In this document: positions 1 to 64,000 of the stretch, piece after piece | How positions within the stretch are numbered: position 1 is the first letter of the stretch | How the letters are laid out: each line of letters opens with the position of its first letter | Assembly (NCBI GenBank): GCA_030432595.1 | Contig: JAUIGU010000003.1 | Span: forward strand, 62,001-126,000 | Direction: 5' to 3' | DNA length: 64,000 bases | Origin: Phycisphaerae bacterium | GTDB lineage: Bacteria > Planctomycetota > Phycisphaerae > Phycisphaerales > Phycisphaeraceae | Notes under the pieces: generated by a model | Databases searched by the model: none | The model's input: the letters and a program-made list of their open reading frames with translations, nothing else | What the model was told of the DNA's origin: nothing | Translations under genes and position numbers: made by a program

Positions 1-3000
1 TTGCCCAGGCCCGCGTCGATCCAGTCGATGCCCGGCCCGCCGTGGATCTCGTCGCTCGCGGCGAGGCCGTAGATCACGTCCGCCCCGGCGCCGCCCTCGA
101 TGTAGTCGCCGAATAGCACACCGTCGCCGAAGACCGGGTCCAGCCCGCCCTCGTCGGACCCGACGATCTCGTCGTCGCCGTCGCCGCCGAACAGCCGATT
201 GCCCACCCCGGAGCCCGCGTGGAGGAGGTCCGCGCCGCCGTTGCCGTACAAGTCGTCGACACCGTCGTCCCCAAGCATACGGTCGTCGTCGGCACCGCCG
301 CGCAGCTCGTCGTTGCCGTCGCCACCAAGCAACTCGTCCGCGCCCGGCTCGCCGAGCAACACGTCGTTGCCCTCCTCGCCACGGATTCGGTCGTCGCCCG
401 TACCGCCAAAGACGGTGTCGGGACCGAGCCCGGCGTAGACCACGTCGTCACCCCCATCGCCGTAGATCGTGTCCGCACCGCGCCCGCCGACGATCAGGTC
501 GTTGCCGGCGCGCCCGTGGATGGTGTCGTTCCCGTCGTTGCCGCGGATCGTGTCGTTGTCGATGCCGCCGTCGATCGTGTCGTCACCCCGCCGACCCTCG
601 ATGCGGTCTTCCCCGGGCCCGCCCCGGATGTCGTCGGAACCGCTGTTGCCGATGAGGCGGTCACTTCCCGGCCCGCCGAGGATTTGGTCGGCGTCTTCGC
701 CACCAGTGATGACGTCGTTGCCCGAGCCGCCGTCCAGCGTGTCGGTGCCGCGGTTGCCGTCGATCGTGTCGTTGCCCGATTCGCCACGGATGACGTCCGC
801 CCCGTCGCCGCCGGTGATCGTGTCGTCGCCGTCGCCGCCGTCGATCGTGTCCGCGCCCTCCTGGCCGTCGATCGTGTCGTTGCCCGATTCGCCGTAGATC
901 TGGTCGCCGGCGTCGAAGGGCAACACGAAGAAACCGGACTCGTTTCCGAAAACCCTGTCGTCGCCCGATCCGCCATAAATCGTATCGGAATCCAGGCCAC
1001 CCTCGATAATGTCGTCGCCGTCCCCGCCGTCGATGTAGTCGTCGCCGTTGCCGCCGCGCAAGACCGAATCGTCGCCTCCGTAACCGTAAATAACATCGTC
1101 GCCGTCCCCGCCGTCGAGTTCGGGGTCCGCGTTGTCCGTGCCGAACAGCCGGTCGTCGCCGCCCTCGCCCCGAAGCGTGTTGAACCCGGCCTCGCCCTGG
1201 AGCACGTCGTCGTCGGCTCCGCCGCGGAGCGTGTCGTTCCCGGTACCGCCGAAGAGTACGTCCTCGCCCGCGTCGCCGTCGATCGTGTCGTTGCCCGCGC
1301 CGCCGCGGATCGTGTCGTCGCCGTCACCGCCCGACAGGGCGTCGTCGCCGCCGCCGCCGTCGATCTCGTCGTTCCCGGTGCCCCCGTCGATCGTGTCGTC
1401 GAACAGCCCGGGCAACCCCGAGCCGCTGCCACCGATCAACTCGTCGTCGCCGCCGCCGCCGTCAATGACGTTGCCGCCGCCGGGGCTGCCCACGATCGTG
1501 TCGTCGCCGCTGCCACCGGACAACTGAGTCGGCGTGCTCAACTCGAAACCCGACAGGTCGATCAGGTCGTCGCCGTCGCCGCCATCGGCCCGGATCAGGA
1601 GCAGGCCCGCGCCGCCGCTGTAGGTTTGTTCGATCCCGAACGCCTGCACCACGACATCGCTTCCAGACGAGCTGACGAAGAACTGCTCGTTGATCACGTC
1701 TTCGGAGACATTCCGCAGGTCGGCGTCCGGCCCCATGTTCAAGACCAGTTCGTTCCCGCCCTCGATATGGAAGAGCTCGGGTCCGCTGGAACTCACCTCC
1801 GGCGGGCAGTCCGGGGTGACTTCAAACTCGGTGATAACAAACTCGGCCAGCGGGAAATCGAACCGCTTGAAGCCCACCTTGGCGAACGCTTCCAGGAAGA
1901 TGCTGATCTCGCCGCCGATCGAGAACACGCAGTCGCCCGCCAGTTCGCCGGCGCGGAGTTTGCCGTCGCCGTCGTGATCGTTGAGGTCGGCGAACAGCGA
2001 CGCGGCCACGCCGCCGGCGATCTTGGCCTCGGCGACCGCGACGTCCAGCCCGCCCTGCACGCCGACCTCGCCGCGCAGCAGGAACTCCGGCACGTCCGAG
2101 CCGCCGACGCTCTGGCCGGTGTCGCTGAGGTAGAATCCGTCGGCCAGGTCCGCGAGGTCGCCCGACTCCGCGTACGCAACGAACCCCCGGGTGTCGAGGC
2201 CCAGAGCCAGGTCGGCCGAAGCGGTCAGGTTGCCGAAGAAGCCCACGGTCACCGCGGGAAACACGGGGAACTCAACCTCAAATCCGATCCCCGTTGACAG
2301 CGTGGGCAGGTCCCAGCCGATCAACTCGATGTCGTCGCGCAGACCCAGCAGCAACTCGAACGCCAGGGTCGGGTTCTCGAGGAACGGCACGGTCAGCCCG
2401 GCGTTGTCCGAGTCAAACAGCGTCGAGGTGAACGAGCTCGAAAGGCCCGCGGCCTGATCGATCGGGCTCGTGCTGTCCACATCGGCGAGCGCCCCGACAT
2501 CGAAGTTGTCCGTCAACGCCAAACGCAGGTCCGTCGAGCCGAAGTCCAGGTCACCGAAACGGATGGCGCCCGAACCCAGCGAACCCAGCAGGCTGTTGAT
2601 CTGATCGAGGGTGGTGACGACGTTGCCCACCGCTGCGAGGAACTCGAACCCGGGCTGACCGGACAGGCTGCCCAGGCCGGACAGGATCGACGCCAGCGAC
2701 ACCGGGTCGTCAAAGAAGTCGCTGATGATCGGGATCTCGGCCGTAAAGACATCGATGCCCGGTTGGATCGGCTCGAGGAACGTCGTCATGCGGCCGAAGA
2801 ACGGACTGATGACGCGCTCGGCAAACTGACCGAGCTCGACTTCGAGGTTGCCGAACACCACGGTCGGCGCGCTGCCCGTCAGATCTCCGCCGCCGAACGC
2901 CCAGTCGATGTCGAGGTCGGTCCGCAAGCCAGGCAGCCAGTCCGCCGTGGTCCCGGCCTTGACCTCGAGGTTCAATTCAGCCGCCCCCGACAAGTCCGCG

Positions 3001-6000
3001 CTGACCAGACCGGAAAGCGCGTTGGATTGCAACTCGGCGAGCGTCAGACGGTCGTCGCCGCTGGGCTCGTCGAGCTCGATGCTGAACGTGCCGGTAAAGC
3101 CCGAGGTCTCGCCGAGGCGCTCGCATAGTTCCACCGACAGGAACCCCAGACGGCCGGCCAGTACGGCACCGTCCAGAGTTACTTCGACCGTGACTTCCAA
3201 TTCGGGGTTGGACTCGTCGAGCACCAGGAACGCGCCGTCGGAGGTGCTGACCCCGATACCCAGATTCAGGTCGTAGTCCACCGCCACGGTGAGCAGCCCG
3301 CTCACGTCGAGGTTCAACCCCGGCAACCCGAAGTCGGTGTCGAAGGACTGTGTCACATCGACCAGGGACTCGGTCTTGCTCAGGTCGTAGATCACCTCGT
3401 CAGTGAACGTGGGTGCCGAGAGTGAGATGCCCAAGGCGGCCTCGAGTGCCGCGCGGATGTCAGCTTCGGTGGCGCTGGCCGCGCCGTCCACGCCGGCGAC
3501 CGCGTCTGTACGGAGTCCGGTCAGCACGTTAGCGACGTCGGCCAACCCACCACCGATAAGCGGGAAGGCGCCGTTCAATACGAAGGAACCCAGGCCGGTC
3601 TCGAAGCCGCCCAGCAACTGGTCCAGGCCATCGCGCAGCGCCGACAGGTCGGACGTCAGGTCAAGGCCCGAGACGGCCGCGGCGAAGTCGGGCAGCGCAA
3701 AAAACGTCACGGTGCCCGGCCCCGGCGCGCCCAGGTCGGTCAAGTCCACGCGGAACCGGGGCGCCGAGCCGCCCGGCGCGAACGAGGCGCCCGTGCCGGT
3801 CTCGGTGACGTCGTCGAACGCGACGCGCGTCTGGCCCGTCGCGTCGGCATCGAAGTCGCCGGCGTTGAGCGTGTCCGGGTCGTACCCCGGCGTCCCGGAG
3901 ACCGACGGAAGAGTCAACGAGTACGTCGCGGGTGCCGATGAGGTCGGCGACGTCAGGCTCTGGGCGACGATCACCTCGCCGCCCGAAAGTGTTACTCCGA
4001 GCGGCCCGAGCACGCCGCTCAGGTCCGCCAGGCTCGGGCCGCCCGTGTTCGCATAGAAGTCGGCGTCGAAGCGCGAAGTGTCCGCGACGTAGACGGTCTG
4101 GGTCGCGTCGTCGAGGTCGATGACCAGATCGATGTCGAACTCGTAACCGGCATCCACACCGAACGTCGCCCCCGAGGCGGCGAAGCTGTCGAGGCCCGCG
4201 AGTTCCGAGGGCACGCCATCATTGTTGGCGACCTGGACCAGATCAAACACGACGTCCGTTGCCGCATCGGCAACCCGATCGACCAGCGTGAACTGCCAGC
4301 GGATATTGTCAACGACCTTGTCGAGTACGAGATCGACCGTCGTTTCCGTCGAGTCAAACACGGACCGCAAACCGTCCTGGTAGAACTCCGCGATGTCCTG
4401 AAGGCTCGGCGCATCGAGGCCGGCCGCCGCGTCTAGGAACGACAACGCCGCATCGACGCCTTCGTCGATGAGCTGGGCCGGATCGACGGCATCCAGAGAA
4501 CTCGAGGGGTCAAGCGGGTATAGCGTTCGGACCTGATCGGCCGGGTTCACCCGCTCGACGACCTCGCTCAACTTCTCGAGGATTCTGTTCGCCAGGTCGT
4601 CGTTGATATCGGCGGCCTTGTCCAGGATCGCCGCGTTATTCACCACGACGTCCACGGTATTGCCGGCGGCGGTCTCGGTTACGCTCGTAACGATCTCGGC
4701 GCCCGCATCGAGCGTCACGATGCCCTTGTCGACGGTTAGATCGCCTTTGTTCAGCACAAAGCCCGTCGTCCGGACCACGCCGTCGATCACGAAGCCGAGG
4801 CCGTCCGCGATCTTCGTGGATACCGCTTTGAGCGTCTCGCCCGCCACGCCGGTGTCCACCTGCGCCGTGTAGGTCAGGTCGCCCGTCAGGTCGGCGTCGC
4901 CGAAGCTCAGATCGATCAGGCCCAGCCGCGCCGTGCCGTCGGCGTTGTTGGCGATTGCGCCCACCGACCCGCCGATCGTCAAGTCGTCGATCAGCACGCG
5001 TTCGGTTTTTGAAGTCGCGGTTGAATCCAGGTCGAACAGTACCGTGCCGTCGATCGTCGCCGTGCGGCTGAGCGTCGCCGTATCGGCCGATTCGAATCGG
5101 CTCAGCCGTTCCGCCTCGACGTTGAGGACCAACGGCGCGGCGACGTCGGCTTCGGCGTGGTCCACGTCCAGCGCATAGCCCAACTGCCCGGTGGTCGGGT
5201 CGTAGCTCGGCGTGACACTCACGCCGGCGGCCGCGGTCAGCGCGGCCGCCAGGCCCTGCGCACTCGAATAGGCCGGCAGACCGGCGGATTCGAGCGGGTC
5301 GATGACGACCGCGCGCAGCGCGTCGCCGGCGCTGGTCAGCCCGCCCACCGACACGCCGCCCACAAACGGCACGTCGACATCGACGTCCGGCGCGGCGCTC
5401 ACGGCGTTCAGGAGGTTCGCCACCGCGATCCAGCCGGCGTGGATGTCGTTGGCGGACCATTCGCCGAATGGCGCGACCTCGTCGAACCCCGCATTGGGGG
5501 TCAGCGTTGGGCCCGTCGCGTCGAGCGCCGCGCCGCCGACCGCGACTTCGGCGGAGCCGGCCGTCGACCATCCCCCCAGCGACGCGCTGACCGGCAGCGT
5601 CCCGCTCACCGAGTCGGCCGTCACGGTCGTGGCCGCCGTGTCTTCGGCCAAGGCCCCGGCAAGCTCCGACGACGTGACGTTGCCCAGCGAGTCCGAGACC
5701 GGGTCGTTGATCTCAAGCCGCACGCCCGCGTTAAGGTCGATGGCCGCTCCGTCGAACGTCACCTCCAGAAAGCCGACGCCACCGTCGATCGTCTCGCCCG
5801 TGGCGTTTAGCGCGACAGCGCCCTCCAGACAGACGTCGCGTAGAAAAAACGCCTCGGCATCGGCGAGCGTCGGATCGAGCGTGAGCCCGAACGACATCCC
5901 GACGGTCACCGTGCCGCCGAGCGTGGTCGTCAGGGCCGCGCCCTGTGCGCTCAGGCCCAGCGCGTCGGCGTCGTCCCCGAGGTCCAGGCTCACCGCCGTG

Positions 6001-6536
6001 CCCGTCAGTGGCACGTTGAACGCGACATCGATGCGAACCTCGTCATCGGGCGCGGTGAAGGCACCGACGCGCACCGCGGAAAAGCTCGGTAGCCCGGTGA
6101 GGTAGGCGTCCAGTTCGGCCGTGGTCGGCGAGGCCGGATCGAGAGCGTTGAAGTAGTCGGTGATGGGCGTGGTCAGCGTGTCGGCCAAGACCTGCTCGAG
6201 GTCCAGCACCGACCCCAGGGTTAACCCCTCGCCCGACACATCCGCGAGTCCGGCAAGCGGCACGGCCAGGTCTCCCACCCCCGCCGCATCGGAGAGCCAA
6301 TCACCGAACCCCGCCAAGCCGTTGAGGAGGTTGCCGGCTTCGGCGTTGCTTAAGCCGTAGTCAACGCCGTCGTCGCCGGGGTCAAGCCACGAGCTCGACA
6401 ACAACACGCGCTTCTCGAGGGGTTCCCAACGGGGGCCGAACGCGCTGAACTTGGCCGCCACCGCGCACAACCGGGACACCGAAGCGTCGGGCGCTCGACG
6501 AAGGTTCTCTCTGCCTCGGTGCGGAACATCACTCAA
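1..6536 (-). CDS. Giant secreted LEPR-XLL / RTX-repeat adhesin, 3' end outside window
   Basis: About 2178 residues are visible and the frame runs off the window start, so the C-terminus is missing. Near residues 37-46 the motif WEPLEKRVLL matches the LEPR-XLL N-terminal motif of giant planctomycete exported proteins. The middle, about residues 60-1500, is rich in Leu, Asp, Gly and Thr with repeated beta-strand-like segments, and I do not recognise a catalytic domain. An EF-hand-like loop DHDGDGKLRAGEL lies near residue 1519. From about residue 1665 onward there are more than 25 RTX nonapeptides of the GGxGxDxI type, which bind calcium during folding outside the cell. No ATG opens the frame; I chose TTG at 6534-6536 because AGAAGGG lies six bases upstream, with GTG at 6479 as the alternative. 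Role inferred: calcium-dependent surface adhesin or matrix protein. Confidence is high for the class and lower for the start. Confidence 0.85.
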   Translation of the reverse strand, partial: MSDVPHRGRENLRRAPDASVSRLCAVAAKFSAFGPRWEPLEKRVLLSSSWLDPGDDGVDYGLSNAEAGNLLNGLAGFGDWLSDAAGVGDLAVPLAGLADVSGEGLTLGSVLDLEQVLADTLTTPITDYFNALDPASPTTAELDAYLTGLPSFSAVRVGAFTAPDDEVRIDVAFNVPLTGTAVSLDLGDDADALGLSAQGAALTTTLGGTVTVGMSFGLTLDPTLADAEAFFLRDVCLEGAVALNATGETIDGGVGFLEVTFDGAAIDLNAGVRLEINDPVSDSLGNVTSSELAGALAEDTAATTVTADSVSGTLPVSASLGGWSTAGSAEVAVGGAALDATGPTLTPNAGFDEVAPFGEWSANDIHAGWIAVANLLNAVSAAPDVDVDVPFVGGVSVGGLTSAGDALRAVVIDPLESAGLPAYSSAQGLAAALTAAAGVSVTPSYDPTTGQLGYALDVDHAEADVAAPLVLNVEAERLSRFESADTATLSRTATIDGTVLFDLDSTATSKTERVLIDDLTIGGSVGAIANNADGTARLGLIDLSFGDADLTGDLTYTAQVDTGVAGETLKAVSTKIADGLGFVIDGVVRTTGFVLNKGDLTVDKGIVTLDAGAEIVTSVTETAAGNTVDVVVNNAAILDKAADINDDLANRILEKLSEVVERVNPADQVRTLYPLDPSSSLDAVDPAQLIDEGVDAALSFLDAAAGLDAPSLQDIAEFYQDGLRSVFDSTETTVDLVLDKVVDNIRWQFTLVDRVADAATDVVFDLVQVANNDGVPSELAGLDSFAASGATFGVDAGYEFDIDLVIDLDDATQTVYVADTSRFDADFYANTGGPSLADLSGVLGPLGVTLSGGEVIVAQSLTSPTSSAPATYSLTLPSVSGTPGYDPDTLNAGDFDADATGQTRVAFDDVTETGTGASFAPGGSAPRFRVDLTDLGAPGPGTVTFFALPDFAAAVSGLDLTSDLSALRDGLDQLLGGFETGLGSFVLNGAFPLIGGGLADVANVLTGLRTDAVAGVDGAASATEADIRAALEAALGISLSAPTFTDEVIYDLSKTESLVDVTQSFDTDFGLPGLNLDVSGLLTVAVDYDLNLGIGVSTSDGAFLVLDESNPELEVTVEVTLDGAVLAGRLGFLSVELCERLGETSGFTGTFSIELDEPSGDDRLTLAELQSNALSGLVSADLSGAAELNLEVKAGTTADWLPGLRTDLDIDWAFGGGDLTGSAPTVVFGNLEVELGQFAERVISPFFGRMTTFLEPIQPGIDVFTAEIPIISDFFDDPVSLASILSGLGSLSGQPGFEFLAAVGNVVTTLDQINSLLGSLGSGAIRFGDLDFGSTDLRLALTDNFDVGALADVDSTSPIDQAAGLSSSFTSTLFDSDNAGLTVPFLENPTLAFELLLGLRDDIELIGWDLPTLSTGIGFEVEFPVFPAVTVGFFGNLTASADLALGLDTRGFVAYAESGDLADLADGFYLSDTGQSVGGSDVPEFLLRGEVGVQGGLDVAVAEAKIAGGVAASLFADLNDHDGDGKLRAGELAGDCVFSIGGEISIFLEAFAKVGFKRFDFPLAEFVITEFEVTPDCPPEVSSSGPELFHIEGGNELVLNMGPDADLRNVSEDVINEQFFVSSSGSDVVVQAFGIEQTYSGGAGLLLIRADGGDGDDLIDLSGFELSTPTQLSGGSGDDTIVGSPGGGNVIDGGGGDDELIGGSGSGLPGLFDDTIDGGTGNDEIDGGGGDDALSGGDGDDTIRGGAGNDTIDGDAGEDVLFGGTGNDTLRGGADDDVLQGEAGFNTLRGEGGDDRLFGTDNADPELDGGDGDDVIYGYGGDDSVLRGGNGDDYIDGGDGDDIIEGGLDSDTIYGGSGDDRVFGNESGFFVLPFDAGDQIYGESGNDTIDGQEGADTIDGGDGDDTITGGDGADVIRGESGNDTIDGNRGTDTLDGGSGNDVITGGEDADQILGGPGSDRLIGNSGSDDIRGGPGEDRIEGRRGDDTIDGGIDNDTIRGNDGNDTIHGRAGNDLIVGGRGADTIYGDGGDDVVYAGLGPDTVFGGTGDDRIRGEEGNDVLLGEPGADELLGGDGNDELRGGADDDRMLGDDGVDDLYGNGGADLLHAGSGVGNRLFGGDGDDEIVGSDEGGLDPVFGDGVLFGDYIEGGAGADVIYGLAASDEIHGGPGIDWIDAGLG

Positions 6537-7062
6537 TGATGGCCCTTCTATGTGAAACGTTGGATCGCGACTCGGCCGAGTGAAATGCCTGGCTTCGGCC
6601 CGTAGCCGCTTAACCACGTATGTTTCGGATATCCAACATGCGTCTTCCCATCAAGATCGTGACCGCGAACGAGAGCCAGGCAGAAAGTCAGAGCGCCTGC
6701 AGGGATGCGACCAAGCCGCCGCTGACGCTAACGCGTGTCTTCCGGACCCGCAATACCAATCTGCCAAAACTTGGGGAAAATACGAGAATGAAACACAATG
6801 GCGACTCTCGCATCGCGGTCGATCGGCATGGTTGAGCGCGGAAGAGCATATCCCTGGTCCCGCCAGAGTCGTCTCGGGGCGGTGGCGGGGATCTCCGCGA
6901 TCATCGGTCCACGGGCCGATCGGACCCGCCGATGCTTTCATCTGTTTCTGCCTTCGCGGCGCCGCCGTGATGAAACGCTCGGGATAGCTGGTGAGCGGAG
7001 CTGCGTCCAAAGAAACACCGCCACCGCCGATCCAGGCGGGTTCTAGCAGGTCGGTGATCGTC
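6537..7062. other. Gene-free stretch upstream of the giant adhesin
   Basis: I see no convincing gene here. Open frames exist on both strands, but none has a ribosome binding site with a recognisable protein. Base composition is less GC-rich than the flanking genes. It presumably carries the promoter of the giant adhesin gene, but I could not assign -35 and -10 boxes. Confidence 0.5.
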
Positions 7063-7623
7063 TTAAACGAGTCTCGGATGCGCGGTCACGTACTTTGAAA
7101 TCCACTCTTCGAGTTTGCCGACATCGACTGCCTCGGGTTCATAGATTAATCCGGCCGTCGCTTGTTTGAGAAGGTCAAGAAGCTTGGCGCGCAGCCATTG
7201 AACATCGGCCGGCGTCATCAGACCGGTCATATTCAAAAGGATCAGCGAAACGACCGCCCGCGCAACGACGCGCGTGATGGGTTTGTGCTTTGCCGCAGCA
7301 CGCCCGACGGACGGAGTGTCCACCAGTTGCCGCCCCGATGGTTTCGACGGTGTCGAGAAACTTGTCTTTATCCGGTCCAAAATAGCGGATCAGTCTTTCT
7401 TCTTTGAGCGATCCCGTCTCTGCTCGCCAAACCCAATTTCGAGCCGGCCGTCGATCCAAGGAGCCACCTCTGCGAGCATGGCGTTTGTAGAAAGTACGAG
7501 CTCTTCGAAGGCGCGAAGGCTTGACGCGACCGTATCGATCGATACGGGTTTCTCGCCGCCGAGTTCATAAGCCAACTCGTGTACGTATTCGAAGAGCAGG
7601 TCGCCCCGCGAAAGTTCAGCCAA
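7063..7623 (-). pseudogene. Broken hypothetical gene (in-frame stop or paired frameshifts)
   Basis: Three consecutive coding-like pieces are read on the minus strand. The first starts MAELSRGDLLFEYVHELAYE (7623 down to about 7420). The second, in another frame, reads LKEERLIRYFGPDKDKFL (about 7420-7330). The third returns to the first frame and ends in KLEEWISKYVTAHPRLV at 7063. The first frame meets TGA at 7390-7392. Either one nonsense codon splits the gene, or two compensating indels moved the middle piece out of frame; I favour the latter because the middle piece reads more like real protein. The intact product would be about 185 residues. I do not recognise the family. Less GC-rich than its neighbours, which may point to horizontal acquisition. 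Confidence 0.5.
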
Positions 7624-7811
7624 CGCTCATCTCCGAAGACATGAAAGAAACTCGCCCGCGGGTTACGCGCGCGGGCTGAACACAGGCGGGGTGTTGCGAG
7701 GGGTCCCGGGTTGCAACAACGTCGAGGTAAGTCGAGAAGTCCCGGGTCGCTGGCGGTGCTACAAAGTCGAGGTTAGACCTGATTCCGCCACACGCCACCT
7801 ATGCCATTTTA

Positions 7812-7977
7812 CTCGACGGGTACCAGCCGTCGAGCACCGCCGGTACCAACCGGCGGAGTCGCGCCGCGGGTGGTCGCCCGCGGGGAAGTGCTGGCCGACC
7901 TTGGCCGGCTCCGGGTGGCCCCGAGCGGCTTGAAACGGGGAGGCCGTCTGCTGCCGGCCGGACCAACCGGCCTTTTT
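7812..7977. repeat. String of GC-rich hairpins with related loops
   Basis: Consecutive short palindromes: stem 7812-7819/7827-7834 with loop GTACCAG, stem 7837-7843/7850-7856 with loop TACCAA, stem 7864-7870/7877-7883 with loop TGGTCG, weaker pairings to 7950, then stem 7956-7961/7967-7972 with loop ACCAA followed by five T. Three loops share ACCA. The set could be a structured RNA read on the plus strand or a cluster of dispersed palindromic repeats. No open reading frame here is convincing. It lies just 3' of the minus-strand tRNA. Confidence 0.55.
7956..7977 (+). terminator. Rho-independent terminator-like hairpin
   Basis: A six-base-pair GGCCGG/CCGGCC stem with a five-base loop is followed by TTTTT on the plus strand. 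There is no plus-strand protein gene directly upstream, so if it is functional it would end a noncoding transcript from the hairpin string. Confidence 0.5.
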
Positions 7978-7981
7978 CCAA

Positions 7982-8055
7982 CGATCGTGGCAGGATTCGA
8001 ACCTGCGACCTTCTGCTCCGGAGGCAGACGCTCTATCCAGCTGAGCTACACGATC
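7982..8055 (-). tRNA. tRNA-Arg (anticodon CCG)
   Basis: The 74-base gene folds as a cloverleaf on the minus strand. The acceptor stem GATCGTG/CACGATC closes it, the D arm contains AGCTCAGCTGGATAGAGC, the anticodon loop CTCCGGA presents CCG, and the T arm contains GGTTCGAATCC. It reads CGG arginine codons. The 3' CCA is not encoded and must be added enzymatically. It is a single gene, with the GltS-type transporter upstream on the same strand. Confidence 0.95.
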
Positions 8056-8133
8056 AGGACGTGGCCGGCGGGCGGAACCGTGCCGGGCCGTGGAGTATAC
8101 CGCGGCGGGGTCGGCGGCTCGCGCCGGGGCGCG

Positions 8134-9609
8134 TCACGCCGGAGGTTGTGCGGACGCTTCCGGACGCCGGCCCGCCAGGAACAAGCCCGCCACCAGCAGC
8201 CCGACCAGCGCGGCGGCCATCACGGCCACCACCGCGACCAGCGGCACCCCCGCGCCGCTCTCGGCCATGAGCAGCGGCAGGCTCACCGTGATCACGCCGC
8301 CGCCGATGAACGGCGCCGACAGCGGGGCGGCGACGGCGTAGTCCTCCGTGGCGGGCGTCTTCAGCTCCGGGTCGACCATGCGCAGCAGCATCATGCCCTG
8401 CGCTGTCGTGCCGGTGGACATGCCGTAGTTGATAAGGCCCAGCTCGAACCAGTACGCCCGCGGCAGCAACCGCGGGGCCAGCACCAACAGGCAGAACGTC
8501 GACCACGCGAACCCCAGCGCCAGCAACAACACCGTCGGCTGCCAGTAGTCCATGAGCGCCTCGATGCGCAGCGTCGAGATCGCCGCGACGATCAGGACTT
8601 CCATCGCCACCCCGGTGATGCGCGACAGCGACGGCGCGTCGATCAGGTCGTCGAGTTTCAATGCGGACAACCCCCAGCGCAGCGTCAGCCCACCCAACAA
8701 CGTAAAAAGAAACAACGGCAGCTTGCCCGCGAACTTCATGAAGTTGTCCGCGTGTTCCTCGGCCATCGCGCCGTGCGCGACGGTGTCCAGCAGCGCGATG
8801 AACCCGGCTTGGTACGCCCACCCAACGGCGAAGGCGACGCCGACCAGCAGCAGCTGCAGCATCATGGGTTCGATGACGTCGGCGCGGCTGCGGGCGTAGG
8901 CACCGGGCTGCGGGTCGCGCCGCGCTTCGAGGCCGGTCGTGGTGGCCAGGTCCACGGTCGAAGCGACGGTCCAGCCGCGGCGGACGCCGACGTTGACCCA
9001 CAGGATGCCGGTGACCACGCCGCCGACCAGCCCGACGGTGGCGAAGAGCATGCCCAGGTCCATGCCGGCGGGGAAGTTGAGCGGCCCCTCGAAGATCGCG
9101 CCCATCGCGCCCGCGGTGCCGTGCCCGCCGGAGAAACCGGCCTCGATCATCTGCCCGAACGACGCCGGCACGTCGAAGCCCATCGGCCAGACGACCAGCA
9201 GCACCGCCGCCAGCCCGACGCAGCTCTGCCCCAAGACGATCAGCCAGACCATGACCCCCTGTTGCGCCGCCGCCCGCGCCGCCTGGCGAAACGGCCGGCT
9301 GGGCTTTTCCAACAGCAGTGCGGCAAAGATCACCGCCAATAGCGGGCCCGGCCAACCACGCAGCGTGTTAAAGATGTCGAGGGTGGTGCGCTGCACATCG
9401 GACGCGTTGGCCAGCGCCGCCTCGTCGCCGCGGTACAGCCCGGCCACCTCCGCCGGGCCGCTGTTGAGCAGCGCCTGCGCGACGCCGAACCCGATCAGCC
9501 CGCCCACGACCGACGCCGGGATGAATAGCGCCCGCAGCGGCGGCAGCGTCGCCCGCAGCAGCAGCCCGATCCCCAGAAACACGACGACGGCGATGAGCGC
9601 GGACTGCAT
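8134..9609 (-). CDS. gltS: Sodium/glutamate symporter-type transporter (GltS/ESS family)
   Basis: The 491-residue protein consists almost entirely of hydrophobic helices, beginning MQSALIAVVVFLGIGLLLRA. The hairpin signature FSGGHGTAGAMGAIFEG near residues 170-185 matches the conserved reentrant region of the GltS family, and a second equivalent lies in the C-terminal half (NYGMSTGTTAQGMMLLR). Family members import glutamate with sodium across the inner membrane. At 491 residues it is about 90 longer than the E. coli protein, the extra length being mainly between the two halves and at the C-terminus, so the substrate could differ. It lies downstream of a lipoprotein amidohydrolase gene with a 104-bp gap occupied by an inverted repeat. 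The family call is firm; the exact substrate is inferred. Confidence 0.85.
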   Translation of the reverse strand: MQSALIAVVVFLGIGLLLRATLPPLRALFIPASVVGGLIGFGVAQALLNSGPAEVAGLYRGDEAALANASDVQRTTLDIFNTLRGWPGPLLAVIFAALLLEKPSRPFRQAARAAAQQGVMVWLIVLGQSCVGLAAVLLVVWPMGFDVPASFGQMIEAGFSGGHGTAGAMGAIFEGPLNFPAGMDLGMLFATVGLVGGVVTGILWVNVGVRRGWTVASTVDLATTTGLEARRDPQPGAYARSRADVIEPMMLQLLLVGVAFAVGWAYQAGFIALLDTVAHGAMAEEHADNFMKFAGKLPLFLFTLLGGLTLRWGLSALKLDDLIDAPSLSRITGVAMEVLIVAAISTLRIEALMDYWQPTVLLLALGFAWSTFCLLVLAPRLLPRAYWFELGLINYGMSTGTTAQGMMLLRMVDPELKTPATEDYAVAAPLSAPFIGGGVITVSLPLLMAESGAGVPLVAVVAVMAAALVGLLVAGLFLAGRRPEASAQPPA

Positions 9610-9628
9610 GGACGCACCGTAACGAGTT

Positions 9629-9706
9629 CCGGACCACCGGTCGCTGACGCTCCCGGCTCTGTGTGCAGTTGAATGTCAGAGCCGGGAGCGTGAGCGACCG
9701 GTCCGG
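9629..9706. repeat. Inverted repeat, family A
   Basis: Arms 9629-9661 and 9677-9706 are reverse complements over 29 of 30 aligned bases; the left arm carries three extra bases. The core is GAGCCGGGAGCG followed by an AGCGACCGGT-type end. The same core recurs at 51961-52013. The element fills the gap between two co-directional minus-strand genes. It could fold into a strong hairpin in the mRNA. Confidence 0.85.
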
Positions 9707-9713
9707 CCAATTC

Positions 9714-10898
9714 TTACTCGTCAAAACCCAGCAGCCGATCCGCGTTGGTTCGGTAGACCTTCTCGAGCACGTCGTCCGGCAGCAGGATGCCGTAGATCTT
9801 CCACTCGCCCGTCGGCGGGAACGGGTGGTCGTAGTAGTCGAAGTATTCATCCCCGGTTTCGAGGAAGCGGTAGTAGATCGCGTAGCGGGGCTGGCTGGTG
9901 CGGACAGGGTCGCGGTCGGTGCCGAAGAGGATGCGGTCGGGGTACTTCAGGAATAGCGACCGGGCCGAGTAAGGCTGCCGCCCCAGTTCGGCGACGCGCC
10001 CGGAGATGTCGCAGTACAGGTTGGGATGACGGTCCAGGTCGGCGGCGACGCGTTGCAGGTCCTCGGCGTTGTTGGCGACGTGCGGGCCGATGAAGTTGGT
10101 GCCCCGATGCCTTTCCATGATTCGGCTGCGGGCGGCCAGAAGTTCGTCGCGCGGCGGGGCGTCGGTGCCGTAGAAGCTCCAGTCCGGGTGTCGCTGGAGT
10201 TGCATCCAACGCTCGTTGGTTTCGTCGATGGGTTTGAAGAACGCGAGCGGGTCGGCCGTGTGGATCAGCACGGGCATGCCTAACTCGCCGCACTTCGCCC
10301 AGACCGGGTCGAGTCGGCGGTCGTCGATCTTGACGAGTTGGCCTTGGCTGTCGCGGTGGTACAGCCCGAGCGACTTGAAGACCTTCAAACCACGCACGCC
10401 CATCTCGTGCGCCCGTTCGACCTCGTTGACCGCCCAATCGGTGAAGCCCGGCTCGTCGATGCGGTCGAACGGCAGGTTCAAAAACACCACAAACCGTTCG
10501 GTCTCAAGCCCCGCGTTGGCCCCGAGAAACTTCGCGCACATGGCGTCCAGGTCGTCGCCCCAGCCGCCGGAGAGGTTGATCGCCCGGAGGATGTTCCGCT
10601 GATCCATCGCGGCAAGCATCTCGGCCGGGTCCAGGTCGATCTTCCAGTGGCAGTGAATATCGACGTTGGGGAACTTACTGCGCTCCCGTGGGTTTTTCGC
10701 AACGACCAGCTCGGGGGTGGGGCGGTAGTTGCGGGCTTCCGCGTCGCCGACGTACACGCTCGTGCCGATCTCCGGATCGGCCACATTGTCGGCATGGACA
10801 TGGGGATCGCGGTCGGCGTTGCGGGCGAGGTGGTTCGAGACCCCGCACCCGGTGAGGGCGAAACAGGCACAAACTAAAACTGGGATCAGCGGCTTCAT
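9714..10898 (-). CDS. Lipoprotein amidohydrolase (amidohydrolase_2 family)
   Basis: The 394-residue product begins MKPLIPVLVCACFALTGCG, a lipoprotein signal with lipobox LTGC, so it should be anchored in a membrane facing outward. DIHCHWKID near residue 80 is the first metal-binding motif of the amidohydrolase TIM barrel. VLIHTADP follows in the middle, and ILFGTDRDP near the C-terminus supplies the late catalytic Asp. Such enzymes hydrolyse or decarboxylate small cyclic or aromatic acids, but the substrate cannot be told from sequence. An in-frame ATG nine bases upstream (10907) is an alternative start. It may be cotranscribed with the transporter downstream, which would suit uptake of its product, but that is inference. 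Confidence 0.8.
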   Translation of the reverse strand: MKPLIPVLVCACFALTGCGVSNHLARNADRDPHVHADNVADPEIGTSVYVGDAEARNYRPTPELVVAKNPRERSKFPNVDIHCHWKIDLDPAEMLAAMDQRNILRAINLSGGWGDDLDAMCAKFLGANAGLETERFVVFLNLPFDRIDEPGFTDWAVNEVERAHEMGVRGLKVFKSLGLYHRDSQGQLVKIDDRRLDPVWAKCGELGMPVLIHTADPLAFFKPIDETNERWMQLQRHPDWSFYGTDAPPRDELLAARSRIMERHRGTNFIGPHVANNAEDLQRVAADLDRHPNLYCDISGRVAELGRQPYSARSLFLKYPDRILFGTDRDPVRTSQPRYAIYYRFLETGDEYFDYYDHPFPPTGEWKIYGILLPDDVLEKVYRTNADRLLGFDE

Positions 10899-10934
10899 GG
10901 CGTCCATCCGTAGCAGACAGAGGTTATTGGTGTG

Positions 10935-12110
10935 TCAGGTCGTCGCCGTTTCGTGGCGGAGTTGCCCGCACGCGGCGGCGATGTCCCGGCCGCGACTGGC
11001 GCGGATGTGCGTATTGATGCCGGCCCGCTTGAGCGTCTCCTGGAACCGGTGGACGTCGTCGGTGCCCGGCCGCTGGTACGGCAGGCCCGCGACCTCGTTG
11101 TAGCGGATGAGGTTGACGTTCCCGCGCAGTTTGCGTGCGACCTGCGCAAGCTCTTTTGCGTGCTCGGCCTGGTCGTTGACGCCGCCGAGCAGGATGTATT
11201 CGAGCGTCACCTCGCGGCCGGTCTGGTCGAAATAAAACTGCCCGGCGTCGATCAACTCGGCGACGGTGACGAACTTCGCCCAGGGGATGATCTCCCGCCG
11301 GATGTCGTCGTTCGGGGCGTGCAGCGAGATGGCGAGTGTGATGGGCAGGTCGAGCTGCGCGAGCTTGCGGATGCCGGGCACGACGCCAACGGTGGACACC
11401 GTCACCTTGCGGGCCGAGAGGTTCAGGCCCCAGTCGGCGGTGAGGGTGCGCAGCGCCCGCGTCACGTTCGGCAGGTTCGCCAGCGGCTCGCCCATGCCCA
11501 TGAACACGACGTTGGTCACGCGGCAGATCGCGTCGTTCTGCGACGCCAGCATGGCCGAGAGCTGCCACGCCTGCTGCACGATCTGCCCGGCCGTGAGGTT
11601 GCCGTCGAGCCCACCGAGCCCGGACGCGCAGAACCGGCATCCCACCGGGCAGCCGATCTGCGAACTGATGCACGCGGTGCGCCGCTTGGGCGTAGGGATC
11701 ACGACGCACTCGGTCTGTTGGTCGGGGTTCAGGGTCCGGGGTTCGGGGTACAGAGCCAGCGGATTTGTCGCATCATCTTTCGCGTCCTGCTTTGCGGTGC
11801 TTCCTCCTGCACCCTGAACCCTGTCCCCTGAACCCTGCAACACCCCCCAATCCACGAGCAGCTTCTGCGTGCCGTCGGTCGCGCGTTGGTGACGCACGAC
11901 ATCGCCGCGCACGAAGCAGATGGACTCGCCCAACACGTCCCGATCGCGGGCCGAGAGGTTCGTCATGGCCCGCGGGTCGGTGACGTTCCGCCGGTACACC
12001 CAGTCGAGGACTTGGGCCGCGCGGAACCGAGGCATGCCCGCGTCGGCGACGACACGCTGCAAGCCGTCGGGGTCGAGGTCGAAGAAGTGTGGGCGGGCGT
12101 CGGCCGACAT
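10935..12110 (-). CDS. rlmN: 23S rRNA / tRNA adenine-C2 methyltransferase RlmN
   Basis: The 391-residue radical SAM enzyme methylates C2 of A2503 in 23S rRNA and A37 in some tRNAs. The cluster motif CPVGCRFC is intact. The two catalytic cysteines are also present, one in TACISSQIG upstream of the cluster and one in the C-terminal DIAAACGQL. The N-terminal domain (HFFDLDPDGLQRVV) is normal. The odd part is an extra segment of about 42 residues between LVDWG and TECVVIPT, encoded by an inverted-repeat element (11726-11841). It falls in a loop between the accessory domain and the radical SAM barrel, and the frame stays open, so the enzyme is probably active. The gene stands alone, 36 bases upstream of the amidohydrolase start on the same strand. 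Confidence 0.93.
   Translation of the reverse strand: MSADARPHFFDLDPDGLQRVVADAGMPRFRAAQVLDWVYRRNVTDPRAMTNLSARDRDVLGESICFVRGDVVRHQRATDGTQKLLVDWGVLQGSGDRVQGAGGSTAKQDAKDDATNPLALYPEPRTLNPDQQTECVVIPTPKRRTACISSQIGCPVGCRFCASGLGGLDGNLTAGQIVQQAWQLSAMLASQNDAICRVTNVVFMGMGEPLANLPNVTRALRTLTADWGLNLSARKVTVSTVGVVPGIRKLAQLDLPITLAISLHAPNDDIRREIIPWAKFVTVAELIDAGQFYFDQTGREVTLEYILLGGVNDQAEHAKELAQVARKLRGNVNLIRYNEVAGLPYQRPGTDDVHRFQETLKRAGINTHIRASRGRDIAAACGQLRHETATT
11726..11841. repeat. Heptad inverted repeat inserted in frame in rlmN
   Basis: On the plus strand the left arm is four 7-mers, GGTTCAG, GGTCCGG, GGTTCGG, GGTACAG (11726-11753). The right arm is five, CTGCACC, CTGAACC, CTGTCCC, CTGAACC, CTGCAAC (11807-11841). 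CTGAACC is the exact reverse complement of GGTTCAG. Arms 11727-11753 and 11807-11833 pair at 22 of 27 positions around a 53-bp spacer. The whole element is translated as part of RlmN without interrupting the frame. Confidence 0.85.
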
Positions 12111-12163
12111 CGCGGGCAGTGTACGGCGGCCGCCAGACCCGGCGGGGCGGTTACGCTGAGGGC

Positions 12164-12574
12164 GTGAGCGTCAACGATCAAGAGCGCGAGGTCTTCGATT
12201 CGCTGCTGGAGAAGCACCTGGCGACGCTGCCCGACGAGGTCCACGCGTGGCTGGCCGAGGTGCCGCTGATCGTGGAGGACGAGCCGAGCCCGGACCTGCT
12301 GGCCGACCTGGGCATGGAGCCGGGCGAGGACCTGTTCGGGCTGCACACCGGCACGCCGCTGACCGAGCGCAGCGTCGAGGACCACGGCACGATCCCCGAC
12401 GAGATCCGCATCTTCCGCGGGCCGCTGCTGCGCATGGTGGGCTGGTCGTGCCGGCCACGCCCGCGCGGCGACCGCGCGGAACTCTCCCGGCAGATCCGCA
12501 TCACGCTCCTGCACGAACTGGGACACCACTTCGGGCTCGACGAGGACGACTTGGACGCGCTGGGTTACGCCTGA
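12164..12574 (+). CDS. Small zincin metallopeptidase-like protein (PF06262)
   Basis: The 136-residue protein has a compact acidic fold ending in the zinc motif HELGHHFGLDEDDL. This is the arrangement of the short zincin family PF06262, whose function is largely unknown. The late position of HExxH, some 20 residues from the C-terminus, is normal for the family. No signal peptide is present, so it should be cytoplasmic. I chose GTG at 12164 because the upstream in-frame codons are arginine-rich and overlap the rlmN promoter side. It is divergent from rlmN by 53 bases. Confidence 0.8.
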   Translation: MSVNDQEREVFDSLLEKHLATLPDEVHAWLAEVPLIVEDEPSPDLLADLGMEPGEDLFGLHTGTPLTERSVEDHGTIPDEIRIFRGPLLRMVGWSCRPRPRGDRAELSRQIRITLLHELGHHFGLDEDDLDALGYA

Positions 12575-12817
12575 CCCATCGCTGCAACCCGCAACCCCCG
12601 TGACCGACCCGCAGGACCGGCATTATCGGCCACGGTCCGGCTGTGCCGGTGGGTGAAGCGTTGCCGGTTCGGGGACGGGGTGTTTCCCAGTTTCCGCAGC
12701 CCGAACAGGCGTCACGGATTCGAGGTTGTTCCGAGCGAACGATTGGACGGTGCGCGGATTGAATCGTTCGGTTCGTTCGTGAAGGGATTGTTCACAGATT
12801 CAATTGGGGAACACACC

Positions 12818-13618
12818 ATGAAAAGAGCCCGCACCCGTAAGACCTTCGCCCTCGCCGCCTGCACCGCCGGCCTGCTCGCCGGCCTGCCCGCCGCGACCGC
12901 CTCCGCCGACCGCGGCGACCGCGCGGTCGATTTCAGCATCACCCGCGGCCAGGTCGTGCCCGGCGAGGACTTCGCCGCCAAGATCACGGTCATCGGCTGC
13001 TCGTGGGGCACCGCCAGCGGCCAGCTCGGCGCCATCACCGTGCAGGTCCACGTCGGCGACGAAACCATCGAGCCCTTCGGCGCCGCGATCATCGACCCGT
13101 ACGGCAGCAGCAGCTCGCGCCGCAGCGGTCGCCGCAGCCGACGCGGCGGCAGTTCGACCCCGTCCCTGCCCACCACCGGCGGCAACGTCAACACCGGCAG
13201 CATCTCGCCGATCCACATGATCATCGACCAGATGTTCGACCCCGACGCAGCGATCACCATGACCGCCCGCGCATGGGAGGCCAACGCGAGCGTCTCGCGC
13301 ACGCCCTACGTGCTGAACTCTTCGAGCGACCTGGGCGCCGTCATGGTCCTGCGCGACGGCGACGACGTGCCGACCTTCTCGACCATGAGCAACCAGACCA
13401 ACGTCGAGGCCTACCTCAACCCCTACACCAACGAAGCCGGCTCCCACATGGCCCTGCACCCCAACCAGGCCATCTACCTCTTCGAGTTCAACAACCTCTC
13501 CGGCAGCTTCGGCATCGACTACCAGGACCTGGTCGTCATGGTCACGCTCGGCGAGTCGGTCGAAGACCTCGAAGAAGACCTCCCGCCGCTGAGCGACCTG
13601 GGCACCGCGTACGACTAA
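12818..13618 (+). CDS. Secreted protein of unknown function with Arg/Ser-rich insert
   Basis: The 266-residue protein starts with a signal peptide (MKRARTRKTFALAACTAGLL, likely cleaved after TASA). I do not recognise the family. The mature part looks like a beta-sandwich with short strands (DFAAKITVIGCSWG, GAITVQVHVGDETIEPFG, IYLFEFNNLSGSFGIDYQDL). A basic low-complexity stretch, SSSRRSGRRSRRGGSSTPS, follows the first third and interrupts the fold. The tail is acidic (EDLEEDLPPL). No PEP-CTERM signal is present. An ATG at 12818 directly before the signal peptide fixes the start. A strong terminator follows the stop. Confidence 0.7.
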   Translation: MKRARTRKTFALAACTAGLLAGLPAATASADRGDRAVDFSITRGQVVPGEDFAAKITVIGCSWGTASGQLGAITVQVHVGDETIEPFGAAIIDPYGSSSSRRSGRRSRRGGSSTPSLPTTGGNVNTGSISPIHMIIDQMFDPDAAITMTARAWEANASVSRTPYVLNSSSDLGAVMVLRDGDDVPTFSTMSNQTNVEAYLNPYTNEAGSHMALHPNQAIYLFEFNNLSGSFGIDYQDLVVMVTLGESVEDLEEDLPPLSDLGTAYD

Positions 13619-13654
13619 AGCGATCGCCCGGCCGCACCACGATCCTCCAACCCG

Positions 13655-13684
13655 AGCCGGCTCCGAGAGGGGCCGGCTTTTTTT
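13655..13684 (+). terminator. Rho-independent terminator
   Basis: AGCCGGC (13655-13661) pairs with GCCGGCT (13672-13678), extended by further pairs inward, and is followed by seven T. It ends the transcript of the secreted protein gene. Confidence 0.9.
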
Positions 13685-13762
13685 GGCGCGCCCCGGGCGG
13701 GGATCATCGGGGGTTGCGGTATCATCGCTCGGCCCTGCGGTTCACGAGGTTGATTCGGCCGG

Positions 13763-15418
13763 ATGCTCAAGCTCGCCACCCTGATCCACAACCCCGGCGA
13801 ACCGGACCCCGATTCGCGCTTCGCCGACCCCCGGCAACTCGCCGAACTGGGCTACAACGGCTGGCTGCTCTACGAGACCACCGCGCTGTCGGGCCTGTCG
13901 CGGCTGGAGTCCGGCGGCGACGCCGAGATCGCCCGCTGGGTCGAGCAGGCCGCCGCCTCGGTGTCCGCGAGCCTCGAGTCCGCCCGACACGCGGGGATGG
14001 AGACCTTCCTCGCCTACGACATGCTGGTCCTCGGCCGGCACCTGGTCGAACGTGAAGGCCAGGCGCTGACGTGCAAGGGCCGGCCCGACGTGCTGTGCCC
14101 CGCGAGCGAGCGGACGCTTCAGCGCTGTGTCGACGGCTTAACCGGCATGCTGCGGCGGTGGCCCGACGTGTCGGGCGTGGTCCTGCGCTTTGGCGACTGC
14201 GACGCGCGGCGCTTCCCGCACCTGGTCGGCAACGACATCTACACCCCGCGCTGCCCGCGCTGCAACCACTTCGGCCGGGCCGAACGCATCACCGACCTCA
14301 TCAAACGCGCCCACGACACCGTGGTGGAGCAGCACGGCAAGAAGCTGATCGTCCGGGCCTGGAACGTCCGCCCCAACGGCATGCACGACACGCCCGAGCT
14401 GGCCCAACGCGTCGTCCAGGACCTGCCCGGCGACGAGACCGACGACCGCCTGGTGCTCTCGTTCAAGTTCACCGAGACCGACTTCTGGCGGTACCAGCCG
14501 TGGAACCGTGCGTCGCTGGTCTGCGGCAAACGCCCGGTGATGTACGAACTCCAATGCCAGCGCGAGTTCGAGGGCAAAGGCGGCATCCCGAATTGGCAGG
14601 CCGGGCTGTGGCGCGACGGCGACCCGGCGATGCGGAACCAGGGCGAGCCGGCGGGTCTGGCGGAGGTGACGTCACGCGTGAACTTCGCCGGGGTGATGGC
14701 GTGGGTGCGCGGCGGCGGCTGGGGCGGGCCGTTCGTCAAGGACGAGTCGTGGATCGACGCGAACGTCTTCGCCGCGCCGCGGCTGGCCGACGACCCCACG
14801 GCCGACCCCGAGGCGCTCGCGGACGCGTGGATCGCGGATCGGCTCGGCCTGAACCGGGACAAGCACGCCGAGGCGATCCGCGCCGTCCTGCTGCGCTCGC
14901 CCGAGCTGATCCGGCAGAGCTTCTACGTCGAGGCGTTCGCGCGGAGCCGGCCCGACGCGTGGCACCCCGCGGCCGACTGGGTCTCCGACGACCTGCTCGA
15001 CGTCGAGGCGGCGTGGCGGATGGTGCAGCGTCTGCCCGCCGAACAGCTCGACGCCGTCGTCGAAGAAAAGCGCCGGGCCGCCGAACTGATCGCCCAGCTT
15101 CGCCACGACGCGCAACGGGCCCTGGGCGACCGCGATTCGTCCCACGCCGCGCTGTCGAACACGCTGATCTACACCGAGTCGTTCATGGAAGCGCTCCGCG
15201 ATCTGGTGGCGGGGCTGGCCGCCTACCGCCGGTTCAAGAAAGACGCCCGACCCACCGACGCGCAGGAAGCCCGCACGTCCCTGTTGCGCGCCCAGTCGCA
15301 CTGGAACCACCACACCCAGCGGCACGGCAACCTCCGCGGCACCGCGACCCCGTTCCGCGAGGTCGGGCTCTGGGAACTCACCCAGAACATGCTCGCCGAA
15401 GTCGCCGACCCGGTGTGA
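13763..15418 (+). CDS. Glycoside hydrolase-like TIM-barrel protein, possibly GH67-like
   Basis: The 551-residue protein has no signal peptide. Its first 350 residues have the look of a TIM-barrel glycosidase: LRFGDCDARRFPHL, CPRCNHFG, KLIVRAWNVRPNG, LSFKFTETDFWRYQPW and VMAWVRGGGWGG at plausible strand ends. The C-terminal 200 residues are helical (EEKRRAAELIAQLRHDAQ). This arrangement is reminiscent of alpha-glucuronidases of family GH67, but the similarity is by eye only. A CxxC pair (CPRC) may bind metal. Candidate catalytic acids are in FGDCDAR and FTETDF. The start ATG lies 79 bases after the preceding terminator, so it begins a new transcription unit. Confidence in a glycosidase is moderate and in the family low. 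Confidence 0.5.
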   Translation: MLKLATLIHNPGEPDPDSRFADPRQLAELGYNGWLLYETTALSGLSRLESGGDAEIARWVEQAAASVSASLESARHAGMETFLAYDMLVLGRHLVEREGQALTCKGRPDVLCPASERTLQRCVDGLTGMLRRWPDVSGVVLRFGDCDARRFPHLVGNDIYTPRCPRCNHFGRAERITDLIKRAHDTVVEQHGKKLIVRAWNVRPNGMHDTPELAQRVVQDLPGDETDDRLVLSFKFTETDFWRYQPWNRASLVCGKRPVMYELQCQREFEGKGGIPNWQAGLWRDGDPAMRNQGEPAGLAEVTSRVNFAGVMAWVRGGGWGGPFVKDESWIDANVFAAPRLADDPTADPEALADAWIADRLGLNRDKHAEAIRAVLLRSPELIRQSFYVEAFARSRPDAWHPAADWVSDDLLDVEAAWRMVQRLPAEQLDAVVEEKRRAAELIAQLRHDAQRALGDRDSSHAALSNTLIYTESFMEALRDLVAGLAAYRRFKKDARPTDAQEARTSLLRAQSHWNHHTQRHGNLRGTATPFREVGLWELTQNMLAEVADPV

Positions 15419-15491
15419 CGTTCCGCCGCTACATACCGCACTTTGCGTCCGCGCATCAGCGTCATTGGACCCGCTTCCTTATGATCCGGGC

Positions 15492-18400
15492 ATGACCGCC
15501 CTGAGCACGCCCGTCGGCGCCGAGACCGCCCGCGTCCGCCGCATCGAAGTCTGGCCGAAACACGACACGCACGATGCGCACGGCCGAAAAGCCACGGCCG
15601 CGGCGCAAACGACCTGCCCGGGCGTTCGGCGCATCCGCGCCGCGCAGGTCTTCCTGATCTCGGCAACGCTCGACGACGATCAGGTCCGACGCGTCGGCGA
15701 AGAACTCCTCGCCGACTCCATCGCCCAGCACGCCGTCCCCGGCGCGGGCGCGACCGACGAGGGCGCCGGCCCGGTCATCACCATCGAGGTCCACCCCCAG
15801 CCGGGCGTCATGGACCCCGTCGCCGAATCGACCGCCGCCGCGCTGCGCGACATGTTCCCCGAACTGTCCGGAGACGAACTGACCGTCCGCACGGGGCACC
15901 GCTACGACTTCCACCACGACGGCACGCTCACCGCCGACGCCGCCCGCGCTTTTGCTCAAGCGCACCTGGGCAACCCGGTGATCGAATCGTTTTATGTCGA
16001 GCCATATGTGCCCGAAAACTTCGCCGCCGGGCAGCACTACGAACTTGATTTGCGACACATCCCGGTGCGTGAATTGGACGACGCCGGGTTGCAGCGCCTG
16101 TCCCGCGAAGCGCACCTGTTCCTCTCGCTCGAGGAAATGCGGACGATCCGCGATCACTTCCGTGGCCTGGACCGCGAGCCGACGGACATCGAACTCGAAA
16201 CGCTCGCGCAGACCTGGTCCGAACACTGCGTGCACAAAACACTCAAGAGCACAGTTACCTACAAGCCGAGTGCGGAGGAGCCAAGCGACGAAGCACCGGA
16301 TGACCCCCTCCGCATCTTCCGCGACAAACCCGGCCACGAGATCGATGACGACGGCCCGAATCCTTCCGTCACGATCCACAACCTCCTGAAGTCCACCGTC
16401 GCCGCCGCCACTTTTACACTACGCGATCGATCCGCCGAGGAAGACGGAAAGGGCGACTGGCTCGTCTCCGTCTTCGACGACAACGCCGGCGTCGTCAAGC
16501 TCGACGACATCCACGGCGTCGCCATCAAGGTCGAGACCCACAACCACCCCTCCGCCATCGAGCCCTACGGCGGCGCCGCCACCGGCATCGGCGGCTGCAT
16601 CCGCGACATTATCGGCACCGGGCTCGCCGCCAAACCCATCGCCAACACCGACACGTTCGCCGTCGCCCCACCCACCACCGAGTACAGCGAGATCCCCAAT
16701 AGCGTGCTTCCCCCGCGCCGCATCCTCGAGCAGGTCGTCGCCGGCGTCCGCGACTACGGCAACCGCATGGGCATCCCCACCGTCAACGGCACGGTGCTCT
16801 TCCACGACGACTACGTTGCCAACCCGCTCGTCTTCGCAGGCTGTGTCGGACTGATCCCGCTGGACAAATGCTTCGGTGAAGTAAAGCCCGGCGACCGCAT
16901 CATCGCCCTCGGCGGACGCACCGGGCGTGACGGCATCCACGGCGCCACGTTCAGCTCCGCCGAGCTCACCGACACCCACGCCGACGAGTTCGGGCACGCC
17001 GTGCAGATCGGCAACGCCATCACCGAAAAGCAAACCCTCGACGTCATCCTCGCCGCCCGCGACCACGAAGACGGCACGCTCTTCTCCGCCATCACCGACT
17101 GCGGTGCCGGTGGTTTCTCCAGCGCCATCGGCGAAATGGGCGAGAAGGTCGGCGCGGACGTGAACCTCGACGCCGCGCCATTGAAATACGACGGCCTCAA
17201 CTACGCCGAAGTCTGGATCAGCGAGGCCCAGGAGCGCATGGTGCTCGCCGTCCCCGCCGAAAACCTCGAAAAACTCAGGGCCATCTGCGCCGCCGAGGAC
17301 GTCGAACTCTCCGACCTCGGCACCTTCGGCCACCACGACGACCAAGGCACGCCGACGCTGCGTCTCAACTTCCGCGGCACCGTCGTCGGCGAACTGCCCA
17401 TGCCGCTGCTGCACGACGGCATCCCCATGCCCACGCGGCAGGCCACGTGGTCGCCGACCCCCGCCGGTCATGCGCCCGCGCTCGACGGTCTCGACCTGGG
17501 CGACACGCTGCTCAAGCTCCTCGCCCACCCCAACATCGCGTCCAAGCACTGGGTCGTCCGCCAGTACGACCACGAGGTGCAGGGCGGCAGCGTCGTCAAG
17601 CCGCTCGTCGGCCCGCTCCAACTCGGCCCGTCCGACGCCGCGGTCATCCGCCCGAAGCTCGATAGCAACGTCGGCGTCGCGCTGTCCAACGGCGTCTGCC
17701 CCTGGTTGTCGGAAAAGATTCCCGGCGGCGATTCTTATCAAGCGACTCTGCACGCGATCGACGAAGCCGTGCGCAACTCCGTGTGCGTCGGTGCCGACCC
17801 GAACCGCATCGCGATCCTCGACAACTTCTGCTGGCCCAGCTGCGACGACCCGCAGGCCATGGGCACACTCGTCCGCGCCGCCGAATCGTGTTACGACGGC
17901 GCGCTCGCCTACGGCACGCCGTTCGTGTCCGGCAAAGATTCCCTGCACAACCAGTTCACCACCGAAGACGGCCGCCTCATCGCGATCCCGCCGACGCTGC
18001 TCGTCACCGCGCTGGGCATCGTGCCCGACGTGCGCCGCGCCCAAACCATGGACGCGAAACGCTCCGGCAACGCGCTGCTGATCATCGGCACCACCCGCGC
18101 CGCGCTCGGCGGCTCCCACCTGGCCGCCGTCCTCGACCAGCCCGGCGGGCCGATCCCGACGGTGGACTTGGACGCCGGGCCACGCAACGCGCGATCCGTC
18201 TGGGCGCTGCACCAGGCCGACGCGCTCGCATCGGCGCACGACTGCTCCGAGGGTGGCGTGCTCGTTGCCGCGGCGGAGATGGCGTTCTCCGGGGACATCG
18301 GCCTGGACCTGGACCTCACGAACCTCCCGGCCGACGGCGACGTCAACCTGCCCGCGCGCTGCTTCGCCGAGTCCCCGAGCCGGTACCTCATCGAGGTGCC

Positions 18401-18578
18401 CGGCGCCATGCTCGACAAAGCCGTTCGCGTCCTTCGAGATGCCGGCACACCGTTTGCCCAGATCGGCACCTTCGCCGACCACGACCGCTTTACCGCGCGC
18501 ACGGCCGAGCGAGGGCGGCTGTTCGACCTCCAACTCGCCGTATTGCGCGACACGTGGCGTCGCCCGCTGGACTGGTGA
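15492..18578 (+). CDS. purL: Phosphoribosylformylglycinamidine synthase with PurS-like N-terminus
   Basis: The 1028-residue enzyme catalyses the ATP-dependent FGAR to FGAM step of purine synthesis. Residues about 10-200 look like two PurS-like halves (VRRIEVWPKHDTHDAHG; TIEVHPQPGVMDP; VRTGHRYDF). They are followed by the linker LETLAQTWSEHC and the two AIR-synthase-like halves. Signature motifs are KVETHNHPSAIEPYGGA, GNRMGIPTVNG, GGRTGRDGIHGAT and TDCGAGGFSSAIGEMG. The glutaminase domain of the 1300-residue E. coli enzyme is absent, so a separate PurQ must supply ammonia. ATG 15492 is chosen over the in-frame ATG at 15465 because the latter adds a non-conserved stretch. It is intermediate in length between small PurL (about 730) and large PurL. 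Confidence 0.92.
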   Translation: MTALSTPVGAETARVRRIEVWPKHDTHDAHGRKATAAAQTTCPGVRRIRAAQVFLISATLDDDQVRRVGEELLADSIAQHAVPGAGATDEGAGPVITIEVHPQPGVMDPVAESTAAALRDMFPELSGDELTVRTGHRYDFHHDGTLTADAARAFAQAHLGNPVIESFYVEPYVPENFAAGQHYELDLRHIPVRELDDAGLQRLSREAHLFLSLEEMRTIRDHFRGLDREPTDIELETLAQTWSEHCVHKTLKSTVTYKPSAEEPSDEAPDDPLRIFRDKPGHEIDDDGPNPSVTIHNLLKSTVAAATFTLRDRSAEEDGKGDWLVSVFDDNAGVVKLDDIHGVAIKVETHNHPSAIEPYGGAATGIGGCIRDIIGTGLAAKPIANTDTFAVAPPTTEYSEIPNSVLPPRRILEQVVAGVRDYGNRMGIPTVNGTVLFHDDYVANPLVFAGCVGLIPLDKCFGEVKPGDRIIALGGRTGRDGIHGATFSSAELTDTHADEFGHAVQIGNAITEKQTLDVILAARDHEDGTLFSAITDCGAGGFSSAIGEMGEKVGADVNLDAAPLKYDGLNYAEVWISEAQERMVLAVPAENLEKLRAICAAEDVELSDLGTFGHHDDQGTPTLRLNFRGTVVGELPMPLLHDGIPMPTRQATWSPTPAGHAPALDGLDLGDTLLKLLAHPNIASKHWVVRQYDHEVQGGSVVKPLVGPLQLGPSDAAVIRPKLDSNVGVALSNGVCPWLSEKIPGGDSYQATLHAIDEAVRNSVCVGADPNRIAILDNFCWPSCDDPQAMGTLVRAAESCYDGALAYGTPFVSGKDSLHNQFTTEDGRLIAIPPTLLVTALGIVPDVRRAQTMDAKRSGNALLIIGTTRAALGGSHLAAVLDQPGGPIPTVDLDAGPRNARSVWALHQADALASAHDCSEGGVLVAAAEMAFSGDIGLDLDLTNLPADGDVNLPARCFAESPSRYLIEVPGAMLDKAVRVLRDAGTPFAQIGTFADHDRFTARTAERGRLFDLQLAVLRDTWRRPLDW

Positions 18579-18617
18579 TCCGTGGAATAATGCGGGATGG
18601 GCTCGCGTTAAAAGCTC

Positions 18618-19382
18618 ATGCATCACCGGCTTTCCGCGTACCTGGCGTTTGCCTTGAGTGTGGTTTCACTTTCAGTTCAAGCCGAAGCGCCCGCCGGCTT
18701 CGCGGTCGTCGAGTTGTTCACGTCTCAGGGCTGTTCGAGCTGCCCGCCGGCCGACCGTGTCCTCGCCGAACTCGACGCCGACGCGCAACAGACCGGCAAG
18801 CGGGTCTTCATCCTCTCGCACCACGTCGACTACTGGAACCGCCTCGGCTGGACCGACCCGTTCAGCACCGCCGAAGCGTCGGATCGACAAAGGCACTACG
18901 CCGCGTGGTTCCGCTCGAATCGCATCTACACGCCGCAGATGATCGTCAACGGCCGGGTCGAATTCGTCGGTTCGAACCAGACCCGCGCGAACGAGGCGGT
19001 CAGCGCCGCCTTGGAAGAACCCGCCACCGTCGAGATTGTCGTGGGTGAACCACAGCGAGATGGCGATACGGTTCGCGTCTCGATCACGCTGTCCGACCAA
19101 CCAATCCCCGACGACCTCCGGTTGCTCGTCGCCTTGGCCCAGCACGGCCTCAGCAACCACGTGCCCCGAGGCGAGAACCGCGGCCGCCAGCTTACCCACG
19201 AAGGCGTCGTCCGCGGCATGACGAACCAGCCCGCCCACGCCGGCGATCAGGAAGCAATCCTCACCCTGCCCGAGCGCGCCGACGACGCAAACTTCCGCCT
19301 CGTCGCGTTCGTGCAATCGCAGACCACCGGCCGCATCCTCGGCGCCGCGATGCGACCCGTGCCCCCGCCCGCGGACCGTTAG
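18618..19382 (+). CDS. DUF1223 thioredoxin-fold secreted protein
   Basis: The 254-residue protein has a signal peptide ending near VQA-EAPAGF. The mature protein begins with VVELFTSQGCSSCPPADRVL, the DUF1223 hallmark, with CSSC at the thioredoxin active-site position. HHVDYWNRLGWTDPF and YTPQMIVNG follow as in the family. These proteins are exported and thought to be redox active, but no substrate is established. It lies 39 bases after purL and 10 bases before polA on the same strand, so all three may be cotranscribed. Confidence 0.85.
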   Translation: MHHRLSAYLAFALSVVSLSVQAEAPAGFAVVELFTSQGCSSCPPADRVLAELDADAQQTGKRVFILSHHVDYWNRLGWTDPFSTAEASDRQRHYAAWFRSNRIYTPQMIVNGRVEFVGSNQTRANEAVSAALEEPATVEIVVGEPQRDGDTVRVSITLSDQPIPDDLRLLVALAQHGLSNHVPRGENRGRQLTHEGVVRGMTNQPAHAGDQEAILTLPERADDANFRLVAFVQSQTTGRILGAAMRPVPPPADR

Positions 19383-19392
19383 AATCGGCGGC

Positions 19393-22308
19393 ATGCCCGA
19401 GACGTCGATCGAAAACAACAAAACGAATCACGCCGACGACCAACCCACCCTCTACCTCATCGACGGCCACCACCAGTTCTTCCGCGCCTACTTCGCCATC
19501 CGCGGCGGCATGACCAGCCCCGTCACCGGCGAGCCCACCAACGCCGTCTTCGCCTACACGGCGATGCTCCTCAAACTCTTCAAGGACCACCGCCCGCGCT
19601 ACGTCGCGCTCGTCATCGACACGCCCGAACCCACCTTCCGCAACGAGCTCTACCCCGATTACAAAGCCCAGCGCGAGGCCCCGCCCGAAGACTTCGCCCC
19701 GCAGATCCCGCGCATGATCGAGATCACGCAGCGCTTCGGCGTGCCCGTCTACGGCATCCCCGGCGCCGAGGCCGACGACGTCATGGCCACGCTCGCCGTC
19801 CGCCTCCCCGCCGAACACCCCGACCTGCGCATCCGTCTGGTTTCGAAGGACAAAGACCTCGAACAGGTGCTTGCCGACCGCGTTACCCTGTTCGACGTGC
19901 AGGAGGGTGTCGAACTCGACACCGCCGCGCTGCTCGAAAAGAAGGGCATCACCCCGCAGCAGGCCATCGACTACCAGGCCCTCATCGGCGATAGCGTCGA
20001 CAACGTGCCCGGGGTCAAAGGCATCGGCCCCAAAACCGCCACCAAACTGCTCAACCAGTTCGGCGACCTCGACGCGCTCATCGCCGGCGTCGGCCAGCTC
20101 AAGGGCAAGCAGAAAGAAAACGTCGAGGACGCCATCACCGGCGGACAACTCGCGCTCTCCAAACGACTCGTCACGCTCCGGCAGGACGTCGAGCTCGACT
20201 TCAACCTCGAAGACACCGCCGTCTCGCTCGACGCCATTGAAGCCGACCAACTCCAGACCGACTTCCGCAACCTCGGCTTCAACCGCCACCGCCGCGACCT
20301 GGCCGACCTCGTCGGCGGCGACGCGTCCGACCCCGCGGAATCCGCCAAGCCCGAAACGAAAAACGCGAAAAGCGAATCCACTTCCGCCGACGTCGGCTTC
20401 GGCCTCTTCGCGCCCGACGCCTCCGCCGACGAACCCAAACCCATCACCGCCGCCGGCGACTACCGCTGTATCCGCACCCAAACAGAACTCGACGCCGTCG
20501 TCCGCGACATCCGCGAAGCCGGCTCCGTCGCCGTCGACACCGAAACCGTCGGCCTCGGCCACCGCGCCGACCTCTGCGGCGTCTGTCTCGCCTGGCAGGA
20601 AGGCGCCGGCGTCTACGTCCCGACGCGCTCGCCTCAGCCCGACACGCACCTCGACCAGACCGCCGTCATCGACACGCTCCGCCCCGTCCTCGAAGACGAG
20701 TCCATCGCCAAGTTCGGCCACCACTTCAAGTACGACCTCCACGTCCTCCGCCGCGCCGGCACCGACGTCCACGGCACGCTCTTCGACTCCATGATCGCCG
20801 CCTTCCTCTGCAACGCGCCCGGCATCGGCATGGACGACCTCGCCCTCGCCGAACTCAACCACCACTGCGTCCCCATCACCGAGCTCATCGGCCCCAAGCC
20901 CCGCAAAAAAAACGAGCCGGCCCAGAAGACCATGGACCAGGTCGCGCTCGACGCCGTCACCGTCTACTCCGCCGAAGACGCCGACATCACGCTCCGCCTC
21001 TGCCGGCTCTTCGAGCAGCGCTGCGAGGAGCTCGGCGTCGCCGACCTTGCCCGCGACGTCGAGATGCCGCTCGTCGCCGTCCTCCACCGCATGGAGGCCG
21101 CCGGCATCAAGGTCGATCCCGACATCCTCGAGCAGCAGCGCCAACAGCTCGAAGCCCGCGCCGCCGAGCTCCGCACCGCCGTCCTCGACGCCGCCGCCGA
21201 GGACTTCAACCCCGACTCGCCCAAGCAGCTCGGTGAGGTGCTCTTCACCTCCCTCAAGTTCCCCGTCGTCAAGAAAACCAAGACCGGCTACTCCACCGAC
21301 GCCGAGGTCCTCGAAAAACTCGCCGCCACGCCCCCGGAAGACCTGGAAAAAGTCCCCGAAGCCGCCCGCGACATCCCCGGCCTGATGATCGAGTACCGCA
21401 TGCTCACCAAGCTGGTCGGCACCTACTTCGTCCAACTCGCCGACGCGATCGAACCCCCGGAAAAAGGCGGCGACGGCCGCGTCCACGGCACCTTCCACCA
21501 GACCGGCGCCGCCACCGGCCGGCTCTCCTCCTCCAACCCCAACCTCCAGAACATCCCCATCCGCACCGACGTCGGCCGCGACATCCGCCGCGCCTTCGTC
21601 GCCGAGCCCGGCCACGTCCTCATCGCCGCCGACTACTCCCAGATCGAACTCCGCCTCCTCGCCCACCTCTCCGAAGACGAAGCCCTCCTCAACGCCTTCC
21701 GCGAAGGCCAGGACATCCACCGCGCCGTCGCCGCCGAGGTCTTCGGCAGCGCCCTCGACGACGTCACTTCCGACCAACGCGCCCAGGCCAAGATGATCAA
21801 CTTCGGCATCATCTACGGCGTCACCGCGTTCGGCCTCGCGCGCCGCGTCGAAAACCTCGACAACGAATCCGCCGCCAAGCTCATCGCCGACTACAAGGCC
21901 CGCTTCACCGGCATCGACCGCTTCCTCCAGCAGTGCGTCCAGGAGGCCCGCGAGCACGGCCACGTCAAGACCATCCTCGGCCGCCGCCGACCCATCCCCG
22001 AGATCGACGCCCGCAACCCCCAACGCCGCGCCCTCGCCGAACGCCTCGCCATCAACTCCGTCGTCCAGGGCAGCGCCGCCGACCTCATCAAACTTGCCAT
22101 GGTCCACCTCCAGCGCCGCCTCGACACCGACCACCCCCACGCCCGCCTGCTCCTCCAGATCCACGACGAACTCGTCCTCGAAACCCCCGCCGACACCGCC
22201 GACCCCGTCACGCAAACCCTCACCACCACCATGGAAAACGCGATGTCCCTGCGCTGCCCCTTAAGCGTCGACGTGGGCGTGGGTAAGGATTGGTTCGAGG
22301 CGAAGTAA
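19393..22308 (+). CDS. polA: DNA polymerase I
   Basis: The 971-residue protein has all three domains. The 5' nuclease comes first (residues about 20-310: YLIDGHHQFFRAYFA, GIPGAEADDVMATLA, GVKGIGPKTATKLL). The 3'-5' exonuclease follows (about 350-545), with VAVDTETVG, FGHHFKYD and YSAEDADITLRL keeping the acidic residues needed for proofreading. The polymerase domain is last, with AADYSQIELRLLAHL, KMINFGIIYG and QIHDELVLE. The O-helix has Phe in INFG, so it should discriminate against dideoxynucleotides like the E. coli enzyme. An extra acidic/Ser-rich linker of about 40 residues separates the first two domains. It acts in Okazaki fragment maturation and repair. Confidence 0.96.
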   Translation: MPETSIENNKTNHADDQPTLYLIDGHHQFFRAYFAIRGGMTSPVTGEPTNAVFAYTAMLLKLFKDHRPRYVALVIDTPEPTFRNELYPDYKAQREAPPEDFAPQIPRMIEITQRFGVPVYGIPGAEADDVMATLAVRLPAEHPDLRIRLVSKDKDLEQVLADRVTLFDVQEGVELDTAALLEKKGITPQQAIDYQALIGDSVDNVPGVKGIGPKTATKLLNQFGDLDALIAGVGQLKGKQKENVEDAITGGQLALSKRLVTLRQDVELDFNLEDTAVSLDAIEADQLQTDFRNLGFNRHRRDLADLVGGDASDPAESAKPETKNAKSESTSADVGFGLFAPDASADEPKPITAAGDYRCIRTQTELDAVVRDIREAGSVAVDTETVGLGHRADLCGVCLAWQEGAGVYVPTRSPQPDTHLDQTAVIDTLRPVLEDESIAKFGHHFKYDLHVLRRAGTDVHGTLFDSMIAAFLCNAPGIGMDDLALAELNHHCVPITELIGPKPRKKNEPAQKTMDQVALDAVTVYSAEDADITLRLCRLFEQRCEELGVADLARDVEMPLVAVLHRMEAAGIKVDPDILEQQRQQLEARAAELRTAVLDAAAEDFNPDSPKQLGEVLFTSLKFPVVKKTKTGYSTDAEVLEKLAATPPEDLEKVPEAARDIPGLMIEYRMLTKLVGTYFVQLADAIEPPEKGGDGRVHGTFHQTGAATGRLSSSNPNLQNIPIRTDVGRDIRRAFVAEPGHVLIAADYSQIELRLLAHLSEDEALLNAFREGQDIHRAVAAEVFGSALDDVTSDQRAQAKMINFGIIYGVTAFGLARRVENLDNESAAKLIADYKARFTGIDRFLQQCVQEAREHGHVKTILGRRRPIPEIDARNPQRRALAERLAINSVVQGSAADLIKLAMVHLQRRLDTDHPHARLLLQIHDELVLETPADTADPVTQTLTTTMENAMSLRCPLSVDVGVGKDWFEAK

Positions 22309-22334
22309 ACAGTTGGTTCAAACCCAACTGGTAG

Positions 22335-22775
22335 TTAGGCCCCGACTCCGTAGAAATAGACCGTGCCGGTGCTTCGATCGATCACGAGGTAGTGGGTGCC
22401 GCCGTGAGTCCACTGATTGGTTGCGTCCGCCTCGTAGCACTCTTTGTTCGAGATGGCGGCGGGGTTCCATGGTGGCGAAAACCGGTCGTAGCCTTGCGGA
22501 AGGTTGAAGCGGTACGAGATGTCAGACCATGCCGCAGGCTGAAAGCCGGTCGCGATAATCCGATCGACATCCGCATCCGGCGCATTAAAACGCAAATAGA
22601 GGCTGTAACCCTGCCATGTGTCGCCCACGCCTTGAAGGTTGGAAACGGTCGGGGGAATAGGAGACTCGATAACGTAGGAGAACATCTCGTCCGGCGTGTT
22701 CGCCGAAGTCGGCCCGGACGATGAAATATCGCAGCCGACCGCAAACATGATGAGTAACGTGAAAACAATTCGCAT
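22335..22775 (-). CDS. Small lipoprotein of unknown function
   Basis: The 146-residue product begins MRIVFTLLIMFAVGCD; the lipobox AVGC predicts lipidation at Cys15. I do not recognise the mature domain. It contains aromatic-rich strands (WQGYSLYLRFNA, YFYGVGA at the end) and ends in a THYLVIDRSTGTVYFYG segment typical of small beta-rich periplasmic domains. Codon use is less GC-rich than polA. It is convergent with polA, 26 bases away, where CAGTTGG/CCAACTG forms a small hairpin. Confidence 0.65.
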   Translation of the reverse strand: MRIVFTLLIMFAVGCDISSSGPTSANTPDEMFSYVIESPIPPTVSNLQGVGDTWQGYSLYLRFNAPDADVDRIIATGFQPAAWSDISYRFNLPQGYDRFSPPWNPAAISNKECYEADATNQWTHGGTHYLVIDRSTGTVYFYGVGA

Positions 22776-22876
22776 CGGCCCATCGTAGACGCCTTAGCCC
22801 TTTGACCCCACTTAGCCCCCGTCGGAACGCGGGGGTTCGTGCCGTCGCGGCCGTTCGCCTACTTCGACGCGTAGAA

Positions 22877-22896
22877 CCCCGGCCTTCCGGCCGGGG
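22877..22896. repeat. Perfect GC palindrome with TTCC loop
   Basis: CCCCGGCC, TTCC, GGCCGGGG. This short hairpin lies next to another (22816-22835) and is of the kind dispersed in planctomycete intergenic regions. Confidence 0.7.
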
Positions 22897-23522
22897 CGAC
22901 GGGTCAACAAGGTTTGATCTGCCTTTCTGCGCACGTGTGGCCCGTTACTTTGCCGCAGCCTCTTGACCCGCGGGTAAAATGTAGGAAGCGAGTGAAGGGC
23001 GTGGCCTCCGCGTGGGTGCCAGGTGGGTGAGGGCTTGAGTTCCTTAATCACGAATCGCCGTGTGGCCTTGGACGCGGGTGGGTCGGGATGGAGCCTGACC
23101 ACACGCCGCCTCCCGCCGGAACCCCCCGAGTGAGTCCCATCCGAAACGCGGTGACGGCGGGTTGAAAAACCGACGCCGGCCGGGGGTCTGCGGATCGCGA
23201 CGGCGGTCCCGCCCCGGGTTTGTTTCGAAAGCGAGCCGGGGTGTGTCACCCCGGATGTCCGGGCCGACACGCCCCGGCTCGCCAGAGGCGCACACGGCGT
23301 TCTTTCACAAGTGAATCCGAGGGGCGTTGTCGTCCCCAGAATCGTCCGTGTCTTTTGCACGGATCGCCGGAACCCGGCGGGTTCCGGACCGGGAGCCACC
23401 GGCTCCCGGCTGAGCGCGCGAAGTTTGGGTCTCTTTTCTTCCTTTTCAGAGAGGGATTGAGGGAGGGTGGGGCGAGCGCGTGTCCACGGCTTTGAAGCTT
23501 GAAAGGGATGGTGAGTTTTGAC

Positions 23523-23558
23523 CCTCACTCCGGCCCTCTCCTGAAGGGGGGAGTGAGG
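23523..23558. repeat. Short inverted repeat before sulfotransferase gene
   Basis: CCTCACTCC (23523-23531) pairs with GGAGTGAGG (23550-23558) around CCCTCTCCTGAAGGGG, which can itself pair. It lies 38 bases upstream of the sulfotransferase start, so it could affect that mRNA's leader. Confidence 0.7.
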
Positions 23559-23595
23559 CGCGGCACATGGCGCACCCGCGATTACAGTGGTGCGG

Positions 23596-24732
23596 ATGGA
23601 CGTTGCCGTGGCCTTGAACGTGGTGGACCACACGGAGGACGTGCTGACCGGCGGGCCGGACCGCGCGGGCGGGTTGATTTTTGAGCCGGCGGAGACGGTG
23701 CGCGCCGAGCGCGTGTTGCCGGTGGCGAACATCACGCCGTTCCGGCTCGATGTCGAGGGCCGGCGGGTGATCTTTGCGGAGGTGCCGGCGGAGGTCATGT
23801 TGTCCGATGCGGCGTTCGTGTACGAAGCACAGACGCAGCACCTGCAACGGCTCTACGCGGTGGACTTTGAGACGGTGGTGCGTCTGACCGAGGCGTTGCC
23901 GGACCCGGCGAAGCTGATCTTCGTGCACTCGACCGGGCGTTGCGGTTCGACCTTGTTGAGCAAAGCGCTCAACGAGGTCGAGGGCGTGGTGGGGTTGAGC
24001 GAGCCGGACGTGTTTCTGGACGTTCGGCACCGCGAGCCGTTCGAGGACCCGGACTATCGCGACGACGTGCTGCCGGTGTTGCGCGGCTGTGTGCGTTTGT
24101 TGTGTCGCCCGGCCGATCGCACATGGGTGATCAAGCCGCGCAGCCAGGTCACGGCGATCGCGGACGTGTTGCACGGGCTGTACCCGGAGGGCAAGCACGT
24201 GTTCATGTACCGCAGCGCACTCGCGTTCGCGCGGTCGTGGGCGCGGATCTTCGGGATGCCATTGGCGGAGTGGACTATTGACGATGAGTCGCTGGCGCTG
24301 CGTTCAACGTTTGTGCCGTTGCTCAAGCGTCACGCGGGCCGGCCGGAGGACGTGTCGGCGGCGCGTTTTTTTTCATACTTCTGGCTGGGCCCGGTCCTGA
24401 ACTACCTGGACTTTTACGCGAAGGACGTGTGGGACGCGACGCTGCGTTACGAGGAGATGACCGCCGACCCGCGCGGGGTGTTGGGTGCGTTGTTTGCGGC
24501 GTGCGGTCTGCCGGTCGCGGACGTGGGCAAGGCGCTCAAAGCGTTTGAAAAAGACTCGCAGGAGGGGACGAGTCTTTCGCGCGAGAACACGCAGAGCGGA
24601 CGGGTGGACTTCCTGTTGCCCGAGCACGAGCGGGAGATCGCGGCGGTGCTGAGCGAGTTCCCGGGCGTGGGTTCGCCGGGCGTGGTGCTGCCGGGCACGC
24701 TCGGGGCGTCGGAGGAGGGGCGGGTGGGCTAA
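23596..24732 (+). CDS. Sulfotransferase-like protein with extra N-terminal domain
   Basis: In the 378-residue protein, residues about 105-125 read LIFVHSTGRCGSTLLSKAL, the 5'-phosphosulfate loop of PAPS-dependent sulfotransferases. HVFMYRSALAFARSWARIFG, matching the 3'-phosphate-binding segment, and LRYEEMTADPRGVLGALF follow. The first 100 residues form a separate domain I do not recognise. The family transfers sulfate from PAPS to hydroxyls of carbohydrates, peptides or small molecules. No signal peptide is seen. I chose ATG 23596 over the GTG codons at 23587 and 23590. A GH43 gene follows after 12 bases, which suggests a shared transcript, but a common pathway is inference. Confidence 0.75.
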   Translation: MDVAVALNVVDHTEDVLTGGPDRAGGLIFEPAETVRAERVLPVANITPFRLDVEGRRVIFAEVPAEVMLSDAAFVYEAQTQHLQRLYAVDFETVVRLTEALPDPAKLIFVHSTGRCGSTLLSKALNEVEGVVGLSEPDVFLDVRHREPFEDPDYRDDVLPVLRGCVRLLCRPADRTWVIKPRSQVTAIADVLHGLYPEGKHVFMYRSALAFARSWARIFGMPLAEWTIDDESLALRSTFVPLLKRHAGRPEDVSAARFFSYFWLGPVLNYLDFYAKDVWDATLRYEEMTADPRGVLGALFAACGLPVADVGKALKAFEKDSQEGTSLSRENTQSGRVDFLLPEHEREIAAVLSEFPGVGSPGVVLPGTLGASEEGRVG

Positions 24733-24744
24733 GATCGCGGCATC

Positions 24745-25851
24745 ATGTCCACGCTTCCTCATATCGTTTTCATCGTGTTGTTGATCGCCGGCCTGGTTCA
24801 GATGGCCGAGTCCCAGACGCCGGCCACACCGGGCGAGGGTACCGCGGACGCGTCCAGCGCCGACGCGACCACGGACGTCGAAGCGGCCGCCGCCGAGCAG
24901 CTCGCCGCGGCCGGCAAGCGTGACCTGGGCGTGCACGACCCGTCGACCATTGTGAAAGAAGGCGACCGCTACTGGATGTTCGGCACGGGGCGCGGCGTCC
25001 GCATCTTCTATTCCGACGACCTTGAAGCGTGGCACCGGGACGGTTCGATCTTCCCGCGCGACGGGTACCCGGACTGGATCACCGACGTGGCCGAGTCGCA
25101 ACGCGGGCACTTCTGGGCGCCGGACGTGGTCAGGCACAACGGGCGTTTCTTCGTGTACTACTCGGTGTCGGCGTTCGGCAAGCAGACGTCTGCGATTGCG
25201 CTGGCGAGTTCGCCGACGTTGGACCGCGAGGCGGACGATTACGGCTGGACCGAGCACGGCATCGTCGTGCGGACCAACGAGGACAGCGACCACAACGCGA
25301 TCGACCCGGCGGTGCTGTTCGACCAGGACGGGCGGATGTGGATGACGTACGGGTCGTTCTGGTCGGGGATGAAGCTGATCGAGCTGGACCCGGACACGGG
25401 CATGCGGCTGGAAGATTCGCCGACGCATTCGCTGGCGTGGTACGACTCGATCGAGGCGCCGGCGATCTATTTCCACGATGGTTTTTATTACCTGTGGGTG
25501 AACTGGGGCCGGTGCTGCAACGGGCTGGACAGCACGTACAACATCCGGGTCGGACGCAGCCGCGACATCACGGGGCCGTACGTCGATAAGGACGGCAAGC
25601 CGATGATGGAAGGCGGCGGTTCGGCGTTCCTGGGCACGGAAGACCCGGCGTTCATCGGGCCCGGGCATGTGGGCGTATTGGTCGATGACGACGGCAGCGA
25701 GAAGTTAAGCGTGCACTTCTACGACGGCGCGGACGAGGGCCGACCGAAGCTCGCGGTCCGGGCGTTGGCATGGGACGACGACGGCTGGCCGCGCAGCCCG
25801 GGGCCGGGGATGGAGACGGCGTTCGAGGGCTGGGACCGGAAGCGGGATTGA
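24745..25851 (+). CDS. GH43 arabinanase, probable endo-1,5-alpha-L-arabinosidase
   Basis: The 368-residue secreted enzyme has signal peptide MSTLPHIVFIVLLIAGLVQM and a short Ala/Thr-rich linker. The five-bladed propeller begins at VHDPSTIVKEGDRYWMFGTG, where the Asp of HDPS is the usual catalytic base. HNAIDPAVLFDQDGRMWMTYG carries the modulating Asp, and SIEAPAIYFHDGFYYLWVNW gives the acid Glu. Those three residues and GRCCNGLDSTYNI are typical of GH43 arabinanases. It should cleave arabinan outside the cytoplasm. It lies 12 bases after the sulfotransferase stop. Confidence 0.88.
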   Translation: MSTLPHIVFIVLLIAGLVQMAESQTPATPGEGTADASSADATTDVEAAAAEQLAAAGKRDLGVHDPSTIVKEGDRYWMFGTGRGVRIFYSDDLEAWHRDGSIFPRDGYPDWITDVAESQRGHFWAPDVVRHNGRFFVYYSVSAFGKQTSAIALASSPTLDREADDYGWTEHGIVVRTNEDSDHNAIDPAVLFDQDGRMWMTYGSFWSGMKLIELDPDTGMRLEDSPTHSLAWYDSIEAPAIYFHDGFYYLWVNWGRCCNGLDSTYNIRVGRSRDITGPYVDKDGKPMMEGGGSAFLGTEDPAFIGPGHVGVLVDDDGSEKLSVHFYDGADEGRPKLAVRALAWDDDGWPRSPGPGMETAFEGWDRKRD

Positions 25852-25907
25852 CGAAGGTCGAGGTTACGGGCGAGAAGTCAGCGGCGGGTTTGACTGCGAA
25901 CGGGGGT

Positions 25908-27029
25908 TCAGGGTCGTTCGTTGTCTTCGGGATCGTGGACGACCATGCCGCGTTCAAAGTCGTCGCGGATGCGTTCGTGCAGCGACGGCTGGTCGAGTTG
26001 TTCGACGGCGCGTTCGATCTTGCGGAGGACGCCGCGTTTGGGGAAGGCGAGGTGGCAGACCGGGTCGCCGGGGGCAACGGAGGGGAGGGTGGTCATGCCC
26101 AGGATGATGCCGTCGCGCGGGGCGCGGAGGATGTTCTGTTCTTCGCCGGTGAGCTTGGCGTTGGTGGCGAGCGGCTCGCCGGCCGAGACGATCTGCCCGG
26201 GGGCGACGTGGAAGCGGAGGAACCCGCCGAACTTGGCGCGGACCCACTTGGTGCTGTCGGTCTCGACGCGGAAGGGCGGGTCGGTGGGCGTGCCGTCGAC
26301 CATCCCTAAGTGTTGCAGGCAGTTGGCGACGCCGCGGACGGCGTACTCGACGACGCCGGGCTGGACCTTCCAGACCTCGCCGGCTTCGAGGATGAGGGTG
26401 GGGACGCCGGCCTTGGTGGCGCTGCGTCGGAGCGAGCCCTCGGGGCCGCGCGAGCTGACGATCAGTTCGGCGCCGAAGGCGCGGGCGAGCGCGGCGAGGC
26501 GTTCGTTCTTCATGTCGGCGCGGACGTTGGGGAAGTTGGTGCGGCGGACGGCGGCGGTGTGCAGGTCTAGCCCAAAGTCGCAGCGGCGGACGACCTGCTC
26601 GAAGAAGGCGTGGGCCATGCGTTTGGCGAGCGGGCCGTCGGCGTCGCCGGGGAAGCAGCGGTTGAGGTCGCGGCGGTCGGGCAGGTAGCGGGCGTGCTGC
26701 TCGAAACCGAGCAGATTGACGACGGGCACGAGGACGAGCGTGCCGGCCGCGACTTCGAAGGGGTGGTGCGTCAGGATGTAGCGGATGGCGCCGGTGCCGT
26801 TGATCTCGTCGCCGTGGACCGCGGCGGTGACGAAGACGGTCGGCCCGTCGCGCCGGCCGCGCCAGATGAACACGGGCAGACGCACGCGGGCGCCGGAGTA
26901 GCTCTCGCTGACGGTGATCTGGACGGCCTGGCCTTCGCCGGGCGCGACGGTCTTGCCGCCCCAGCGACTCGGGTCGAGTTTGGGCGGATCGGGCCGGTTC
27001 GGATCGGGCGCGGAGTCGGCACCGCTCAC
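25908..27029 (-). CDS. Succinylglutamate desuccinylase / aspartoacylase family protein
   Basis: The 373-residue M14-like zinc hydrolase shows zinc ligands in AAVHGDEINGTGA (His and Glu) and LDLHTA (His), and TLILEAGE carries the late catalytic Glu. The C-terminal third (PPFRVETDSTKWVRAK, AGEPLATNAKLTGEE) is the usual barrel-like AstE/AspA tail. Its start overlaps the end of rimK by four bases (ATGA), and it is the third gene of a protease-RimK-AstE set seen in many bacteria. The substrate is therefore more likely a glutamylated product or peptide than N-acetylaspartate, but that is inference. It is convergent with the GH43 gene. Confidence 0.85.
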   Translation of the reverse strand: MSGADSAPDPNRPDPPKLDPSRWGGKTVAPGEGQAVQITVSESYSGARVRLPVFIWRGRRDGPTVFVTAAVHGDEINGTGAIRYILTHHPFEVAAGTLVLVPVVNLLGFEQHARYLPDRRDLNRCFPGDADGPLAKRMAHAFFEQVVRRCDFGLDLHTAAVRRTNFPNVRADMKNERLAALARAFGAELIVSSRGPEGSLRRSATKAGVPTLILEAGEVWKVQPGVVEYAVRGVANCLQHLGMVDGTPTDPPFRVETDSTKWVRAKFGGFLRFHVAPGQIVSAGEPLATNAKLTGEEQNILRAPRDGIILGMTTLPSVAPGDPVCHLAFPKRGVLRKIERAVEQLDQPSLHERIRDDFERGMVVHDPEDNERP

Positions 27030-28234
27030 GTCGTCTGCTCCAACTGTTCGAGCAGGGCCGGGTCGAGCTCCTGGACTTTCGACTTCTTCTTACGTTTTTT
27101 GCGTTCGGGGACGAGGGTGCGCATGGTCTCGTGCTTGCCGTAGCAGAGCATGCGGTCGTTGGCTTCGAGGATGCGCGAGCCCTTGGGGTTGGAGATGACG
27201 CTGGTACCACGGTTGAGGGTGAGCACGACGATGTCCAGGTCGCGCAGGCCGGTCTCGGTGATGGATTGTCCGACGAACGCGTGGCCCTCGGGCACGTGCA
27301 GCTCGGCGACGCCGTAGCCCTTGGTCACGGTGAGCCGCTGGCGGATGTCCAGCTCGGGGAAGTTGACCTGCTCGGCGATGTGGTCGATGACGGCGCCGGC
27401 GACGTCGAGCCCGGTCGCGCCTTCGATGCCTTCCAGGCCGGGCGAGGAGTTGACCTCCATGATCTGCGGGCCGCTCTTGCCTTCGAGCATGTCGACGCCG
27501 GCCATGCGAAGCCCCATGATCTGCGCGGCGCGGACGGCGGTCTCTTCGTACCTCGGATCAAGCTCGATGCGTTCGGCCTGGCCGCCGCGGTGGACGTTGC
27601 TGCGGAACTCGTCGCCCTGGGCGACGCGGCGCATCGCGGCGACGACGCGGTCGCCCACCACAAACGCGCGGATGTCCTTGCCCTTGCTTTCCTTGACGAA
27701 GCGCTGAATGAGCACGTTTTGCCGGGCGGATTGCAATGTTTCGATGATGGCTTCGGCGACCTTGTTCGTCTCGGCGAGGATGACGCCGACGCCTTGCGTG
27801 CCTTCGAGGATCTTGATGATGATGGGGGCACCGCCGAGGCGTTCGATGGCGGGCAGCACGTCGGCTTTTTCGCGGACGAAGGCGGTGTGGGGGATGCCAA
27901 TGTCGTGGCGGGAGAGGATCTGCAGCGAGCGCAGCTTGTCGCGGGAATTCGTGATGCCGTTGGATGAGTTGGGCGTGTAGACGTCCATCTGCTCGAACTG
28001 TCGGACGACGGCGGTGCCGAAGTAGGTGATGGACGCGCCAATGCGGGGGAGGACGGCGTCGTAGTCGCTGAGGTCCTTGCCGCGGAACTGGAGGTCGGGC
28101 TCGCCGTGGGCGAGTTCGATGGCGAAGCGGAGGGTGTTGAGGACCTTGACATCGTGGCCGCGCTCCTCGGCGGCCTGGCGGAGGCGGCGGGTGCTGTAGC
28201 ACTTGGGGGCGGCGGAGAGGATGCCGAGTTTCAT
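27026..28234 (-). CDS. rimK: RimK-type glutamate ligase with C-terminal RCK_C domain
   Basis: The 402-residue ATP-grasp ligase of the RimK family adds glutamates to ribosomal protein S6 or other acceptors. The RimK N-domain is residues 1-90. The ATP-grasp core has PIIIKILEGTQGVGVILAE, KGKDIRAFVVGDRVVAAMRR and the metal-binding QIMEVNSSPGLEGIEGA. About 100 further residues (VTKGYGVAELHVPEGHAFVG, TETGLRDLDIVVLTLNRG) form a TrkA/RCK C-terminal domain, a possible ligand sensor, and the protein ends in a basic tail (KKRKKKSK). It overlaps the next gene by four bases. The gap to the upstream protease gene is 268 bases and holds nested inverted repeats. Confidence 0.92.
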   Translation of the reverse strand: MKLGILSAAPKCYSTRRLRQAAEERGHDVKVLNTLRFAIELAHGEPDLQFRGKDLSDYDAVLPRIGASITYFGTAVVRQFEQMDVYTPNSSNGITNSRDKLRSLQILSRHDIGIPHTAFVREKADVLPAIERLGGAPIIIKILEGTQGVGVILAETNKVAEAIIETLQSARQNVLIQRFVKESKGKDIRAFVVGDRVVAAMRRVAQGDEFRSNVHRGGQAERIELDPRYEETAVRAAQIMGLRMAGVDMLEGKSGPQIMEVNSSPGLEGIEGATGLDVAGAVIDHIAEQVNFPELDIRQRLTVTKGYGVAELHVPEGHAFVGQSITETGLRDLDIVVLTLNRGTSVISNPKGSRILEANDRMLCYGKHETMRTLVPERKKRKKKSKVQELDPALLEQLEQTT

Positions 28235-28260
28235 GGTGGGGTTCCGGGGAAGTAAGCGTA

Positions 28261-28549
28261 AACCGCCAAGGCGCCAAGAACGCCGAGTCAGGGGAGAATC
28301 AGGTGGCCGCAGATTTCGCAGATGGACGCAGATTGGTCGTACAGGTTCTCGCGGGCGCTGAGGATTTCGTGATTGGGCAACGTCAGAGGTTTGAGGTCAG
28401 CTGCAGTGGCTCTCGTATTCTGTCGAAGCACACTTTTCATCGCACAACTCCATTGCTTGGCTTCGCTTGGAATGAATCTGCGTCCATCTGCGAAATCTGC
28501 GGCTAACCGCCTTGCTGCTTTGCACGGCGGTCTTGGCGTCTTGGCGGTT
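28261..28549. repeat. Nested inverted repeats between rimB-like gene and rimK
   Basis: The outer arms, 28261-28284 and 28526-28549, pair at 22 of 24 bases and contain CCGCCAAGGCGCC. The inner arms, 28306-28334 and 28475-28503, are a perfect 29-bp inverted repeat containing GCAGATTTCGCAGATGG. Each arm holds internal direct repeats of GCAGAT or GCCAAG with a spacing of 8-10 bases. The right outer arm is inside the coding region of the upstream protease gene and supplies its last codons. Nothing in the 140-bp core resembles a transposase. Confidence 0.9.
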
Positions 28550-29021
28550 GGTTCTGCAAGCTTGCCTTGCGTTTTTTGGGTCGGCCGTGCAGGTAGGTCT
28601 TTGACGGGTCCACGACGTACGTCCCCGCCAGCGCGGTCCGGCCGACGAGCATGCGGCAGAGCATGCCCTTGCGGCAGACGAGGGTGAGCTCGATCTGCGT
28701 GCGGATGCCGCCGAGCTGCATGGTGGTTCTGACGACGGGGCGTCGCTGGCGTTGGCCGCTGCTGGGTTTGACCACCGCCTCGCGGACCAGGTCGGCCTCG
28801 ACCCAGACGGTTTCGCGCTGCGGCTTTTCGTGGATCACGACCTCGAAGCGGGCGGTGTCGTCGTCGCGCAGCTCGAGTTCGCCGACGTGGATGGCGCTGG
28901 TGCGGGCCCCGGTGTCGATCTTGGCCTTGATGCGCCGGACGCCCCAGTCGGGCAGGCGGACGCCCTCGCGCCAGCCGACGGTGGTCAAGACGGGGGGATC
29001 GGAGTCAGCGGCGTCGGGCAT
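28503..29021 (-). CDS. RimB-like retropepsin-type protease (PF05618)
   Basis: The 172-residue protein belongs to the family often annotated as ATP-dependent zinc protease. The motif IKAKIDTGARTSAIHV contains the D-T-G-A of retropepsin-like aspartic proteases, and MLVGRTALAGTYVVDP closes the domain. Proteins of this family sit with RimK and are thought to act on the same glutamylated targets. ATG 29021 begins just before the conserved domain; the longer upstream frame is an inverted repeat read as protein. The C-terminal LQNQPPRRQDRRAKQQGG is encoded by one arm of a nested repeat and is probably not part of the ancestral protein. Confidence 0.82.
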   Translation of the reverse strand: MPDAADSDPPVLTTVGWREGVRLPDWGVRRIKAKIDTGARTSAIHVGELELRDDDTARFEVVIHEKPQRETVWVEADLVREAVVKPSSGQRQRRPVVRTTMQLGGIRTQIELTLVCRKGMLCRMLVGRTALAGTYVVDPSKTYLHGRPKKRKASLQNQPPRRQDRRAKQQGG

Positions 29022-29119
29022 GGGGCAACTCTGCGGGCCCACGCGGGGCAGAACCGACACACTGTACGCCGCGCCCGACCCGATGCCAATGATTCGGCAT
29101 CGGGGGCAGTTGTTCATTT

Positions 29120-29213
29120 CAGTGGCACCGGCATCTTGCCGGTGGTTCGCCAAAGCCGAATCGCACTTCTTTCGGTCTGACGACCGAACACCGGCAGGAT
29201 GCCGGTGCCACTG
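29120..29213. repeat. Inverted repeat, family B, with self-palindromic arms
   Basis: Arms 29120-29144 and 29189-29213 pair at 24 of 25 bases. Each arm is itself a hairpin: CACCGGCA/TGCCGGTG around TCT on the left and around GGA on the right. The spacer also pairs at its ends (GTTCG/CGAAC). It lies between the divergently transcribed protease gene and a small membrane protein gene. The 29022-29380 gap holds nothing else I can support. Confidence 0.85.
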
Positions 29214-29380
29214 TGAGCAAAGTGAACCAATACCGCATCGGGCCAACGCCATGTCCGCTCAGCCCAGCCAGTTGCGGTGAGAAAAGCCTTGACGCGACCC
29301 GCCACCGCTACGAGAATCGAGAAACACTTCGGTGGATGTTCTGCCGAATGTGTTTTGTCGAAAGATTGTTAGGCCAGATC

Positions 29381-29590
29381 ATGAAGATTGCGGGTTGGAT
29401 TCTCTTTGGCATCGGCGTTCTTCTGCTGACTGGTACGCTCATCGGCTACTTCACCCAAGATCGTGCGGTTGGCGAGGCCGGGGTAAGCTTGATGAGCGGC
29501 TTAGGCTTCTCTGCGTTGCCGCTAATGTTTGGCCTTGTCCTGCTGTCCAAAGTAGAAAGGCGCGACAAAACCGAGCGTCTTGAGGCCTAA
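29381..29590 (+). CDS. Small two-helix membrane protein
   Basis: The 69-residue product has two hydrophobic segments (IAGWILFGIGVLLLTGTLIG and FSALPLMFGLVLLS) joined by a short polar loop, and a charged tail (KVERRDKTERLEA). It should span the membrane twice with both ends on the same side. I do not recognise a family. ATG 29381 opens directly into the first helix; in-frame codons further upstream read through repeat-like sequence. Confidence 0.6.
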   Translation: MKIAGWILFGIGVLLLTGTLIGYFTQDRAVGEAGVSLMSGLGFSALPLMFGLVLLSKVERRDKTERLEA

Positions 29591-30022
29591 GCACTGGCTG
29601 CAGTGGACCGGCAACACCCGTCCCGTGGACGATCAGACAGGTGCCGGGCCGCGCGCCTTCGATGAGCGGGGTCCGCAACCGTGATGACTGCTTTGGTTTG
29701 GCGGGAGACGCGCAGCGTCCCGTGGGATCGACTTGACTCGGTGACGCGGGCGGCTGGGCCGCTCCCGCTAAACAAACGGGGGCAGTAAAGAGTGCGTCGC
29801 CATCGATGGGATCAACACAAGATCGGGTTCAATCTGACGAGCCGCGACCGTGAGGGAGCGGGTTTCCCGCGACGCTTGCCCGCTCCCTGACGGTCGCGGC
29901 TCGTCAGCGATCAAGGGTGGCCTGTTGTCGAACAGATCGGATCGTCCCTGCCTTGCCGGGTGGGGGTTGCGTTACACTGTTTGGCCCCGCGTTTTGCGGG
30001 GATCGTGCTGTAACCCCGCCCC
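29591..30022. other. Intergenic stretch upstream of tad genes
   Basis: No gene supported. It contains the palindromic segment GGGAGACGCGCAGCGTCCC near 29702-29721 and the inverted repeat at 29834-29907. It probably includes the promoter of the tad operon, but no clear boxes are visible. Confidence 0.5.
29834..29907. repeat. Inverted repeat, family C
   Basis: Arms 29834-29862 and 29879-29907 pair at 28 of 29 bases around a 16-bp spacer. The core is GAGCCGCGACCGTGAGGGAG. A near-perfect long stem 115 bases upstream of tadB. Confidence 0.92.
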
Positions 30023-30880
30023 ATGACCGGCCCCGACCCCGCCATCCTTCTGCTCGCCAGCGTGCTGGCCGCCGCCGCGGTGTTTCTGGCGGCGTACTAC
30101 GGGCCCGGGCCGTTTGCGCGGTGGTTCGCGCGGCAGGAGCTGGCGTATGACCGGGTGCTGCGGCGGCAGTTGATGATGGACGTCGTGCCGCGGCACGCGG
30201 TGTACCTCACGCTGACCGGGATCGGCGTGGCGTTTCTGCTGGCGCTGCTGATCACCGACAACCCGTTCGTCGCGCTGGTGTGCGGGGGGTTGGCGGTGTT
30301 CCTGCCGACGCTGGTGATCCGGCACCTGGAGCAGAAGCGGCGGGCGGAGCTGGACGACCAGCTCGCAGACGGGCTGATCACGCTGGCGGCGGCGGTGCGG
30401 GCGGGGCTGAACCTGGGGCAGGCGATGCAGCTGTTGGTCAAGAACCACCGCGGGGCGATGCGGCAGGAGTTCGAGCAGATCCTGACCGAGTATGAGCTGG
30501 GCGCGGACCTGAACGTGGCGATGCGCAACGCGAGCAACCGGATCGGGTCGCCGTTGTACCGGCTGACGTTCACGGCGATCGAGATGCACCGGCTGCGCGG
30601 CGGGGACGCGGGCGAGTCGCTGGACCGCATCGCCGAGTCGGTACGGGAGATCAAGAAGCTCGAGGGGAAGCTCGAAGCGCTCACCGCGCAGGGCCGGTCG
30701 CAGGCGAACATGATGGCGGCGATGCCGCCGGTGTTTCTGATCATTCTTTACGGGATCGATCCGCAGGGGGTGACGCTGCTGTTCACGGAGACGGCGGGTC
30801 GGCTGATCCTGATCGTGGCGGCGACGATGATCCTGCTGGCGTACGCGTGGATCCGCAAGATCATGGGGGTTCAGCTTTGA
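30023..30880 (+). CDS. tadB: Tad secretion inner-membrane protein TadB (type II secretion F domain)
   Basis: The 285-residue inner-membrane protein starts with a hydrophobic segment (ILLLASVLAAAAVFLAAYYG) and has a second pair near residues 65-95. The GspF domain follows (ADGLITLAAAVRAGLNLGQA, IEMHRLRGGDAGESLDRIAE), and a final helix pair ends at IMGVQL. TadB and TadC form the platform that drives Flp pilus assembly with the TadA ATPase. It heads a three-gene set with tadC and an FHA protein; tadA, tadZ, rcpA and the pilin are not in this window. A 7-bp repeat array separates it from tadC. Confidence 0.88.
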   Translation: MTGPDPAILLLASVLAAAAVFLAAYYGPGPFARWFARQELAYDRVLRRQLMMDVVPRHAVYLTLTGIGVAFLLALLITDNPFVALVCGGLAVFLPTLVIRHLEQKRRAELDDQLADGLITLAAAVRAGLNLGQAMQLLVKNHRGAMRQEFEQILTEYELGADLNVAMRNASNRIGSPLYRLTFTAIEMHRLRGGDAGESLDRIAESVREIKKLEGKLEALTAQGRSQANMMAAMPPVFLIILYGIDPQGVTLLFTETAGRLILIVAATMILLAYAWIRKIMGVQL

Positions 30881-30885
30881 GCAAG

Positions 30886-30985
30886 TAGACAGGAGCCAGT
30901 CGTCAGAAGGCAGGCGTTGTGAAAGCAACCGAGTTCCTTGATGCTGACTACTGACTACTGACTACTGACTACTGACTACTGACTA
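30886..30985. repeat. Heptad inverted repeat between tadB and tadC
   Basis: The right arm is six perfect tandem copies of CTGACTA (30944-30985) plus a partial copy. The left arm is four degenerate heptamers TAGACAG, GAGCCAG, TCGTCAG, AAGGCAG (30886-30913), matching TAGTCAG, the reverse complement of CTGACTA. The spacer is 30 bases. The array ends eight bases before the tadC start codon, so copy-number change would alter the leader but not a reading frame. Confidence 0.93.
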
Positions 30986-30993
30986 CTGATTCC

Positions 30994-31899
30994 ATGAACC
31001 TCCTGATCCTCCAACTTGCCGCGAGCGTCGCCGTGTTCTTCGGCGTGTTTTTGCCGATCTGGGTGCTGTTCCGGCATCCGGTGCGTCACGAAGCGCCGGC
31101 GCACCGGCGGATCGCGCGGGCGGTGGGGGCGGACAAGCCGACCGTGTTCGAGCAGCCGGTGCTCGGGCAGGCGTTGGCGGTGGTGACGGACCTGTCGGGT
31201 CGGCTGGATTTGCCGGGGCTGCGGGCGCGGATCCGTCAGGACCTGGACGCGTCGGGCAACGCGTCGGGGTACACGGTGGACCAGTACCTGACGCTGTGCC
31301 TGGTGTCGGCGATGGCGGCGGTGTTGCTGGGCGGGCTGGCGGAGTTGTCGCTGGGGGGCGGGTTGCTGCTGCTGGTGGTGCCGTTTTTCCTGGCGGTGGG
31401 TTTTTACCTGCCGTTGATGCTGTTGGGCGGCGCGCGGCAGCGTCGGGTGGTGCGGATCGCGAAGCAGTTGCCATACACGCTCGACCTGGTCGCGTTGGTG
31501 ATGCAGGCCGGCTCGGGGTTTAATGAGGCGGTGGAGACGCTGGTGCGCGACGACCCGGACGACGACCTGAACCAGGAGCTTCAGCTCGCGCTCAACGAGA
31601 TGAAGTTCGGCACGTCGCGCGCGGCGGCGCTGCAGAACCTGGCGGACCGCATCCCGCTGGAGACGCTGCGCAGCGTGATCGCGGCGGTGAACCAGGCGGA
31701 CATGCTCGGGTCGCCGCTGGCGGAGATCCTCAAGACGCAGGCGGACATGCTGCGGAACCTGCGGGCGGTGACGGCGGAGAAGAAGTCGGCGTCGGCGTCG
31801 CTGAAGATTCTGATCCCGTCGATGCTGATCCTGATGGCGGTGGTGCTGGTGGTGTTCGGCCCGGTGTTGATCCGGTTCTTTCGGGGAGAGCTGTATTGA
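30994..31899 (+). CDS. tadC: Tad secretion inner-membrane protein TadC (type II secretion F domain)
   Basis: The 301-residue protein has an N-terminal helix (LILQLAASVAVFFGVFLPIW), a central helix pair near residues 105-150, the GspF domain (QLPYTLDLVALVMQAGSGFN, TLRSVIAAVNQADMLGSPLA), and a terminal helix (LMAVVLVVFGPVLIRFF). It partners TadB in the Flp/Tad pilus platform. Its stop codon overlaps the TTG start of the FHA gene, so translation is probably coupled. No normal ribosome binding site precedes its ATG because the heptad array occupies the leader. Confidence 0.88.
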   Translation: MNLLILQLAASVAVFFGVFLPIWVLFRHPVRHEAPAHRRIARAVGADKPTVFEQPVLGQALAVVTDLSGRLDLPGLRARIRQDLDASGNASGYTVDQYLTLCLVSAMAAVLLGGLAELSLGGGLLLLVVPFFLAVGFYLPLMLLGGARQRRVVRIAKQLPYTLDLVALVMQAGSGFNEAVETLVRDDPDDDLNQELQLALNEMKFGTSRAAALQNLADRIPLETLRSVIAAVNQADMLGSPLAEILKTQADMLRNLRAVTAEKKSASASLKILIPSMLILMAVVLVVFGPVLIRFFRGELY

Positions 31900-32897
31900 G
31901 CGCGCGGAAGTCGAAAGGCGAGGCGCCGGCCGCGGCGCTGCCGGCGTTGGACGTGCAGGTGCTGGCGGGGGCGCGGGCGGGGACGACGGTGCGTTTTCAC
32001 GAGGCGCCGGTGACGTTCGGCCGAGACGGGACGCACCCGTTGCAGGTCGATCTGCCGGTGGTGTCACGGGACCACGGGTTCTTCGATCAGCGCGACGGCA
32101 AGTGGGCGGTGGTGAACCGCTCGCCCAACGGGCTGAAGCTGGACCGCAAGACGGTGCGCAAGCGCCCCGCGGTGTTGCCCGACAGCGGGCAGATCGTGAT
32201 CGGCGACACGGCGGTGCTGAGCTTCCGGCTGCGTGACCGGTCGTCGGCGATGTCCGAAGGCGACACTGCGCCGGTGGGAAGCCCGACGGCCCCGGGGGAA
32301 GCGCCGTATGCGGACGGCGACCCGATGCACCGGCCGGGCAAGCGCATGACGCGGACGCGGCTGCTGCTGGGGGTGGTGTGTTTCTGGGTGGTGTTGTTCG
32401 GCGTGCTGTTGGCGTTGCAGTCGAACGAGAAGTCGGACACGGACGCGACCGGCCGGCCGTCGCTGCCGGTGACGCGGCTGACCGATGCGCAGATCGAGGC
32501 GCGGGTCCGGGCGGAGTTGCCGGCGCGGCCGACCAATGACGTGCTGGTCGAGCGGTGGCTGTCGGAGGCGGACGAGTATTACGCGTTGCGGGACGTCCGG
32601 CCTTACGCGGCGTACCGGGCGATGGACGCGTACCGGCAGGCGGCGTCGTACATGCCGGGCAACACGCTGGAGGACCCGCTGTTGCAGCGGCGCTACCTCG
32701 ACCTGCAGGAGCAGCTCGTGGACGACGTGACGCGGCGCTACCGCGATCTCATGGGCAAGCTGGACAGCCGGCGGTACGGCGCGGCCGCCACGGCGATCGA
32801 GAACCTGCTCGACCGCTTCCCGGACCACGAGCGGGGCGACGATTCGCTGCACCGCCACCTCCGTCGGCTGCTCGACCACGCGCGGAGCCGGGCGTAG
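31896..32897 (+). CDS. FHA-domain single-pass membrane protein of the tad operon
   Basis: In the 333-residue product, residues about 20-112 form an FHA domain with the phosphothreonine-binding signature VTFGRDG, VVSRDHGFF and NRSPNGLKL. A linker and one transmembrane helix follow (about 155-174, LLLGVVCFWVVLFGVLLALQ). The C-terminal 140 residues are helical with Tyr/Arg-rich repeats (YYALRDVRPYAAYRAMDAYR) resembling a TPR-like domain. FHA in the cytosol suggests phospho-dependent control of the pilus machine. The start is TTG 31896, with GGGGAG just upstream, overlapping the tadC stop as TTGA. Confidence 0.75.
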   Translation: MSARKSKGEAPAAALPALDVQVLAGARAGTTVRFHEAPVTFGRDGTHPLQVDLPVVSRDHGFFDQRDGKWAVVNRSPNGLKLDRKTVRKRPAVLPDSGQIVIGDTAVLSFRLRDRSSAMSEGDTAPVGSPTAPGEAPYADGDPMHRPGKRMTRTRLLLGVVCFWVVLFGVLLALQSNEKSDTDATGRPSLPVTRLTDAQIEARVRAELPARPTNDVLVERWLSEADEYYALRDVRPYAAYRAMDAYRQAASYMPGNTLEDPLLQRRYLDLQEQLVDDVTRRYRDLMGKLDSRRYGAAATAIENLLDRFPDHERGDDSLHRHLRRLLDHARSRA

Positions 32898-32943
32898 GCT
32901 TGCGCGGCGCGGCGGCGAAAACCTCCAAGACTTCGTTTTTCTG

Positions 32944-32973
32944 TTGACGCGGCCGGCCGTGGGCGGTTACGTT
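32944..32973 (+). promoter_or_regulatory. Putative sigma-70 promoter for the short ORF
   Basis: TTGACG at 32944-32949 and TACGTT at 32968-32973 are separated by 18 bases. A strong Shine-Dalgarno (AAGGAGGA, 33012-33019) lies about 40 bases downstream, so the site is well placed to drive the short ORF and possibly the RIO kinase pair. Confidence 0.4.
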
Positions 32974-33025
32974 TGCCGATATCGGAACGGACCCTTTCTT
33001 CCCCGCCGCATAAGGAGGATCAACG

Positions 33026-33085
33026 ATGACTGCCACCTTCACCATCTCCGACTCCTCGTGGACCCGGCGGGCGAGCCGAGGCTGA
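33026..33085 (+). CDS. Very short ORF with consensus ribosome binding site
   Basis: ATG 33026 lies six bases after AAGGAGGA (33012-33019), the best Shine-Dalgarno seen in this window. It encodes only 19 residues, MTATFTISDSSWTRRASRG. If the frame slips back one base around 33053-33055, it continues as LVDPAGEPRLTVPVDSW and stops at 33106-33108, giving about 27 residues. It could be a leader peptide, a small protein with a frameshift, or a relic. The RIO kinase starts 125 bases downstream. Confidence 0.4.
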   Translation: MTATFTISDSSWTRRASRG

Positions 33086-33210
33086 CCGTTCCGGTCGATT
33101 CCTGGTAACGCTCCGTGGTGTGGCTTCGGCGTGTCTGCGCGTCGAGCGGTCGTGCCGCGCCTGCCCGTTGGGTTCGTGGTTATTTCACGCAACCCCCAAC
33201 GGGTGATCGC

Positions 33211-34026
33211 ATGCGCTACGAAGACTTCTCCCCGCCGAGCGCGGGGTTCAATCCCACCTACACGGGTGGCCGGCTCGAGCGGGCGTTCCTGCTCGAGTCG
33301 ATGGCTGAGTTTTACGACGATCGGTTGATCGGTGACATTCTGTTCAAGGTCAAGGGCGGGAAGGAGGCGAACGTCTACGCGTGCTCGGCTTTCGGGTCGC
33401 GCGGGGGCGGGCTGCTGGCGGCGAAGGTGTACCGGCCCGAGGCGTTCCGGGCGATGAAGAACGACCAGCTCTACCGTCTCGGCCGGGAGGAAACGGCCGC
33501 CGACGGCAAGGCGATCCGCGACAGCCGGGCGCTGCGGGCGATGCACAAGCGCACGAAGGTCGGGCGGGCGTTGCGGTCGGGGTCGTGGATCCAGGCGGAG
33601 TACCGCGCGCTGTGCGACTGCTACGACGCGGGGCTGGCCGTGCCCGAGCCGGTGTCGATGAACGAGCGGGTGATCCTGATGTCGTTCATCGGCGACGAAG
33701 ACGGCGCGGCGCCGACGCTGCACGACGTACGCCTCGAGGTCGAGGAAGCGCAGCGGGCGTCCGATGCGCTGTTCGAGCAGGTCGCCGGGATGCTCGAGCT
33801 GGGAAGGATCCACGGCGACCTGTCGGCCTACAACGTGCTCTATCACCGCGGCGAGCCTGTCGTCATCGATCTGCCGCAGTGTGTCGATCCGCACACGCAC
33901 CCGGCGGCGTACGAGTTGTTGCGGCGCGATGTCGAGCGGCTCTGCTCGTATTTCGCGCGTTGCGGCGTGGAACGGGACCCGGCGGGCGTGACGGCCGAGC
34001 TCTGGCGAACGCGGGTGCGGCGATGA
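33211..34026 (+). CDS. RIO-family serine/threonine kinase
   Basis: The 271-residue protein has the RIO kinase core without accessory domains. The N-terminal part has FKVKGGKEANVYAC as the nucleotide loop and LLAAKVYR with the ATP-binding Lys. The catalytic loop is IHGDLSAYNVLYH and the metal-binding Asp lies in VVIDLPQCVD. RIO kinases mature ribosomes in eukaryotes and archaea; bacterial roles are less clear, with ribosome or stress functions suspected. ATG 33211 directly precedes the conserved N-terminus. It overlaps the RNHCP gene by four bases (ATGA). Confidence 0.88.
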   Translation: MRYEDFSPPSAGFNPTYTGGRLERAFLLESMAEFYDDRLIGDILFKVKGGKEANVYACSAFGSRGGGLLAAKVYRPEAFRAMKNDQLYRLGREETAADGKAIRDSRALRAMHKRTKVGRALRSGSWIQAEYRALCDCYDAGLAVPEPVSMNERVILMSFIGDEDGAAPTLHDVRLEVEEAQRASDALFEQVAGMLELGRIHGDLSAYNVLYHRGEPVVIDLPQCVDPHTHPAAYELLRRDVERLCSYFARCGVERDPAGVTAELWRTRVRR

Positions 34027-34370
34027 GCGCGGCGGCACGACCAAGAACCAACGGCCATGCGTTCACGTGCTGCCACTGCGGCGCGGCGGTCGATGTTCGT
34101 GCACCAGGCACGCGGCACCGCAACCACTGCCCGTACTGCCTCTGGACAAAGCACGTCGATCAAAGGCCCGGCGACCGCGCGGCGCCGTGTGGCGGCACGA
34201 TGCGGCCGATCGCGGTGGACGTGCGTCGCGACGGCGAGTGGGCGTTGGTCCACCGTTGTACGGCGTGCGGGGTACTCAAGAGCAACCGCGTTGCCGGCGA
34301 CGACGCGGAGGCGGCGCTGCTGAAGCTGGCGTTGCGGCCGTTGACGTGCCCGCCGTTCCCGCTGGATTGA
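34023..34370 (+). CDS. RNHCP-domain protein
   Basis: The 115-residue protein has the name-giving motif RNHCPYCLWTKHVD with two cysteines, preceded by FTCCHCGA and followed by HRCTACGVLKSNR. It therefore carries about three CxxC pairs fit for zinc. The function of the RNHCP family is unknown; the fold resembles nucleic-acid-binding zinc ribbons. Its start codon is inside the stop of the RIO kinase gene (ATGA), which points to translational coupling and a joint role. Confidence 0.8.
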   Translation: MSAAARPRTNGHAFTCCHCGAAVDVRAPGTRHRNHCPYCLWTKHVDQRPGDRAAPCGGTMRPIAVDVRRDGEWALVHRCTACGVLKSNRVAGDDAEAALLKLALRPLTCPPFPLD

Positions 34371-34378
34371 CGCGGTGC

Positions 34379-36001
34379 TCAGGACGCGCGGCGGATGGAC
34401 GAGCGCTGGCGGTGCTGGAACTGCCAGCGGCGGGCCTGGTTGAGCAGATTGTGTCGGGCTTCGTCGGGCGGCATGGGCCGCGAGAAGTAGAAGCCCTGGC
34501 CCTGGTGGCACTCCCAGGCCTGGAGCTGGGCGATCTGTTCGAGGCGTTCGATGCCCTCGGCGACGACGGTGAGTCCCAGGTTGTGGGCCAGGCCGATGAT
34601 GGCCGACACGATCGCGGCGTTGTTGCGGTCCCCGGTAGCGCGGGCGATGAGCCGGCGGTCAACCTTGACGACGTCGCAGGGGAACCGGTTCAGGACGGTG
34701 AGGGACGAGTCGCCGGCGCCGAAGTCGTCGACGTGGACGCCGACGCCGGCGCGGCTCAGGGTGGCCAGGGTTTCGCGGACGCGGTCAGGCTCGGCGAGCA
34801 TGGTCTTCTCGGCGACCTCGACGTTGAACCGGCGTGGCGACACGCCTTCCTCTTCGAGGACTTGAAGGAAGCGCGGCGCGGTCTCGGGGTTGACGATCTG
34901 GGTCAGGCCCAGGTTGATCGACACGGTGATGCCGGCGAAGGCGTCGGGGTGGTGCCGGGTCCACATCGAGAGGTCGCGGCAGACCTGACGCAGGGCGGTC
35001 TCGCCGAGCGGGACGATCATGCCGGAGGCCTCGGCCACGGGCAGGAAGGCTTCGGGGGTGAGGACGCCGTGCTCGGGGTGGCTCCAGCGCAGCAGCGCCT
35101 CGAACCCGATGATGTCGCCGGACGCGAGGTCGATCTTCGGCTGGTAGTACGAGATGAAGAGCCCGCTCTCGATGGAGTCGCGGATCGACTGCTCGGTGGC
35201 GAGTCGGCTGACCAGGTCGCCGTGCATCCTGCGGTCGAACTCGGCGAAGCGACCCTTGCCCATGGATTTGGCGCGGTACATCGCCAGGTCCGCGTCGCGG
35301 AGGACGTCGTTGGCGCTCTCGTGCGACTGGTCGCCGTAGGCGATGCCGACGCTCGCGCCGACCCGGACGCGGTGGCCGCTGGCGTCGAACGGTTTGCAGA
35401 CGGCGTCGCAGACGTCGCGGGCGAAGCGGTGGGCGTCGTCGGGTTCCGTCACCTCGCGTAGCAGGATCACAAACTCGTCGCCGCCGATCCGCGCGACGCT
35501 GGGTTTGCAGTGCGCGTACGTCTCGCCGAGGCCGCGGAGGACGTTCGCCACTTCGACCAGGACGGCGTCACCGGCCTCGTGGCCCAGCGTGTCGTTGATC
35601 TTCTTGAACCCGTCGAGGTCGATGAACATCACGCTGTAGCCGGGGTCGGGCTGCTCGCGGATGCGGATCAGCGCCTGGCCCAGCAGCTCGAGCAGCATCT
35701 GCCGGCTAGCCAGCCCGGTGAGCAGGTCGTGCGTGGCGCTGTAGCGGAGGCGTTCGGCGGTGCGGGCGTGGTGCGTGACCTCGTCCTGCAGCTCTTCGTT
35801 GCGGGACTTGAGTTGTTCCATCAACTCGCGCAGTTCCTGCGAAGAGACCTCCATGGCCTGTTCAAGCAGGTAGCGGTCCTGGTCCCAGGCGTCGTAGGTC
35901 TCGTGAAGCCGGGCGAGCAGGCGCGACCACGCCTCCGCGTCCGGCGGCGCAGACGGGTCCAGGCCAAGCTTGGTGAGTTGTTTGGTTAGCAGCGCGTTCA
36001 T
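34379..36001 (-). CDS. GGDEF-EAL cyclic di-GMP enzyme
   Basis: The 540-residue cytosolic protein has a helical linker first, with a coiled coil near 52-75. The GGDEF domain (about 85-245) has an intact RIGGDEF motif at 171-177, so diguanylate cyclase activity is possible. The RxxD inhibitory site is not evident. The EAL domain (about 270-520) has EALLRW at 301, DDFGAGDSSL and VVAEGIE, with metal-binding residues retained, so phosphodiesterase activity is also plausible. It starts four bases after the stop of a FIST-domain gene, so the pair is an operon in which FIST probably senses a small ligand and this protein changes c-di-GMP. Confidence 0.92.
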   Translation of the reverse strand: MNALLTKQLTKLGLDPSAPPDAEAWSRLLARLHETYDAWDQDRYLLEQAMEVSSQELRELMEQLKSRNEELQDEVTHHARTAERLRYSATHDLLTGLASRQMLLELLGQALIRIREQPDPGYSVMFIDLDGFKKINDTLGHEAGDAVLVEVANVLRGLGETYAHCKPSVARIGGDEFVILLREVTEPDDAHRFARDVCDAVCKPFDASGHRVRVGASVGIAYGDQSHESANDVLRDADLAMYRAKSMGKGRFAEFDRRMHGDLVSRLATEQSIRDSIESGLFISYYQPKIDLASGDIIGFEALLRWSHPEHGVLTPEAFLPVAEASGMIVPLGETALRQVCRDLSMWTRHHPDAFAGITVSINLGLTQIVNPETAPRFLQVLEEEGVSPRRFNVEVAEKTMLAEPDRVRETLATLSRAGVGVHVDDFGAGDSSLTVLNRFPCDVVKVDRRLIARATGDRNNAAIVSAIIGLAHNLGLTVVAEGIERLEQIAQLQAWECHQGQGFYFSRPMPPDEARHNLLNQARRWQFQHRQRSSIRRAS

Positions 36002-36005
36002 GGCG

Positions 36006-37133
36006 TCAGGCCGCCCGATTCTCCGAGAGCGTGGTCAGGGTCATCGTCTGGTTGTGCAGGCCGCACTTGAGCGCGCCCCAGGGCGCGAGCTCGCCGTAGG
36101 AGTAGAAGCCGATCTGCCGGGTGTTCGCCGGAAGATTGCTCAGCACGCCCTCGATCTCTTCTTCCGTGCGGTGCTGGAGGATCAGTCGGCGGCCGACGCA
36201 ACTGATCGCCAGCGAGAGCGACGCGTCCTGGTCAGTGGCGCCGGTGCTCGCGCCCGCGTGGGCGGCACCCTCGATGACCCGGTCGAGGTTGCAGCGCATC
36301 AGCCGCGCCCGCGAGCCTTCGGGGACGTCCCCCGCGAAGGTCAGCGAGTGTTCGTCTTCGTCCACTGCCAGGATCGTCCGCACCAACTCCGGCGCTCCGG
36401 GCTCGGGCTGGATCGCCAGCGGGAACAGCAAGCCCGTGCCGGGCAGGTCCTGTGCGAGGTCACCGAGGTACCGCTTGTAGACATCGAGCGCCGGCTTGCC
36501 GTCGAGCTCATAAAGCTTGTTTCCCTCGGCACGCGTGATCAGGCGCTCCGGGCCGAACGTGTCCCAGCCGCCCTGGCAGCCGAACCCGACCTGGACCGAG
36601 TCGCCGTAAAGGCCCACCGCCGTGATGTGTTGCGACACGGGTTTGTCGTCAACGAGGACCCAGGTCTGCTCGAACGCGGTGCCGTCTCCGGCCAGACCGC
36701 CGGTGACCGTCACGCCTTCGGGCAGCGCGTCGTTGAACTCGGTCGCCAGGCGCGAGCCGTTGACGTTCAGGCCGTCCGACAGCACGAAGACCGCGCGCAG
36801 GCCGTCGCCGTCGAGCTTGCTCGCGAGTTCGCGACCAGCGTCGGGCGTGTCGGCCGGCACCACCGCGAAGCGCAGCGCCGTGTGCTCGAAACGCACGACC
36901 GCGACGCTCAACGAATCGTCAAACACCTCGTCGCCAAAGATCTCGCCGGCCGTCGAGCAGCCCATCACGACCGCCCGCGGGTACGCGGCCCGCAGCTCCG
37001 CCGCTCGCTCCGCCAAGTCGCCGGCACGCGATGCGCCGAACACGACCACCAGGGTCGAGTCGCCGTCCCAAGCGGGGAAGGCATCGACACTCCAGCCGGC
37101 CCCCGTCTCGAAACGAAAGGTTTCACATTGCAT
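36006..37133 (-). CDS. FIST domain sensory protein
   Basis: The 375-residue protein has both FIST N and FIST C parts: VVVFGASRAGD and VMGCSTAGEIFGD, then TVTGGLAGDGTAF and VGFGCQGGWDTFGP, and the C-terminal RQIGFYSYGELAPWG. FIST domains bind small ligands, probably amino acids, and are often next to signalling proteins. There is no membrane segment. ATG 37133 precedes the domain directly; further in-frame codons upstream lie in the intergenic region. It is cotranscribed with the GGDEF-EAL gene four bases downstream. Confidence 0.9.
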   Translation of the reverse strand: MQCETFRFETGAGWSVDAFPAWDGDSTLVVVFGASRAGDLAERAAELRAAYPRAVVMGCSTAGEIFGDEVFDDSLSVAVVRFEHTALRFAVVPADTPDAGRELASKLDGDGLRAVFVLSDGLNVNGSRLATEFNDALPEGVTVTGGLAGDGTAFEQTWVLVDDKPVSQHITAVGLYGDSVQVGFGCQGGWDTFGPERLITRAEGNKLYELDGKPALDVYKRYLGDLAQDLPGTGLLFPLAIQPEPGAPELVRTILAVDEDEHSLTFAGDVPEGSRARLMRCNLDRVIEGAAHAGASTGATDQDASLSLAISCVGRRLILQHRTEEEIEGVLSNLPANTRQIGFYSYGELAPWGALKCGLHNQTMTLTTLSENRAA

Positions 37134-37465
37134 GGTGCCGTCCCTCTGTGACGCGCGGGTCCAGACGCTGCTCGCACGACACAGCACGATCGACGGTGCT
37201 ACCGCACCGCATGTTGTTCTATCGGAACGCCTGAAACCGCTCTTAATGACCCGCCACCGGGGGCGCGAAGATTCGGGGGCTCCCTGAACCGACGGTTTCG
37301 CCCCGTCGGCCGGGCGGATTGTGTGGACGATCCGAATGCCCGATATCTCCGCACAAGCGAGGGCGGAAAGCGTTTGCTCCGACGGCACGAGTCCGCGTCC
37401 ACGCGGGAGCGCACCTCACGGCGGCGCACGCCGCGACCCCGCCGATAACGCCCTAAACTCTCTCC
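37134..37465. other. Divergent intergenic region between FIST gene and trpB
   Basis: The 332 bases should contain promoters for both directions. I see no clear -35/-10 pair, riboswitch, attenuator or trp leader peptide with Trp codons. Confidence 0.5.
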
Positions 37466-38698
37466 ATGACCGCCACGACCACCGCGACCGGCACGCCCGA
37501 CCCCGCCCAACTCCCGGACCCGCGCGGGTATTTCGGGGCTTTCGGCGGGACCTACATCCCCGAGACGCTGCACCACGCCGTCGCCGAGCTCTCGGCGGAA
37601 TACGACAAGGCCAAGGCCGACCCCGCGTTCGCCGAACAGATGGCCACACTCAACCGGGACTACATCGGCCGGCCGACGCCGCTGCAGTTCGCGCCGCGCC
37701 TCACCGAGAAGTGTGCCGGAGCGCAGGTCTGGCTCAAGCGTGAAGACCTCGCCCACACCGGCGCCCACAAGATCAACAACGCGATCGGCCAGTGCCTGCT
37801 CGCCTTGCGCATGGGCAAGAAGCGCATCATCGCCGAGACCGGCGCCGGGCAACACGGCACCGCCACCGCCACCGCCGCCGCGAAGTTCGGCCTCGAGTGC
37901 GAGGTCTACATGGGCGAGGAGGACATGCGCCGCCAACGCCCCAACGTCCTGCGCATGCAGCTCATGGGCGCGACCGTCACTTCGGTCAAGGACGGGTCAC
38001 GCACGCTCAAGGACGCCACTAACGCGGCGCTGCGCGACTGGATGGCGACCTCGCAAGACACGCACTACATCATCGGCTCGGCCGTCGGGCCGCACCCGTT
38101 CCCCATGATCGTCCGCGACTTCCAGAGCGTCATCGGCAACGAAACCAAGCGGCAGTGCCAGGCGCAGGTGGGCAAGCTCCCCGACACCGTCGTCGCCGTG
38201 GTCGGGGGCGGCTCCAACGCCGCGGGCATGTTCTACCCCTTCGCCTCCGACCCCGACTGCGCGAACACCCAACTCATCGGCGTCGAGCCCGGCGGCACCG
38301 GCACGTCCTTCGGCCAGCACGCCGCGGCCATCGCCTACGGCCGCCCAGGCGTGCTGCACGGCTCGCTTTCGTATGTCTTGCAAGACGACGACGGCCAGAC
38401 CGCGCCCGTCCACTCCATCTCCGCCGGCCTGGACTACCCCGGCATCGGCCCCGAGCACGCCTTCTGGAAAGACGCCGGCCGCGTGAGTTACGCCGTCATC
38501 GACGACAAAGAAGCGCTCGACGCCTTCCAGACCATCTCCCGCCTCGAAGGCATCCTCCCCGCCCTCGAACCCAGCCACGCGCTGGGACATGTGCTAAAGA
38601 TTGCGCCCGAACTGCCGAACGACCACGTCCTCGTGCTCAACCTCTGCGGCCGCGGGGACAAAGATTTGGACGAGGTGGTGCGGTTACTGGAACTATAA
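37466..38698 (+). CDS. trpB: Tryptophan synthase beta chain
   Basis: The 410-residue PLP enzyme joins indole and serine to make tryptophan. [15 protein letters not shown] opens the fold, the PLP lysine is Lys102 in [13 protein letters not shown], and [13 protein letters not shown] binds the phosphate. The length and all core motifs fit the standard TrpB1 class that pairs with TrpA. No trpA or other trp gene is nearby, so it is an isolated locus. The start follows CTCTCC and has no clear ribosome binding site. Confidence 0.95.
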
Positions 38699-38796
38699 GT
38701 CGCCGTTGGTCGGTGTTCGGTTTGAGTTTCCTCTCGCAATCTTCGCGCAACCGGTCTATAGTCAGACTTGGTTATGGATTCGACCGGGAGAAAGTC

Positions 38797-40020
38797 ATGT
38801 TTGTTCATCTACGTTTCGGGCGACTTGCGACTGCATTCTTGTTGGTATCGCTCGGCTGGGAGACGCCCGCCACCGCCGGTGATCCGGCATCTCCGTACTG
38901 GTTCACCGGTGTCGGCACGTTGCCCGATGGTGATCCGGATAGTGTCGCCAGGGTGATTTCGGGCGATGGCAACGTTGTGGCTGGGTTCAGCGGTCAGCCC
39001 GGGTTGGGCAGCCCGTCGGTGGCCTTCCGCTGGCGTCGAGACACCGGGCTGGAAAGGCTGAACGCGCTCACGCCGGCTGCAGCGGATTTCGGTGCCACGC
39101 TTAGCCTCCCGCGCGGACTGTCATTCGACGGCAGCATCGCAATGGGTTTGGCATCATCAGAGTACGATGGCCAATCCCCCATCGTTGAGGCGCTGCAAAC
39201 GGTCTTGTGGGACGCAGCCGGCAACATCACGCCCCTGGGAACGGACCGTTTCCAGACGCCTGCACGCAACAACCCGGATTTCCCAAGTGAAGCGATTTCC
39301 GACGACGGTCAGTTTATTGCCGGTATCCTCTTCGGGCGGGAAGAGTCGGCCCGATGGAGCGAGGCAAACGGCCTTGAAACCCTCGGCCACCTGAACAATC
39401 TCGGAGACCGCGGCACGCTGGCGTCGGACATCTCTGCGGATGGTTCGGTCATCGTCGGCAGTTCTCTCTCGGATTATGACGGACAATTGACTTCGACCAT
39501 CCGCCAAGCCTTCATCTGGACCGAGTCGAACGGCATCAAAGGCATCGGCGCGTCGCCCGATGGCGAGTTGCGTGCCATCGATGCGACGGCCGTTTCGGCG
39601 GACGGACTGACCGTGGTTGGAAGTGGAATCACGAGTGGCGGAGACTCCGTCAGTTACCGCTGGACGGCGTCGGACGGCTTTGTCAGCCTCGGCGAATTCG
39701 GAGTCACATCTTTATCGGGAGACGGTTCGGTGGTTGTCGGGCGTCGCTCATCTCGTGTGGCCACAATCTGGACGGCACCGCGGGGCCTCCTTGACGTTCA
39801 GGAAGTCCTGTCTGAGATCGGTTTGGCCAACGACATTGCCGGCTGGGAGTTATTTGTAGTGACCGACATCAGCCACGACGGCCGCGTCATCACCGGCGAA
39901 GGCCGCAACCCGCAAGGCATCGTCGAAGGCTGGGTCGCCACAATTCCCGAGCCCGCTATAGTCGGGATCGCCGCCTTACTGCTTAGTTGCGCACGCACCG
40001 TCCGCCGATTCGAGCGTTGA
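38797..40020 (+). CDS. PEP-CTERM protein with seven propeller-like repeats
   Basis: The 407-residue secreted protein has a signal peptide at 1-27 and the C-terminal sorting signal IPEPAIVGIAALLL followed by Arg-rich RTVRRFER. Between them, seven segments of 40-60 residues each contain a short motif such as VISGDGNVVAG, ISDDGQFIAG, ISADGSVIVG, VSADGLTVVG or LSGDGSVVVG, often followed by a W-containing strand. This resembles HAF-type extracellular repeats and would suit a seven-bladed beta-propeller. Exosortase should cleave and anchor or release it; no exosortase gene is in this window. ATG 38797 has GGGAGAAAG upstream. Its stop is two bases from that of the convergent gene. Confidence 0.8.
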   Translation: MFVHLRFGRLATAFLLVSLGWETPATAGDPASPYWFTGVGTLPDGDPDSVARVISGDGNVVAGFSGQPGLGSPSVAFRWRRDTGLERLNALTPAAADFGATLSLPRGLSFDGSIAMGLASSEYDGQSPIVEALQTVLWDAAGNITPLGTDRFQTPARNNPDFPSEAISDDGQFIAGILFGREESARWSEANGLETLGHLNNLGDRGTLASDISADGSVIVGSSLSDYDGQLTSTIRQAFIWTESNGIKGIGASPDGELRAIDATAVSADGLTVVGSGITSGGDSVSYRWTASDGFVSLGEFGVTSLSGDGSVVVGRRSSRVATIWTAPRGLLDVQEVLSEIGLANDIAGWELFVVTDISHDGRVITGEGRNPQGIVEGWVATIPEPAIVGIAALLLSCARTVRRFER

Positions 40021-40022
40021 CC

Positions 40023-41672
40023 TCACGCTTTGTTCAGACGTCGCCGCAAACCCAGTAAACCGAGCGCCACGCCTAAGCCGATTGACGGCTCGGGCAGCAC
40101 CTGTTGGCGCACCTCGGCGAAGGCCGAGCGGCCCTGCGCGTCCCATGCGACGGCGGCGAAGTACGTCCCGGTTTCCCAGTACGGCACGGGCAGCGTCGCC
40201 GAGTTGGAGATGACCGGCACGCCCGTGCCCACGTCCCACAGCACCAGGACCGGCACGCCGATGCCCGCGAACGCGAGCGTCAGGTCTTCGCCGGCGTTGG
40301 GGTCGGTGTAGGTCGGGCCCGGCGGCTGCTGCGTCGCGACCTGCGGGGGGAGCACGTCGTTGCCGTTGCCGGTGATCGTGTTGTCCAGGAACACGAGGTA
40401 GTCGGAGGCGGGGACGTTGCCGCTGACGGCGTTGCCGGCGTTGTTGGTGAGCGTGTTGCGGTCGAAGGTGATGTGGTCCACGTCGTTGAGGGCGTGGACG
40501 GCGCTGCCGTCGGCGGAGTCGATGCTCGAGGGAATCGTCTCGGTGACGAGGTTGCCGTGGAAGAGCAGGTTCACGATGGGCGCGGCGCCGCTGAACAACT
40601 CGATGCCGTAGCCCTCGACGTCTGAGATCTGGTTGTCAAGGAACAGGCCGTGCTGGGTCGGCAGGTCGGCGCTGACGCTGATCCCCAGCTGCGCGGGCCC
40701 GGTGACGCGGTTGTGGCTGGCGACGAAGAACTCGCTATCGACGAACTCGAGGCCCGCAAAGGCCTGGTCGTCCGCAGGGATCTGCACGTCGTTGGAACGC
40801 ACGGCGACGAAGTCCGAACCATCGACGCTGATCCAGCGGTCCACCGTGTTGCGTTCGACGACCGAACGGTCGACGCCGTTGAACAGTTCGATGCTCAGGC
40901 CGATGGAAAGGCCGTCGCTGGCCTGGGAGGAAAGCTGGACCGTGTTGCGGCGGATGACCAGGTCAGTGCTGAGGTCGTTGGCGAGGATGCCGCCGCGCCC
41001 GACGCGCCGGACGAGGTTGTGCTCGACGACGTTGCGCGACGACCCGTTGGCGATGCGGATGCCGGCCGACCACGGCGAGTCCGGGCGGATGTTGAGGATG
41101 GTGTTGTCGGCGATGGTGGAGTCGGTGACGTTGGCGGAGAAGAAGATGCCGAACTGATTTGGGTCGGCGGTGGGCAGCGTGTTGGCGATGTTCTGGATCG
41201 TGAGTCCGGTGATGGTGAGGTTGGAACTGGTGGTCGTTTCGCCCCAGGCGGCGACGCCGGTGTCGGCGCGGCCGCCGCGGCCGTCGAGCAGGAGATTGGC
41301 GACGGTGACGCCGGACTGGTCGGTGAGGTCAATGATCGCGCCGCCATTGTTGTTGCTGGTGTCGTTGAGGATCGGCAGTGCCAGGCCTGGATCGGAGGGG
41401 CCGGTCAGGGTCAGGCCCGAGTGGACGCGCAGCGGCTGGTCGATGGCGTAGGAAGCGCCGGGCACGAGCCGGACGGTGTCGATCGCCGGGTTGCCGGCGG
41501 CCGCATCCAGGGCGGCCTGGATCGCCGCGCCTGTCGGCGTGCTGACGACGACCTCGGCGGCAGATACGCGTAATGTCGAAATCACAACGCAGGCCAGCCC
41601 GGTGGCCACGGCCACGCCGCGGACAAAGCCCCGACGCCCAAACAGCGTGTCGACAATCGACTCCGGCACCAC
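40023..41672 (-). CDS. PEP-CTERM right-handed beta-helix protein
   Basis: The 549-residue protein has a signal anchor near residues 18-38 (VAVATGLACVVISTLRVSA). About 300 residues of parallel beta-helix repeats follow, with lines such as SNLTITGLTIQNIANT, RNVVEHNLVRRVGRGG and LVIRRNTVQLSSQ typical of PbH1. After the solenoid comes a small domain with GEDLTLAFAG and YWETGTYFAAVAWDAQGRS. The C-terminus is VLPEPSIGLGVALGLLGLRR, the sorting signal. Beta-helix proteins commonly bind or cleave polysaccharide, but no catalytic site is recognised. It is convergent with the previous gene. Confidence 0.8.
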   Translation of the reverse strand: MVPESIVDTLFGRRGFVRGVAVATGLACVVISTLRVSAAEVVVSTPTGAAIQAALDAAAGNPAIDTVRLVPGASYAIDQPLRVHSGLTLTGPSDPGLALPILNDTSNNNGGAIIDLTDQSGVTVANLLLDGRGGRADTGVAAWGETTTSSNLTITGLTIQNIANTLPTADPNQFGIFFSANVTDSTIADNTILNIRPDSPWSAGIRIANGSSRNVVEHNLVRRVGRGGILANDLSTDLVIRRNTVQLSSQASDGLSIGLSIELFNGVDRSVVERNTVDRWISVDGSDFVAVRSNDVQIPADDQAFAGLEFVDSEFFVASHNRVTGPAQLGISVSADLPTQHGLFLDNQISDVEGYGIELFSGAAPIVNLLFHGNLVTETIPSSIDSADGSAVHALNDVDHITFDRNTLTNNAGNAVSGNVPASDYLVFLDNTITGNGNDVLPPQVATQQPPGPTYTDPNAGEDLTLAFAGIGVPVLVLWDVGTGVPVISNSATLPVPYWETGTYFAAVAWDAQGRSAFAEVRQQVLPEPSIGLGVALGLLGLRRRLNKA

Positions 41673-41801
41673 GGCGGTTTCTCCTCGTGCAGACGGTTCA
41701 TCTTAATCGTGAAACGTGATATTGGCATGAATCTCTCGGGATAGGGATTTCGGCAATGGTCCCGAGTGGCCGGCCCGCGCGAGGCCTTTATCATCCGGCC
41801 C

Positions 41802-42152
41802 ATGGGACTCTTCGACGGCACCCCGCTGGAACGCCCGGTGACCTGCGCCGCGTGTGGACAGGCGCTGACCCAGTGCGCGTGCCCCAAGGACGCGGACGGA
41901 CGGGCCTGCCCGCCCAGCGATCAGCCGGCCCGGGTCCGGCGGGAGAAGCGGCGCGGCAAGTGGGTCACGGTCGTCACCGGGCTGGACCCGTCGGCCAGCG
42001 ACCTGCCCGCGCTGCTCAAGGACGCCAAGGGCCGGTGCGCGGCCGGCGGCACCGCAACGGCCGACGGCTTCGAGGTTCAGGGCAACCACCGCGAGACGCT
42101 GTTGGCGATGCTGAAGGACGCGGGGTACCCCGCCAAGGCCGCGGGCGGCTGA
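41802..42152 (+). CDS. SUI1/eIF1-like translation factor with N-terminal CxxC motif
   Basis: In the 116-residue protein, the C-terminal half carries the SUI1 fold with GKWVTVVTGLD, LPALLKDAKGRCAAGGTA and VQGNHRETLLAML, where the GG-T and QG motifs are the family core. The N-terminal 40 residues have CAACGQALTQCAC, possibly a small metal site. Bacterial members (YciH type) influence start-codon selection. ATG 41802 is used because upstream in-frame codons are not conserved-looking. Confidence 0.85.
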   Translation: MGLFDGTPLERPVTCAACGQALTQCACPKDADGRACPPSDQPARVRREKRRGKWVTVVTGLDPSASDLPALLKDAKGRCAAGGTATADGFEVQGNHRETLLAMLKDAGYPAKAAGG

Positions 42153-42205
42153 GGCCCGGCGGCACGCGGTTTCGCTTCCGGGCGTACCGCGGCTACGCTG
42201 TCGGC

Positions 42206-42868
42206 ATGGCCAAGGACTTCACGCCCCACCAGAAAAAAATCGTCGACCGCTACTACGAGCACCACGACACGATTCAGAGCAACAAGGTCGGCGAACTGCT
42301 GTCCGAGCTCTGGCTGGCCGAGGACCCCAAGGCCGCGACGAAGCTGTGGGGCCGAGTGCAGGTCGCGCTGATGCGGATGAACGTGGACGCGACCAAGGTC
42401 GCCGCGGTGGTCGGGCAGCGCGACATCGAAGCGCTGGCCAAGCTCGTCAACCAGGCCGACGCGGGCCGCGCACATGGCCAGCAGACCCCGCCCGCGCCCC
42501 AGGCCAAACCGGAAGCGAAAGCGCCGCGTGAGTTTCTGCCGTCGGTGTCGGACGGCCGCACCATTCAACAGATGCGGCAGGAACAGGCCGCCGCTTCGGG
42601 GCACGACTCGCTCGACGAGGACAACCTCAAGAAAGCGCTGAAGGCCTTCCGCAAGAAGCTCAAGACGATCCGGCGTGACGACGAGTCCAAGCTCGGCAGC
42701 AAGTACGTGACCTACGGTCGGGCGTCGGGCATCACCGCCATCGAGCCGCCGCGCGAGTACCCGCCCGCGGTGTGGGCCAAGCTCGTCGAGCTCAAACGCC
42801 TGTGCAAAGCCGGCCAAGGCACATACGAACTGCCCGAAGACCGCGCGAAACACCCGCGGCCGACCTGA
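42206..42868 (+). CDS. Hypothetical protein, helical, cytoplasmic
   Basis: The 220-residue protein is not recognised. The first 80 residues are helical (FTPHQKKIVDRYYEHHDTIQ, ELLSELWLAEDP). A Pro/Ala-rich linker (QQTPPAPQAKPEAKAPRE) follows, and then a basic helical region (LKKALKAFRKKLKTIRRDDE). There is no signal peptide or membrane segment. Charged helices plus a flexible linker suggest a nucleic-acid or protein-binding role, but this is only a guess. It is 53 bases after the SUI1 gene on the same strand. Confidence 0.7.
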   Translation: MAKDFTPHQKKIVDRYYEHHDTIQSNKVGELLSELWLAEDPKAATKLWGRVQVALMRMNVDATKVAAVVGQRDIEALAKLVNQADAGRAHGQQTPPAPQAKPEAKAPREFLPSVSDGRTIQQMRQEQAAASGHDSLDEDNLKKALKAFRKKLKTIRRDDESKLGSKYVTYGRASGITAIEPPREYPPAVWAKLVELKRLCKAGQGTYELPEDRAKHPRPT

Positions 42869-42915
42869 CCGCCTGCCGTCCCGCCGCTCATCACGGCGAC
42901 GCGTAGGATCAACCC

Positions 42916-43722
42916 ATGCCACGTCCGCCACGCCCGCGTGCGATCCACGGCGTGCTCATCGACATCAGCGGCGTGCTGATGATCGACGGGGTCTCGTTAC
43001 CCGGCGCGCCCGAAGCGTTGCAACGACTCCGCGACGCGGGGCTTCCTCTGCGTTTTGTAACCAACACCACCCGTCGACCGCCGGCGACGCTCGTCGAACG
43101 CTTGCAGGACGGGGGCTTCGATGTTACTCCGGACGAGGTGTTCGCCGCGCCGACCGCGGCGCTGGAGGCGGCGAAGACGCGTGGCCTGCACCCCTGGCTG
43201 GTCGTTCACGAGGGCCTGCGTCCGATGTTCAACGACATCGCTGCGGACAGGGCAGAAAACGCCGACGCCGTGGTGATCGGCGACGCCGGGGACGGCTTTT
43301 CTTACGCCGCACTCAACGACGCGTTCCGGGTTTTGATGAACACCGAATCGCCCGCGTTGATCGCGATGGGCGTGAACCGTTTCTTTCGCGAGGGCGACGG
43401 CCGGTTGTCGCTCGACGCAGGGCCGTTTGTCCGGCTGCTCGAAGAGGCGACCGGTCTCCAGTCCGAGGTGGTCGGTAAGCCTTCACAGGGTTTCTTCGAC
43501 GCGGCGCTGCATTCGATCGCAACCTCCGCCGAACACGCCGCGATGATCGGCGACGACCTGCGCGACGACGTCGGCGGCGCCCAGGCCTGCGGCCTGCACG
43601 GTATCCTCGTGCGCACCGGGAAGTACCGCCCGGAAGACGAATCCGACCGGACCGTCACCCCCGACGTGATCTGCGACGATTTTGTTGCGGCCGTCGAATC
43701 CATTCTGGACAAACGCGCATGA
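42916..43722 (+). CDS. HAD-superfamily hydrolase, LHPP/NagD-like
   Basis: The 268-residue enzyme starts with GVLIDISGVLMIDG, where the nucleophile Asp is followed by Ile-Ser instead of Asp-x-Asp, as in LHPP-type phosphatases. FVTNTTRRPP is the second motif, GKPSQGFF the third, and MIGDDLRDDVGGAQACG the fourth. The large C2 cap fits the NagD/LHPP group, which hydrolyses small phosphate esters or pyrophosphate. It overlaps the ogt gene by four bases (ATGA). Confidence 0.87.
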   Translation: MPRPPRPRAIHGVLIDISGVLMIDGVSLPGAPEALQRLRDAGLPLRFVTNTTRRPPATLVERLQDGGFDVTPDEVFAAPTAALEAAKTRGLHPWLVVHEGLRPMFNDIAADRAENADAVVIGDAGDGFSYAALNDAFRVLMNTESPALIAMGVNRFFREGDGRLSLDAGPFVRLLEEATGLQSEVVGKPSQGFFDAALHSIATSAEHAAMIGDDLRDDVGGAQACGLHGILVRTGKYRPEDESDRTVTPDVICDDFVAAVESILDKRA

Positions 43723-44222
43723 CCCTTGACACCCGAACTGAATCGTGCCGTCGCATTGCGACCTTGATGGGGCCACTCTGGATTGCCGCGGACGAGGCCG
43801 GACTGACCCGGATCGGTTTCGAGGCGTTGGACGTGCCCGATGTCGAAAGCACGCCCCAAACCGAAGCACATTTGCAACAGGCCATCGAAGAACTGTCGGA
43901 GTATTTCCGCGGAGAGCGCCGGACGTTTGATGTTGCGCTAGCACCCCGGGGTACGCCTTTTCAGCAGCGCGTCTGGGCGGCGCTGCGCACGATCCCGTGG
44001 GGGCAGACGTGGACCTACGGCCAACTCGCCGAACACCTCGGCGACCCCCAAGCGGTCCGCGCGGTGGGGCGGTGCAACGGCCTCAACCCCTGGGCGGTCG
44101 TCGTGCCGTGCCACCGTGTGATCGGCGCCGACGGCACGCTGACGGGGTACGCCGGTGGTCTGGAACGCAAGCGGTGGTTGTTGGAACACGAAGGCGCTCT
44201 TGCTCCGGCGTTGTTCACCTGA
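43719..44222 (+). CDS. ogt: Methylated-DNA--protein-cysteine methyltransferase
   Basis: The 167-residue suicide repair protein takes methyl groups from O6-methylguanine. The acceptor Cys131 is in VVPCHRVIG, and GTPFQQRVWAALRTIPWGQ and the Arg finger region AVRAVGRCNGLNPW complete the active-site core. GYAGGLERKRWLLEHE closes the fold. There is no AraC-like domain, so it is Ogt type, not Ada. Start overlaps the HAD gene stop (ATGA). Confidence 0.93.
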   Translation: MTLDTRTESCRRIATLMGPLWIAADEAGLTRIGFEALDVPDVESTPQTEAHLQQAIEELSEYFRGERRTFDVALAPRGTPFQQRVWAALRTIPWGQTWTYGQLAEHLGDPQAVRAVGRCNGLNPWAVVVPCHRVIGADGTLTGYAGGLERKRWLLEHEGALAPALFT

Positions 44223-44307
44223 CCGCCGATTTCTAACCCACGCGTATCGATCTACCCGCACGCCGCCGTTACGATGGTGGTGTCCGTTGTCCCCTCGGGA
44301 ATCCGTC

Positions 44308-45708
44308 ATGCATCTGAGTTTTCACGGCGCGGCGCGGCAGGTCACGGGTTCGTGCTACCTGCTCGAACACAACAAGCGGCGCATCCTCATTGATTGTGGT
44401 TTGTTTCAGGAGCGGCGTTTCCTCAAACGCAACTGGGAGCCGTTTCCGTTCGACCCGGCGTCGGTGGACCTGATGCTGCTCACCCACGGCCACTTGGACC
44501 ACTGCGGCCTGATCCCCAAGCTCGTGCGCGAGGGGTTCTCGGGGCGCATCCTCACGACCAAGCCCAGCGTCGCGCTGGCCGAGATCGTCATGATGGACTC
44601 GGCCCGCATCCAGGAAGAAGACGCGAAGTACAAAAAAAAGCGCCACCAGCGCGAAGGCCGCAAGTCGAAGTATCCCGTCGAACCGCTGTACACCGTCGAT
44701 GACGCGCGGCAGGCGGTGCCTTTGTTGGAACCGGTCGCCTTCAACGCCTGCCACGACCTGGGCGACGGTGTCACGGTGTGCTACCACGACGCGGGGCACA
44801 TCCTCGGGTCCGCGTCGCTGACCGTGGATGTCGAAGTCGGCGGCGCGCGGCGCACGATCTTGTTCTCCGGCGACGTCGGTCAGCACGACAAGCCGCTGAT
44901 CCCCGACCCGACCCTGATCGAGCGGGCCGACTACGTCGTGCTCGAATCGACCTACGGCGACCGCGAGCACCGCGAAGACGGCGACATCGATGACCAGCTC
45001 GCCAAACACGTCAACGCGTGCGCCCAGCGCGGCGGCAACCTCGTGATCCCGACGTTCGCGATCGAGCGGGCGCAGGAGTTGCTGTACCACCTTGCGGGGC
45101 TCATCTACCGCAAAGAGATCCCGCGCGTGCCGGTGTTCCTCGATTCTCCGATGGCGATCAACGTGACTGAATTGTTCGAGCGGTACCCGGCGTTCCTGGA
45201 TGCGCACACGCGCGGCCTGCTGGAACGCGGTGAGCACCCGCTGGACTTCCCGGGGTTGTATCTCAGTCGGTCGCACGACCAGAGCCGGGCGATCAACGGC
45301 GTGAGCGGCACCGCAGTGATCCTCGCGGGCTCGGGCATGTGCACCGGCGGGCGGATCAAGCACCACCTTGTGCACAACATCTCGCGGAAGGCGTCCACAA
45401 TTCTGTTCGTCGGTTACCAGTCGCCGGACACGCTGGGCGGGCACATCGTGCGCGGCAAGAACCCCGTGCGCATCCACGGCAAGGAGCGCGACGTGAAGGC
45501 CGAGATCGCGCAGCTCTACGGCCTGTCGGCGCACGCGGACCACGAAGGCTTGTTGCGGTACCTCGACGCGGTGTCGCCAGACCCCCGGCGGGTGTTTCTG
45601 ACGCACGGCGAGGAGAGTGTGGCGGAGAAGTTCGCCGACGAGATCCGGCGGACGCGAAAAATCGATGTCACGGTGCCGGAGTATCGGCAGCGGGTGGAGT
45701 TGGATTGA
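44308..45708 (+). CDS. Beta-CASP metallo-beta-lactamase-fold RNase-like protein
   Basis: In the 466-residue protein, the metallo-beta-lactamase signature LLTHGHLDHCGLIPKL binds two zinc ions, with further ligands in HDAGHILGSAS and FSGDVG. The beta-CASP insert follows, and the C-terminal RMMBL part has LAGSGMCTGGRIKHHL and YGLSAHADHEGLLRYL. This is the architecture of CPSF/Ysh1-like exoribonucleases, so RNA cleavage or processing is likely. ATG 44308 is at the conserved N-terminus MHLSFHGAARQVTGSCYL. It is 85 bases after ogt. Confidence 0.9.
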   Translation: MHLSFHGAARQVTGSCYLLEHNKRRILIDCGLFQERRFLKRNWEPFPFDPASVDLMLLTHGHLDHCGLIPKLVREGFSGRILTTKPSVALAEIVMMDSARIQEEDAKYKKKRHQREGRKSKYPVEPLYTVDDARQAVPLLEPVAFNACHDLGDGVTVCYHDAGHILGSASLTVDVEVGGARRTILFSGDVGQHDKPLIPDPTLIERADYVVLESTYGDREHREDGDIDDQLAKHVNACAQRGGNLVIPTFAIERAQELLYHLAGLIYRKEIPRVPVFLDSPMAINVTELFERYPAFLDAHTRGLLERGEHPLDFPGLYLSRSHDQSRAINGVSGTAVILAGSGMCTGGRIKHHLVHNISRKASTILFVGYQSPDTLGGHIVRGKNPVRIHGKERDVKAEIAQLYGLSAHADHEGLLRYLDAVSPDPRRVFLTHGEESVAEKFADEIRRTRKIDVTVPEYRQRVELD

Positions 45709-45754
45709 TCGTTCCGACAAGACGCGCGGACGGTATCCGTGGTGCACGGAAGAA

Positions 45755-45773
45755 CCGCCGATGCCATCGGCGG
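45755..45773. terminator. Hairpin between convergent genes
   Basis: CCGCCGAT, GCC, ATCGGCGG, a perfect eight-base-pair stem in the 75 bases between the stops of the beta-CASP gene and recJ. CTTT follows on the plus strand and TTCTTCC on the minus strand, so it may end both transcripts weakly. Confidence 0.55.
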
Positions 45774-45783
45774 CTTTGTGACT

Positions 45784-47670
45784 TTAGTCGGCGACGCGGA
45801 AGTCGACGATGTTCATTTCGGGTCGCGTGACGCCGTTCCAGGTGTTGAGCTTGGGCTCGAAGAGGACGTCGAGGCGGTCGCCGACGCCGAGGGTGTCGCC
45901 CTCGGGCCCGCGGCCGAACGCGATGCCGCGGAGGCTGCGGTCGCCGACGCGGAGTTGCAGGGTGAGGTGTGCCGCGGCGCGGCCGACCCGGCGCGGCGGG
46001 CGTTCGATCACGGCGTCGCAAAGACGCAAGCGCGGGGCCGGGTTGCCCTGGCCGAAGGGCGCGAGCTTTTCGATGTCACGGAACGCTTTGGTGTGCAGGT
46101 CGTCCGGCTCGGCGTCGGCGTCGTAGCCCTTGCGCGGGGCGAGGTCGTCCTCGGTCAGGATTGCGTTGACGTGATCGATCAGCGCCTCACGGAAGTCGTC
46201 GATGCGGTCGAGGTCGAGGGTGAGCCCGGCCGCCATCGCGTGCCCGCCGAATTTGGCGAGGTGTTTCGCGCAGGCGCAGAAGGCCTGCTGGACGTGGACT
46301 TCCGGCACGGAACGGGCGGAGCCCTTCGCGGTCAGGCCCGAGTCATCGTGGGTCAGCAGAACGACGGGGCGGTGGAAGCGTTCGACCAGGCGCGACGCGA
46401 CGATGCCGACCACGCCGGGGTGCCAGTCCGGGTCGTCGAGGACGATGGCGCGGCGGTCGGGCGCATCATGCCCCTCGGACTCGACGCGCTCGCAGGCGGC
46501 GTCGAACACGCGGCGTTCCTCGGCGCGGCGCTGGTCGTTTTGTTTCGTCAGGAATGCGGCGAGTTCGCGGGCGCGGGAACCGTCGGCGGTGGTGAGCAGC
46601 TCGACGGCCTGGCGGGCGTGGCCCATGCGGCCGCACGCGTTGAGCCGGGGGCCGAGCACGAAACCGACGTGGTACGCATCGACCTTCTCGCGGTCGTCGC
46701 GCAGCCCGGCGGCGTCGATCATGGCGTTGAGCCCGACGAAACGCGTCTGCTTGATCCGGGCCAGGCCGGTCGCGGTGATCGCCCGGTTCGCGCCCGCGAG
46801 TGGCACGAGGTCCGCCACGGTCCCCAGCGCCGCGAGGGAGAGCAGTTCAACCATCAGCTTCTGCAGGTCTGCGGGCAGGCGATCTTTTTCCAAAGCCGTT
46901 CGCGCGGTTTGCCACGCGAGATTGAAGGCGACGCCTGCGCCGCAAGGTGCGGTATCGGAAGCCGTGTTGTGCGATGTGGACGCTTTACTGCTTTTGGCTT
47001 GCGTCGTCTTCCGCGGCTTTCCGCGTTTGGTGAGTCCGGGGTGGACCAGTGTCAAGGCCTCGGGCAAGGCGTCGTCATCGAACAGGTGGTGATCGGTGAT
47101 GATCAGCGGCAGGCCGATCGACTTGGCGTGCTGCGCGGCGTCGCAGGCGGTGATGCCGCAGTCGACGGTGACGACCAGCGGGGGTTGTTCGTCGTCGGGT
47201 TGGAGTTTCGGGAAGGGCGTGTACTGGGCGATCGCGTCGAGGGCGTCGGGGTTGAGGCCGTAGCCCTCGTCGATGCGGTGGGGGACATAGGTGGCGACGG
47301 GCGTTTTCTGCCGGTGTGTGCCGTGGAGTGTGTGGTGGAGTTCGACGAGGGTGTGGTAGAGAATCGCGGTGGCGCTGATGCCGTCGACGTCGTAGTCGCC
47401 GTAGATGACGACGGGGCGTTGTGCGTGGACGGTGTCGGCGAGGTGTTTCGCCGCGGATTCGCAGCCGCCCAGCTCGGCGGGGTCGGGCAGGTCGGTGAGC
47501 TTGGGTTTGAGGAACGCGGGCGCGGTGTTGGCGTCGAGGCCACGCTGCAAAAGCAACCGCGCCGCGAGCGATGACACGTTCAACGCGGAGGCGAGCTTTT
47601 CGACGGCGGAAGGCTTGGGCGCGGCGTCGTGCCGGGGCTGCCAGCGGGTTGGCGTCCGTGCCAAGGGCAT
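45784..47670 (-). CDS. recJ: Single-stranded-DNA-specific exonuclease RecJ
   Basis: The enzyme of about 628 residues has DHH-family motifs: VIYGDYDVDGISATAIL, VVTVDCGI, ITDHHLFD and NACGRMGHARQ, which hold the manganese ions. The DHHA1 part has FGGHAMAAGLTLDLDR and the OB-like C-terminal domain has LTLQLRVGDRSLRGIAFG. A Lys/Ser/Thr-rich insert near residue 240 (TTQAKSSKASTSHN) is unusual. RecJ degrades single strands 5'-3' in recombination and repair. ATG 47670 is preferred over GTG 47688 because MPLARTPTRWQ resembles the usual N-terminus; no strong ribosome site supports either. Confidence 0.93.
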   Translation of the reverse strand: MPLARTPTRWQPRHDAAPKPSAVEKLASALNVSSLAARLLLQRGLDANTAPAFLKPKLTDLPDPAELGGCESAAKHLADTVHAQRPVVIYGDYDVDGISATAILYHTLVELHHTLHGTHRQKTPVATYVPHRIDEGYGLNPDALDAIAQYTPFPKLQPDDEQPPLVVTVDCGITACDAAQHAKSIGLPLIITDHHLFDDDALPEALTLVHPGLTKRGKPRKTTQAKSSKASTSHNTASDTAPCGAGVAFNLAWQTARTALEKDRLPADLQKLMVELLSLAALGTVADLVPLAGANRAITATGLARIKQTRFVGLNAMIDAAGLRDDREKVDAYHVGFVLGPRLNACGRMGHARQAVELLTTADGSRARELAAFLTKQNDQRRAEERRVFDAACERVESEGHDAPDRRAIVLDDPDWHPGVVGIVASRLVERFHRPVVLLTHDDSGLTAKGSARSVPEVHVQQAFCACAKHLAKFGGHAMAAGLTLDLDRIDDFREALIDHVNAILTEDDLAPRKGYDADAEPDDLHTKAFRDIEKLAPFGQGNPAPRLRLCDAVIERPPRRVGRAAAHLTLQLRVGDRSLRGIAFGRGPEGDTLGVGDRLDVLFEPKLNTWNGVTRPEMNIVDFRVAD

Positions 47671-47763
47671 CCAGTGATGATAACGCACCGCGGGGCGTAT
47701 GACGTGTTAGCCCGTGGGTTGCGCGCACTCGCGGGGCGAAGCGTGGCGGTTTAGCATGGCTAG

Positions 47764-49170
47764 ATGACTCATCCCTCCCTGCTACGTCGTGGTCGGCTTC
47801 CTCTCGGGGCTTTGCGGATTCTGATCGCTTGCTGTGCGGTGCTTTTCTACCCGGGGTGCACGATGTCGCAGCCGGCGCAGGACGATCTGGGCAATGTGGT
47901 CCATGTCGCACGGAACGATCCCGCGCCCGGCGGCCTGGGGCCGACGCACGGCCCGGCGTTGCGCGACCTCACGGAGGAGCCGGCGGTCCGCATCCGGATC
48001 GCCCGCGGCGAGGCGAGCGTCGTGGTCGGCGGCGACGCGAAGGTGCTGATCCACGCGCCAGGGCGGGGCGCGGCGCCGATCGGGCTGCGCGGGCCGGTCA
48101 CGTTTGCACGGAAAGATCAGGTCTGGCGGATCGTCGATGCCAGCCGGCAGGTGCGCGAGTTCCGCGGCGAGCAACTCGACGTCGGGCCCGGGCCGGACGG
48201 GCTCACGAAGGTCGGGGACAGGCAGTACCCCGGGCGGATCGCCCTGCGCGAGGCGAACGGCGATGACGGCCTGGACGTGGTCAACACGGTGGGCATGGAG
48301 TCGTACCTGCCGGGCGTGCTGCAACGCGAGCTTTTCCCCTCGTGGGACCCGGCGGCGTTCCGGGCGCAGGCGATCGCGGCGCGGAGCTATGCGTTGTGGG
48401 AGCTGCGACGGTCGCGCTTGCGGGGCCGGCCGTACGATTTGGAGTCGACCACGGCGAGCCAGGCGTACGTCGGCGTCGCGAGCAACCCCAAGGCGTCCGA
48501 CGCCGTGCGGGCGACGCGGGGGCAGGTGCTGGCGTTCGAGGGGCACGTCGTGCCGGCGTTCTACAGCTCGTCGCACGGCGGGCTGGGCGCGGACGGGCAT
48601 CTGGTCTTCCCCGGGCGTTCGCCGGACATCGCGCCGCTGCACGGCTTTAACCAGGGCGACGTCGACAAGGCGAGCAACCGCCACCGCTGGCAGGCGTCAC
48701 GCTCCGCCGACGACCTGGCGCGCCGGCTGCGGGCGTGGGGACAGGCCAACCGCAACCCGATGGCGCGGCTGCGCGGCCCGATCCGCGGCGTCTCGGTCGC
48801 CCAGACCAACGCGGCCGGTCGGCACCTGGCGTACTACGTCGATGACGCGGCGGGCGTGCGCTTTCTGATTCCGGCGGACCGGCTGCGCCACGCGGCGAAC
48901 TTCACGCTCAACCCGGCGAACCCGCGCGACAACACGATCGGCAGCCCCGGCGACCTCGCCAAGCTCTCGGCCGACAACACGCTCTACTCGGGGCACTTCA
49001 CGCCGGTGGTCCGGGACGGCACGGTGTTTTTCACGGAAGGCCACGGCTACGGCCACGGCGTGGGGATGTCGCAGTTCGGCGCCCAAGGCATGGCTCAGGC
49101 CGGTCGTTCCCACGAGCAGATCGTGCGGTACTTCTACCCCGGGGCGGAGGTCCGCAAGCTCTACCCATGA
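47764..49170 (+). CDS. SpoIID/LytB-domain lipoprotein
   Basis: The 468-residue product has a lipoprotein signal (CCAVLFYPGCT) with Cys at about residue 32. The SpoIID/LytB domain begins with VNTVGMESYLPGVLQRELFP and includes FRAQAIAARSYALWELRR, TTASQAYVGVAS, VVPAFYSSSHGGLGAD and the late motif GHGYGHGVGMSQFGAQGMAQ. The domain in spore formers cleaves glycan strands lacking stem peptides. Its presence in a non-sporing planctomycete suggests a role in peptidoglycan remodelling or amidase activation. It is divergent from recJ by about 93 bases. Confidence 0.85.
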   Translation: MTHPSLLRRGRLPLGALRILIACCAVLFYPGCTMSQPAQDDLGNVVHVARNDPAPGGLGPTHGPALRDLTEEPAVRIRIARGEASVVVGGDAKVLIHAPGRGAAPIGLRGPVTFARKDQVWRIVDASRQVREFRGEQLDVGPGPDGLTKVGDRQYPGRIALREANGDDGLDVVNTVGMESYLPGVLQRELFPSWDPAAFRAQAIAARSYALWELRRSRLRGRPYDLESTTASQAYVGVASNPKASDAVRATRGQVLAFEGHVVPAFYSSSHGGLGADGHLVFPGRSPDIAPLHGFNQGDVDKASNRHRWQASRSADDLARRLRAWGQANRNPMARLRGPIRGVSVAQTNAAGRHLAYYVDDAAGVRFLIPADRLRHAANFTLNPANPRDNTIGSPGDLAKLSADNTLYSGHFTPVVRDGTVFFTEGHGYGHGVGMSQFGAQGMAQAGRSHEQIVRYFYPGAEVRKLYP

Positions 49171-49204
49171 GCGGGGCTTCGTGGTGTGGTCACGGGATTC
49201 GCGC

Positions 49205-49236
49205 AGAAAAAACCCGCCGCGGTCACGACGGGTTTG
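49205..49236 (-). terminator. Rho-independent terminator
   Basis: On the minus strand AACCCGTCG pairs with CGGCGGGTT and is followed by a run of T. It ends the transcript of the adjacent PEP-CTERM gene. Read on the plus strand it is preceded by A-tract, so it is mainly one-directional. Confidence 0.85.
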
Positions 49237-49261
49237 AGGTTGTGTGTGAGTTGTTCGGCCT

Positions 49262-49963
49262 TTACGCCGTGCGGCGACGCAGCAGCGCCAGTCCGCCCAG
49301 GCCCAGCACCGCAGCGGTGCCCGGTTCGGGGATTTCGAACATGACGGCGGCGGCGCGTTGCGACACGAACGAGTTCTGCTGGGCGGTCTGCCGCAGGACG
49401 TAGTCGGTGCCGGCGGTGAGGTCGGCGTAGCCCAGACGGACCCACGTGCCGTCGTTGCCGTTCTGGTCGATGGTGGTCGAGAAGATGTTGGTGCCGCCGA
49501 TGCCGCCCTCGAAGAGGTCGTAGGTCACGCCGGCGGGGTTGACGTTGGTGGTCAGGGGCCAGGTCGCCCAGATGGCGTAGGTGTCGGAGCCGCCGCCGGC
49601 GATGCCGCTGGCCGCGAGGTTCTGGTTGAGCGCGGTGCCGGCCGCGGGGGAGAAGTTGTCGGCGTCGGTTCCGGGGGTGTAGCTGTAGAGGTAGGTGTCG
49701 GCGGTGGCGGGGTCGTAGGCGTTGCCGTTGGCGTTGGAGCCGTCGCCGCCGAAGATGCTGTCGCCGCCGGTGGTGCCGACCGCGACGGAGGGCGCGGACT
49801 GCGACGCGGTGGTGGTGTCGCCGCCGAAGCTGAAGTTGGGGCTGAAGGTCAGGGTGCCGTCGTCCAGGCCGTCGGTGTCGATCTCGATGACGAACGCGGC
49901 GTTCGCGGCCGTCGCCGAGCCCAATGCGATGGCCAGAGCACTCAGAAGGTGGGTGGTCCGCAT
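49262..49963 (-). CDS. PEP-CTERM secreted protein, unknown function
   Basis: The 233-residue protein has a signal peptide (LLSALAIALGSATAANA) and C-terminal IPEPGTAAVLGLGGLALLRR, a canonical sorting signal with Arg tail. The mature part is low in charge and rich in Gly, Thr, Asn and Asp (FGGDGSNANGNAYDPATADT), suggesting a beta-sandwich like that of other short PEP-CTERM proteins. I do not recognise its binding partner. GAGGAGAGG lies before the ATG. The gene follows another PEP-CTERM gene on the same strand after a perfect hairpin. Confidence 0.8.
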   Translation of the reverse strand: MRTTHLLSALAIALGSATAANAAFVIEIDTDGLDDGTLTFSPNFSFGGDTTTASQSAPSVAVGTTGGDSIFGGDGSNANGNAYDPATADTYLYSYTPGTDADNFSPAAGTALNQNLAASGIAGGGSDTYAIWATWPLTTNVNPAGVTYDLFEGGIGGTNIFSTTIDQNGNDGTWVRLGYADLTAGTDYVLRQTAQQNSFVSQRAAAVMFEIPEPGTAAVLGLGGLALLRRRTA

Positions 49964-50014
49964 GTCTGTCCTCTCCTCAAAGTTTGCAAACCGTGATGCT
50001 CAATCCAACGAAGG

Positions 50015-50042
50015 CGTGCCGGGGCGGTCAAGCCCCGGCACG
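50015..50042. terminator. Perfect eleven-base-pair hairpin between two PEP-CTERM genes
   Basis: CGTGCCGGGGC and GCCCCGGCACG flank the loop GGTCAA. It lacks a T tract, so it may be a processing or attenuation hairpin rather than a full terminator. Confidence 0.5.
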
Positions 50043-50074
50043 AACTGGAATCAAGATGTTTCAACCGAAGCGGG

Positions 50075-50842
50075 TCACGCCGACCGACGCCGCAGCATCG
50101 CCAGGGCACCCAGACCCAGGAGCGCCGCCGACGCGGGCTCGGGGACCAGTTCCAGGTAGACGTTGTCGAAGTTCACGCCGCCGCCGCCAGAGCTGAGGTC
50201 CGACGGGCCGCCGAGGCGGACGATGTCGAAGCCCAGGTCCACAGGAGCGATCGGCACGCTGGCGGTGGCGTTGATGTTGCCGTCGCCGTTGAGGTCGAGG
50301 GTGAAGTCGATGTTGGTCGGGGTGACCTCGGCCGAGAAGGTGTGCCAGCCCTGCACAGGCACGTTCTGGATCGGGTCGCCGGCGTCATCGACCATGTTGT
50401 CGAACGCCACCCAACTCGGGTCGCCGGGGCCGAAGAGGATCACGCGGTAGGCGTAGTGAGCCGGGCTGTTGTACATGCCCATCTCGATCAGGTTGGCACC
50501 CGCGGCTTCCCGCAGGCCGGCCGTGGTCCGCTTGTTGCTGCTGCTGGCGTCATCGAAGATGTCCGCACTGAACGTCAGCGACTGGATGCCCGCCGGATTG
50601 ATTTCGGCGAACGAGAAGCTGTTGGTGTTGGCACCGGTGAAGCTGCCGCCGGTGCCGGGGTGGGCCAGCGACTGGCCGGGGTTGCCCAGGCCGGTGTCGA
50701 GCGTGCCGTCGCCGAGGCTCCAGGTGCCGCCCAGATCGACGGTGTCGGTGTAGGACTCGAAGTCCTCATCGACGATCACCTGGCCTTGGGCCGACGCGCC
50801 GACGAACAGCGCAGCGCCCACGAATGCGATTCCGGTCTTCAT
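50075..50842 (-). CDS. PEP-CTERM secreted protein, LamG-like beta-sandwich
   Basis: The 255-residue protein has a signal peptide (AFVGAALFVGASAQG). The mature part opens with VIVDEDFESYTDTVDLGGTW, the start typical of jelly-roll carbohydrate-binding proteins, and has WHTFSAEVTPTNIDFTLDLN and GGVNFDNVYLELVPEPA near the end. The sorting signal is VPEPASAALLGLGALAML with an Arg tail. It likely binds polysaccharide or a surface partner, which is inference. A sigma-70-type promoter lies about 85 bases upstream (50928-50956). Confidence 0.82.
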   Translation of the reverse strand: MKTGIAFVGAALFVGASAQGQVIVDEDFESYTDTVDLGGTWSLGDGTLDTGLGNPGQSLAHPGTGGSFTGANTNSFSFAEINPAGIQSLTFSADIFDDASSSNKRTTAGLREAAGANLIEMGMYNSPAHYAYRVILFGPGDPSWVAFDNMVDDAGDPIQNVPVQGWHTFSAEVTPTNIDFTLDLNGDGNINATASVPIAPVDLGFDIVRLGGPSDLSSGGGGVNFDNVYLELVPEPASAALLGLGALAMLRRRSA

Positions 50843-50927
50843 GTCGTCTTTCCTCCAGTGGTGAGAGATGTCTACAGGCGAGGATGCCGCCCCTTTCGTG
50901 GTGCGGCAGAAGTCTTCAGGCCCTTAT

Positions 50928-50956
50928 TCTATAACCCGGCCGAAAGACAAATGCAA
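50928..50956 (-). promoter_or_regulatory. Sigma-70-type promoter for PEP-CTERM gene 50075-50842
   Basis: On the minus strand TTGCAT (50956-50951) and TATAGA (50933-50928) are separated by exactly 17 bases. The predicted start point gives a leader of about 80 bases, with GGAGGAAAG just before the ATG. Confidence 0.6.
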
Positions 50957-51063
50957 GAGAATTCCGCCGGGTGTGGAAAAACCGGTCGGCCGGCCAGCTC
51001 GCCCGAGGAGGCGAGCGGTGAAACTGGGCAAACCTTGGCCTTGACCGCCGCGAAACCGCGTGG

Positions 51064-51073
51064 CCCCCCCCCC
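51064..51073. repeat. Ten-base C homopolymer
   Basis: A run of ten C in an otherwise mixed intergenic region, 221 bases upstream of the PEP-CTERM gene on the minus strand and downstream of the LOG gene. The 50843-51117 gap holds no gene. Confidence 0.9.
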
Positions 51074-51117
51074 ATGGCCCTCTCAGAATGGCATGACCGG
51101 GCCCACGACGGCCCGGC

Positions 51118-51906
51118 TCACTCGTGCCCCGCCTCCGCGGCCTTCTGCGCCATCGGCAGCATGCCCGGCAGGGCGGTCTCGACCCCGTGCCGGTACTTGG
51201 CCGGCTCGTACGCGTCGGCCACGATCCGCACCGCCTCGTCCACGTCATCCGTCACCGTCAGCAGGTCCAGGTCCTTGGGGCTGATGGTTTTGTATTCGTC
51301 GCGCAACGTGCTCGCCGCCCAGTCCAGCAGCCCGTCCCAGAACTTGTGCCCGACGCAGACCACCGGGAACGGGTCGATCTTCACCGTCTGGATCAGCGTC
51401 AGCGACTCGAAGAACTCGTCCAGCGTCCCGAACCCGCCCGGGAAAATGACAAAACCGCACGCGTACTTCACGAACATCACCTTGCGGACAAAGAAGTAGC
51501 GGAAGTCGATGCTGTGCGTCTGGTACGGGTTGGGGTCCTGCTCGTGCGGCAGCTTGATGTTCAGCCCCACGCTCGTCCCGCCGCACTCGAACGCCCCGCG
51601 ATTGCCCGCCTCCATGATGCCCGGCCCGCCGCCGGTGATCACCGCAAAATCCTTCTTGCAGAACTGCCGCGCACATTCCATCGCCTGCTGGTATTCGGGT
51701 GCACTCTCCGGGGTCCGGGCCGACCCGAAGATCGACACCGCCGGCGCGATCGAGTTCATCACCTCGAACCCGTCGGTGAACTCCCCGAGGATGCGAAACA
51801 TCCGCCAAGTGTCCCGCGCGAGCATCGCCTCGCGCACCGTCATCGGGAAGCCGGCGTCGCCGTTGGGGTTCTCGTGGTTCGTTCCGTTGGAAGCAGACTC
51901 AGGCAT
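51118..51906 (-). CDS. LOG-family nucleotide phosphoribohydrolase
   Basis: The 262-residue protein has the LOG motif PGGFGTLDEFFE and the nucleotide loop SIFGSARTPE, with ITGGGPGIMEAGNRGAFE between them. The family hydrolyses nucleoside 5'-monophosphates to base and ribose 5-phosphate; plant homologues activate cytokinins. The N-terminal 40 residues are Asn/Glu-rich and variable. ATG 51906 is used because the upstream in-frame codons run into the inverted repeat at 51961-52013. Confidence 0.88.
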   Translation of the reverse strand: MPESASNGTNHENPNGDAGFPMTVREAMLARDTWRMFRILGEFTDGFEVMNSIAPAVSIFGSARTPESAPEYQQAMECARQFCKKDFAVITGGGPGIMEAGNRGAFECGGTSVGLNIKLPHEQDPNPYQTHSIDFRYFFVRKVMFVKYACGFVIFPGGFGTLDEFFESLTLIQTVKIDPFPVVCVGHKFWDGLLDWAASTLRDEYKTISPKDLDLLTVTDDVDEAVRIVADAYEPAKYRHGVETALPGMLPMAQKAAEAGHE

Positions 51907-51960
51907 GCGGGCATCGTACACGGCGGGCCAAGGCATGCATTCAAACCACGAAAACCTGTT

Positions 51961-52013
51961 GCTCAGGCTCCCGGCTCTGAACGAGCAATACAAACAGAGC
52001 CGGGAGCGTCAGC
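51961..52013. repeat. Inverted repeat, family A (second copy)
   Basis: Arms 51961-51979 and 51995-52013 pair at 17 of 19 bases around a 15-bp spacer, and the right side continues into AGCGACCGGT. It shares the GAGCCGGGAGCG core with the copy at 9629-9706. It lies between two co-directional minus-strand genes. Confidence 0.85.
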
Positions 52014-52040
52014 GACCGGTTGCCTCGGAACTCAAAACCA

Positions 52041-54515
52041 TCACGCCGCGCGCCGACGCCACACACAAAGCCCCGCCGCCACCACCGCTGCCACGCCCGG
52101 CTCGGGCACATTCAACCCGCGGAAGTCCGGCGCCGCCGCACTCCCCCAATTCAACAACACCGCATCAAGCTCTTCCTGATCCACGATCCCGATGATCGGC
52201 CGATCATTTATCCACTCTGAAGACAGCCCGGCCACACCAGCACCCCAATTCATCAGCACCAAGTCGAGGTCTCCCTGCTCAACCTGCCCAGAACTGTCGT
52301 AATCGGCGACGATTCCCGAAACCAGCGTCACGCTGATGGTGCCAGCAATGTAGTCAGACTCGTAACCGCCTTGGGGAACGGTGATGTCTGTGAACGTACT
52401 TATATTAAACGGAGAACCGTCTGCGAGTGTGCCGACGATGCGATCACCCGCAGGATCCATAATCGTTTCTCCCGGCGACAAAACGGGCTGCTCGATCTCC
52501 ACGAAGTCGTCCTTGAGTTCGAAATCGGTCACGAACAGATTCAACTCGCTTCCGAATGCATACATGTATTGGCCGCGATCACCGCCGAATATGTTCACGG
52601 TACTGTTTTCATCGGCAACAATCGCGTTTTGGATAACTCCGCCAAACAGATTCAGCGTCGCACCAGTTGAAACGCTGACGTTGTAAACCTCGCCCCCGAA
52701 AATGTTGACGGTACTGTCGAGCCCCGCCTGAAAGTCTTGATCGATCTCACCATCGTAGACGTTCACCTCGCTTTCTGAACTCACGCGAAAACCATCACGT
52801 ATAAAGCCGCCGTGAAGGTTGACGGTACTGCCGGAATAAGCGTGAAAGCAGCTGCCGATGACGCCGGCGTGGATGTCCAACGTGCTGCCTACAAACTCAG
52901 CGTCAGCGCCGACTGCACCGTCATTCACCCGGACGTGAGCGTCGACCGCCGCAAAGTTGTCGGGCAGGCTGCCGTCGTCATCGAGGATCAGCGATTGGCC
53001 CGCCCGCAGGCCGTTGGGCGCGGGCGTGCCGCCCTTAGTCCCATCAACCACAATGGGCGTCGTGGACGCCGGCGCCACTGGCGTCGTGACCAGGTTCAGG
53101 TTCGCGATCATGTCACCGGACTGCGGCGTGAACACGAACGGGCTGCCGTCGGCCAGCGTCCCGGTCAAGATGGCGTTGGGGTGAGTCTGCGGCGTGAGCG
53201 AAAGGGTGGTGTCGCCCATCGGGACGCCATCGAGTTTGAATTCGCCGCCGTTGAGGGTCACGGTGCTGGTCGAGTCTGCGACAAAGTTCCGGCCGATGAT
53301 CCCGCCGGATACAGCAATGCTGCTGCCAATTAATGCGCGAGACCCGTTTCCAAGGACACCTGCTTCCACGTCGATGCTCGAGCCGACGGCTTCCAGATGA
53401 CTGATCGAGCCGCCCGTGAGTCGCAGCATGGCATCCACGGTCGCGACGCTGCCCGCAAGCATTCCGCCATCGGACAGCACCAAGGATTGACTCGGCCGCA
53501 GCCCCAGCGGGATCGCTGGCTCGGGCGTGTCTGCATCAACCAGAAACGGGGCGGTACTCACCGGCGGGAGATTGGTGGTCACCAACTCGACGGACTGAAG
53601 CCGGTCTCCGGATAATGGTGTGAATATAAACGGCGTGCCGTCTGAAAACGTGCCGCTCAAAACCGCGTCTGCATTGGTATCGGCGTCGAGGCTGACGCCA
53701 CCGCCCGAAAGCGGCAAGCCATTCAGCTTAAAGTCGCCGCCAAGAAAGATGGAACTGGCCGTTTCACGGAGATCGACTTCAGTCCCGTATTGACCACCCG
53801 ACATCTTGATATTGCCGATGTGCGCTCGCAGGTTGCGGCCGACGGTGCCCCCCGAGATATTGATATCGGCACCGGTGGATCTGGATTCGAATTGGTCGCC
53901 GATCGTTCCACCAGAGACATTGAACGTGCCACGGGCATCAGCAAAGTCACCGACCACGCCCCCGGAGATGTTGACCACACTGTCTCGTTGACTATTCAAT
54001 CGCCCGACCGAGCCGCCCGAAACATTGATCGTTCCGAAAAGGCCTACTCGGCGGATCAACCCTCCGGAGACATTCACCACACCGGCCGCCCCCACGTCGA
54101 GATCGACAATTGTGCCGCCGCTGACATTCGCGACGCTGCCATCCCTGATCTCGGAGTTCTCGTCCACGGTTCCGCCATAAATGTTGACGATGGTGCCGGA
54201 ATAGGCCTCAAACGACGGGCCGATCGTGCCATCAAAAAGATTGACAACGATGTCTTCGCCGGTTTGACCCGCTACTCCCGCATCGAAACCGCGTCCGATG
54301 CTGCCGCCGCCAAAGATGTTCAGGAGCGTGTGATCTCCGATCGATTCGTCAGCGCCAATCACCGTCGGCGGGACATTGATGATGGTCGTGAACTCGGCCA
54401 AACCGTCTTGGGTCAGACACGTCAAAAAAGACATCATCAACACCGTCCCAGCGCCTGAATACTTCCGAAGCCTCGATGTTCGCAATTGACGATGTCGTTG
54501 AGTTAACGGTGACAT
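52041..54515 (-). CDS. Large PEP-CTERM repeat protein with dockerin-like loop
   Basis: The 824-residue protein has an N-terminal signal region near residues 20-45 (AGTVLMMSFLTCLTQDGLA). A beta-solenoid-like region follows with many short repeats such as VNVSGG, INISGG, VNIYGG and VNIFGG. Three related modules contain DGTPFIFTPLSGD, DGSPFVFTPQSGD and DGSPFNISTF. Near residue 738 a calcium loop DYDSSGQVEQGDLDLVL resembles one dockerin repeat, and the second copy (IVDQEELDAVLLNWG) lacks the loop acids. The end is NVPEPGVAAVVAAGLCVWRR. I chose ATG 54515 because AGGGGAG precedes it by nine bases; ATG 54560 is the alternative. Confidence 0.82.
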   Translation of the reverse strand: MSPLTQRHRQLRTSRLRKYSGAGTVLMMSFLTCLTQDGLAEFTTIINVPPTVIGADESIGDHTLLNIFGGGSIGRGFDAGVAGQTGEDIVVNLFDGTIGPSFEAYSGTIVNIYGGTVDENSEIRDGSVANVSGGTIVDLDVGAAGVVNVSGGLIRRVGLFGTINVSGGSVGRLNSQRDSVVNISGGVVGDFADARGTFNVSGGTIGDQFESRSTGADINISGGTVGRNLRAHIGNIKMSGGQYGTEVDLRETASSIFLGGDFKLNGLPLSGGGVSLDADTNADAVLSGTFSDGTPFIFTPLSGDRLQSVELVTTNLPPVSTAPFLVDADTPEPAIPLGLRPSQSLVLSDGGMLAGSVATVDAMLRLTGGSISHLEAVGSSIDVEAGVLGNGSRALIGSSIAVSGGIIGRNFVADSTSTVTLNGGEFKLDGVPMGDTTLSLTPQTHPNAILTGTLADGSPFVFTPQSGDMIANLNLVTTPVAPASTTPIVVDGTKGGTPAPNGLRAGQSLILDDDGSLPDNFAAVDAHVRVNDGAVGADAEFVGSTLDIHAGVIGSCFHAYSGSTVNLHGGFIRDGFRVSSESEVNVYDGEIDQDFQAGLDSTVNIFGGEVYNVSVSTGATLNLFGGVIQNAIVADENSTVNIFGGDRGQYMYAFGSELNLFVTDFELKDDFVEIEQPVLSPGETIMDPAGDRIVGTLADGSPFNISTFTDITVPQGGYESDYIAGTISVTLVSGIVADYDSSGQVEQGDLDLVLMNWGAGVAGLSSEWINDRPIIGIVDQEELDAVLLNWGSAAAPDFRGLNVPEPGVAAVVAAGLCVWRRRAA

Positions 54516-54577
54516 GGCCGGAAGCTCCCCTAGGTTGGTGAATCTCCCCATCCTAGGCATGGCGTCGCGTTACGGCA

Positions 54578-54607
54578 ATAAAAAACCGGCCGTCGGGACG
54601 ACCGGTT
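54578..54607 (-). terminator. Rho-independent terminator after rplT
   Basis: On the minus strand AACCGGTCGTC pairs with the following GACGGCCGGTT, and TTTT follows. It lies between the rplT stop and the next PEP-CTERM gene, so the two are separate transcripts. Confidence 0.85.
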
Positions 54608-54638
54608 CGTATCTCGGTTGCTATTCGTGATGCGTCGA

Positions 54639-55010
54639 TTACGCCGCCTGTAGCGCCGGCGACGCCTTCTTCGCCGTCTCGACGAGGGCGTCGAACGCCG
54701 CTTCGTCGTGGATGGCGATCTCGCTGAGCATCTTGCGGTTCAGGCCGATGCCAGCGTGCTTGAGGCCGTTGATGAATCGGCTGTAGCTGATGCCGCGCTG
54801 CTTGCACGCCGCGTTGATGCGGACGATCCACAGCTGGCGGTAGTCGCGCTTGACCAGCTTGCGGTCGCGGTACTGGTTGACGCCGGCGCGGACGACGGTC
54901 TCTTTGACGCTGCGCCAGTGGTTGCGGCGGCCGCCGCGGTTGCCCTTGGCCTTTTCGAACCAACGCTTCTTGGCCTGACGCCGGGCGGCGCCTTTGCTTG
55001 CACGCGGCAT
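54639..55010 (-). CDS. rplT: 50S ribosomal protein L20
   Basis: The 123-residue protein has the L20 N-terminal basic helix (SKGAARRQAKKRWFEKAKGN) and the globular domain (YRQLWIVRINAACKQRGISY, SRFINGLKHAGIGLNRKML). It binds 23S rRNA early in assembly. It follows rpmI on the same strand, but the gap of 183 bases is long for this gene pair and contains a heptad inverted repeat. No infC lies upstream. Confidence 0.97.
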   Translation of the reverse strand: MPRASKGAARRQAKKRWFEKAKGNRGGRRNHWRSVKETVVRAGVNQYRDRKLVKRDYRQLWIVRINAACKQRGISYSRFINGLKHAGIGLNRKMLSEIAIHDEAAFDALVETAKKASPALQAA

Positions 55011-55098
55011 GGCGTGTCTCCTTCCGGGAGGTCCCGGTCAGTGCGGAGTGGGGGGAAGGCGAAGGCCTTCACTTCGGGGCCCGGTCCGCGGGGGTTTT

Positions 55099-55190
55099 TA
55101 TTTCCGACTTTAGGATTGCCGATGGCCGAGCAAATGACTAGGAACCTGGAGTTCTGTCATTCGGAAATCGGAAATCCTCAATCGGCAATC
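55099..55190. repeat. Heptad inverted repeat between rpmI and rplT
   Basis: The right arm is four heptamers, GGAAATC, GGAAATC, CTCAATC, GGCAATC (55163-55190). The left arm has TATTTCC, then GATTGCC and GATGGCC (55099-55127), matching the reverse complement GATTTCC/GATTGCC with one small indel. The right arm ends four bases before the rpmI stop codon on the plus-strand scale, in the transcribed gap between two ribosomal protein genes. Confidence 0.8.
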
Positions 55191-55193
55191 GCC

Positions 55194-55412
55194 TCACCGA
55201 TCCACCGGGGTCAGCCGGCGGCTCAGTTGTTGTTCGAGCTTTTTGATGGTCGTGGACGTCGCGAAGACGTAGCCGCGGCGGTCCTGGAGCACGGTGCCGC
55301 GCTCGTGGCCGTTGAGCTTCTGCTTGCCGGTGCGGCTGAAGCGGACCTTGCCCTTGGCGGTGATGCGGGCCCGTTTGCCGATGCCCTTGCACGTTTTGGC
55401 GCCTTTGCCCAT
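55194..55412 (-). CDS. rpmI: 50S ribosomal protein L35
   Basis: The 72-residue basic protein reads GKGAKTCKGIGKRARITAKG then KVRFSRTGKQKLNGHERG, a divergent L35 pattern. It is a little longer than the usual 64-66 residues, and the C-terminus (KKLEQQLSRRLTPVDR) is more acidic and polar than in other bacteria. The start follows a normal leader. rplT follows downstream on the same strand. Identity rests on pattern and its position before rplT. Confidence 0.85.
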   Translation of the reverse strand: MGKGAKTCKGIGKRARITAKGKVRFSRTGKQKLNGHERGTVLQDRRGYVFATSTTIKKLEQQLSRRLTPVDR

Positions 55413-55685
55413 GGTGGTGGCCTTCCGTTGGCGGAGAAGTCGGGGGAATGGGGCGTCACTAAAGCCGTGCCCGGCGACGCCTGAGGGTTTCAAAGCCGTG
55501 GCGAGGGGTCGCAACGGCGAGCCGCACATCTTACGCAACCCCCGCCGCGTTGCAAATCGGGCTCCAAACCGGTACGTTTCCGGGCTCGCCGGAGCGTTTT
55601 TCGGGCCGATCAGGGGGCTTGACGTCGAGCCCGGCCTGCCCCGCCCGCACGTCTGCCGGCCCGGACTTCTCCTAAGGATGTCAAC

Positions 55686-56798
55686 ATGAAAGTCATCTGC
55701 GACCGCGGCGCCCTGGTCGACGCCCTTGCCCTCGTGGGCCGGGTGGTCGTCGCCCGCACGCCCAAGCCCGTGCTCACCTGCGTCAAGCTCACCGGCGACG
55801 CCGACACCGGCCTCACCCTCGAGGCCACCGACACCGAGATCTCCGTCCGCCTCGCCAGCCCCCGCGTCGAGGTCGGCGAGCCCGGCGAAGCCCTCATCCC
55901 CGCCGACAAGCTCAACGCGATCGTCCGCGAGTCCATCGACGCCACCATCACCCTCTCCGCCGACGGCGACGTCGCCGAGGTCACCGGCTCGGACTCCAAG
56001 TTCAAGATCTACGGCCACCCCCCGGGCGACTACCCCGCCGCCATCAGCTTCCCCGGCGAGCCCGACTTCACCATCAACGCCGGCGACCTGCACCGGCTCG
56101 TCGCGCAGACCTTGTTTGCCACCGCGCGAGAGAACTCGCGCTACGCCATCAACGGCGTCCTCTTCGAACGCACCGGCAACAAGCTGGCAGTCGTTGCCAC
56201 CGATGGCCACCGCCTCGCGCTCGCCAACGGCAAGTGCAAGGCCACCAATAAGGACGACAAGGAAGCCAAGTCCGCGATCGTCCCGACCAAGGCGTTGCAA
56301 CTGCTGCTCCAGCTCTTCGACGACGCCGAGCAGAACGTCGACGTCAAGCTCGCCGACAACCAGATCCTGTTTAAGACCGACGACGCCGTGCTCGCCAGCA
56401 ACCTGGTCGAGGGCAACTTCCCGCCGTATAGCGACGTGATCCCCAAGGACGGCGACAAGAAGGCGACGCTCGACACCGACGGCTTCATCTCCGCCGTCCG
56501 CCGTGCGGCGCTCTTGACCAACGAGGAGTCCAAGGGCGTGCGGATGGCGTTCTCGTCCGACGGCCTCACGCTGTCCAGCCGCGCCCCCGAGATGGGCGAG
56601 GCGGAGATCAGCGTCCCGCTCCCCGAATACGCCGGCGACCCGCTGGAGATCGGCTTCAACCCCGCGTACCTGCTCGACGCGCTCAAGGTTGTGGACGAGA
56701 ACCAAGTCCACCTGGATTTCAAGGCCGGCAACAAGCCCGGCGTGCTGCGCACCGGGCCGAACTTCTTGTATGTGGTGATGCCGGTGAATCTGCAGTGA
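55686..56798 (+). CDS. dnaN: DNA polymerase III subunit beta (sliding clamp)
   Basis: The 370-residue protein has three clamp domains: KVICDRGALVDALALVGRVV at the start, ENSRYAINGVLFERTGNKLA and VATDGHRLALAN in the middle, and YLLDALKVVDENQVHLDF with TGPNFLYVVMPVNLQ at the end. It tethers DNA polymerase to its template. Upstream is a 273-base divergent region shared with rpmI; no dnaA or recF is in this window, so this is not evidence for the origin. AAGGAT-like sequence precedes the ATG. The stop overlaps the next gene. Confidence 0.96.
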   Translation: MKVICDRGALVDALALVGRVVVARTPKPVLTCVKLTGDADTGLTLEATDTEISVRLASPRVEVGEPGEALIPADKLNAIVRESIDATITLSADGDVAEVTGSDSKFKIYGHPPGDYPAAISFPGEPDFTINAGDLHRLVAQTLFATARENSRYAINGVLFERTGNKLAVVATDGHRLALANGKCKATNKDDKEAKSAIVPTKALQLLLQLFDDAEQNVDVKLADNQILFKTDDAVLASNLVEGNFPPYSDVIPKDGDKKATLDTDGFISAVRRAALLTNEESKGVRMAFSSDGLTLSSRAPEMGEAEISVPLPEYAGDPLEIGFNPAYLLDALKVVDENQVHLDFKAGNKPGVLRTGPNFLYVVMPVNLQ

Positions 56799-57262
56799 CG
56801 GGCGTGGCCTCTGACACGACCAAGCGTCTGATCGCCGCTGGCATTCTGCTAGCCGTCGAGTTTTGGTTCGTTCTGTTTGAAGCCCTGCCCCTGTTCGATG
56901 AATTGGGGCGTTCTTATTTTGTCGAGATGCTTGGGTACTACTGCCTGGTCACTTTGCTGAGCTTGGTCGCGATGTGGGTTGTCGTCAAAGCAACGAAAGC
57001 GCAGTTCCCGCCGATCGCACTGAACGCGCTGGCGTTACCCGCGATCGCCATGTTGCCCGCGATGTTTGTTCCGATCTACGGGGTTCCGCCAGAGTGGGTC
57101 AGCCGCGTTATGGAAGAGGCGGTTGTCTTTGCTTTTATTCTGCTACTGATTCCTTGGAGCTTGAAGCACGCTGCGATGTTCGCCGCATTGTTCTTCGTGA
57201 TTCGGTATGGCCTGTACTTCGGGTTAGGCTCTGTTTTCCGTATTGTAGCTCGGGGCTTCTGA
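56795..57262 (+). CDS. Four-helix membrane protein, unknown
   Basis: The 155-residue protein has about four hydrophobic helices (LIAAGILLAVEFWFVLFEAL, LVTLLSLVAMWVVV, AIAMLPAMFVPIYG, AAMFAALFFVIRYGLYFG). I do not recognise a family. GTG 56795 overlaps the dnaN stop (GTGA), so translation is coupled to dnaN, although a role with the clamp is doubtful. Codon use is clearly less GC-rich than in dnaN. Confidence 0.65.
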   Translation: MTGVASDTTKRLIAAGILLAVEFWFVLFEALPLFDELGRSYFVEMLGYYCLVTLLSLVAMWVVVKATKAQFPPIALNALALPAIAMLPAMFVPIYGVPPEWVSRVMEEAVVFAFILLLIPWSLKHAAMFAALFFVIRYGLYFGLGSVFRIVARGF

Positions 57263-57282
57263 TCTCAGTCAGTGGTTCTCTT

Positions 57283-57387
57283 ATGCCGAGTTTAAACGAT
57301 TATGCATTGAAGCTTGAGAATTACATCGAGTCGTGGCTTCCGCAACATCCGGAGTGGCTGGCAGGCACGACGACGTGTCGCGTGTGA
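57283..57387 (+). CDS. Short ORF, possibly a gene remnant
   Basis: The 34-residue product starts MPSLNDYALKLENYIESWLP and ends in a Thr-rich tail up to the TGA at 57385-57387. The amphipathic start looks protein-like, and codon use matches the preceding membrane protein. The abrupt end next to the SGNH gene stop suggests truncation. No ribosome binding site is clear. Confidence 0.3.
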   Translation: MPSLNDYALKLENYIESWLPQHPEWLAGTTTCRV

Positions 57388-57388
57388 A

Positions 57389-58033
57389 TCACCCCAGCAG
57401 TTCGCGCGCACGTTCCGCGACCGCTTGCCCGAGTTTGCCGTGTTCGGACGCTTCCCAGTGAACGCCCTCGGTGGGGCTGCTGCGCATCACCGTGCCGGCG
57501 TCGAGGAACGCCACGCTGCGCTCGGACGCCACCGCCGCGTAGTGCTTCCCGAACCGCTTCGACTTCTCCTCGGCGCCTTCGAGCATCTCCGCGAACGGCG
57601 TGCTGGCCAGCGACGCGACCGGCGGCGGAGCAATTAAGAGCACCTTCGGCGGCTGCCCGTCGGGCCCCGCGTCCGAACGCAGCACGATGTCCACCAGGGC
57701 TCCGGCGCCGCGTGCGATGTCCTCGGCGGAGACGCTGAACTTCGCCTTCAGGTCGTTCGTGCCCAGCAGGATGATCACCAGGTCCAGCGGCTTGTGCGAG
57801 TGCAGGCACGGCCGGAGGTACGCCGCGCCGTTCTTGCTGCCGCTGCCGTGCGACTCGGTCGGGTCTTCGTGCACGGTGGTGCGCCCGCCGCAGCCTTCTT
57901 CAATGACCCAGTACCCCTTACCGAGCGCATCGCGCATGACGCCGGGCCAGCGGGTGTGGCGGTCGAAGCGCGACCAGCCGTCGGGGTTGGTGCCGTGCGT
58001 GTTGGAATCGCCGAAGCAGAGGATCGTTTGCAT
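57389..58033 (-). CDS. SGNH/GDSL-family hydrolase
   Basis: The 214-residue enzyme has block I ILCFGDSNTHGTN with the nucleophile Ser, the Gly of block II in EEGCGGRTTVHED, block III IILLGTNDLKAKF, and block V VHWEASEHGKLGQ with the catalytic His. It is a lipase/esterase fold that often removes acetyl groups from carbohydrates. No signal peptide is seen. ATG 58033 is right at the domain start; the longer frame upstream is the inverted repeat at 58106-58196 read as protein. Confidence 0.87.
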   Translation of the reverse strand: MQTILCFGDSNTHGTNPDGWSRFDRHTRWPGVMRDALGKGYWVIEEGCGGRTTVHEDPTESHGSGSKNGAAYLRPCLHSHKPLDLVIILLGTNDLKAKFSVSAEDIARGAGALVDIVLRSDAGPDGQPPKVLLIAPPPVASLASTPFAEMLEGAEEKSKRFGKHYAAVASERSVAFLDAGTVMRSSPTEGVHWEASEHGKLGQAVAERARELLG

Positions 58034-58105
58034 CGCGCGACATTGTGGCAGCGATGCGCGTTGCGGGCAAAACGACATCGGGCCGGCACCCGATGTCGGC
58101 ACAGG

Positions 58106-58196
58106 GGTGCCACGGTTGCTTGCAACCGTGCTTCTTTGTTTTTCATTAACGACGAAGCGAACAATCACCAGCACGGTCGCAAGCGACCGTGGCACC
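58106..58196. repeat. Inverted repeat, family D, with self-palindromic arms
   Basis: Arms 58106-58132 and 58170-58196 pair at 25 of 27 bases. Each arm is itself a perfect hairpin, CACGGTTGC/GCAACCGTG around TT on the left and CACGGTCGC/GCGACCGTG around AA on the right. The two differences between the arms are compensatory within each hairpin. It lies between co-directional minus-strand genes. Confidence 0.9.
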
Positions 58197-58198
58197 TG

Positions 58199-60181
58199 TC
58201 AACCGCTCGATTCATTTCGCCGCCGCCGCTGCGCCAACAGCGGCACCACCACCCACACCAGCGCCGCCGGTTCGGGCACCGTGCCGTTGAAGTATTGCTC
58301 GGCCAGCGCCCACACGTCCTGGCCGATGGTTTCGCCGATCATGCGGCCGGGTAGGTCGTCGGCGCGGACGTGGATGCCGCCCCAGAGTCGGGAGACGCCG
58401 GCTTCGTCGGCGGCGTCCATGTAGGTTGCCCACTGGAGCGTGATGGCGTTGGTCGGGCCGTACTCGAACTCGAGGCCGTCGCCGACCGGGACGGTGAACT
58501 CGCCGATCCCGCCGGGGAAGTAGTCGTCACCGGTGAGGGCCGCGAGGGTCTCGGCGGCGCTGCGGCTGAACGTGCTGTGCCCGGAGAGGTACGCCGCGAA
58601 CGGCGGGGTGACGAACGTGTCGCGCTGGTAGGGCAGCCACGTCTCGGCCAACACCCAGTCGACGCCGCCGATGTCGGTGGGGTCGTCGTGCGGTTCTTCG
58701 GGCGGGCCCTGCCAGGCGTAGATCGCGATCTTGCCCTCGCTGCCGGCGAGGTGTTCGTGCCGCTCACCCGCCGCGGTGGTTTCCGCGGTAATGACTTCGA
58801 CCAGTCCCGGTTCGAGCGTCAAGCCTTCGGGGTCGTAGGAAGGTCCGCTCGGATCGGACGACTGCCCGCGCTGACCCATGTATCGGATCATCGACACGGG
58901 GCGCGAATAGTCGTAGGTGCCCTTGTGGTTCCACGCCGCGATCCCCGCGTCGTGTACCGCGGCGTTGAGCGTGAAGTAGGTCTTGACGTCGAACTCCAGG
59001 TCGTCCACGACCGGCCCCGTGCCTCCGATGCGCTTGTCGACACCCAAAGCGTTCATCCGGTCCATGACTTCGTTGGCGAGAACATTCCAGTGCCCGGGCG
59101 GCGCTTCGGAGTCCGGGCCGTCCGCCCAGAACTCGGCGACGACCCGGCCGTAGTCCCCCTCGTTGACCATGTTGGGCGCGTAGGGCTGGCCCGTCACGGG
59201 GTTGACCGTGTACCCGTTGCTCTCGTACGTCCCGGTCGCGCGGTTGCCCAGCGTCGCCGGCGAGATGTCGATCATCGTGCTCTGCGTCGGGTCCAGCTTG
59301 CTGCTGAAGCGGATGACCTCGTTGACGTTCGCGCGGAACTGCGCATCCCCGGCGCCGCCGAGTTGAGGCGGCGCGCCCACGTCGTGGTACACCTCGCCGG
59401 GCTGCTTGTCGGGCAGCGCGAAGGGCGTGACGTCGCCCCAGTACGGCGAAAGAAACTCCTGCGTCTTTTCCTCGATGGTCGTGCCGCCCTGGTCGATCCG
59501 CTCGCGGAGGAAGTTGAGCGGCTGCCAGCGGTTGGGGTCGGTCTGCGGCGTGCCGGGGTTGTCGAACGTCATCGGGTCGTTGACCGGCACGTAGCCGGTC
59601 GGGTCGGCGTAGTCGTTGGGTTCGTTTGCGCCGTCGGTCAGGCCGAAGTTGATGACCGCCTGCGCGATGCGGTTGCCCAGCGCCGCGGGCGAGTCGCCGA
59701 CGGTGGTGGTGTTCGTGCGGTCGTAGCCCAGCGAAAACATGTGGCCGTCGAGGGCGAGCAGGGTTTCGAACCGCCCCGGCCCCGTGCCGCCCGGGCCGTC
59801 GACGAAGCGGTGGCGCAGGATGCGGTACGCGGCGTAGCTGATTGCTTCGTCGCGCGCCGCCGCGTCCATCGGGCGGGTCGTCGCTTCGTTGTAAAGAAAC
59901 CCCGTCGAGGTCTCGTCGAACACCGACCACGCGTCGTACATCCCGACCGACAGGTGCCAGAGGTTCCGCGCGTGAATAGTCGGCCGGGCGGTGTCGGAAC
60001 GGATCGCCTCGAGCAACTGCTCGTTCCACGTCCGCGCGACCGATTCGGCATATGCCGAAGGCGAGCACGATGCCGTGATCACGGTGGCAAACGCGACTAC
60101 CCACGTCCGACCGCAGGACTGGTCCCACGATCGACGTCTTCCCGTAACCGAATCCCGATGAGGCTGAACCGCCTGCGACAT
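58199..60181 (-). CDS. PEP-CTERM vanadium haloperoxidase-like protein
   Basis: The 660-residue protein begins with a signal segment (TWVVAFATVITASCSPSAYA). The alpha-helical vanadium-haloperoxidase/PAP2 fold is suggested by TIHARNLWHLSVGMYDAW near the start, AAVHDAGIAAWNHKGTYDYS with a typical Lys/Arg-rich phosphate site, YLSGHSTFSRSAAETLAAL, and RLWGGIHVRADDLPGRMIGE with the late His. The PEP-CTERM signal VPEPAALVWVVVPLLAQRRR ends it, so it should be sorted to the surface. Activity as a halide oxidase or phosphatase cannot be told apart from the sequence alone. GAGGAGG precedes ATG 60181. Confidence 0.78.
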   Translation of the reverse strand: MSQAVQPHRDSVTGRRRSWDQSCGRTWVVAFATVITASCSPSAYAESVARTWNEQLLEAIRSDTARPTIHARNLWHLSVGMYDAWSVFDETSTGFLYNEATTRPMDAAARDEAISYAAYRILRHRFVDGPGGTGPGRFETLLALDGHMFSLGYDRTNTTTVGDSPAALGNRIAQAVINFGLTDGANEPNDYADPTGYVPVNDPMTFDNPGTPQTDPNRWQPLNFLRERIDQGGTTIEEKTQEFLSPYWGDVTPFALPDKQPGEVYHDVGAPPQLGGAGDAQFRANVNEVIRFSSKLDPTQSTMIDISPATLGNRATGTYESNGYTVNPVTGQPYAPNMVNEGDYGRVVAEFWADGPDSEAPPGHWNVLANEVMDRMNALGVDKRIGGTGPVVDDLEFDVKTYFTLNAAVHDAGIAAWNHKGTYDYSRPVSMIRYMGQRGQSSDPSGPSYDPEGLTLEPGLVEVITAETTAAGERHEHLAGSEGKIAIYAWQGPPEEPHDDPTDIGGVDWVLAETWLPYQRDTFVTPPFAAYLSGHSTFSRSAAETLAALTGDDYFPGGIGEFTVPVGDGLEFEYGPTNAITLQWATYMDAADEAGVSRLWGGIHVRADDLPGRMIGETIGQDVWALAEQYFNGTVPEPAALVWVVVPLLAQRRRRNESSG

Positions 60182-60558
60182 CACTTTCGCCTCCTCAACC
60201 GGCTCGAAACGCGACAGGCCGCCCCGACGAACGGGCACGACAGAAACCCGATTCTACACCGCCCCCGGGGCCGGGCCATCGAAAAACCGGGGCCGTGGGC
60301 CGATTTCGGGCACCCAAGACCGGTTCGCACAGCCTTTCCATCGGGGACCAGGTCTCCGCCGCAGCCCGATTGAGCTGGGCGCTATGGCGAAGGTTGATGA
60401 CACTCGTTCCGCACTGCGTGGCAGTGCGGCCGAAATCGAAAACTCGCTGTCTGCGTGAGCTCTGTACCCTCGGTGCTTATGTGGTTTCTCTTGCAGCACA
60501 AAACGTGCGCCCGCATCCCGAGTTATCCCCGGGGAGGCGGGTTTGCCTATCGTCGTCC
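60182..60558. other. Divergent intergenic region with perfect hairpin
   Basis: No gene supported. The perfect stem CCGCACTGC/GCAGTGCGG around GTG at 60409-60429 lies about 130 bases upstream of msrB. The region should contain promoters for the haloperoxidase-like gene and msrB. Confidence 0.55.
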
Positions 60559-61047
60559 ATGCAAAACGATCAACCCTCGGCCCCTCCAGACTTCCCGGCC
60601 GATCCGATGCAGTGGACCGACGTACAGTGGAAATCAGTCCTCACGCCGCTCGAGTACCGCATCCTGCGACTGGCCGGCACCGAGCCCCCGGGCACGGGCC
60701 GGTACCTCGACGACCCGGAAGGCCCGGGCATGTACGTTTGTGTTGGTTGCGGCAACCCGTTGTATCCATCGACGACGAAGTTCCACTCGGGCTGCGGCTG
60801 GCCGTCGTTTTTTGAAGAAGTCGAGCCCAACGCGTTGACGATCCACCGCGACGCGTCCCACGGCATGGTCCGCACCGAGATGCGCTGCGCACGCTGCGAC
60901 GGGCACTTGGGCCACGTCTTCGAGGATGCGCCGCATCAGCCCACCGGCAAACGTCATTGTGTCAATGGGTTTGCCGTGCTGTTCGTCCCCGACGGAAGCG
61001 ACCCGCGGGACGTGCTGACCGAGCACCGACAAGCGAATCGCCGGTGA
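60559..61047 (+). CDS. msrB: Peptide-methionine (R)-S-oxide reductase MsrB
   Basis: The 162-residue protein reduces methionine R-sulfoxide. The zinc ligands are two CxxC pairs, CVGCG and CARCD, and the catalytic region is KRHCVNGFAVLFVPD with the active-site Cys of HCVNG. FHSGCGWPSFFE is a further family motif, and an additional Cys there could help resolve the disulfide. There is no signal peptide, so it is cytosolic. ATG 60559 precedes the conserved start; upstream in-frame codons lie in the intergenic hairpin region. Confidence 0.93.
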   Translation: MQNDQPSAPPDFPADPMQWTDVQWKSVLTPLEYRILRLAGTEPPGTGRYLDDPEGPGMYVCVGCGNPLYPSTTKFHSGCGWPSFFEEVEPNALTIHRDASHGMVRTEMRCARCDGHLGHVFEDAPHQPTGKRHCVNGFAVLFVPDGSDPRDVLTEHRQANRR

Positions 61048-61058
61048 CGACAGAAGGG

Positions 61059-61140
61059 TGACAAGTGGCAAGTAACAAGTGAAAAGGGGCGGTATGCTTG
61101 GGGAGACTGCCGGCTTCAACTTTCTCCTTTTGACCTGTCA
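61059..61140. repeat. Heptad inverted repeat between msrB and dodecin
   Basis: The left arm is TGACAAG, TGGCAAG, TAACAAG, TGAAAAG (61059-61086), degenerate copies of one heptamer. The right arm (61120-61140) reads CTTTCTC, CTTTTGA, CCTGTCA, degenerate copies of CTTGTCA, the reverse complement. The spacer is about 33 bases. It fills the msrB-dodecin gap, ending 23 bases before the dodecin ATG. Confidence 0.75.
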
Positions 61141-61163
61141 CGCCTGTTTACCCGGAGCACCCC

Positions 61164-61373
61164 ATGTCCGACCACGTCTACAAACTCATCGAGATCGTCG
61201 GCTCGTCGCCCAAGTCCACCGACGACGCCATCCACAACGCGGTCGCCAAGGCCGGCCAGAGCGTCCGCAACCTGCGCTGGTTCGAAGTGACCGACACGCG
61301 TGGGCACCTCGAAGACGGCAAGGTCGCGCACTTCCAGGTGACGCTGAAGATCGGCTTCACGCTCGACGACTAG
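61164..61373 (+). CDS. Dodecin
   Basis: The 69-residue protein matches dodecin throughout: [38 protein letters not shown] and FQVTLKIGF. Dodecins assemble as dodecamers that bind and buffer flavins in the cytoplasm. The Trp in RWFEV is the residue that sandwiches flavin. It follows msrB with a repeat in between. Confidence 0.93.
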
Positions 61374-61398
61374 CAAAGGGTCGGCCGGGGCGCCACGG

Positions 61399-61686
61399 CT
61401 AAAACACGTCGGGGTCTTTGCGCGGCGTCAGCGACAGGCCGAAGCCTTCGTCGGTTTCGGCCCGATCGAGTTGGTGGTTGTCGAGCAGCTTCGCGACTCG
61501 GGGGGCGAGCGCGAGCACGGTGCGGCCGGCGTGGTCGACCTTGGCGTCGCCGAACTCCTGCGGGCCGATGGTGAGGCGGAGCTCCTTGCCGTCGATGACG
61601 AAGCGGGCGGCGGCATCGTCGGGCGCCTCGGACTGCTCGAGCAGTTCGAGCAGTTCGTCACGGGCGGCTTCGGTCACCATGAGCAT
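61399..61686 (-). CDS. HesB/IscA-like domain protein lacking the cluster cysteines
   Basis: The 95-residue protein resembles the A-type iron-sulfur carrier fold: VTEAARDELLELLEQSEAPD at the start, then LRLTIGPQEFGDAKVDHAGR and VLALAPRVAKLLDN. It contains no cysteine at all, so it cannot bind an iron-sulfur cluster as IscA does. It may be a structural or regulatory relative. It is convergent with dodecin, 25 bases away. Confidence 0.7.
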   Translation of the reverse strand: MLMVTEAARDELLELLEQSEAPDDAAARFVIDGKELRLTIGPQEFGDAKVDHAGRTVLALAPRVAKLLDNHQLDRAETDEGFGLSLTPRKDPDVF

Positions 61687-61964
61687 GAGGCGGTTCCGGT
61701 GGGGCGGTGACGTTCAGAACGCGGGCGGGGTGGTCCGCCGCGCATCGTCCGGGCGGATCGTTGCAAAAACGGATTCAAAAGCTGAGCCGTCACGGCACCG
61801 CGGCACCCTGACCCGGATCGAGCGCGGCCCGGAACGGTTCGATTCCGGTTGAACGCGGGGGTTACTCCCCGTATTGTCCCATATTACGCGGTTTGACCAA
61901 GCGAATTCTTGAAGGGGTCCGGGGGTTCGGGCCCCACCGCTTTCAAACAACAGGAGACCCAGAC

Positions 61965-62420
61965 ATGAAGACCCCGCTTCCCGTATCGATGACGGTCCTG
62001 GTGTTGGCCTTGGCGGCGTCGCTCGTCGCGTGCAAGACCGACCTCGACGGTGCCAAGAACAACTACCGCAGCCAGTACAAGACCTACGATGTCGACATCG
62101 CGACCGCGACCGAGGCTGCCAAAGACGTGCTCAACGACCTGGAACTCCGCGAGGTCGAGGCGACCCACACCACGATCGACGGCCAGGCGACCGCCAAGAC
62201 CGCCGACGACACCGAAGTCACGGTCAACGTGACGCGCGTGACCGAGGGCCGCAGCGAGGTCGCCGTCTATGTCGGCAACCTGGGGAATCCGAAGCTGGGC
62301 AACCGGATCCTCGCGCACATCGATGCGAAGCTACTCGGCACCGACGTGTCGGAACTCCTGGATGACGCGGAGGACGCCGTGGAAGACGCGACCGACGCGG
62401 CCTCCGACGCGGCCGAGTAA
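61965..62420 (+). CDS. DUF3568-type lipoprotein
   Basis: The 151-residue lipoprotein has signal VSMTVLVLALAASLVACK with Cys at about residue 23. The mature domain reads AATEAAKDVLNDLELREVEA-like helix and strands TIDGQATAKTADDTEVTVNV, matching DUF3568. The C-terminal DAEDAVEDATDAASDAAE is an acidic low-complexity tail. The function is unknown; related proteins are periplasmic. CAGGAG precedes the ATG. Confidence 0.75.
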   Translation: MKTPLPVSMTVLVLALAASLVACKTDLDGAKNNYRSQYKTYDVDIATATEAAKDVLNDLELREVEATHTTIDGQATAKTADDTEVTVNVTRVTEGRSEVAVYVGNLGNPKLGNRILAHIDAKLLGTDVSELLDDAEDAVEDATDAASDAAE

Positions 62421-62457
62421 ACCCGCCGGTCATGCCCACCATCGGATACGCAACCCC

Positions 62458-62485
62458 ACCCGGCGCGGCGACCACCGCGCCGGGT
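62458..62485. terminator. Eleven-base-pair hairpin between convergent genes
   Basis: ACCCGGCGCGG and CCGCGCCGGGT flank CGACCA. TATT follows on the plus strand. It sits in the 64 bases between the lipoprotein and PfkB stops, so it probably ends the lipoprotein transcript. Confidence 0.6.
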
Positions 62486-63423
62486 TATTCGTTGGGGCCG
62501 TGACGGCGGTGAGCGTCCCGCCGTGCGTCGAATTCTCGGCGGGTCAGCGTCAGTAGCCGCGCGTTGGCGACGCCTTCGAGTGTGAAGCTCGCCATCACCG
62601 CGCCGGCTTCGCCGGCGTCGGCGAGGGTCTGGACCGTCGGGTGTGATCGTCCACCCGTTTCGTGCGTGGCCAGGTGCGTCAGGAAACCGGCCGCAAAGCT
62701 GTCGCCGGCGCCGGTGGGGTCGACGAGTCGGTCCGGCGGGCAAGGCGGGATCACGACCGCGTCTGGCGTGCCCCGGGTGCGCAACACACTGCCGCGCGGC
62801 CCACGCTTGACGACGGCAAAACGCGGGCCCAGGTCGAGGATCGCTTCGGCGGCGTCGGCGGGGTCGCGGTGGCCGGTGAGGTCGAAGGCCTCGTGTTCGT
62901 TGATAAGCAGTCCGTCGATTTCTCGGAGCATGGCCAGCAGCGCGTCGGTGTACTTGTGGACGTACAGGTCGATGGTGTCGGCAAGGACAAGCCGGGCGTC
63001 GGGCAGTTTCCGCCGCAGCGCGAGCTGGTTCTCCGGAGCGTTGACGCCCAGGAAGACGTAACGCGTGTCGGCGTAATGCGGCGGTAGCGGCGGTGGGGCC
63101 TCGACGTTTGGGTCGAAGTCGACGACGAGGGTGTCGCGGTCGTCGAGGTCGTCGTGGTAATCGCCGTGCCAGCGGAAGGTCGGCCCGTCGCGGCGGACAA
63201 CGCCGGTCGTATCCACGCCAGCCTCACACATCTGATCGAGAAACAATTGCGGGTAGTCGCGGCCGACCGCGCCGAGCAAACGGACCGGCGCAAGCAGTCT
63301 TGCCGCCAGCGCGAAGTACATCCCGGCCCCGCCGGACTGATCCTCGTGACGTGACCCGTCGGGGAAGCTGAGCGTGTCCACGCAGAGCGTCCCGTTGACC
63401 AGCACCGGTGGCGTGTCCGTCAT
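62485..63423 (-). CDS. PfkB-family carbohydrate kinase
   Basis: The 312-residue kinase has the ribokinase fold. An early motif GGAGMYFALAARLLA is near residue 30, the acceptor-binding NEHEAFDLTG is at mid-protein, and the anion-hole signature is VDPTGAGDSFAAGF near residue 240. It phosphorylates a sugar or nucleoside; the substrate is not clear. It is 22 bases downstream of a paralogue on the same strand with matching order of motifs, so the two arose by tandem duplication. Confidence 0.87.
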   Translation of the reverse strand: MTDTPPVLVNGTLCVDTLSFPDGSRHEDQSGGAGMYFALAARLLAPVRLLGAVGRDYPQLFLDQMCEAGVDTTGVVRRDGPTFRWHGDYHDDLDDRDTLVVDFDPNVEAPPPLPPHYADTRYVFLGVNAPENQLALRRKLPDARLVLADTIDLYVHKYTDALLAMLREIDGLLINEHEAFDLTGHRDPADAAEAILDLGPRFAVVKRGPRGSVLRTRGTPDAVVIPPCPPDRLVDPTGAGDSFAAGFLTHLATHETGGRSHPTVQTLADAGEAGAVMASFTLEGVANARLLTLTRREFDARRDAHRRHGPNE

Positions 63424-63445
63424 CCCGACAGCGTACCTTCGGCGT

Positions 63446-64000
63446 TCAAACCACCGCGAGCATGTCGGCGTATTCGTTTAGGCGAGTGTCGATGTCCGGG
63501 CGTTTCAGATCGAGCAAGCGCTCCAGCGAGAACTTTTCGATGTTGAAGCTGGCAACCACGGTGCCCGCGGCCATGGCCTTGACGAGCCCGCCGATCGAGG
63601 TGTCGCCCGTCGCGGCGAGGTAGCCCATCATGCCGCCGCCGAACGTGTCGCCGGCCCCGGTGGGATCAACCACATTCTCGGCCGGGTACGCGGGCAGGGC
63701 GGCGACGCCGTCCTTATGCACAAGCAACGCCCCGTGCTCGCCCTTCTTGATCACGACGAACGTCGGCCCCATGTCCAGAATGTGCTTGCCGGCCGTCACC
63801 GGGTTGCGCTTCTCAGTCAGCAGGAACGCTTCGCTGTCGTTCAAGACCAGCCCGTCGATCTGTTTCAGCAGATCGGTCAGCAGCGCCCGTTCGGTCTCGA
63901 TCCACAGGTCCATCGTGTCGGCCACGACGAGCTTGGCTTCGGGAAACTGTGACCGCAGCGCGATCTGCCCGCCGGGGTGCGTGTTGGCCAGGAACACATA
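63446..64000 (-). CDS. PfkB-family carbohydrate kinase, 5' end outside window
   Basis: About 185 C-terminal residues are visible. VVDPTGAGDTFGGGMMGYLA is the PfkB signature and NDSEAFLLTE parallels NEHEAFDLTG of its neighbour. Both share the order ANTHPGGQIAL-like, VADTMDLWIE and HILDMGPTFVVIKKG segments. The frame is open to the window end, so the N-terminus is missing. It is cotranscribed with the next kinase gene. Confidence 0.88.
   Translation of the reverse strand, partial: YVFLANTHPGGQIALRSQFPEAKLVVADTMDLWIETERALLTDLLKQIDGLVLNDSEAFLLTEKRNPVTAGKHILDMGPTFVVIKKGEHGALLVHKDGVAALPAYPAENVVDPTGAGDTFGGGMMGYLAATGDTSIGGLVKAMAAGTVVASFNIEKFSLERLLDLKRPDIDTRLNEYADMLAVV

What the first reader, a model, noticed from the sequence alone, without database searches (positions are those of the whole stretch)
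11726..11841. Heptad inverted repeat inserted in frame in rlmN
Four GGTTCAG-type heptamers and five CTGAACC-type heptamers pair across 53 bases, and the whole stretch is translated as roughly 42 extra residues between LVDWG and TECVVIPT of RlmN. The frame is kept and catalytic cysteines are intact. This resembles the in-frame insertion of Rickettsia palindromic elements, but with a different internal design. It shows that these elements move, and that the protein tolerates them.
Basis: partly seen in the sequence, partly recalled or inferred. Interest (0 to 1): 0.75.

Follow-up and report, generated by a model that had tools for sequence, protein, structure and literature searches.

The report
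Inverted heptad repeats inside enzyme genes
The extra stretch in this bacterium's RlmN enzyme is one of many seven-base repeat pairs scattered through its genome, which relatives carry with different repeat words and which repeatedly land, without breaking the reading frame, in the surface loops of essential enzymes.

Summary
Confirmed. In rlmN (window 10935-12110, minus strand) two convergent arrays of GGGNNNN heptads (29 nt each, 83% complementary, 53-nt spacer) are translated in frame as a loop that AlphaFold2 models with low confidence; the rest of the protein is intact. The copy is not isolated. A 978-kb sample of the genome holds 12 such pairs, all G-arm first. Ten of 29 collected pairs lie in frame in conserved enzymes (RlmN, LysS, HisF, TsaD, DnaG, TrpE, BioA, LipB, NadE, an epimerase). 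In a unit-blind scan of three genomes, inverted tandem pairs occur essentially only at period 7: 28 pairs, all with the purine-rich arm first. Each genome uses its own heptad words, and the same enzyme loops carry different words in different species. Same-genus orthologs of lysS, tsaD, lipB and trpE have short loops without heptads. Spacers are unrelated between copies, so these are not unit-transposed elements like Rickettsia palindromic elements. The nearest known kind is the G-rich heptad repeats of Xanthomonas and Nostoc, which are mostly intergenic. A new variant of a known kind; how it is laid down is inferred, not shown.

The parts
10935..12110 (-). rlmN, 391 aa, dual-specificity RNA methyltransferase
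   Evidence: ORF; phmmer to RlmN structures 6fz6/3rf9; 57 of 61 searched genomes (own included) have an ortholog
11715..11846 (-). codons 89-132: the variable linker between ...KLLVDW and TECVV that holds the element
   Evidence: alignment of orthologs; AlphaFold2 pLDDT 43-56 here against about 87-98 in most of the protein
11725..11753 (+). arm 1: four GGGNNNN heptads on the + strand (pyrimidine-rich arm of the coding strand)
11754..11806 (.). 53-nt spacer, unrelated to the spacers of 28 other copies
11807..11835 (-). arm 2: four GGGNNNN heptads on the minus strand (purine-rich arm of the coding strand)
30886..30989 (+). second inverted heptad pair of the window, other word: TAGACAG GAGCCAG TCGTCAG AAGGCAG (30886-30913), spacer, then 6.6 perfect CTGACTA units (30944-30989), 4 nt before an ATG at 30994
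   Evidence: RNA fold z = -3.3; same word in C17 and C38 pairs

Best explanation
It is one copy of a dispersed family of inverted heptad repeats: a purine-rich array of 7-base words, a spacer of unrelated sequence, and a pyrimidine-rich array complementary to the first. SHOWN: many copies in this genome; a strict order of arms; species-specific words; reuse of the same permissive enzyme loops by different words in different species; no frame-breaking copy among those examined, which lie either in frame or in gaps between genes. INFERRED: new copies form when heptad words from the genome's own pool are copied in at a break or stalled fork (microhomology-primed repair synthesis plus slippage), each side receiving an array and the junction being closed with filler. 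Copies survive only where they do no harm: between a stop and the next start codon, or, if the total length is a multiple of three and stop-free, in a surface loop. In RlmN the element is therefore translated as a disordered 40-odd-residue loop with no function of its own.
For: 12 of 12 pairs G-arm first in 978 kb, no other orientation. Unit-blind scan: 28 inverted pairs at period 7, all purine arm first, against 5 in total at periods 4-6 and 8-12. Spacers unrelated. Arms share words but not order over 26 pairs (p = 0.28; in this genome alone the second word class does share order, p = 0.001), which fits arms drawn mostly separately from a common pool. Words are genome-specific: GCGGAGT 57 in G041 and 125 in G045 but 0 in G057; GCGGAAC 44 in G057 and 26 in G049; GGGTTCR 80 in G000. 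Same loops, other words: rlmN in G041, G045, G057, G054, G062; lipB in G010, G045, G012; dnaG in G028; hisF in G026; tsaD in G010; nadE in G041, G049. Inserts against solved enzymes: LysS +40, HisF +51, TsaD +32, BioA +31, RlmN +38 aa. Of 11 same-strand pairs that are not in frame, 10 start within 19 nt of the upstream stop, and all 11 have a possible start codon 3-68 nt downstream.
Against: No copying event was seen. Nothing in break repair by itself explains why the purine-rich arm always comes first. Some pairs are perfect mirrors, variant words included (G045 lipB; L383), which suggests fold-back copying at least sometimes. At rlmN itself the same-genus linker is about as long (41 against 44 aa), so a clean insertion is not proven there. 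'No function' is inferred from patchy presence only.
Confidence: 0.5

Rival explanations
1. Mobile palindromic element moved as a unit by a transposase, as proposed for Rickettsia palindromic elements, REP/REPIN or MITEs.
For: Dispersed copies, palindromic, in-frame insertions in unrelated enzymes; Y1 transposase genes occur in 49 of 61 genomes and correlate weakly with heptad counts (rho 0.32, p 0.01, not corrected for phylogeny).
Against: Spacers of 29 copies are unrelated, several words coexist in one genome, this genome has only 3 weak Y1 matches, and many Y1-rich genomes of family f5 have few of the tested words.
Confidence: 0.17
2. In-place growth: slippage at a chance heptad inside an already loose linker, then fold-back template switching makes the second arm. 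No word pool and no insertion event.
For: Heptamers are the most abundant tandem period in prokaryote intergenic DNA (PMC6344855); some arms are perfect mirrors; the rlmN linker is long even without heptads in the same genus.
Against: Unlinked sites in one genome share the same words, which random seeds would not give; fold-back copying should give both arm orders, but 28 of 28 have one order; arms do not mirror each other's word order in general.
Confidence: 0.2
3. A selected structural signal: the RNA hairpin or G-quadruplex regulates expression or mRNA stability.
For: Strong hairpin (z -5.8); (GGGNNNN)4 can form quadruplexes and close relatives of the repeat do so in vitro (PMC4692102); many copies sit between stop and start codons.
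Against: Present in frame in many unrelated enzymes but absent from the orthologs of most relatives; several words have no G-run (AATGACC, ATTGCAA, CGATTTT type), so quadruplex formation cannot be the common function.
Confidence: 0.1
4. A true protein domain or conserved functional loop of RlmN.
For: The frame is kept and the loop is hydrophilic.
Against: No conservation between species; low predicted confidence (pLDDT 43-56); the same kinds of peptide (GSGDRVQGAG...PEPRTLNP) occur in DnaG, TsaD, BioA and others.
Confidence: 0.03

Closest known systems
GGGNATC / GGGGA(C/T)T quadruplex-forming heptad repeats of Xanthomonas and Nostoc (Rehm 2015, PMC4692102)
   Same: Degenerate G-rich heptads, dispersed genome-wide, about four units, frequent convergent inverted pairs (70 in Xcc, 75 in Xac), close to stop and start codons
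   Different: There 89-93% are intergenic; here 7 of 27 (unit-blind scan of three genomes) or 10 of 29 collected pairs are in frame inside genes. Words differ between and within genomes, some have no G-run, and the arm-order rule holds for all of them
Rickettsia palindromic elements (Ogata 2000, 2002, as described in the MITE review PMC10969869)
   Same: Palindromes inserted in frame in unrelated protein genes
   Different: Those families are about 150 bp with a conserved encoded peptide; here only the 7-base words are shared and the spacers are unrelated
TAACTGA direct repeats of Beggiatoaceae, cyanobacteria and Bacteroidetes (PMC4679880)
   Same: Dispersed heptamers, mostly just upstream of start codons
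   Different: Direct, nearly never inverted, and in coding sequence mostly at ORF ends
Heptanucleotide repeats in the P6b stem of the cyanobacterial tRNA-Leu intron (from memory, not tested here)
   Same: Degenerate heptads pairing across a stem
   Different: Inside one intron, not dispersed in proteins
REP / REPIN elements with Y1 transposases
   Same: Dispersed hairpins
   Different: Fixed 20-40 bp palindrome with a GTAG or CGTC tag (PMC3733652, seen in title and abstract only); no heptad arrays

Membership tests
G-rich heptad repeats (Rehm 2015) | tandem heptads with a GGG tract, at least 2 units, typically 4 | tested here: met
   four GGGNNNN units per arm; (GGGNNNN)3GGG has 271 overlapping matches in the genome, though its reversed-pattern control is uninformative because that pattern is symmetric
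G-rich heptad repeats (Rehm 2015) | convergent inverted pairs dispersed in the genome | tested here: met
   12 of 12 pairs in 978 kb
G-rich heptad repeats (Rehm 2015) | strong preference for intergenic positions (about 90%) | tested here: not met
   7 of 27 pairs in frame in genes in a unit-blind scan of three genomes; 10 of 29 collected pairs
G-rich heptad repeats (Rehm 2015) | word of GGGNATC type | tested here: not met
   words here are GGGTTCR, GGGTCTG/GGGCTTG, TAGTCAG and GATGGCG
G-rich heptad repeats (Rehm 2015) | quadruplex formation in vitro | not testable with these tools
   needs CD spectroscopy
Rickettsia palindromic elements | in-frame palindromic insertion in unrelated protein genes | tested here: met
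   ten in-frame host genes, element open in frame
Rickettsia palindromic elements | one consensus over the whole element with a conserved encoded peptide | tested here: not met
   spacers unrelated, only the arms are shared
REP/REPIN with Y1 transposase | a resident Y1 transposase, adjacent to its repeats | tested here: inconclusive
   3 weak Y1 matches; one has a single strong heptad array about 1 kb away, none is flanked by an inverted pair in the motif scan

The most novel reading that the evidence does not exclude
Heptad arrays are laid down by a polarised end-healing process, formally like telomere addition: both 3' ends of a break are extended with purine-rich heptads from a genome-resident source and then joined through filler. 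That would make the purine-arm-first rule, the shared words, the unrelated spacers and the period of seven consequences of one mechanism, and would explain why heptamers dominate tandem repeats across prokaryotes. A template made by a reverse transcriptase of the RVT_1 family is unlikely, since heptad-rich G045 (97% complete) has none.
Probability: 0.15. Interest if true: 0.9.

Novelty: new variant of a known kind. Interest (0 to 1): 0.68.

Why it matters
[quoted passage not shown] This system gives it sharp rules: inversion almost only at period 7, one arm order, species words. It also gives natural in-frame insertion sites in enzymes with solved structures, so both the origin of the repeats and the tolerance of proteins can be tested. 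It warns annotators that disordered GSGDRVQG/PEPRTPNP-like loops in Phycisphaerales enzymes are DNA repeats, not domains. It also offers a route by which loops of essential enzymes lengthen repeatedly and independently.

Tried and rejected
Rfam search of the window: only a tRNA. Spacer as native linker: spacers showed no excess similarity to the same-genus linkers (p 0.59). Mirrored word order as a general rule: not supported over 26 pairs (p 0.28), although the second word class of this genome gave p 0.001. Reverse transcriptase (RVT_1) as the source: absent from heptad-rich G045; correlation with heptad counts p 0.09. Y1 transposase: weak correlation, inconclusive. Quadruplex as the common denominator: rejected, because some words have no G-run. 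The reversed-pattern control for GGGTTCGGGGTTCGGGG was uninformative at 3 mismatches, because the second word class read backwards resembles the first. Those two samples do not give densities, but arm order and frame are unaffected.

Full report
Observation. The rlmN gene (minus strand, 12110 to 10935, 391 aa) contains two arrays of GGG-led heptads, 11725-11753 and 11807-11835, 29 nt each, 83% complementary, 53 nt apart. The element is translated in frame as part of residues 89-132. It folds far better than shuffled sequence (z -5.8). Catalytic cysteines are intact.

The element in its genome. The window lies in a 4.39-Mb Phycisphaerales genome (relatives named). A two-unit pattern gives 38 matches at up to 2 mismatches against none for the reversed control. 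In three contigs totalling 978 kb a motif scan finds 12 pairs, all with the G-rich arm first and none in the other three arrangements. Spacers from 29 pairs are unrelated. A second heptad pair with another word (TAGTCAG) lies in the window at 30886-30989, just before a start codon.

Period seven is special. A unit-blind scan of G000, G057 and G045 for tandem arrays of period 4 to 12 found 28 inverted pairs at period 7 and 5 in total at all other periods. All 28 have the purine-rich arm first. Words include GGGTTCG, TAGTCAG, GATGGCG, GCGGAAC, GGAGTGC, AATGACC, ATGGAAA and GAAACTC, so G-runs are not required. The G057 and G045 stretches were mostly chosen around earlier hits, so they inform on arm order and frame, not on density.

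Where the elements sit. Ten of the 29 collected pairs lie in frame in conserved enzymes: RlmN, NadE, LysS, TsaD, HisF, DnaG, a UDP-sugar epimerase, TrpE, BioA and LipB (names read from the sequence, with solved homologs confirmed for five). In the unit-blind set 7 of 27 are in frame. Of the 11 same-strand pairs that are not in frame, 10 begin within 19 nt of the upstream stop, and all 11 have a possible start codon 3-68 nt downstream; one (C38:222586) has an unclear upstream gene. No frame-breaking insertion was identified. This is what selection against damage would leave.

Insertion shown by comparison. Against solved enzymes the element is a net insert: LysS +40 aa at a single joint, HisF +51, TsaD +32, BioA +31, RlmN +38. 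The same-genus genome G001 has short loops without heptads in lysS (14 against 42 aa), tsaD (13 against 41), trpE (12 against 39) and lipB (11 against 60). RlmN is less clean: its linker varies from about 6 to 44 aa across the order and is 41 aa, without heptads, in G001; in most distant bacteria it is short and uniform.

Recurrent use of the same loops. The rlmN linker carries heptads of other words in G041 (GCGGAGT), G045 (GGAGTGC type), G057 (GCGGAAC), G054 (GGGAGCA, one arm) and G062 (ACTTCCG type read from the translation, contig edge), while G049, G053, G061, G063 (same genus as G041) and G064 have none. Three words were counted genome-wide and each is enriched in the genomes that carry it in rlmN. 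The same loops are reused in lipB (G010, G012, G045), dnaG (G028), hisF (G026), tsaD (G010) and nadE (G041, G049). So the loops are hit again and again, each time by local words.

Protein consequence. AlphaFold2 of RlmN (35 sequences, pTM 0.89) gives pLDDT about 87-98 through most of the protein and 43-56 for residues 91-130, between strands 82-87 and 132-139. Low confidence is consistent with disorder but does not prove it. That the protein works is inferred from its conserved catalytic residues.

Mechanism. Unrelated spacers argue against transposition of a unit. Shared words across unlinked sites argue against purely local slippage. Word order is not mirrored between arms in general (p 0.28 over 26 pairs), though it is for the second word class of this genome (p 0.001), and some pairs are perfect mirrors. 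I favour copying of words from the genome's pool during repair of breaks or stalled forks, with survival only where harmless. The strict arm order is not explained by ordinary repair and is the most interesting loose end. A reverse-transcriptase source of the RVT_1 family is disfavoured; Y1 transposases remain inconclusive.

Relation to known things. Degenerate G-rich heptads with convergent pairs are described in Xanthomonas and Nostoc, where about 90% are intergenic (PMC4692102). In-frame palindromes are described in Rickettsia (PMC10969869) but with whole-element families and a conserved peptide. Heptamers are the most abundant intergenic tandem period in prokaryotes, with no known function (PMC6344855). 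I found no report of inverted heptads recurring in frame in enzymes or in planctomycetes in seven literature searches of an open-access library, which is not proof of absence.

Noticed in passing
window 30886-30989: Second inverted heptad pair of the window with a different word (TAGTCAG/CTGACTA), 4 nt upstream of an ATG; the purine arm is degenerate, the pyrimidine arm is 6.6 perfect units.
   Followed up: partly
window 9636-9702, 51953-52021: A different dispersed hairpin (ACCGGTCGCTGACGCTCCCGGCTCTG / CAGAGCCGGGAGCGT...) of REP-like size; a copy of one half also abuts a single heptad array upstream of a gene that looks like rplU (L010).
   Followed up: no
window 28306-28334 and 28475-28503: Perfect 29-nt inverted repeat (GCCGCAGATTTCGCAGATGGACGCAGATT) with a 140-nt spacer.
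   Followed up: no
L031, bioA: BioA seems to carry two different insertions in one gene: the GGGTTCR pair and a second one, about 34 aa (MADGGWRMADG...HPPSAIPHPPSS), whose translation looks like the GATGGCG word class.
   Followed up: partly
L381 11170-11278 (G045): Inverted heptad pair with very unequal arms (27 and 65 nt), in frame.
   Followed up: no
G001 C219:19323-19420 (L269): A single array of 11 or more perfect GGGTTCA units in the same-genus relative; no partner arm appeared in the pattern search.
   Followed up: no
G057 C1:5148836-5148856 (near L113): A further GCGGAAC-type array inside the rlmN gene of G057, apparently in a second variable stretch of the protein.
   Followed up: no
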